The notes below the pieces were generated by a model. That model worked only from the letters and a program-made list of their open reading frames with translations. It searched no databases and was not told the DNA's origin. A stretch of 33,230 bases of DNA from an uncultured Actinomycetes bacterium (lineage in GTDB: Bacteria; Actinomycetota; Actinomycetes; S36-B12; UBA5976): positions 1-33,230 of the forward strand of contig CAJBBC010000014.1 of assembly GCA_903951185.1 (NCBI GenBank). The letters run 5' to 3'. The position numbers and the translations under genes are program-made. Positions 1 to 33,230 of the stretch are shown here, piece by piece; position 1 is the first letter of the stretch; each line of letters opens with the position of its first letter.

Positions 1-557
1 GCTTGTCGGAAAAGTCCTTCGAATGACATCCCCAAACGCATCGCTGCACTTATCGACGGAGCATTAAGTGCATTGCATTTCCATTCATAGCGGCGATAGC
101 CAAGATCAAATGCGTGCTTCATCATTAAGTACATTGCTTCAGTTGCAATTGGTTTTTGTTGGATAACTGGCGAAAAAGTTATGTAACCAACTTCGATTGA
201 ACTTGAAGCCGGATCAATGCGCAGGTATGAAGCTACACCTACTGCTTTTCCAGAGTTTGCGTCAATGATTGCGTAAAAGAATGGGTCTGCTTTATGTTGT
301 ACGCCTTCAACCCAAGTGCGATATTGCGCAGCCGAATTAAATGGACCTTGTGGCATGTATGTCCAGAGCAATCCATCTGCATCTAATGCATAAACCTCAT
401 AGAGATCGTCTGCATGTTTGTCAGCATCTAATGACTCTAAGTAGCAATATTCGCCAGTTAGTTTTACTGATTCATCAGGAATACCAGGTTTTGTTATTTC
501 ACCCAGTGGTAAGCCAATTGGATTTCCGTGTTGATCTGGTACAGAACTAATTTGCAT
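1..557 (-). CDS. GNAT family (RimJ/RimL-like) N-acetyltransferase, C-terminus truncated by window edge
   Basis: Reverse frame from ATG at 557 reads MQISSVPDQHGNPIGLPLGEITKPGIPDESVKLTGEYCYLESL...VGVASYLRIDPASSSIEVGYITFSPVIQQKPIATEAMYLMMKHAFDLGYRRYEWKCNALNAPSISAAMRLGMSFEGLFRQ, a GNAT fold pattern; open to base 1. Confidence 0.85.
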   Translation of the reverse strand, partial: MQISSVPDQHGNPIGLPLGEITKPGIPDESVKLTGEYCYLESLDADKHADDLYEVYALDADGLLWTYMPQGPFNSAAQYRTWVEGVQHKADPFFYAIIDANSGKAVGVASYLRIDPASSSIEVGYITFSPVIQQKPIATEAMYLMMKHAFDLGYRRYEWKCNALNAPSISAAMRLGMSFEGLFRQ

Positions 558-574
558 ATAACTAGGTTAAGCGA

Positions 575-1882
<1,308 letters not shown>

Positions 1883-1919
1883 TTACGTTTGCAACTTGCT
1901 AAGGCTACTAGAAGTCGAA

Positions 1920-2945
1920 CTACTTAATTCGAGTGCCAGTAGAACGTAAGTCTTCACAAGCTCGGACAACTCGTGTGGCCATGTTTGCTTCAGCTAATTT
2001 GCCGTATGCCCGCGGATCGTAAACCTTCTTATTTCCAACTTCGCCATCAATTTTTAAGATGCCGTCGTAATTCTTGAATATGTGGTCAACGATTGGACGA
2101 GTGAATGCGTACTGAGTATCTGTATCGATATTCATTTTGATGACACCGTAATCAAGAGATTCACGAATTTCTGATAGCAACGAGCCAGAACCGCCGTGAA
2201 ATACCAAATCAAGTGGCTTCTCTTTAGTGTTGTGCTTTTTTTGCACTGCTTCTTGTAAATCTTTAAGTATAGATGGGGTCAGCACTACGTTGCCTGGCTT
2301 ATAAACGCCGTGCACGTTACCGAATGTTGCCGCAACTAAATAGCGACCGCGTTGACCTAAACCAAGTTTGTCTGCCATTGCAAGTGCGTCTTCAGGTGTT
2401 GAAAATAGTTTGGCATCATGTGTTGCTTCGATACCATCTTCTTCGCCACCAACTACGCCAATTTCAATTTCAAGAATTGTTTTTGCAGCTACACACTTAT
2501 CAAGCATCTCATCGGCAATATTTAAATTTTGAGTTAATGAAACAGCTGAACCATCCCACATATGTGATTGAAATAAAGGTTCTTGTCCCGCTTTAACGCG
2601 CTCGGCAGAAATTTGAACTAGAGGTCGCATGAATCCGTCTAGTTTTTCTTCAGGACAGTGATCGGTATGTAATGCAATATTTACGTTGTAACTTTTTGCA
2701 ATTGCGTGCGTAAATTCGGCGAGTGCAACAGAGCCAGCCACCATATTCTTTACACTTTGGCCAGAGGCAAATTCCGCGCCGCCCCAAGATACTTGCACGA
2801 TGCCATCTGACTCGGCTTCAGCAAAACCACGAATAGCTGCAACTATCGTTTGTGATGAGGTGCAGTTAATTGCTGGGTACGCAAATGCACCGGCTTTAGC
2901 GCGGTCAAGCATTTCGTTATATACATCTGGACTCGCAATAGGCAT
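1920..2945 (-). CDS. fbaA: Class II fructose-bisphosphate aldolase
   Basis: HTDHCPEEKLDGFMRPL, EIEIGVVGGEEDG, FGNVHGVYKPGNV and VFHGGSGS motifs; 341 aa. Confidence 0.95.
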   Translation of the reverse strand: MPIASPDVYNEMLDRAKAGAFAYPAINCTSSQTIVAAIRGFAEAESDGIVQVSWGGAEFASGQSVKNMVAGSVALAEFTHAIAKSYNVNIALHTDHCPEEKLDGFMRPLVQISAERVKAGQEPLFQSHMWDGSAVSLTQNLNIADEMLDKCVAAKTILEIEIGVVGGEEDGIEATHDAKLFSTPEDALAMADKLGLGQRGRYLVAATFGNVHGVYKPGNVVLTPSILKDLQEAVQKKHNTKEKPLDLVFHGGSGSLLSEIRESLDYGVIKMNIDTDTQYAFTRPIVDHIFKNYDGILKIDGEVGNKKVYDPRAYGKLAEANMATRVVRACEDLRSTGTRIK

Positions 2946-3028
2946 TTCAAACTCCTGAAAATCCGGTTTCTGCGGGCCAATCGGCGCCGTTACCCGTGCC
3001 TTTATTCTGTCATGGATAGGCTCGAGGA

Positions 3029-3712
3029 ATGATTACCCCTCTTGAAAATATGCTCGCCGTAACAATTCGACAGGCCGGCTTACTCGATCCTGAAGGTTTG
3101 CTCAAGGGGTTTGGGCAATACGCATTTGCCATAACTTTGGTGATCTTGGTTATTGAATGTGGCGTTATTTTTGGTGCCGTGTTACCTGGTGACTCGCTTT
3201 TATTTATTGTTGGCTTACTTCTAGCCAGTGGATTTATTTCAGTGCCACTGCCAATTGCTTTACTGCTAATGATCATTGCAGCATTTGCCGGAAATGTGAT
3301 TGGTTATTGGACTGGTGCAAAAATTGGTCCGCGACTTTTTAGTCGACCAGATTCAAAAATCTTTAGACAAGAGTTCGTTGAACAAACACATTTATTCTTC
3401 GAAAAATTTGGTCCTCGAGCAATCGTGCTAGCCAGGTTCGTACCCATAGTTCGATCGATTATTACCAGTATGGCCGGAATCGCAAAAATGGATAAACGAA
3501 CTTTTTATGTATTTAGCGGCATTGGCGCTGTTGTTTGGATTGTTTCACTAACGCTGGCTGGTTACTTCTTAGGCAGTATCGACTTTGTGAAAAACAATAT
3601 TGAAGCAGTAACTATTACATTGGTGATTTTAAGTACGATTCCGATTTACTTTGAAGTGCGCAGACAACGTAAAGGCTTTAAAGCTGAATTAGAAAATCGC
3701 AAAAATTCTTAA
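3029..3712 (+). CDS. DedA family membrane protein
   Basis: FGAVLPGDSLLFIVGLLLASG, GNVIGYWTGAKIGPRLF and FGPRAIVLARFVPIVRSIITSMAGIAKMDKRTFYVFSGIGAVVW are DedA/SNARE-associated signatures. Confidence 0.93.
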   Translation: MITPLENMLAVTIRQAGLLDPEGLLKGFGQYAFAITLVILVIECGVIFGAVLPGDSLLFIVGLLLASGFISVPLPIALLLMIIAAFAGNVIGYWTGAKIGPRLFSRPDSKIFRQEFVEQTHLFFEKFGPRAIVLARFVPIVRSIITSMAGIAKMDKRTFYVFSGIGAVVWIVSLTLAGYFLGSIDFVKNNIEAVTITLVILSTIPIYFEVRRQRKGFKAELENRKNS

Positions 3713-4242
3713 AGACCTAAGTCGGCAAGGTTATAAGCGTATAAATACTTAAGCCCTTTTTCTTCGACTGCAGTCGCGGCGGCTCGTTCAACTATGACAG
3801 CTACGCCAACAACCTCTGCGCCTTCAGCACGTAATGCTTCTACTGCCGTAAGTACGGAACCGCCCGTTGTACTTGTGTCTTCAACAGCCAGGACGCGACG
3901 GCCTTTAACATCAGGGCCTTCAATTCTTCGCTGTAAGCCATGTGCTTTTTCAGCTTTACGAACCACAAATGCATCGAGCTGGCGACCTTGCGCGTGCGCC
4001 GCATGTAACATTGCCGCAGCCACTGGGTCAGCACCTAAAGTTAAGCCACCTACTGCGTCAAAATCTAAATCTTTAGTTAGTTCTAACATCACTCGACCAA
4101 CTAATGGCGCAGCCTGGGCATCAAGTGTTACGCGACGAAGGTCTACGTAGTAATCGGCTTCTTTGCCACTGGAAAGTATTACTTTTCCATGAACAACTGC
4201 TTTATCAAGTATTTGTTGTTTAAGTAATTCGCGATCTGACAT
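3709..4242 (-). CDS. pyrE: Orotate phosphoribosyltransferase
   Basis: SSGKEADYYVDLRRVTLD and VLAVEDTSTTGGSVLTAVEALRAEGAEVVGVAVIVER PRPP-binding motif. Confidence 0.95.
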   Translation of the reverse strand: MSDRELLKQQILDKAVVHGKVILSSGKEADYYVDLRRVTLDAQAAPLVGRVMLELTKDLDFDAVGGLTLGADPVAAAMLHAAHAQGRQLDAFVVRKAEKAHGLQRRIEGPDVKGRRVLAVEDTSTTGGSVLTAVEALRAEGAEVVGVAVIVERAAATAVEEKGLKYLYAYNLADLGL

Positions 4243-4711
4243 GGCTACAGCCTATTACCCGCGCACATGGCAAAGTAGGTACATGGCTGTTGTCGCATAC
4301 CTCCCAACGGATGATGCAGTTAACCCATTTGCCGGAAGTGTTCAGCTAAAAACTTCGCCTTTTGTAGTTAGTTCGCCACCGCCAAATATTCGTTGGGTGG
4401 CTCATGTTTCAGCTGAGTTAGCCAAAACGGCTGAGCCATTAGTTTTAGTTTTTGCAGGTGCGCAGGCAGTGCACGCACCTGCACTTGGATTTAGCCGACG
4501 TTCATTGCGTCGCCCAGCCGTTGCTTATGTTCTGATTGACCCGATGTTGCCTCAAGTTGGCGGCGACTACGGCGATTGGCCCGATGCCCCAGTAACAGTT
4601 CTGCTTACTGAATCTGCAACTGAACTTGCTAAAGAAGCAGCGCTGCAATCTAGATTGCGTGGCTGGACAGTTACGAATGATCCACTTACAAAAGTTTTAG
4701 AAAATTACTAA
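4241..4711 (+). CDS. Uncharacterised protein, possibly a degenerate alpha/beta-hydrolase-like domain; start could be ATG 4241 or ATG 4283
   Basis: 156-aa ORF fitting exactly between pyrE and the SDR; LVLVFAGAQAVHAPALGF...AYVLIDPMLPQVGGDY resembles a nucleophile-elbow/strand pattern without Ser. Confidence 0.7.
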   Translation: MATAYYPRTWQSRYMAVVAYLPTDDAVNPFAGSVQLKTSPFVVSSPPPNIRWVAHVSAELAKTAEPLVLVFAGAQAVHAPALGFSRRSLRRPAVAYVLIDPMLPQVGGDYGDWPDAPVTVLLTESATELAKEAALQSRLRGWTVTNDPLTKVLENY

Positions 4712-5479
4712 CTAGCGACGCGAAGTATTTGAAATTCGACGAACTACCGGTCTTGGTAAATATTGAGCAACAAAACTCAAAATTTTATATTGCAAACCTG
4801 GAACGCTAACAGGTTTATTTCTAGCAAAATCCTTTAGCGAAGTTTTGACAACCTTATCTACATCAAGCCACATCCAATTTGGAACTGTTGATATTTCCAT
4901 ATTTGCGCGTTGATGAAATTCAGTTCGGGTATAGCCGGGGCAAAGTGCCATTACATGAACTTGGCTGGCGCGATGTTGAAAAGCTAGCGCCTCACTGAAC
5001 GAAGTAACCCATGCTTTTGCTGAACTATAAGTTCCACTAGATAACCAGCCGGCTACTGAGCTGACGTTGATCACTCCGCCAGAATTTCGCGCGACTAAAC
5101 CAGGCATGGCTGCATGAGTTATTTGCAGTACTGCACCCACTAAAACATCAAGTAAATCTTGCTCCGCGGCTAATCCACCGCCAACGAAATCTTGTTTAAT
5201 CCCAAAACCCGCATTATTAATTACTAGTTCAATGTCTTCGGCCGCAGCTCGGCAAGCAACTTCACCAAGCGCAACTTTATTTGTCAGATCCGCAACCAAG
5301 ATCTCGGTCTTTATATCAAATTTATTTTTTAATTCATTCGCTAGCAAAGTTAATCGTTCGTTATCTCGGGCAACTAAAACTAGGTCCATCCCACGACTGG
5401 CTAATTCAAATGCATACGCGCGACCAATTCCTGCAGTTGCTCCTGTGATCAATGCAGTTTTATTCGTTGAGTTACTCAC
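4712..5479 (-). CDS. SDR family NAD(P)-dependent oxidoreductase
   Basis: ALITGATAGIGRAYAFELASRG (TGxxxGIG), NNAG, VSSVAGWLSSGTYSSAKAW (YxxxK). Confidence 0.92.
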   Translation of the reverse strand: MSNSTNKTALITGATAGIGRAYAFELASRGMDLVLVARDNERLTLLANELKNKFDIKTEILVADLTNKVALGEVACRAAAEDIELVINNAGFGIKQDFVGGGLAAEQDLLDVLVGAVLQITHAAMPGLVARNSGGVINVSSVAGWLSSGTYSSAKAWVTSFSEALAFQHRASQVHVMALCPGYTRTEFHQRANMEISTVPNWMWLDVDKVVKTSLKDFARNKPVSVPGLQYKILSFVAQYLPRPVVRRISNTSRR

Positions 5480-5492
5480 GGTTAGTTACTCC

Positions 5493-5846
5493 CTATGCTC
5501 GACGTTGTGGTCGCCAAACCACAAGCGCAGTTGAAGGTCCATCTACTGCAGCGCGCAATGCTGCCAACTCTTTTAAGGTTGCTTCAAGTTGTTCTTCAAG
5601 TGCCATAATTCGAATGATTCCAGATAGCGTGACACCTTCAGCGGATAATCTTGCTACTTCTCTTAGCCGACCGATATCGCGTAACGAATAGAGCCGATTC
5701 ATTCCAATCGATCGACCAGGTGATACAAGTCCAAGTCGGTCATACTGGCGAAGTGTTTGAGGATGTAGTCCGGCAAGTTGCGCCGCTACTGAAATTACAT
5801 AAAGCGGAACATCATGATGAATTTCGTAATTATCCACGCTTACCAT
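5493..5846 (-). CDS. hspR: MerR-family heat-shock repressor HspR
   Basis: [49 protein letters not shown]; last gene of the dnaK operon, overlapping the dnaJ 3' end. Confidence 0.93.
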
Positions 5847-6792
5847 CCTTATGATTCAAGCGTTTAGATTTTTCTACTAATTGCGCGCGTGGATCAAAAT
5901 CTGATGTGGCTGAAGCAAATAAATTAAGTGCGCGCAGCGCATCTTCAGAAATTTTTTCTGGTACGGCAATGTCAACAGTGACAATCAGGTCCCCCGCAGC
6001 GCCTTGCGCTTTTGGCACACCTTTTCCGCGGGCCCTAAATTTTGCACCAGACTTTGTGCCAGCTGGAATTCGAATTATTACCGGTGGACCGTCTAAAACT
6101 GGAACTTTAATATCAGCACCGTTAACTGCTTCATCAAATTTAATTGGGACTGTGATGGTTAAGTTATCGCTATCTCGACCAAAAATTTCATGGGTGCTAA
6201 CTGAAATATTTATGAATAGATCACCAGCAGGTGCGCCGGCTTCACCAGCTGCGCCTTTTCCTTTTAATCTGATTTTTTGATCATTCTTAACACCGGCCGG
6301 TATTCGTGCCTGCACAGTGTGTGATGAAAGTCGTAGTGGAATTGTTGTCCCGTAAATTGCATCTTCGAAATTTAGAGTTACTGAAGTTTCAAGATCGGCA
6401 CCTTTACGTGGTCCACGAGCGCGACCGCCACCAAAAATTCCGCCAAGTAAATCGCCTAAGTCCCCGATATCACCCATTGTTCCAAAATTACTTGAACCAA
6501 AGTTTTGCGCCCCAGGTCCAAACATGTCGTTTGGATTGAAGCCGCCCCGATTTTGTCCACCATAAAGTTGGGCATCGTCGTATTCAGACCGTCGCTTTTT
6601 ATCTGACAACACGTCGTACGCTTCACTTACTTCCTTGAAGCGTTCTTCCGTTTTTTTGTCACCTGGATTTGTATCAGGATGAAAATCTTTAGCCAGTTTT
6701 CGGTAAGCCTTTTTAATCGCACTTGCATCAGCATCTTTGGCAACACCAAGAACTTTGTAATAGTCCTTTTCTAAATAATCTTTAACTGCCAT
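5830..6792 (-). CDS. dnaJ: DnaJ-family co-chaperone without a zinc-finger domain (ORF open to 6813; ATG at 6792 preferred)
   Basis: [36 protein letters not shown] with HPD and Gly/Phe region; DnaJ C-terminal domains; no cysteine in the whole protein. Confidence 0.93.
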
Positions 6793-6824
6793 CGATCCCT
6801 CCTCAAGGCTCAATCAACTACGAA

Positions 6825-7361
6825 TTAATTCGGGTCAGAAACACTAACGATTGCCGCTCGAATTATTTTTCCGTTGAATTCATAACCGGGCTGATAAATA
6901 ATGGCGCAAGTTGGTTTATCAACCTGATCACTATGTTCATGCGCAATTGCTTCATGACGCGTTGGATCAAACTCATCGCCGGGTTCACCGAATGGCTTCA
7001 TGCCAAGACGTTGAACTGTGGATTCCAAAGCTTCGCCAACACTCTTAAACGCGCCATCAAGTTCACCATGGGTACGAGCTCTACCGATGTCATCGATTAC
7101 TGGTAAAAATTCAGCCAGAATCCCAGACACAATTAATTCACGAGTTACTTCACGATCCCGTTCAACGCGTTTGCGGTAATTTGCATACTCGGCTTGAATT
7201 CGCTGCAAATCAGCAGTTAATTCAGTAATCGGATCCACCGGAGTTTCCACAACAGGCTCCCCTTGGTCTTGCGACCTTGGGGCTCCTGTTTGCGGATCTA
7301 CCTTGCGTTTATCGGTGATCTTGACGTCCTCGGTTTCTACGCCGTGGTCGTTTTCGTTCAC
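6825..7361 (-). CDS. grpE: Nucleotide exchange factor GrpE
   Basis: [37 protein letters not shown]...RHEAIAHE...VQPGYEF-like ([20 protein letters not shown]). Confidence 0.96.
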
Positions 7362-9175
7362 TTAGTTTGCGCCTCTTCTACGATTTCTGCATCGACAACA
7401 TCGTCATCAGCATTTGCTTCTTCGCCTTGCGCTTTAGTGTTCTCATAAAGAGCTGCACCAAGTGCTTGGCTTGCTGTGCCAACTTGTTCAACTGCATTCT
7501 TGATCGCTTCTAGGTCTTCGCCTTCAAGTGCTTTCTTAAGCGCAGCTAACGGTTCTTCAACATTTGCTTTAGCATCTGCTGGAACTTTGTCGCTGTTCTC
7601 TTCTAAGAACTTTTCAGTTTGGAAGACAAGTGCATCTGCTTGATTTCGGATTTCAGCTTCTTCACGACGCTTACGATCTTCTTCAGCGTGTGATTCGGCA
7701 TCTGCCATCATGCGATCAATTTCTTCCTTAGATAATGCGCCACCACCGGTGATTGTCATCGACTGCTCTTTACCAGTACCAAGATCCTTAGCCGAAACGT
7801 GAACGATACCGTTTGCATCAATATCGAAAGTTACTTCGATTTGAGGAACGTTACGTGGTGCTGGTGGTAATCCAGTTAGTTCAAACGTTCCGAGCTTCTT
7901 GTTGTAAGCAGCCATTTCACGTTCACCTTGGAATACCTGAATAAGCACTGACGGTTGGCTATCTTCAGCAGTTGTGAAGATTTCCGAGCGCTTAGTAGGA
8001 ATAGTGGTGTTGCGTTCAATTAACTTAGTCATCACGCCACCTTTGGTTTCGATACCAAGTGATAGTGGTGTTACGTCAAGAAGTAGAACATCTTTAACTT
8101 CACCTTTAAGTACGCCTGCTTGTAGTGCAGCACCTACTGCCACAACCTCATCTGGGTTAACACCCTTATTCGGTTCGCGACCACCAGTTAATTCTTTAAC
8201 TAATTCAGTCACAGATGGCATTCGAGTTGAACCACCAACAAGTACTACGTGATGGATATCCGAAACTTTAACGCCAGCATCTTTAACCACTTGATTGAAC
8301 GGAGCTTTGGTTCGTTCAAGTAGATCAGCTGTCATCTTCTGGAATTCAGCACGAGTCAGAGTTAGGTCTAAGTGAAGCGGACCTGCATCTGATGCAGTGA
8401 TGTATGGCAAATTGATATTTGCTGACTGTGAAGAAGATAATTCAATCTTTGCTTTTTCAGCAGCTTCACGTAAACGTTGCAATGCAACTTTGTCAGTTGA
8501 TAAATCAATTCCGTTTGAATTCTTGAATTCAGTAACTAAGTGATCAACTACGCGCTGATCCCAGTCATCTCCACCAAGATTGTTATCACCACTTGTGGCT
8601 TTAACTTCAACGATGCCTTCACCAATTTCTAGAAGTGAAACGTCGAATGTTCCACCACCAAGATCGAATACCAAAATAGTTTGATCTTGGTCGCCCTTAT
8701 CTAGACCATAAGCAAGTGCAGCAGCAGTCGGTTCGTTAACAATACGAAGTACGTTAAGCCCGGCAATCTGACCTGCATCTTTAGTTGCTTGACGTTGTGC
8801 GTCATTAAAGTAAGCCGGCACAGTAATAACTGCATCAGTTACGGTTTCGCCAAGGTAAGCCTCAGCATCACGTTTTAGTTTTTGAAGTACGCGAGCAGAA
8901 ATTTCTTGCGCGTTGTACTTCTTTCCATCAATATCTACATTCCATTTAGTGTCACCCATGTGACGCTTTACTGAACGAATGGTGCGGTCGACGTTAGTTA
9001 CTGCTTGACGCTTAGCAACTTCACCGACTAGAACTTCACCATTTTTTGCGAAAGCTACAACCGATGGGGTTGTCCGAGAACCTTCTGCGTTTGCGATAAC
9101 AGTCGGTTCGCCACCTTCAAGTACCGAAACTACTGAGTTAGTAGTTCCAAGATCGATACCTACTGCACGAGCCAT
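7358..9175 (-). CDS. dnaK: Molecular chaperone DnaK (Hsp70)
   Basis: [71 protein letters not shown]. Confidence 0.99.
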
Positions 9176-9283
9176 TTTTCCTCCATTAAATTGCGTTACT
9201 TAATTGCCTTACTTTTCGGCCTAAGCCGCGAAACCTATTGCCTTACTCGACTCAGGGCACCTGAAACCTCAGTTATCAGATAC

Positions 9284-9304
9284 CTTGAGTCGAGTTGGCT
9301 CAAG
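9284..9304. promoter_or_regulatory. HAIR operator (HspR-associated inverted repeat) upstream of dnaK
   Basis: CTTGAGT-CGAGTTG-GCTCAAG; matches the established CTTGAGT-N7-ACTCAAG consensus with one substitution; about 110 bp upstream of the dnaK start, with hspR in the operon. Confidence 0.9.
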
Positions 9305-9434
9305 GACAAATATCATAACCTAAAAGGGTTAATACTTATTCCCGAGGATTTTCTGGGGATATCTTTAGGTCAAATACCCAAGATTTAAGCCATATCCCGC
9401 CTTCAGCTGTACTGGTTGAAATACTCTTTAAACC

Positions 9435-10472
9435 ATGCGCGCCGTGGCTTTTGATGCTTTTGGTGAACACCTATATATAAAGCAGGTTGAACTGCCAGTG
9501 GCCAGACCACATGGCGTTGTTATCAAGGTGGCCGCCACCGGTTTATGCCGAAGTGACTGGCACGGGTGGCAGGGCCACGATAGCGATATCACTGAACTAC
9601 CCCATATCCCTGGCCATGAATTTGCAGGCACGATCCATGAAGTTGGCGCCAACGTAACTAATTGGAAAATTGGCGATCGAGTAACGGTGCCATTTGTCTG
9701 CGGGTGCGGCGAATGTGTTGATTGTTTAGCTGGAAATGCTCAAGTTTGTAAATTTCAATGGCAACCTGGTTTTAACGGCCCAGGTTCATATGCCGAATAT
9801 GTGCGCATCTCACATGCAGATTTTAATTTAGTTTCTATTCCAGAAAATATCTCTTTTGAGACCGCAGCTTCTCTTGGCTGTCGTTTTGCAACTTCATACC
9901 GAGGTATTGTTCAAGTCGCAAAAGTGCAGCCAGGTGAATGGGTTGCAGTATTTGGTTGCGGGGGTGTTGGCTTAGCTGCAGTAATGATTGCAAAATCTAG
10001 AGGTGCCAGAGTAATTGGTGTTGACACTTCACATGCAGCACGTGATCGAGCAAAACTTGCTGGCGCAGAAATAGTACTTGATTCAGTTCATGATGATGTT
10101 GTCGCTGTAACTCGAAAACTTACTGAAGTTGGCGTTGACGTAACTGTTGATGCACTTGGCAGTATTAAAACAGCAAAACTGGCTGTTGAATCTTTACGTC
10201 GTCTTGGTCGTCATGTGCAGATTGGCTTATTGCCACCTGCACAGATCGGCGATCATGCCTCAATTCCAATGCACTTAGTAATTGGGCGCGAACTTCAAAT
10301 ATTTGGCAGTCACGGTATGTCAGCAGCTACTTACCCGGATATGTTGGCTGACATCAGTTCAGGACTACTCCGGCCAGATTCATTGATTGAACGGTCAATC
10401 TCACTAGAAGAAGTGCCTGATGCAATGCAAAATTTAGGTTCTCACCCAGGTATCACCATTATTAAGCCGTAA
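9435..10472 (+). CDS. Zinc-dependent alcohol dehydrogenase (MDR superfamily)
   Basis: GHEFAGTIHEVGANVTNWKIGDRVTVPFVCGCGECVDCLAGNAQVC; VFGCGGVGLAAVMIAK Rossmann motif. Confidence 0.93.
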   Translation: MRAVAFDAFGEHLYIKQVELPVARPHGVVIKVAATGLCRSDWHGWQGHDSDITELPHIPGHEFAGTIHEVGANVTNWKIGDRVTVPFVCGCGECVDCLAGNAQVCKFQWQPGFNGPGSYAEYVRISHADFNLVSIPENISFETAASLGCRFATSYRGIVQVAKVQPGEWVAVFGCGGVGLAAVMIAKSRGARVIGVDTSHAARDRAKLAGAEIVLDSVHDDVVAVTRKLTEVGVDVTVDALGSIKTAKLAVESLRRLGRHVQIGLLPPAQIGDHASIPMHLVIGRELQIFGSHGMSAATYPDMLADISSGLLRPDSLIERSISLEEVPDAMQNLGSHPGITIIKP

Positions 10473-10491
10473 GGATTGCTAACCTGCAGGG

Positions 10492-11637
10492 GTGAGAGTT
10501 TCTGCTGATTCCTTAAGTGATTTACGTAAACGTCGTAGTGCCAAATGGCGTTCTTTTGATAAAGATGTTTTGCCGTTGCCAGTGGCTGAAATGGACTATC
10601 CAATTGCTAAGCCAATCCAAGAGGTACTTCTGGATATGGTTAAGCGTTCCGATGTTGGCTATGGCGGTGTTATCCCCGAACTTCCAAAAGCGTTTGCAAA
10701 ATTCGCTAAGCGACGTTGGAACTGGGATGTAGATATAGAACAGTTCCGAATTTCGACAGATGTTGGCGTTGCCGGTGTTGAAGTAATTCGAGTATTTACA
10801 AATCCCGGTGACAAAGTCGTAATCAATTCACCGGTTTACCATAATTTTTACACTTGGATCAACGAAGCTAAATGCCAGATGGTTGATGTGCCGCTGATCA
10901 AATCAGGCGAAGATTACTTACTCGATACAGCTGGGCTAGAAAAAGAATTCGCCGCTGGTGCAAAAGTATTTCTCATGTGTCACCCACATAATCCTGTTGG
11001 CCATGTATTTTCAAGAGTTGAACTTTCTGAAATCGCAAAACTTGCAAAGCAATATGGTGTTTTGGTTATTTCAGACGAAATTCACGCACCGCTAATTTTT
11101 AAAGAAGCCAAGTTCATTCCATACTTAGCTTTAAATGAGGATGCTCGCGAAACAGGAGTTTGTATAACTTCTGCAAGTAAGTCCTGGAATTTAGCAGGCC
11201 TCAAGTGTGCGCAAATCGTTAGTCAACATCCAACTATTTTTGAAAAGTTAAATGCATTACCAGTAAGCAGTCCTTGGCGGGCATCGATTCTGGGAACTTG
11301 GGCTAGTCAAGTTGCTTACGATCAAGGTGAAAAATGGTTGGACGCTGTACTTCGAAATGTTGATCGCAACCGAAAATATTTAGCAAAACTACTTAAGAAA
11401 AACCTACCTAAAGCAAACTACGAAGTGCCAGCAAGTACTTATCTAGCTTGGGTCGACTTAAATGCATACGGAATTGAAGATCCAGCCAAAGTACTACTTG
11501 AAAAAGGTCGAGTAGCTTTCAATGACGGTTTTGATTTTGGGCCAAGCGGTAAGAATTTCGTTCGGATTAACTTAGCTACAAGTAAAGCTATGTTGCGCAA
11601 AGCGGTTAAGCGGATGGCAAAGGTACTAAACGACTAA
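10492..11637 (+). CDS. MalY/PatB-type PLP-dependent aminotransferase (C-S beta-lyase family), GTG start
   Basis: LPLPVAEMDYPIAKPIQEVL; MCHPHNPVGHVFSRVEL; VISDEIHAPLIF; TSASKSWNLAGLKCAQ (PLP Lys). Confidence 0.92.
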   Translation: MRVSADSLSDLRKRRSAKWRSFDKDVLPLPVAEMDYPIAKPIQEVLLDMVKRSDVGYGGVIPELPKAFAKFAKRRWNWDVDIEQFRISTDVGVAGVEVIRVFTNPGDKVVINSPVYHNFYTWINEAKCQMVDVPLIKSGEDYLLDTAGLEKEFAAGAKVFLMCHPHNPVGHVFSRVELSEIAKLAKQYGVLVISDEIHAPLIFKEAKFIPYLALNEDARETGVCITSASKSWNLAGLKCAQIVSQHPTIFEKLNALPVSSPWRASILGTWASQVAYDQGEKWLDAVLRNVDRNRKYLAKLLKKNLPKANYEVPASTYLAWVDLNAYGIEDPAKVLLEKGRVAFNDGFDFGPSGKNFVRINLATSKAMLRKAVKRMAKVLND

Positions 11638-12146
11638 TGACCTCAATACTTGGACACGATCTAAAAACTCCTTGGGGTTCAATGGCTGTGCTGGTCGATG
11701 TCACAAAACAACCTGTAGTAATTGGCGCAGCATTCTTACCAATGCATAAATTCTTGGCTAAAGCTGGACAAAAACTCGATGTAGTGGACTTTAAGAAGGA
11801 TTCGAAACTTGCTGGAGTGGCACAGGTTATTAATCAGTGGATTGATGGCGACTTAAATGCATTTTCAAAACTTAAAGTGCGTCAACCTGGTGGCGAATTC
11901 ATGCAGGATTGCTGGCGTGAATTGCGCAAAGTAAAAGGTGGCAAAGTCGTGAGTTATGCGGAGTTAGCAGCCAAAGCCGGCCGGCCACTTGCAGTGCGCG
12001 CAGCTGGCACAGCGTGTGCAAGTAATTTAATCGCGCCAATTATCCCGTGTCACCGTGTTGTAAAAACTGGTGGAGCTCTTGGAAATTACGGATTCGGGTT
12101 GCCGCTAAAAGCAGCATTGCTAAAACATGAAGGTATCGACCTTTAA
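11637..12146 (+). CDS. ogt: Methylated-DNA-[protein]-cysteine S-methyltransferase
   Basis: VSYAELAAKAGRPLAVRAAGTACASNLIAPIIPCHRVVKTGGALGNYGFG with PCHRV active site; TAATG overlap with the upstream gene. Confidence 0.93.
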   Translation: MTSILGHDLKTPWGSMAVLVDVTKQPVVIGAAFLPMHKFLAKAGQKLDVVDFKKDSKLAGVAQVINQWIDGDLNAFSKLKVRQPGGEFMQDCWRELRKVKGGKVVSYAELAAKAGRPLAVRAAGTACASNLIAPIIPCHRVVKTGGALGNYGFGLPLKAALLKHEGIDL

Positions 12147-12196
12147 TTTCAGCTTGACCTGCAACCTTTAAGATGTAAACAACTTCAGGAGTATTA

Positions 12197-13240
12197 ATGA
12201 CAAAAGTTCGTGGCTATGCCGCATTAGGACCAAGCGAAAAACTAACCGCTTACGAATTTGAACGTCGTGCTGTTGGAGCAGCAGATATCAATATCGAAAT
12301 TGAGTTCGCTGGTATTTGCCATTCAGATATTCACCAAGCACGTGAAGAATGGGGCAGCGCAATTTTCCCAATGGTGCCAGGTCACGAAATTGTTGGCCGG
12401 GTTACTGAAGTTGGTTCGGACGTTTCAAATTTCAAAGTTGGTGACTTGGCTGGAATTGGTTGTTATGTAGATTCATGCGGTAATTGTGAATACTGCCAGA
12501 CTGGTGAAAGCCACTGGTGTTTAAAAAGTCCAGTTTGGACTTACAACGGTTTGGAGTATGACGGAGTTACTCCAACTTACGGCGGCTACGCACAATCAAT
12601 TGTGATCAAAGCTAACCACGCTGTGCATGTTCCTGAAAATCTAGATCGAAAAGGTGTTGCGCCACTTCTTTGCGCTGGCATTACTACTTACTCACCACTT
12701 AAGCAGTGGAAAGCTGGGCCAGGTAAGAAAGTGGCGGTAATGGGCTTAGGTGGACTTGGTCACATGGCCGTAAAAATTGCAGTTGCGATGGGCGCACAGG
12801 TAACTGTCCTTAGTCATAGCGATAACAAAAAATCAGATGCGTTAGCCATGGGTGCAAAAACTTTTATTAATACATCTGAGAAAAATTCACTTACTGAATT
12901 ACGAAACACTTTTGACATCATAATTAATACAGTTTCAGCCGATCTTGATCTTGGCCCTTACTTAGATACTTTGCGAATGCACGGCTCACTAGTAGTTGTT
13001 GGGATTCCAGAAAAGTCATATGCAATCTCACCAAATAATTTATTAAGCCGTCAACGCAGTTTGTCTGGGTCTTCGATCGGCAGTATTAAAGAGACCCAAG
13101 AGATGCTTGATTTTTGTGCAAAACATAATGTTGTAAGTGATGTTGAAGTTATTACTGCTGTAGAAATAAATGACGCTTACGATCGCGTTGTTAAAAGTGA
13201 TGTTAAATATCGCTTTGTGATTGACGCTAAAACTTTTTAA
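12197..13240 (+). CDS. NAD(P)-dependent alcohol dehydrogenase (cinnamyl-alcohol-dehydrogenase/AdhC-like)
   Basis: GICHSDIHQAREEWGSAIFPMVPGHEIVGRVTEVG; CVDSCGNCEYCQTGESHWC-type structural Zn site; VMGLGGLGHMAVKIA. Confidence 0.94.
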   Translation: MTKVRGYAALGPSEKLTAYEFERRAVGAADINIEIEFAGICHSDIHQAREEWGSAIFPMVPGHEIVGRVTEVGSDVSNFKVGDLAGIGCYVDSCGNCEYCQTGESHWCLKSPVWTYNGLEYDGVTPTYGGYAQSIVIKANHAVHVPENLDRKGVAPLLCAGITTYSPLKQWKAGPGKKVAVMGLGGLGHMAVKIAVAMGAQVTVLSHSDNKKSDALAMGAKTFINTSEKNSLTELRNTFDIIINTVSADLDLGPYLDTLRMHGSLVVVGIPEKSYAISPNNLLSRQRSLSGSSIGSIKETQEMLDFCAKHNVVSDVEVITAVEINDAYDRVVKSDVKYRFVIDAKTF

Positions 13241-14136
13241 AGTTCGCCTTTAACTCGTCGGTGTCTTGCCAGCGCTGCTTCTTCAAGTGGTGAAATTCCA
13301 CCAAGTGCTAAGCGCATTAATTTCAGTAAAATTCGCGCAGCCGGGATCACTAGAAAACTTGGTGCCGGACGCAGTCCAAGTATTTTTAAATATTTTGGCT
13401 CGATAGTTACTGCTGCCGCCTGAAACAGCAAGGTATAGGCAATTCGAGCTGAAAATGAAAGGGGTGGATGTTTTATAAATTCCACAACTTGCAGAGTTAC
13501 GGCATCCGATCGTAAAACAGAATCAAATGAGTGGATTGCGTTTGTTAAGTCTATTTTTGATAAGGGTGCATTAGTTAAACCGAGTGGTTGAACTGCTCTG
13601 GCCCACAACCGTACATACTCATCAGATCCACCGGGTATTTCTCTAACCCCAAAAACTTCATTAGTAACTAAAAATGATTCAGTAAATGCAGCGTGTACCC
13701 AAAGTAACAAGTCTGAATTAGCTGCTGCATAGTCAACTTTTTGACCAGTGGAATCTGAATATGTTCCAACAACTTTCTTGTGCATGCCATTTACTCGAGC
13801 TGACTCTTGACTAATCGCGTCAGTTGCACCGAAAGTAAGTATGGTTAGCCACCTCGTTGTTCCGGCTAAACGACCAAGTGGATCTTTTTCGTATCTTGAA
13901 TGATCGGCAACTCCAGCTAAGCTGCCTGGATGCAGGGCCTGCATAAGTAAAGCTCTAATGCCACCGATAAGTGTTGAGATATCGCCGTGTACTACCCAAG
14001 GAGCATCTGTTGGTTTGAAGTAACCAAGGTCATCACCAGCTGAAACTAAGTCAATCCAAGGTGGCGTGCCATCGGCAGAATTGGTGATGATTCGGCGAAA
14101 GCGCAAACTGAAAGCTTGCTGAAATTTATTAGCCAC
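13237..14136 (-). CDS. Oxygenase MpaB family (DUF2236) protein
   Basis: GDISTLIGGIRALLMQALHPGSLAGVADHSRYEKDPLGRLAGTTRWL is characteristic of the MpaB/latex-clearing-like family. Confidence 0.88.
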   Translation of the reverse strand: MANKFQQAFSLRFRRIITNSADGTPPWIDLVSAGDDLGYFKPTDAPWVVHGDISTLIGGIRALLMQALHPGSLAGVADHSRYEKDPLGRLAGTTRWLTILTFGATDAISQESARVNGMHKKVVGTYSDSTGQKVDYAAANSDLLLWVHAAFTESFLVTNEVFGVREIPGGSDEYVRLWARAVQPLGLTNAPLSKIDLTNAIHSFDSVLRSDAVTLQVVEFIKHPPLSFSARIAYTLLFQAAAVTIEPKYLKILGLRPAPSFLVIPAARILLKLMRLALGGISPLEEAALARHRRVKGEL

Positions 14137-14264
14137 ATCATCTCCAACTTGAAACTTGGCTTACCCAATCTACGGTTATTTTGATGAGATTGCATATTGA
14201 AAACACTGGGTCGGTTTTTCTGAAACTGTCCAATAGGCTTGGACTGAACTAGACGGAGGATCTC

Positions 14265-14858
14265 ATGAAAATTTTAGTTATTGGTGCAAGCGGATTAATT
14301 GGTAAAGGTGTTGCCGATGAACTTGCTAAAAAACATGAAGTTATCCGTGCCTCTAGAAGTGGTGATGTGCAAGTTGATATCAATGATCCACAGTCAATTT
14401 CAAATATGCTTAACAAAGTTGGCAAAGTTGATGCAATAGCTTTTGCTGCTGGCAAAGTTCCATTTAAGTCACTTAATGAATTAACTCGTGAAGATTTTGT
14501 TGCTGGACTGACTGATAAAGCCATTGGCCAAATTGATTTAGTACTTAAAGGTGTTAACCACTTAACAGACAACGGCTCATTTACCTTGATGTCCGGTGTC
14601 CTGGCGCGCGAAGCTATCGTTACCGGCGCTGTTGCAGCAGCTGCTAACGGTGCTATTGAATCTTTTGTTGTAAGTGCAGCAATCGAATTACCGCGCGGCA
14701 TTCGTATTAACACAATTAGCCCAAACGTATTAGTTGAAGCTCCTGGATACCATGATTACTTCCCAGGCTTTGAACAAGTAAAACTTGCCGATGTGATTCG
14801 CCTCTACGTGAAATCAATAGAGGGTAAGCACACCGGACAAGTTTTTAAACTTGGCTAA
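14265..14858 (+). CDS. Short (197 aa) SDR-like protein lacking the canonical YxxxK
   Basis: ILVIGASGLIGKGVADELAKKHEVIRASRSGDVQVDI; AAAANGAIESFVVSAAIELPRGIRINTISPNVL; SD GGAGG upstream. Confidence 0.9.
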   Translation: MKILVIGASGLIGKGVADELAKKHEVIRASRSGDVQVDINDPQSISNMLNKVGKVDAIAFAAGKVPFKSLNELTREDFVAGLTDKAIGQIDLVLKGVNHLTDNGSFTLMSGVLAREAIVTGAVAAAANGAIESFVVSAAIELPRGIRINTISPNVLVEAPGYHDYFPGFEQVKLADVIRLYVKSIEGKHTGQVFKLG

Positions 14859-16472
14859 TTAAGCCATTGCCTCGCCAGCAGCCTCTTCTTTAGCTGCAGC
14901 AAATTCAGCGCCTGAGCGAAGTGGCTTCTCACGAACCATTAGCGCGAAGACGATGCCCAAAGCTGTAACCGGAAGTGCTGACATAAACACATCTTGGAAT
15001 GAATTCGTAAAGGCATCCAAGATACTTGCCTTCAAATCAGGCGTAAATGTTTCAAGTACTGCTGAATTATTCTTCAGCGCCTCAAATGCTTCAGGTGTTG
15101 CGCCAGCCAGTGCAGCTGGGTTAGTCGCTCCAAGTTCGGCAACTTTCTCTGGAATGTGTTTTGCCAAACTATTTGCATAAATTGTGCCAAATAGTGCCAC
15201 CCCAATAGTGGAACCAACTGATCTAAAGAATGAGTTAGCACTAGTGGTGATACCCATGTCTTTAAAGTCAATATCATTCTGAAGGGCAATTACAACTGGT
15301 TGCATCGATAAACCTAGACCTGCACCAATCATAAATTCGTAAATACCAAGTTCAGTAAACGAAGTCTGCGGTGTTAATCGAGTTAGTAAAGCTAAGCCAA
15401 TTGTCATTACGACAAGACCGACAATTGGATAAATTCGGTAGTGACCCTTTTTAGATATTTGCTTACCTGAGTACATCGACATGATGACAATGCCAAGCAT
15501 AAAAGGAATTAACTTAAGCCCTGCATTTGTTGCACTATCGCCTTTAACAAGTTGTAAGTAAAGCGGAATCATAATAATTGCACCGAACATTCCGGCGCCA
15601 ATTACAAATCCAAGAAGCGAAGTAATTGAGAAAGTGTGATTCTTAAATAACGGCAGTGGCAAAATTGGTTCGGTTGCACGTTTTTCTTGCATTAAAAACC
15701 AAATTGTCAAAATAACAGATAGACCAAGTGTGCTCAGTGTTTTTGTTGAACCCCAGCCATCTTCTGGTCCATAAACTGAAACGCCCATTAGTAGCGCAGT
15801 GACTGCAGTAACCATTAATACTGCGCCAAGGTAATCAATTTTATGTTTACGTTTCACGTTATGTACGTGCAGTGAAGATGACGTGAGAATCATTGCCAAA
15901 ATACCGAGTGGCAAATTAATGTAGAAAATCCAGCGCCAGCCAGCAACTCCAAAAATTTCACCGCTATCTGAGAAGTAACCACCAAGTAATGGACCTGCTA
16001 CTGAGGAAAGACCCCAGACTGCACCAAAATATCCTTGGTATCGGCCACGTTCACGCGGCGGAATAATGTCGCCGATAATTACGAAAGTTAGGGCCATTAA
16101 GCCACCAGCGCCTAAACCTTGTAGTGCGCGAGTAGCAATTAACTGACTCATATTTTGTGATGCGCCAGCTAAAAATGAACCAATTAAGAATGTGACTATC
16201 GCAAACTGAAAAACTGGTTTACGCCCGTATAAATCAGAAATCTTTCCATAAAGTGGCGTCGAAGCAGTAGATGTCAATAAATATGCAGTTACCACCCAGG
16301 TGTAATGATTCAGGCCGTCGAAGTCTTCAACAATACTTTTTAGCGCGGTCGAAACAATTGTTTGATCAAGGGCAGCGAGAAATAGGCCCACCATCAAACC
16401 ACTTAGTACTGTAAGAATTTCTTTATGAGTTAATGGCTTTTCGCCGGGCACAAGGTGGCCAGTTTCTGACAT
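14859..16472 (-). CDS. MFS transporter, DHA2 (EmrB/QacA-type) multidrug exporter
   Basis: [92 protein letters not shown]. Confidence 0.96.
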
Positions 16473-16490
16473 TTATATCCTGATTTCTTT

Positions 16491-16504
16491 ATTGAATGTT
16501 CAAT
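16491..16504. promoter_or_regulatory. Candidate palindromic operator upstream of the MFS gene
   Basis: ATTGAA-TG-TTCAAT, 6-bp perfect arms, about 20 bp upstream of the MFS start codon. Confidence 0.4.
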
Positions 16505-16570
16505 TATTCTACGCCCAGTCGATTAGCAAATTTGCAACTTATCGCTTGCACTATTCAGCGATTGGCGAAA

Positions 16571-17236
16571 TTAGTCAGCTTTTGAATATTTGCTAACTCC
16601 AGTTACTGACAGGTACTTAGCTACTGCCGCAGTTCGAGTATTTCCATCAACTGAATTATCTACACCAATTGCTTCACAAGCGCGTCTAATCGCATCTTCT
16701 ACTGCTTTGACTGTGGTGCCGCGTATTTCAGCAATTTGTGCATTGGATTTACCTTGGGACATTAAACGCAACACTTCAATTTGTTTTTTAGTTAAATTGC
16801 CAAACGGACGATTCTTATCTTTGTCGTGCCTATAATTTGTTGAAACTTCTCCACGCATAGTTACATCAAGTGCCTGTTGCAGTAAGTTCAAATCTGACAG
16901 CGCAGATTTACGTAAATATGCGATACCAGCAGGCAGACCATCTGGGTCAACTTCAACAAATCTTGAGTCAGGTAAATGTGTTAAAAAGACAATTGCCGTA
17001 GCTGGCGCTGTACTTATGATGATTTGGGCTAAATCAAAACCATTTGGGCCAGGACCTAAATCAATATCAAGGATTACGCCATCAGGATCGCTTAATTTAA
17101 AGAGGCGCTTGGCATCTGCCACATTGCTGGCAGTTTGGACTGAATAACCCCAAGATTCAAGTGCGGTAGCTAGCAGCTCACGTAAAAGTGAGTCATCCTC
17201 CACAATTAGGACATAACGTGAGTCCATTTTTACCAA
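16571..17236 (-). CDS. Response regulator, REC plus LuxR/NarL-type HTH
   Basis: YVLIVEDDSLLRELLATALESWGYSV; VILDIDLGPG; LTKKQIEVLRLMSQGKSNAQIAEIRGTTVKAVEDAIRRACEAIGV. Confidence 0.9.
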   Translation of the reverse strand: MVKMDSRYVLIVEDDSLLRELLATALESWGYSVQTASNVADAKRLFKLSDPDGVILDIDLGPGPNGFDLAQIIISTAPATAIVFLTHLPDSRFVEVDPDGLPAGIAYLRKSALSDLNLLQQALDVTMRGEVSTNYRHDKDKNRPFGNLTKKQIEVLRLMSQGKSNAQIAEIRGTTVKAVEDAIRRACEAIGVDNSVDGNTRTAAVAKYLSVTGVSKYSKAD

Positions 17237-17427
17237 CCTCTTAGCCGAACTGCAGTTAGTTAAGGATCGCCTATGTGATATGGATTTCGCTAAATAACTT
17301 GGGATATCCCCGAATTATTTTACTATTTTGCCTGTTTCTGCGTGTTGTCTATTCGGTTTTCCGCATACATTTATATCCAGGTTCTCAACTATCAAATATC
17401 AAACAACCAACAAGAGCGAATAGACAA

Positions 17428-18591
17428 TTGAAACTAAATAGCTACCAGCGAATTATTCTATTAATTCTTCCGAGCCTATTTTTAGCTGCCTGTTCTCAAG
17501 GCGCAGCCAGCCCACAAAAACCAAATTCAACTGGGACTTCTATTAACTCAGTCGATACAAGTTCCTTAACTACCTTCACGGTCGTCACCACTGGTGACAT
17601 TTTGCTTCATGAGAGATTGTGGAACCAAGCCAAGCGAGATGGAAAAAATGGTGATTGGGATTTCTATCCACAATTAGCTGGGATCGCATCGGTTACAGAG
17701 TCGGCCGATTTAGCTTTATGTCATTTAGAAACTCCGATTGCAAATAAGAATGAAAACTACTCTGGTTATCCGGTTTTTAACTCTCCGCCAGAAATTTTGA
17801 CTGCAGTTAAATCTCTCGGGTTTGATATGTGTGATCAAATATCAAATCACTCTCTAGATAAAGGTTTTACTGGTCTAACTAGGACTTTGGAAAAACTCGA
17901 CGAAATTGGAATACCGCACACTGGAACTGCTAGAACGCCAGCTGAAGCAGCAACTCCACTCGTAGTTGAAGTACAAAAAAATGAAAAAATTTTTAAAGTT
18001 GGAATTATTGCGTACACCTATAGTTTCAACGGGTTTACTCGAGATAGTGACAAATTATGGAGTGCTAACTTAATTGATCCGGCCGCGATGATTGCCGAAG
18101 CAAAAGCTGCTCGAGCAGCTGGCGCTCAATTTGTGATCGCAAAAATACATTGGGGCGAAGAGTACACAAATCAACCAAGTGAATTTCAAATCGATTTAGC
18201 AAATGAGTTGGCGGCAAGTGGCGAAATCGATTTAATCGATGGGGCGCACTCACATTCTGTACAACCAGTTACAAAAATAAAAAATATGTGGGTGGCTTAT
18301 AGCCACGGAAATTTAATTGCCGCCCACCGCGAGCCGACCACAATAAAATCTGAAGGTTTAATTGTTCGCTGGACTGTAACCGAGAGCAACGAGGGCAAGC
18401 TTGAAATTTCTAAAGTTGAACAAATACCAATTTTGATTACTGATGATTTTCCAGTGCGGGTACTAAATCTGCCTAAAACTTTAAATGAAAGCGACTTCAC
18501 ATTAGCTTCAAAAAATCGAATGGAACAGGCGTTAAACCGCAGTTCTAAAGTTGTTACTTCACTTGGTGACGTAGTTCCAGTTTCAAACTAA
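17428..18591 (+). CDS. CapA-family (poly-gamma-glutamate synthesis/metallophosphatase-like) lipoprotein; TTG start at 17428 preferred over the ORF-track start at 17275
   Basis: From 17428: LKLNSYQRIILLILPSLFLAACSQ lipobox; TVVTTGDILLHERLW...ALCHLETPI...SNHSLDKGFTGLTRTLEKLDEIGIPHTGT...KIHWGEEYTNQPS...DGAHSHSVQPV. Confidence 0.88.
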   Translation: MKLNSYQRIILLILPSLFLAACSQGAASPQKPNSTGTSINSVDTSSLTTFTVVTTGDILLHERLWNQAKRDGKNGDWDFYPQLAGIASVTESADLALCHLETPIANKNENYSGYPVFNSPPEILTAVKSLGFDMCDQISNHSLDKGFTGLTRTLEKLDEIGIPHTGTARTPAEAATPLVVEVQKNEKIFKVGIIAYTYSFNGFTRDSDKLWSANLIDPAAMIAEAKAARAAGAQFVIAKIHWGEEYTNQPSEFQIDLANELAASGEIDLIDGAHSHSVQPVTKIKNMWVAYSHGNLIAAHREPTTIKSEGLIVRWTVTESNEGKLEISKVEQIPILITDDFPVRVLNLPKTLNESDFTLASKNRMEQALNRSSKVVTSLGDVVPVSN

Positions 18592-18600
18592 CTGGCTAAT

Positions 18601-18616
18601 CCACGCTTTTGCGTGG
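18601..18616 (+). terminator. Perfect hairpin downstream of the CapA gene (possible terminator, no clear U-tract)
   Basis: CCACGC-TTTT-GCGTGG, 9 bp after the stop codon. Confidence 0.45.
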
Positions 18617-18673
18617 CATATCTAGCAACAAGTACATAGAGTTGAGTTAGTTAAATGCGCAATGGAGTGCACT

Positions 18674-19843
18674 GTGAAATTAGTAATACCAAGTGAAACA
18701 AAAATCGGTGAAAAGCGCGTTGCGCTCACCCCTGAAGCAGTAGCCAAGTTAGTAAAACTTGGCTTAACTATCAGTGTTCAAGCCAAGGCTGGCTTGTCGG
18801 CAACTTATTCAGATGATGCATACAAAGCAGCTGGCGCAAAATTATTTGAAAAAACAAGTCTTGATCGTGAACTTGCATCAGCTCAAGTTGTCGCAACAGT
18901 TCGTCCACTACCTACCAGAGCAATTGCAAAACTTAAAAAAGACGCCATCACACTTTCATTTCTCTCGCCAACAACTAATGGAACTGAAATCCGGGCGCTG
19001 GCTCGAGCAGGTGTAACTGCGCTTTCATTCGACTTAGTGCCTCGAATCTCAAGAGCACAGTCAATGGATGCACTCACCTCACAAGCACTTTGTGGTGGTT
19101 ATCGCGCAGCGCTAATTGCAGCTGAACGATCAACAAAATTTTTCCCAATGTTAATGACTGCTGCTGGCACAGTTACACCAGCAAAAGTATTAGTACTTGG
19201 CGCTGGTGTCGCTGGACTTCAAGCCATGGCAACTGCCAAGCGATTAGGTGGCGTTGTTAGTGCTTATGACGTTCGCTCATCAAGTGCTGATGAAGTGAAA
19301 TCTATGGGCGCGACATTCATCACACTGAATTTAGATGCGCTTGAAGGTTCTGGTGGTTACGCCAAGGAAATGACTAAAGAGCGAACTAAAGCACAGCAAG
19401 ATGCACTAAAGCCTTATGTTTCTGAAGCCGATATTGTGATCACAACAGCTGCGGTGCCGGGCAAGAAAGCTCCACTATTAATTACCAAAGACATGATGTC
19501 TGAAATGAAGCCTGGTTCAGTCCTAGTTGATTTAGCTGCCGAATCCGGTGGAAATATCCAAGGTTCAATTGCCGGTAAAGATGTACTTGTTAAAGTCCCA
19601 GATGGCTCAATCACCATAGTTGGTTGTAAAGACTTGCCATCCCAAATTGCAACCCACTCAAGTAAGTTGTACGCGCAAAATGTTGTTTCATTACTTTCAC
19701 TTTTCACGGAAAAGGGCAAAGTTCAACCAGATATCGAAGACGAAGTTGTTGCTGGTAGTGCTGTTGTTTATAAAGGTGAAGTTAGAAACGAAACAGCGAA
19801 ATTAACTCTGGGGTTAGTTAAGCCTCAGAAAGGAAGTAAGTAA
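18674..19843 (+). CDS. pntAA: NAD(P) transhydrogenase subunit alpha part 1 (GTG 18674 preferred; ORF track starts at 18662)
   Basis: VIPSETKIGEKRVALTPEAVAKLVKLG; VLVLGAGVAGLQAMATAKRLGGVVSAYDVRSSSADEVKSMGA; KPGSVLVDLAAESGGN. Confidence 0.96.
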   Translation: MKLVIPSETKIGEKRVALTPEAVAKLVKLGLTISVQAKAGLSATYSDDAYKAAGAKLFEKTSLDRELASAQVVATVRPLPTRAIAKLKKDAITLSFLSPTTNGTEIRALARAGVTALSFDLVPRISRAQSMDALTSQALCGGYRAALIAAERSTKFFPMLMTAAGTVTPAKVLVLGAGVAGLQAMATAKRLGGVVSAYDVRSSSADEVKSMGATFITLNLDALEGSGGYAKEMTKERTKAQQDALKPYVSEADIVITTAAVPGKKAPLLITKDMMSEMKPGSVLVDLAAESGGNIQGSIAGKDVLVKVPDGSITIVGCKDLPSQIATHSSKLYAQNVVSLLSLFTEKGKVQPDIEDEVVAGSAVVYKGEVRNETAKLTLGLVKPQKGSK

Positions 19844-19845
19844 GT

Positions 19846-20142
19846 ATGGATGCAATCGCCTTACTGACAATCTTTGTGCTTAGTATCTTCGTAGGTATCG
19901 AAGTTGTAGCAAAAGTTTCTGCAGTTTTACACACGCCACTTATGTCGGGTGCTAATGCCATTCATGGTGTTGTACTGGTCGGTGCAATTTTAGTTACCGG
20001 AAAAGCTGATGGTGGCCTTGAACTCGGTCTTGGCTTAACTGCAATCGTGCTGGCCACAATAAATATGGTTGGTGGATTTGTGGTTACCGATCGAATGTTA
20101 GAAATGTTTAAACCTAAGAAAAACCAAGAGGTGAGTAAGTAA
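19846..20142 (+). CDS. pntAB: NAD(P) transhydrogenase subunit alpha part 2 (membrane)
   Basis: LLTIFVLSIFVGIEVVAKVSAVLHTPLMSGANAIHGVVLVGAI; between pntAA and pntB. Confidence 0.95.
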   Translation: MDAIALLTIFVLSIFVGIEVVAKVSAVLHTPLMSGANAIHGVVLVGAILVTGKADGGLELGLGLTAIVLATINMVGGFVVTDRMLEMFKPKKNQEVSK

Positions 20143-21530
20143 TGCCTACTTGGGTACGGTTAGCTGAACTTGCTGCGGCAGTTTTATTCATTCTTGCATT
20201 AAAAGGTCTTTCATCACCTAAAAGCGCTCGTCGCGGAAATCTATTGGGTGCATTAGGTGCAACTGTGGCAACTGTTGTTGCGTTTTATTACGGCCAGAAG
20301 TTTTTTGGTGGACCAATTAAAAATGTGCAACCAATTTTGGCAGCCATTGCAGTCGGTTCTTTAATTGGCTTTATTGCCGCTCGTCGGGTGCAAATGACCC
20401 AAATGCCGCAGATGGTTGCACTGTTTAATGGTGTTGGCGGTGGCGCTGCAGCTGTAGTTTCAGTAATCGAATTTCTAACCGCAGCTAACAGTGAGACAAC
20501 TGCGATGCTAACTGCAACAGTATTTACAGTGGTTGTTGGATCTGTTTCATTCTCTGGTTCAATTTTAACTTTTATGAAACTCCAAGAATTAATGACTTCT
20601 CGGCCTGTTGTGATTGTGGCCGGCCGATACATAACTTCACTTGCTGGAATTGCAACAATTGCAGTTGCGATCTCATTAGTAGTTAATCCATCTAACGCCG
20701 TGCTTTTTGGCCTCTTATTCTTGTCGCTAATTATGGGTATTTTGCTTGTACTTCCAGTCGGTGGCGCAGATGTGCCAATCGTTATTTCACTTTTGAATGC
20801 ATTCACCGGTTTATCTGTTGCTGCCTCAGGTTATGTACTTGGAAACGTATTGCTGATTGTGGCCGGAACTTTAGTTGGCGCCTCCGGTACTTTGTTAACC
20901 AGACTGATGGCACAAGCTATGGGTCGTCCATTAACTAACACAATGTTTGGTGCATTCACTGCAAAAGCAATCACAAATTCAGGAACAGGTGAAGATCGCC
21001 CAGTTAAATCGGCATCTCCAGATGATGTTTCGATTATGTTGGCTTACGCTCGCAAAGTAATTATTGTCCCTGGTTATGGTTTAGCCGTTGCGCAAGCACA
21101 AAACACAATTCGTGAGCTGGTTGAAATACTCAGCGCTAAAGGTATTCAAGTTGATTATGCGATTCATCCTGTTGCTGGACGTATGCCAGGTCATATGAAT
21201 GTGTTACTTGCTGAAGCTAATGTTCCTTATCAGCAGTTGAAAGAAATGGATGAAATTAATCCAGAGTTTGCTGAGACAGACGTTGTACTTGTAGTTGGAG
21301 CAAATGACGTAGTTAATCCAGCTGCGCGAAATGATCCAAGCGCACCGATTTATGGAATGCCTATTCTCAACGTCGATCAAGCACAGCAAATTGTTTTCTT
21401 GAAACGCTCTATGCGACCAGGATTTGCTGGCATCGAAAATGAAGTACTTTTCGATCCGAAAACTTCACTGCTATTCGGAGATGCAAAAGAGACTCTGACA
21501 AAAGTAGTTTCAGCGCTTAAAGCACTTTAA
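20142..21530 (+). CDS. pntB: NAD(P) transhydrogenase subunit beta
   Basis: Multi-TM N-terminus plus VIIVPGYGLAVAQAQNTIRELVEIL...IHPVAGRMPGHMNVLLAEANVPY...VLVVGANDVVNPAARNDPSAPIYGMPILNV. Confidence 0.98.
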   Translation: MPTWVRLAELAAAVLFILALKGLSSPKSARRGNLLGALGATVATVVAFYYGQKFFGGPIKNVQPILAAIAVGSLIGFIAARRVQMTQMPQMVALFNGVGGGAAAVVSVIEFLTAANSETTAMLTATVFTVVVGSVSFSGSILTFMKLQELMTSRPVVIVAGRYITSLAGIATIAVAISLVVNPSNAVLFGLLFLSLIMGILLVLPVGGADVPIVISLLNAFTGLSVAASGYVLGNVLLIVAGTLVGASGTLLTRLMAQAMGRPLTNTMFGAFTAKAITNSGTGEDRPVKSASPDDVSIMLAYARKVIIVPGYGLAVAQAQNTIRELVEILSAKGIQVDYAIHPVAGRMPGHMNVLLAEANVPYQQLKEMDEINPEFAETDVVLVVGANDVVNPAARNDPSAPIYGMPILNVDQAQQIVFLKRSMRPGFAGIENEVLFDPKTSLLFGDAKETLTKVVSALKAL

Positions 21531-21540
21531 CTAAATTTGT

Positions 21541-21563
21541 CGGCTTAGATTTTCGCTGAGCCG
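21541..21563 (+). terminator. Hairpin after pntB overlapping the P450 3' coding end
   Basis: CGGCTTAG-ATTTTCG-CTGAGCCG; 8-bp stem allowing one G-U in RNA, 10 bp past the pntB stop; no U-tract. Confidence 0.4.
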
Positions 21564-22738
21564 GTGAAAGAAATTGGCAAAGTAATTGGTCCGGTGTTGC
21601 CACTATCCGGTAAATACTGTGCACCTGGGTCGATTTTAAAATCTGGAATTCTTTTAGCTAACGCTTTTAACGCCTCTTGCATATCGATTCGCGCAACATA
21701 ATGACCAAGACAGTGGTGCATTCCGCCACCAAATCCAAAATGCGGTGCGCGTGATTTAGTTATATCCATAGCAATTGATTCATACTTTGCTGGATCACTA
21801 CCCACTGGGACATTGAAAAATTGAAGTGTGGTCCCCTTTTTAATTTGCAAATCTTTATATTCAAAATCCTCAATTGCTTCACGGGTGAACCAAGTAATTG
21901 TTGGATTTAGGCGCATCGCTTCTTCAACAGCATTTCTAGCTAAATCTGGATCTTTGCTAAGTAGGTCCCATTGTTCTGGGTTTTGTGTAAAAACTTGCAT
22001 AGCTAAACCAAGTTGATTTCGCGTTGTATCAAATCCAGCAAACACAATAAACGAAAGCATTACTAATAGTTCTCGCTCCGTTATTTTCTGCCCGTCGACG
22101 GTCGCCTGGACCATAGTTGAAATAAAACTATCCGGATCTAATTCGGTATGGCTATCAATCAAATTTTGAGTTATCGCCAGAATTCCCCGTAACCCAGCTT
22201 CAATTTCTGGAAGATCTTGTTTGATTGTGACACTAAAAACATAACCAAGTTTTGTGGCTAGCTCAGCAATCTCTCGCCAAAGCTCTGGTGGCAATCCAAG
22301 TAGGAGGGTAATTACTTTTGCCGAGTATGGTTCAGCAAACTCACTCATAAATTCAGCTGAACCTTTTTCGCAAAAATCATTCACTAGATCATTAGCTAGT
22401 TTTGTAAATTCAGGTTTAAGCGCTTCGATTATTTTTGGCGAAAACGCAGGGTTTGCAAGTTTTCTAATTCGAATGTGATCTTGTCCTTCTAGACTAAGCA
22501 TCATTTCATTCCACCAAGGAACTAATAATTCACTTTGAATTCCATTATGTTCCGGCCAACGTCTGGTGCCTTGGTGTAACCGCTTGTCATTTTGTAAGGC
22601 ATTTGTGTCTTCATACCGAAGTATTGCTATGCCATAAGGAGTTGTCGCGTACCAATGTTGTTCACGAGCAGCCATAACTGGCGCGCTGCGAATTGAAAAA
22701 TCAGCGGCTTTAACATCCAAGAATGGAATAGAAGTCAT
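21545..22738 (-). CDS. Cytochrome P450
   Basis: Heme-binding FGFGGGMHHCLGHYVAR, I-helix FAGFDTTRNQ, ExxR EAMR. Confidence 0.96.
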   Translation of the reverse strand: MTSIPFLDVKAADFSIRSAPVMAAREQHWYATTPYGIAILRYEDTNALQNDKRLHQGTRRWPEHNGIQSELLVPWWNEMMLSLEGQDHIRIRKLANPAFSPKIIEALKPEFTKLANDLVNDFCEKGSAEFMSEFAEPYSAKVITLLLGLPPELWREIAELATKLGYVFSVTIKQDLPEIEAGLRGILAITQNLIDSHTELDPDSFISTMVQATVDGQKITERELLVMLSFIVFAGFDTTRNQLGLAMQVFTQNPEQWDLLSKDPDLARNAVEEAMRLNPTITWFTREAIEDFEYKDLQIKKGTTLQFFNVPVGSDPAKYESIAMDITKSRAPHFGFGGGMHHCLGHYVARIDMQEALKALAKRIPDFKIDPGAQYLPDSGNTGPITLPISFTGSAKI

Positions 22739-22774
22739 AACGCGATGTTAGCCGTTTTGTGAATAGTTTTGTGA

Positions 22775-23566
22775 TTATTGACCGTCATAGCAGTTAGGCG
22801 CTATGTCCACAGGAATACCAATCTGATCGCGCAATTCACAATGAATTACATCTTGTCCAGCAAAGACTTCGACCCAATGTCCATCGATTTTCTTAGCAAT
22901 CACATAGTGACCTGAGCGTCTAGCATTTACATTAATCCAAGCAAAATCATCAACTATTTTTTCCACATGGATTATGTAATCCCGAAGTCCCAAATCAATT
23001 AGGAATGGTGACTGCTCTGAATAATTTGTTTCGTACTCGTCAGTAATTCCGAATTGAGCGCTGTAGTAAAGCGGGGCATCGGATTCAACGCCATCAGACC
23101 AACAATCTGCATTCACTGAAAGTGTTGCTTTAGTGCTGCCACGCTCGTACGCCCGAACGTAATCCCAATAGCGATCATCTGTGGTCGAGGTTGATGAGTT
23201 GATCGGATTCAACGCAAAACCTTCTTTGCGCAGTAATTCGTCGACTAAAGAGGACAAAGCAAGAGCATGATCTTCCCAAATCTTGCGTTCAGCTAAATTA
23301 TCTGATTCGCAGTTAAAGAACTTAGCTTCAACGCCAGGCGAAACATCGTTAATTATGCTGTAGCCATCAGGGCTTATCCACCAGACACTGACTTCGGTAC
23401 TCTCAACTTCAAAACCTAATGCACCAAACTCTTTATTCGCACGTTCAAGAATTTCAGAATTTTTTAATTCAATTGATTTAAATTGAGATAAAGTCCCGAC
23501 TGCCACTATTGCAATTAGTGAAAATAAAATAGCGCGAACATATTTACCATTAAGTTGAAGCTTCAT
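22775..23566 (-). CDS. Hypothetical protein with N-terminal membrane anchor/signal
   Basis: 263-aa ORF, MKLQLNGKYVRAILFSLIAIVAVGTLSQ hydrophobic N-terminus; no family recognised. Confidence 0.8.
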   Translation of the reverse strand: MKLQLNGKYVRAILFSLIAIVAVGTLSQFKSIELKNSEILERANKEFGALGFEVESTEVSVWWISPDGYSIINDVSPGVEAKFFNCESDNLAERKIWEDHALALSSLVDELLRKEGFALNPINSSTSTTDDRYWDYVRAYERGSTKATLSVNADCWSDGVESDAPLYYSAQFGITDEYETNYSEQSPFLIDLGLRDYIIHVEKIVDDFAWINVNARRSGHYVIAKKIDGHWVEVFAGQDVIHCELRDQIGIPVDIAPNCYDGQ

Positions 23567-23648
23567 GATTTGAGTTTAGTTCTTACTCAAAGAGATTTTT
23601 TGAATAGGGAGGTGAGCTTGGTCTCAAATAATTTAAAACATGCGGCGA

Positions 23649-23724
23649 TGGAGCCACCTGAGAGAATCGAACTCTCGACCTATTCGTTACGAGGGAATTG
23701 CTCTACCAACTGAGCTAAGGCGGC
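23649..23724 (-). tRNA. tRNA-Thr (anticodon CGT), CCA encoded
   Basis: Reverse strand GCCGCCT-TA-GCTC-AGTTGGTA-GAGC-A-ATTCC-CTCGTAA-CGAAT-AGGTC-GAGAG-TTCGATT-CTCTC-AGGTGGC-T-CCA; full cloverleaf, one C-C mismatch at the loop-closing anticodon-stem pair. Confidence 0.95.
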
Positions 23725-23743
23725 AAATTTAAACATTAAATAT

Positions 23744-23887
23744 TTAGTGGTGCGCCTTTGCAACCATCTTTAACATTTTTATGTTTAAAACCAGGAACCG
23801 CCAAAGTTGGTAAATCAGATTTGTACGTGCACTTAATTCACGTTTCGTAGGTGCCTGGGCGTGTGTAAATGTGACGACATTACTCAT
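23744..23887 (-). CDS. 47-aa microprotein following the SQR-like gene (not in the ORF track)
   Basis: AAGGAG SD then ATG: MSNVVTFTHAQAPTKRELSARTNLIYQLWRFLVLNIKMLKMVAKAHH*; start 12 bp after the SQR stop. Confidence 0.82.
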   Translation of the reverse strand: MSNVVTFTHAQAPTKRELSARTNLIYQLWRFLVLNIKMLKMVAKAHH

Positions 23888-23899
23888 AGTTAGTTCTCC

Positions 23900-25357
23900 T
23901 TATTCCGGAATTAAATACCAAAATGGGCGTGCTTTAGCTTTATAAATAAATAGGTAATGCAGCATGTGTTTCATCCAGTGCGCACTAAGACCAATTTCGC
24001 CATAAGTTTCTTTGATGTCTCGACCATCTGCGCCATATTTTTCACGATCAGGAATAATCGGGAATACTGTCATCGATGCTGCCTGGCCATCAAACCAACC
24101 TTTTCCGGCCGATGCGATACATGCTGCGCCCATTTCCGCCATTGAAGCTGTATGAACTTTTCCATTTGCTCCATGTTTGATGCGCTCCGCGATCGTTTCA
24201 GAAACTGCTCGACCAATAACGCCAGACGGCATACCTGTACGCGGCGGTGCAGGCGCAATTACGGTGCCATTTGGCGAAGTTCTTGGGCGAGACATTTGAT
24301 GTGGTGGTGCAAATGCAATACCCGCTGCCCAAATATTGTCGTAGCCGACACTTTGGTATGTCTTTGGCCAATCACTTGGCTTCCACTCTTCGTAAGGTTT
24401 AGCTGAATAGTCGGCATCAACTTTCATGAATCCACTCGGCGCAAAAACTTTTTCAGTTATATCAATTCCAGTTTGATCGAATGCTTTCATGTCTACACCG
24501 CGAAATGGCGGAAGTAACATTGCAAAATCAAATTTTTGGGTATCTCTCGTTCCATCAATTAACTCGTAATGCACAACACCAGGTTCAACTTTTTCGATCG
24601 CCGCAGACATGATTGCCTTAACACCACGTTCTTGGAAAAGTGACTCGGTGAAATATTCACTTGAAACGGTATTTCCTTTAATACCAAAATTCATCCCATC
24701 CATACCGAAGTCGCCTAGATGCTCTTCGTTTGTGATGTAAATGATTTCAGCTAAATCGCGAACGCCTTCACTCTTAATTTCATGTTCAACATTAAAGGTG
24801 TATTCAAATGCAGCACCTTGACATGTACACGTTCCATGTCCCATACCGATCAGAAGCGTCTGTTTTTGCCCAGACTTTAATTTTTGAATTATTTTTTCAA
24901 ACTCTTGAGCTGTCTCGGTGGCATGACTTGCAGTACATACCGACCAAGTATGGCCATCTGGCCCTAAACCTGGAGTAGCTCCAAAATTAAGTTTTGGACC
25001 GGTTGCGTTTATCAAAAAGTCATACTCAAGATTGGCGATTTCACCATTTCGGGTTGAGTCGGTGTATTTAAGTTTTACATGTGGCTTTGAAGTTTCTGAG
25101 TTTCCCTCTGGATGAAGTTCAAATGCTAGGGCTTGATGAAATTCAATATTCTTTCGCTTGTAAATAGGCGCAAGCGGAAAAGTAACTTGCTTATCGGTCA
25201 TTTGGCCAACACCAACCCAAATATTTGATGGAATCCAATTCCACTTTGAGTTAGGTGAGACCACAATAACTTTGTGCTCTTTACCTATTTGGCGTCGTAA
25301 ATGAAGAGCTGCAGTGTGTCCCGCGACACCTGCGCCCAAGATTACAACTTGTGCCAT
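23900..25357 (-). CDS. sqr: Sulfide:quinone oxidoreductase-like FAD/NAD(P) flavoprotein
   Basis: VVILGAGVAGHTAALHLRRQIGKEHKVIVVSPNSKWNWIPSNIWVGVG; Cys in WSVCTASHA, GHGTCTCQGAAFEY and GAACIASAGKG in the order expected for SQR redox cysteines. Confidence 0.85.
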   Translation of the reverse strand: MAQVVILGAGVAGHTAALHLRRQIGKEHKVIVVSPNSKWNWIPSNIWVGVGQMTDKQVTFPLAPIYKRKNIEFHQALAFELHPEGNSETSKPHVKLKYTDSTRNGEIANLEYDFLINATGPKLNFGATPGLGPDGHTWSVCTASHATETAQEFEKIIQKLKSGQKQTLLIGMGHGTCTCQGAAFEYTFNVEHEIKSEGVRDLAEIIYITNEEHLGDFGMDGMNFGIKGNTVSSEYFTESLFQERGVKAIMSAAIEKVEPGVVHYELIDGTRDTQKFDFAMLLPPFRGVDMKAFDQTGIDITEKVFAPSGFMKVDADYSAKPYEEWKPSDWPKTYQSVGYDNIWAAGIAFAPPHQMSRPRTSPNGTVIAPAPPRTGMPSGVIGRAVSETIAERIKHGANGKVHTASMAEMGAACIASAGKGWFDGQAASMTVFPIIPDREKYGADGRDIKETYGEIGLSAHWMKHMLHYLFIYKAKARPFWYLIPE

Positions 25358-25439
25358 GTTAACCGTCCTTTTTCCAACTCGCTTTAATTTATTACTACTA
25401 GTTAAGCACTATTGCTCAACACATATTTTCATTTAGAAA

Positions 25440-26210
25440 CTACTTATCCCACCAAATTGTGGCAATTTTACGAACTTCGGGTTGACTGTTTTTAGTTAAA
25501 TACTCACTTACCTCAGTAAGTCGTGATTTAGGTAAACACAACCTGATTCGCATAAATTCCGCAGCTTGTTCGATTGAAATTTCTCGTCCAAGTGAAGATT
25601 CCCAATATTCAATATTTGCCTTGATGCCAATTTCACTCAGTATTTCTAATAACATGCTCGGCGTCGGTTCTGTTGGCCGATCTAAATTCCAAAAAAATTT
25701 CCAAACTTCTCTCATCGATGCAAGTGGGTGTTCTTGTGGCATTTCGATTACAACTCGTTTGTCGGCATGAGAATCTAGCGCTAACAAAAATGGCACAATA
25801 TCGCTAACGTTATAAACGACATGGTGGCAAGTAACTACGTCAGCGGTGGGAACCTTATTTTCAATATCAGGCCAGTCGCCTAGGAATTGCGCATGGTTAA
25901 CTTTAAGTTTTTGAGCTTGTGCTGCGAATAATTCGAGCATTTCGGCTTGGTGGTCTACTCCATAAACAGTTTGTGCAGTTGGAGTGCACGCAAAAGCGGC
26001 AATCCCCCCGCCACAACCAATATCTAAAACAGAACCTCCTGTTGGTACTGCCTCAATAGCTCTGTTATGCGAAGTAGTCATTGGAATTTCATCAGGGACC
26101 GTAAATAATGCTGGCGGATGTATCCAAGGTGATTGTTCAGCTTGATCCAAAATTTCTTTTGGCAGCCCCCATTGGCTTAAGGCTTCTGCCCACTTTTTTG
26201 CGGTATCCAA
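25440..26210 (-). CDS. Class I SAM-dependent methyltransferase (TTG start)
   Basis: GGSVLDIGCGGGIAAFACTPTAQTVYGVDHQAEMLELFAAQAQKL motif I/II; SD AGGA before TTG. Confidence 0.85.
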   Translation of the reverse strand: MDTAKKWAEALSQWGLPKEILDQAEQSPWIHPPALFTVPDEIPMTTSHNRAIEAVPTGGSVLDIGCGGGIAAFACTPTAQTVYGVDHQAEMLELFAAQAQKLKVNHAQFLGDWPDIENKVPTADVVTCHHVVYNVSDIVPFLLALDSHADKRVVIEMPQEHPLASMREVWKFFWNLDRPTEPTPSMLLEILSEIGIKANIEYWESSLGREISIEQAAEFMRIRLCLPKSRLTEVSEYLTKNSQPEVRKIATIWWDK

Positions 26211-26234
26211 ATCGTCCTACTCTCTCTTTTCAGT

Positions 26235-26250
26235 ATACCCCTAGGGGTAT
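26235..26250. promoter_or_regulatory. Candidate CsoR/CstR-family operator in the divergent intergenic region
   Basis: Perfect 16-bp palindrome ATACCCCTAGGGGTAT; C-run/G-run dyad as in CsoR-family operators; the operon encodes a CsoR/CstR-family regulator. Confidence 0.75.
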
Positions 26251-26286
26251 GCTAGTATTTCAGAAATACCAGAAGGAAGCGTAAAA

Positions 26287-26682
26287 ATGAAGAAAAGTTT
26301 TATTGCCGCAATTGGTGTGCTTGTTACCGCGCTGGCGTTAACTTCATGCTCAAGCGGGTCGAGTGCAAAAAAAGTCGATCCACAGGGGTTTTTTGATGCA
26401 ACTCAGCAAGCCGGAATTGTGGTCTTAGATGTACGCACTCCAGCTGAATTTGCTGAAGGCCATCTACCAAATGCAATAAATGTTGACTTTGAAAGTGGCA
26501 ACTTCGAAGAGGAAATAGCAAGTTTAGATAAGTCAGCAACGTACGCGGTTTACTGCCGAAGTGGTAATCGTTCAGGACAAGCAACTGCGGTTATGTCCAA
26601 AGCTGGTTTTGAAAATATGTATGACTTACAAGGTGGAGTTCTTGATTGGCAAGCTGCCGGCGGAACTCTAGTTAATAACTAA
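26287..26682 (+). CDS. Rhodanese-domain lipoprotein
   Basis: VLVTALALTSCSSGSS lipobox; VVLDVRTPAEFAEGHLPNAINVDFES; active site YCRSGNRSGQA. Confidence 0.93.
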   Translation: MKKSFIAAIGVLVTALALTSCSSGSSAKKVDPQGFFDATQQAGIVVLDVRTPAEFAEGHLPNAINVDFESGNFEEEIASLDKSATYAVYCRSGNRSGQATAVMSKAGFENMYDLQGGVLDWQAAGGTLVNN

Positions 26683-26718
26683 TAAATAAATCACTAAATC
26701 AATTAATCAGGAGAAGAA

Positions 26719-26895
26719 ATGTGTAGTCGAGTTAATTGCCGTAAATGCGGAAAAGTAACTTACAGTGGTTGTGGACAACATCTTGACCAAGTTTTTGCAG
26801 GTGTTCCGCAAAATCAACGCTGTGATTGTGCAAGTAAGACCGCAAGTGCAAGTGGCGACAAGCAGTCGGTACTTAGCAAAATTTTTGGTCGCTAA
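26719..26895 (+). CDS. 58-aa cysteine-rich small protein (six Cys; not in the ORF track)
   Basis: AGGAG SD then ATG: MCSRVNCRKCGKVTYSGCGQHLDQVFAGVPQNQRCDCASKTASASGDKQSVLSKIFGR*; packed between same-strand genes. Confidence 0.87.
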   Translation: MCSRVNCRKCGKVTYSGCGQHLDQVFAGVPQNQRCDCASKTASASGDKQSVLSKIFGR

Positions 26896-26897
26896 TC

Positions 26898-27359
26898 GTG
26901 CAACCTAACTGTCTGACGGCGCTGCTGGCTTGGCCAGCACGCCGTTGGGTTGTTGCCTTATTGGTTGGTGGATCAACGTATTTAATCCTCGGCCTGCCAA
27001 CCGTCGTAGTGAACAATAATGTTTTCGGCCGTGATATTGCTGTTACCAATTGGGCAATGCCAGTTTTAATAGGCACCTCAGTTCTTTCTGGATTACTTTT
27101 TGCAACTTATGTGCGAGTCGGTGAAATTCAATCAACTGAGCGAGAAGCCAAACTCGGAAGCTTAGGCGGCTTCTTTTCATTCCTGGCAATCGGTTGTCCA
27201 GTTTGTAACAAGGTTGCACTCATTGCACTTGGTTACTCAGGTGCAATTAAATATTTCGCGCCAGTTCAGCCTTACCTTGCTGTACTCGGTTTAGGGCTTT
27301 TGGCGTATGCCTTGAGGCAACGACTTACTAATGAAACATCCTGCCGAATTCCGGCTTAA
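26898..27359 (+). CDS. Multi-TM membrane protein with conserved-looking GCPVCNKVALIALG motif (GTG start)
   Basis: WVVALLVGGSTYLILGLPTVVV...FFSFLAIGCPVCNKVALIALGYSGAIKYFAPVQPYLAVLGLGLLAYAL; GTG 2 bp after the previous stop. Confidence 0.87.
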   Translation: MQPNCLTALLAWPARRWVVALLVGGSTYLILGLPTVVVNNNVFGRDIAVTNWAMPVLIGTSVLSGLLFATYVRVGEIQSTEREAKLGSLGGFFSFLAIGCPVCNKVALIALGYSGAIKYFAPVQPYLAVLGLGLLAYALRQRLTNETSCRIPA

Positions 27360-27375
27360 CGAAGAAAAGAAGAAT

Positions 27376-27747
27376 ATGAGCACAATTACTTTAACTAAAG
27401 AAAATTTTGAGTCAACGATCACCAGTGAAGGAATAACGTTTGTTGACTTCTGGGCTGAATGGTGTGGTCCTTGCCGCATGTTCGCCCCAGTTTTCGAAGA
27501 TGCCTCAGGCAAGTACCCAGAAATTACGTTTGGCAAAGTTGATACTGAAGATCAACAAGAATTAGCTGCAGCTGCAGGCATAAGTTCAATTCCGACGTTG
27601 ATGGCATTCCGTGATGGAATTTTAGTTTTCAGTCAACCAGGTGCACTTCCTGCACCTTCATTCGCGGAACTAATTGATGCAGTTGTCGCACTTGATATGG
27701 AAGAAGTTCGCGCAGAAGTTGCGAAACAGCAAGTTAACCAAGATTAA
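27376..27747 (+). CDS. Thioredoxin (ATG 27376 preferred; ORF track opens at 27331)
   Basis: VDFWAEWCGPCRMFAPVFEDASGKYPEITFGKVDTEDQQELAAAAGISSIPTLMAF. Confidence 0.95.
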   Translation: MSTITLTKENFESTITSEGITFVDFWAEWCGPCRMFAPVFEDASGKYPEITFGKVDTEDQQELAAAAGISSIPTLMAFRDGILVFSQPGALPAPSFAELIDAVVALDMEEVRAEVAKQQVNQD

Positions 27748-27774
27748 ATTCCAGATATATAAAAGGAGTAGCTA

Positions 27775-28068
27775 ATGGCTAAGGCAGTCAAACTAAGTGC
27801 ACATGTAGTTAATAACGAAGATGCCCTCGGTGACTTCACAAAACGGCTTCGACGCGCAGAAGGTCAAATCGGTGGAATTCTGCGCATGGTTGAGGAAGGT
27901 CGATCATGTGAAGACATCGTTCATCAACTAGCCGCCGTATCCAAGGCAGTGAATAAGGCAGCATTTGGCTTAATAACTGCTGGTCTGTCTGAATGCATTC
28001 TTGAAAAAGGTAAGAACACCGAAGAAGTTAAAGAGCAATTACAAAAACTGTTCTTAACCATGGTTTAA
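27775..28068 (+). CDS. CsoR/CstR-family (DUF156) transcriptional repressor, persulfide-sensor-like
   Basis: FTKRLRRAEGQIGGILRMVEEGRSCEDIVHQLAAVSKAVNKAAFGLITAGLSECI; two Cys kept, Gly at the CsoR copper-ligand His position. Confidence 0.92.
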   Translation: MAKAVKLSAHVVNNEDALGDFTKRLRRAEGQIGGILRMVEEGRSCEDIVHQLAAVSKAVNKAAFGLITAGLSECILEKGKNTEEVKEQLQKLFLTMV

Positions 28069-28093
28069 CAAACAAAAAAGTAAAGGCAGAATT

Positions 28094-29719
28094 GTGAAAA
28101 AAATTGTTATTGTTGGTGGCGTTGCTGGCGGTATGTCTGCGGCAACTAGATTGCGTCGTCTTGATCCAGAAGCATCGATTATTGTGATCGAGCGAAGTGG
28201 TTTCGTATCTTACGCAAATTGTGGACTACCTTATTACGTTGGTGGAGTTATAGCTGATCAGGCATCATTGTTATTGCAAACACCAGCATCACTTGACGCC
28301 CGCTTTGAGTTAGATGTCCGGATTGAATCAGAAGTTACTGCTATCGATCGAAACGCAAAAAAAGTTTCTGTAACACGCAAATCTGGTGACACTTATGAAC
28401 TTGATTACGATGTTTTAGTTTTGAGCCCTGGCGCCCAGCCGATTGTTCCCCCGATCGAAGGCATTGATCGAGCACACACACTAAGAACTGTCGAAGACGT
28501 GACCAGAATTGCAGCTGCAGTTGCTAGTAATCCAAAGTCAGCAGTTGTAATTGGTGGTGGGTTCATTGGTGTTGAATCTGCTGAAAACTTAGTTCACAAG
28601 AATATTCCAACCACTATTGTCGAGGCTGCACCACAATTACTTGGTCCAATCGATCCTGAACTTGCTGAACTAGTCCATGCAGAAGTTCGTAAACACGGCG
28701 TAAAACTAAAACTTGGTGCCGGCGTTACTAAAGTTTCTGAAAATTCTGTGCAATTAGCAGATGGGACAGAAGTGCCAGCCGATTTGGTTATTTGTGCAAT
28801 TGGAGTCAAGCCAGACATTACTCTGGCTAAAGCCTGTGATCTTGAAATAGGTCCACGCGGTGGAATAACAGTAAATGAATTTGGTCAAACTTCCGACCTA
28901 AATATTTATGCAATTGGTGACGTCGCAGAAAAAATTGATGCATTTGATGGTGAGGCAACACTTGTACCGTTAGCAAATATTGCTAACCGCCAAGGACGTG
29001 TAGCAGCTGATCACATTATGGGCCGGACCGTTCGCCCGGTTAAAACAATTGGCACTGCAATCGTAAAAGTTTTTGATTTAACAGTTGCCTCTACTGGATG
29101 GAATGAAAAGCGCCTCAAAGCAAGAGGTGTCGATTGCCAAGCAATCCATACACATCCAGGTTCACATGCTGGGTACTACCCTGGCGCTGAGCAGATGGCA
29201 CTTAAATTATTAATTTCGAAACCAGATGGTGAGATTCTAGGTGCTCAAGCTGTTGGTGGCGATGGCGTTGACAAGCGTATTGATGTCATTGCCACAGCTA
29301 TTAGATGTGATCTACCCGCTCCTGAGTTAGCTGACTTAGAACTTGCCTACGCGCCGCCATTTGGTTCCGCTAAAGATCCAGTCAATATGTTGGGTTACAT
29401 TGCCGAAAATTTGTTAACCGGGTTCACCGAAAATATTCAATGGTATGACGTCAAACCTAAGTTTGCACAAGGTGATGTATTGCTTGACGTGCGAACTCAA
29501 GCTGAATTTGCAAACGGTGCGATTGTTGGCGCCATTAATATTCCACTTGATGAAATCCGAGATAGATTCCATGAAATCCCAGCTGGAAAAATAATTGTTT
29601 ACTGCCAAGTTGGTCAACGCGGACATACGGCAACAGTTTTACTTCGTGAACGCGGAGTTAACGCAGTTAATTTAGACGGCGGTTATAAAACTTGGGTTGC
29701 AGCTGAACCGTTAACTTAA
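28094..29719 (+). CDS. CoA-disulfide reductase / NADH:persulfide reductase-type flavoprotein fused to a C-terminal rhodanese domain
   Basis: IVIVGGVAGGMSAATRLRRLDPEASIIVIERSGFVSYANCGLPYYVGG; C-terminal DVLLDVRTQAEFANGAIVGAINIPL and YCQVGQRGHTA rhodanese active site. Confidence 0.94.
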   Translation: MKKIVIVGGVAGGMSAATRLRRLDPEASIIVIERSGFVSYANCGLPYYVGGVIADQASLLLQTPASLDARFELDVRIESEVTAIDRNAKKVSVTRKSGDTYELDYDVLVLSPGAQPIVPPIEGIDRAHTLRTVEDVTRIAAAVASNPKSAVVIGGGFIGVESAENLVHKNIPTTIVEAAPQLLGPIDPELAELVHAEVRKHGVKLKLGAGVTKVSENSVQLADGTEVPADLVICAIGVKPDITLAKACDLEIGPRGGITVNEFGQTSDLNIYAIGDVAEKIDAFDGEATLVPLANIANRQGRVAADHIMGRTVRPVKTIGTAIVKVFDLTVASTGWNEKRLKARGVDCQAIHTHPGSHAGYYPGAEQMALKLLISKPDGEILGAQAVGGDGVDKRIDVIATAIRCDLPAPELADLELAYAPPFGSAKDPVNMLGYIAENLLTGFTENIQWYDVKPKFAQGDVLLDVRTQAEFANGAIVGAINIPLDEIRDRFHEIPAGKIIVYCQVGQRGHTATVLLRERGVNAVNLDGGYKTWVAAEPLT

Positions 29720-29727
29720 CAAGTTAA
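29711..29727. terminator. Palindromic hairpin spanning both convergent stop codons
   Basis: TTAACTT-AAC-AAGTTAA, 7-bp perfect arms, covering the CoADR-RHD and livH stops. Confidence 0.35.
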
Positions 29728-30725
29728 ACAACATCTGGGGCTTTACCAAGTATGCCTTGGGGTCGGTACACCAACATCAATATGAAAACTGCATAAATTG
29801 CAGTTTCACTCCAGCGATAACCCAAGCCCGAGGGTACACCGTTACTAATGGACTCAATTAAGCCAACGAAGAAACCGCCAAAAATAGTGCCGCGTATTGT
29901 GGCAACCCCACCAATAATTGCGGCGGCATATCCAATTAAACCTATTTGCATACCAAGTGCGTAAGTTGAAATTCGAAATTCTTGTGCATAAATAACACCA
30001 GCAGCACTTGCTGTGGCACCGGCAATTAGAAAAGTCCTGGCGATAGTTTTATTCACATTAATGCCAACCATTTGGGATACTTCATAACTTGCTGAAACTG
30101 CCCGAATAGCTAAACCATTTTTTGAACGAGTGGCTAAGAAAGAAAATATGGCAAAAATCGGAATAGTAATTGCTAGTACAACAATTGCACGTTGAAATGA
30201 TGAAGTGAAGGATGTGTAAGGGAGCGCTTCGGGAATAACAGAATGAAACTTCTTCGGACCAGACCCATTTATTTTTAACCCAATATTTTGCAGAATTAAC
30301 GCAACACCCAGAGACGCAATTAGCGGAGCAAGTTTGTTGGAATTTCGTAATCTTCGAAACACTAGTAATTCAGTACTTAAACTAAGTAGTGCCCCAATGC
30401 ACATCGCAAGTAACAGCACCAAAATTAGCCAAATCCAGTTACTAAATGTTGGACTTACGGCACCAACTAGATCCACTAAAAGAAATGCTGAAATCACAGC
30501 GCCCATCATGAAAACTTCACCGTGAGCTAAGTTGATCATTCCAGTTGAGTTATAAATCAAACCAAAACCTAATGCAATCAGCGCATAAATTGCACCGGTT
30601 GAAAGGCCTTCAAATGCGTATGTAATAAAGAAACTTGGATACTTGATCGCACTGTAGGTAAGCCAAATTAAGAACCAAAGCGGAATCAACTTAGTTGCGT
30701 GCTCAAAGAGTTTCCGCGACTTCAT
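29724..30725 (-). CDS. livH: Branched-chain amino acid-type ABC transporter permease (LivH family)
   Basis: EGLSTGAIYALIALGFGLIYNSTGMINLAHGEVFMMGAVISAFL; AAIIGGVATIRGTIFGGFFVGLIESI; YRPQGILGK. Confidence 0.94.
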   Translation of the reverse strand: MKSRKLFEHATKLIPLWFLIWLTYSAIKYPSFFITYAFEGLSTGAIYALIALGFGLIYNSTGMINLAHGEVFMMGAVISAFLLVDLVGAVSPTFSNWIWLILVLLLAMCIGALLSLSTELLVFRRLRNSNKLAPLIASLGVALILQNIGLKINGSGPKKFHSVIPEALPYTSFTSSFQRAIVVLAITIPIFAIFSFLATRSKNGLAIRAVSASYEVSQMVGINVNKTIARTFLIAGATASAAGVIYAQEFRISTYALGMQIGLIGYAAAIIGGVATIRGTIFGGFFVGLIESISNGVPSGLGYRWSETAIYAVFILMLVYRPQGILGKAPDVV

Positions 30726-30894
30726 TATCTAACTGTAGTAAGTATGCCGATCGATTAAAGATCTATGGCTCTTTGTAGGTGGAAAATCTCCAACTTATTA
30801 ATGTCGCCGGCTTCATACTTAAGTTTGATTCACTAGTTTCAGGCATTTGAGTCATTGGATCAGCACAAAAAGCAAACTTCAATTAGGTTTGAGT

Positions 30895-31896
30895 ATGTCG
30901 AAAAAATGGGTTTTGGTTTCTTTAACTTTTGCCATATTAACTTCTGGTTGTAGTGAAGCAGGATCAACGGCACTTAAATCCAAGACTAGCAATGCTCCAG
31001 AAAATAATGAGGTTTCAGTATTTGAAGATAATCCAAATCCCGTTTCATTAGCCGCTTTAAATAAATTAGATATATCTGGATCGAACTTAGTTTTAAAAAA
31101 TATGGTAGGTACGACAAGTACTTACACAAAATATGAAATAACTTATCAAGCGAATGAATTTGAAATTTCAGGAATCTTAAATATTCCAATTGGTGACGGC
31201 CCATTTCCAGCTTTAGTACTGGGCCATGGATATATTGATCCAGCAATATATACAACTGGCCGCGGTCTAAAACGTGAACAAGATTACTTGGCGAGTAATG
31301 GTTTTATAGTTTTACACACTGACTACCGGAATCACGCTGGCAGTGATGACGATCCAAATAACACATTGAATATGCGGCTTGGCTACACCGTAGATGTTAT
31401 TGCTGCTGCAAAAGCGCTCAGAAATTCTGGACTAGCTCAGGTTGACCAAAAAAGAATCGGTTACCTTGGCAGGTCGATGGGTGGTGGTATTGGGTATAAC
31501 GTCGCAACTGTTGCGCCAAATGAATTCGATGCACTTGTTTTATATGCACCAGTTAGTGCGAATTACGTAGATAACTTTAATAAGTGGGGTCGGGATAATC
31601 CGGAAATTGAAAATCCAATTGTTGAAAAATTTGGTAGCCCAGAAGATGCACCAGACTTTTGGAAAGGCATTTCAGCTGAAAACTACTTTGCGAATATTTC
31701 TGATCCAATCATGATTCATCATGGAACTAATGATGAAAGTTGCAAAGTGGAGTGGTCACAGCGTGCTGCGGCACAAATGAAGGCTGCTGGTAAAGAAGTT
31801 ACGCTCCATGTTTACGAAGGTGAAGCCCATGCATTTGGGCCGATGTGGGAATTGTCCATGCAGCGTTCAGTCGAATTCTTGCAGGCAAATCTTTAA
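30895..31896 (+). CDS. Alpha/beta hydrolase (prolyl-oligopeptidase/dienelactone-hydrolase-like) lipoprotein; ATG 30895 preferred
   Basis: MSKKWVLVSLTFAILTSGCSEAGS lipobox; LVLGHGYIDPA; GYLGRSMGGGIGYN nucleophile; HHGTNDESC and EAHAF for acid/His. Confidence 0.9.
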   Translation: MSKKWVLVSLTFAILTSGCSEAGSTALKSKTSNAPENNEVSVFEDNPNPVSLAALNKLDISGSNLVLKNMVGTTSTYTKYEITYQANEFEISGILNIPIGDGPFPALVLGHGYIDPAIYTTGRGLKREQDYLASNGFIVLHTDYRNHAGSDDDPNNTLNMRLGYTVDVIAAAKALRNSGLAQVDQKRIGYLGRSMGGGIGYNVATVAPNEFDALVLYAPVSANYVDNFNKWGRDNPEIENPIVEKFGSPEDAPDFWKGISAENYFANISDPIMIHHGTNDESCKVEWSQRAAAQMKAAGKEVTLHVYEGEAHAFGPMWELSMQRSVEFLQANL

Positions 31897-31939
31897 TTCC
31901 CTGACTTGTGTAAGTTTATTTGTGTACGTTTAAATTTTT

Positions 31940-32695
31940 TTACATCCGCAAGTACGAAGCGCCATTAAAGTCAAGGACTGCGCCACTTGCCCAAAGCGAC
32001 TCTTTGGAAGCTAAGAAGTAAATCGCTTTCGCTAATTCTTCTGGTTCAGCAACGCGGCCGAAAGGGCTCTGATTGCGAATGTCATCGCCAGTTGGACCAT
32101 TCAGTAATTCAGCAGCCATTTCAGTATCCACGAATCCAGGAGCAAGTGTTGTCACTCCAATCCCTAGTGGGGCTAAAGCCTTTGCAATTGACTGACCAAA
32201 AGCGACAATCGCAGCTTTACTTGCGCCGTACGCCGGACTCACTGGTTCGCCGCGAAAAGCACCACGTGAACCAACATTTACAATTCGCGAATCTGCATTG
32301 CGCGGCATGAATTGCAAAGCGCACCACGTTACGTTTGCAGCACCAATTAAGTTGACGCCTAATGTATCGGCCCAAGCTTGTTGCCATACTCCATAACTCG
32401 AAGACTCAATTGGATGATCAAAAAATACTCCAGCGTTGTTAATTAGAATGTCTATTTGACCAAACTCTTTACCAACCTGATCGACCATGACTTTGATTTC
32501 GGCTGCATCACGCAAATCTGCTTGCGCAATCATGTGCCCAGAACCAGGCAAACTAGCAACAACTTCACTGGCTAGCATTTCATTAGCGCTATAGTGAACC
32601 GCAATTCGATCACCATTTTCCGCGAAATACTTTGCAATGCTTGCACCGATTCCTCGTGATCCACCGGTGACTAAAACAGTTCTTTGTTTTCCCAT
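31940..32695 (-). CDS. SDR family oxidoreductase
   Basis: VLVTGGSRGIGASIAKYFAENG; INNAGVFFDHP; VGSRGAFRGEPVSPAYGASKAAIVAFGQSIAKALAPLGIGVTTLAPGFVDTEM. Confidence 0.95.
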   Translation of the reverse strand: MGKQRTVLVTGGSRGIGASIAKYFAENGDRIAVHYSANEMLASEVVASLPGSGHMIAQADLRDAAEIKVMVDQVGKEFGQIDILINNAGVFFDHPIESSSYGVWQQAWADTLGVNLIGAANVTWCALQFMPRNADSRIVNVGSRGAFRGEPVSPAYGASKAAIVAFGQSIAKALAPLGIGVTTLAPGFVDTEMAAELLNGPTGDDIRNQSPFGRVAEPEELAKAIYFLASKESLWASGAVLDFNGASYLRM

Positions 32696-32717
32696 GAAAT
32701 AAGAGTACTTACTTTAA

Positions 32718-33230
32718 TTAATTATTTCGATTAATTGCTTTTAAACCTTCACGAACTGAAAGCGTTTGCAGGTCTGGATGAGATTTAATGAATTTCTTAA
32801 CAAATCTAGGATCTGTATATGAGTAACTACGAAGTGCCCAGCCAATAGCTTTCGCAATAAAGAATTCTTGATCCTTAGCGCGTAGAGCGCAGTATTTTTC
32901 TAGTCGGATTACATCTGTGCGCTTACCGAGTTTTAATTGGTGAATTATGGCCACACGCACCATCCAAATATTGTCGTATTTAACCCACTGATCCATCAGT
33001 TTTCGTAATTGTGGATTTCGATCAATAACCGGTTCAATCGCAGTGCGCAAAGCATCAACGGTATCCCACCAAGATTTGGTTGTGATGAACCACTTTGCCT
33101 GTTTAGTTACAAAATCTTGCGAAAGTCTATTTGAATTCTTAATTAATAAATCACAAGCAACATATTGAAATTCGCGTTCTTTCTGTTCCCATAAATCTTG
33201 ACAAAGCGAAACAAGTTCTTTTTCGGTAAA
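32718..33230 (-). CDS. DNA alkylation repair (AlkD-like HEAT-repeat) protein, N-terminus beyond the window
   Basis: The frame continues past the tracked 33050 start to the window edge: FTEKELVSLCQDLWEQKEREFQYVACDLLIKNSNRLSQDFVTKQAKWFITTKSWWDTVDALRTAIEPVI...DNIWMVRVAIIHQLKL...EFFIAKAIGWALRSYSYTDPRFVKKFI. Confidence 0.9.
   Translation of the reverse strand, partial: FTEKELVSLCQDLWEQKEREFQYVACDLLIKNSNRLSQDFVTKQAKWFITTKSWWDTVDALRTAIEPVIDRNPQLRKLMDQWVKYDNIWMVRVAIIHQLKLGKRTDVIRLEKYCALRAKDQEFFIAKAIGWALRSYSYTDPRFVKKFIKSHPDLQTLSVREGLKAINRNN

Follow-up and report, generated by a model that had tools for sequence, protein, structure and literature searches.

Sulfide detoxification in an uncultured freshwater actinobacterium: a single palindromic operator predicted to control both arms of a divergon

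The stretch of DNA analysed here (hereafter the window, 33,230 nucleotides) carries two divergently oriented groups of genes from an uncultured freshwater actinobacterium, and between them lies a perfect 16-bp palindrome. The left arm begins with a class I SAM methyltransferase gene (25440-26210, reverse strand; Methyltransf_25/11), homologues of which adjoin the palindrome in relatives, and continues after a gap of 82 bp with a gene for a sulfide:quinone-reductase (SQR)-like flavoprotein (23900-25357, reverse strand; Pyr_redox_2), which matches solved SQR structures with E values down to 5e-34; the two genes are presumably co-transcribed. The right arm, on the forward strand, begins with a rhodanese-domain protein (26287-26682; PF00581, 77 bits) whose N-terminus, as read from the translation, resembles a lipoprotein signal. 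It is followed by a small Cys-rich protein of 58 aa (26719-26895), a hydrophobic 153-aa protein (26898-27359) that is probably a membrane protein, a thioredoxin (27376-27747; TIGR01068, above cut-off), a CstR-type repressor of the CsoR family (27775-28068) and a CoA-disulfide-reductase (CoADR)-like protein with a C-terminal rhodanese domain (28094-29719; TIGR03385 at 457 bits, under the cut-off of 579; PF00581). Sulfur genes are present on both arms, as judged from profile matches and SQR structures, and the regulator is surrounded by rhodanese, SQR-like and persulfide-handling-type genes, the neighbourhood that characterizes CstR.

The SAM methyltransferase recurs as a member of the sulfur cluster across the family, and our guess is that it might contribute to detoxification by methylating sulfide or a thiol. 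Neither the small Cys-rich protein nor the hydrophobic protein has a Pfam or NCBIfam match; both are kept in the cluster across the family, with homologues at 42-78% and 50-63%, respectively, in the clusters of relatives. A search elsewhere in the genome (assembly 90% complete) for a persulfide dioxygenase of the MBL-rhodanese kind gave weak matches only; relatives carry such a dioxygenase beside the same operator.

The palindrome, ATACCCCTAGGGGTAT (ATACC-CCTAGG-GGTAT, or TAC-N8-GTA), occupies exactly the positions 26235-26250 given in the earlier note, which had also correctly measured the divergent gap as 76 bp between the methyltransferase and rhodanese start codons (TTG at 26210 on the reverse strand and ATG at 26287 on the forward strand). 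A 16-bp palindrome somewhere in the window is in itself unremarkable: two perfect ones were found where a first-order Markov model of the window expects 0.78, the second starting at 18105 within coding DNA, and an isolated one is therefore not rare. In the 76-bp gap alone, the same kind of model expects ~0.0014. The genome scan that had been proposed as a check found ATACCCCTAGGGGTAT to be unique in the 1.35-Mb genome, even with up to two mismatches allowed. Relaxing the pattern to ATACC-N6-GGTAT added a single match (ATACCACGTTTGGTAT, on contig C143), which we rejected as a further regulon member, as it lacks G/C tracts and a reversed-pattern control returned an equal count; ATACC-N7-GGTAT likewise gave one match without G/C tracts. 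By these pattern searches, the palindrome is the sole CstR-form site with G/C tracts in the genome.

What sets the palindrome apart from chance is that related genomes repeat it next to the same regulator gene, which we regard as strong evidence. The family comparison covered 43 genomes, of which 15 have a PF02583 gene and 28 do not. The palindrome (at most one mismatch) was found in 12 of the 43, compared with zero for the reversed-pattern control, a recurrence that already contradicts a chance origin. The palindrome also has neither a loop nor a T-run and is not flagged as a terminator, on which grounds we rejected the possibility that it acts as a terminator or RNA hairpin. Taken together, a chance palindrome or an RNA structure seems to us exceedingly improbable.

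The palindrome co-occurs with the regulator gene: of the 15 genomes that encode a CsoR-family protein, 10 have it, as against 2 of the other 28 (Fisher p = 8e-5). The two genomes that have the palindrome and no detected regulator count against the reading of the site as an operator of CstR; in one of these (G027, locus L051), the palindrome lies where a short contig breaks off, so that the regulator may have fallen into the gap. Perfect or near-perfect palindromes were seen at L049 (6076-6091), L050 (6140-6155) and L044 (5578-5593), in genomes G014 and G015, with the regulator absent from the same contig, and no PF02583 gene was detected in G014, which is 97% complete. The palindrome stays next to the sulfur cluster through changes of gene order: it is found between rhodanese and methyltransferase genes, between the small Cys-rich protein and methyltransferase genes, between an SQR-type gene and cstR, and ahead of an MBL-fold/rhodanese (dioxygenase-like) gene. 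A TACC-N6-GGTA site is present at all 14 of the other regulator loci of the family. Four of the loci compared (L083, L084, L107 and L123) come from bins that are titled Bifidobacterium breve or Streptomyces griseus and carry the freshwater-type cluster; these look like metagenome bins with wrong labels.

Promoter-like elements flank the palindrome on both sides. The extended -10 element TGC-TAGTAT (26250-26258, forward strand) and the -10 element TATACT (the complement of 26232-26237, reverse strand) are both present where they had been described, and both are conserved, with small variations, in the three aligned relatives with the same divergent layout. In these relatives the palindrome is identical, the window's TGCTAGTAT is matched by TGTTATAGT, TGCTATGGT or TGCTATAGT at the same place, and the leftward element reads TATACT in two and TATGCT in the third. 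No -35 elements were recognisable at the divergent gap, and a promoter-like scan of the sequence did not score above shuffles. The idea that the palindrome overlaps two divergent promoters thus holds for the conserved -10-like elements but finds no recognisable -35 partner, and because of this we treat both promoters as predicted.

The product of 27775-28068 is a protein of 97 aa that belongs to the CsoR/RcnR family (PF02583, 81 bits against a cut-off of 22.8), and it is the one CsoR-family protein found in this 90%-complete genome, from which a second protein or site could be missing. Its best solved relatives, 7mq1 and 7mq2, both carry the name CsoR in the PDB. According to a 2022 review, 7MQ2 is CstR, and knowledge of CstR DNA recognition is 'rather limited' (PMC9774590). 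The protein is CstR-like because it keeps the two sensing cysteines, C45 and C74, and has a glycine at position 70, four residues ahead of the second cysteine, where copper sensors have their histidine ligand. The 'CsoR family' label in the earlier note was right as to family and too loose as to type, given the C45-G70-C74 persulfide-sensor pattern and the CstR-type spacing of the site. Sulfur- and copper-sensing regulators are labelled alike in annotation, as 'metal-sensitive'.

The half-sites of the palindrome are nearly those of copper CsoR operators, such as ATATACCCCTNAGGGGTATAT of S. lividans, which raises the alternative that the divergon responds to copper or another metal. We compared the spacing between TAC and GTA at 80 close-homologue loci from GTDB genomes, 50 high-scoring class-level loci, the family loci and 14 annotated plasmid loci, which after dropping identical regulators left 140 distinct loci from Actinomycetota and a few Bacillota. 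TAC-N8-GTA was found at 83 of the 89 loci with Cys-x-Cys regulators (N8 only at 79, N8 with N9 at 4), while one had N9 only and five had neither. At the 50 Cys-His-Cys loci, the pattern was N9 only (43) or neither (7), and N8 never occurred; the remaining locus encodes a Cys-Ser-Arg regulator with N8. When all spacings from 4 to 20 were considered, N8 was the sole peak at Cys-x-Cys loci (128 sites, with no other spacing above 8) and N9 the sole peak at Cys-His-Cys loci (49 sites, with no other spacing above 5). Fisher tests of the association between regulator class and spacing, with no correction for common descent, gave p = 1.7e-31 (N8) and 7e-23 (N9) (N9/Cys-His-Cys sets, L052-L081 and L176-L195; N8/Cys-x-Cys sets, L082-L161 and L162-L175).

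Individual loci largely follow this pattern. It extends to the few Bacillota included: the annotated cstR of Staphylococcus pasteuri has two N8 sites, csoR-copA of S. epidermidis has N9 sites, and Cys-Asn-Cys regulators of Leuconostoc, Lactiplantibacillus, Niallia and Paenibacillus have N8. In genomes with both sister regulators, each mostly retains its own spacing. A Cys-His-Cys locus (L200) shows a stray N8 match ~600 bp off, and a Pseudonocardia locus (L219) has a mixed set of spacings. The sole N9-only exception among the Cys-x-Cys loci is from Demequina (L157), where a Cys-Gly-Cys regulator adjoins a CoADR/rhodanese-type gene and the locus has two N9 sites (3900-3916 and 4330-4346); this genome yielded one PF02583 protein, and because only one family member was found, no cross-talk would be expected there.

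The window site, with its N8 spacing, does not have the TAC-N9-GTA form of copper CsoR operators, and the regulator, with glycine in place of histidine, does not have the Cys-His-Cys Cu(I) ligands. Moreover, the cluster contains no copper ATPase or chaperone, and every recognisable gene in it is a sulfur or thiol gene. With the histidine ligand missing, the spacing wrong and copper genes absent, we rejected the copper-sensor reading as very unlikely. About as improbable, in our judgement, is that another regulator, encoded elsewhere, binds the palindrome and CstR acts at a different site. The genome does hold further regulators, and the link between palindrome and regulator is a predicted one; against this, the class of the motif tracks the class of the adjacent CsoR-family gene in two phyla, and the same motif is bound by ScCsoR of Streptomyces coelicolor.

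We therefore favour a reading in which the palindrome serves an autoregulated CstR-type repressor as its single operator; the repressor would control both sulfide-detoxification arms and be released by persulfide. On the basis of sequence comparison, we assign this reading a probability of roughly 0.93. The assignment of the site to the regulator at 27775-28068, first made from the raw sequence, gained support from co-occurrence, the fit to the ScCsoR motif, the status of the regulator as sole CsoR-family protein and the conserved -10 elements. CstR binding, repression, the effector and co-transcription are predictions for this organism, and we envisage the following switch. Without persulfide, CstR would sit on ATACC-N6-GGTAT, in the form of two tetramers if other CsoR-family proteins are a guide, and, as the site overlaps or abuts both -10 elements, would block RNA polymerase on both arms. 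Rising persulfide or polysulfide would lead to C45 being persulfidated or linked to C74, releasing CstR and allowing expression of both the methyltransferase-SQR operon and the operon that runs from rhodanese through thioredoxin and cstR to CoADR/rhodanese. As persulfide falls, fresh CstR would close the switch again. A guess from raw sequence has in this way become a well-supported regulon, in which one operator would serve a two-armed sulfide-detoxification divergon, and whose conserved members include a methyltransferase and two small proteins without a family match.

The most interesting by-product of the operator analysis is the generalisation about spacing. On balance, we lean towards a one-bp spacer code in Actinomycetota and Bacillota, in which persulfide sensors read TAC-N8-GTA and copper sensors TAC-N9-GTA, preventing cross-talk between sulfur and copper responses. 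The half-sites of N8 and N9 operators are otherwise almost identical, and we infer that spacing acts as the guard. On the tree, N9 requires two changes, and the copper regulators all fall within a single branch, so that much of the correlation between spacing and class may reflect one old event. Spacing thus follows protein lineage, and perhaps also the need to avoid a sister regulator, and not the sensing chemistry itself. Because the copper regulators were chosen as the highest Pfam scorers and the sulfur regulators for their resemblance to the window protein, intermediates are under-represented; the residues that separate the N8 from the N9 proteins are indistinguishable from plain clade differences. 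Searches of the openly available literature turned up no stated CsoR/CstR spacer rule; the S. aureus CsoR/CstR operator papers may already mention it. The spacing difference is readable from published operators set side by side, and its generalisation may be new. Comparing spacings offers a simple rule to separate sulfur-sensor from copper-sensor sites in genomes, and raises a direct question for the bench: does adding or removing 1 bp alter which sensor binds?

Known systems place this circuit in context. TTHA1953 of Thermus thermophilus is likewise a two-cysteine CsoR-family regulator of sulfur genes and is sensitive to spacer length, with one base more or fewer between the repeats weakening binding ~10- to 15-fold (PMC10318464); unlike the window regulator, it uses a 20-bp TACNNTACNNNNGTANNGTA motif without G/C tracts, and its targets are distant from its gene (PMC10318464). 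Copper CsoR of S. lividans shares the Type 2 operator, a TAC/GTA inverted repeat around C- and G-tracts, and its binding requires the TAC/GTA repeats (PMC3902906), whereas its operator is 1 bp longer (TAC-X9-GTA), its copper ligands are Cys-His-Cys and its targets are copZA. Staphylococcus CstR, of the cst operon, is also a Cys-x-Cys regulator of rhodanese and SQR-type genes, with N8 in S. pasteuri; however, the cstR-cst intergenic region of S. pasteuri has two sites where the window has one, and its CstR is only ~30% identical to the window regulator.

A further parallel is ScCsoR (sco0620) of S. coelicolor, a two-cysteine sulfane-sulfur sensor that binds the 16-bp ATACCn6GGTAT in vitro and is released by polysulfide, with the same motif also found between csoR and a rhodanese gene (PMC7533328). 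The window palindrome fits this motif exactly, and thus has the published form of a CstR-type operator at its predicted target promoters. Both circuits combine a 16-bp operator, a two-cysteine CsoR-family sensor, divergent promoters that include that of a rhodanese gene, and autoregulation, which in the window is predicted. They differ in that S. coelicolor has a persulfide dioxygenase and TauE, whereas the window's arms are methyltransferase-SQR and rhodanese/thioredoxin/CoADR, the window's genome yielded no clear dioxygenase and cstR lies deep within one arm. The operator itself belongs to an already known kind of site.
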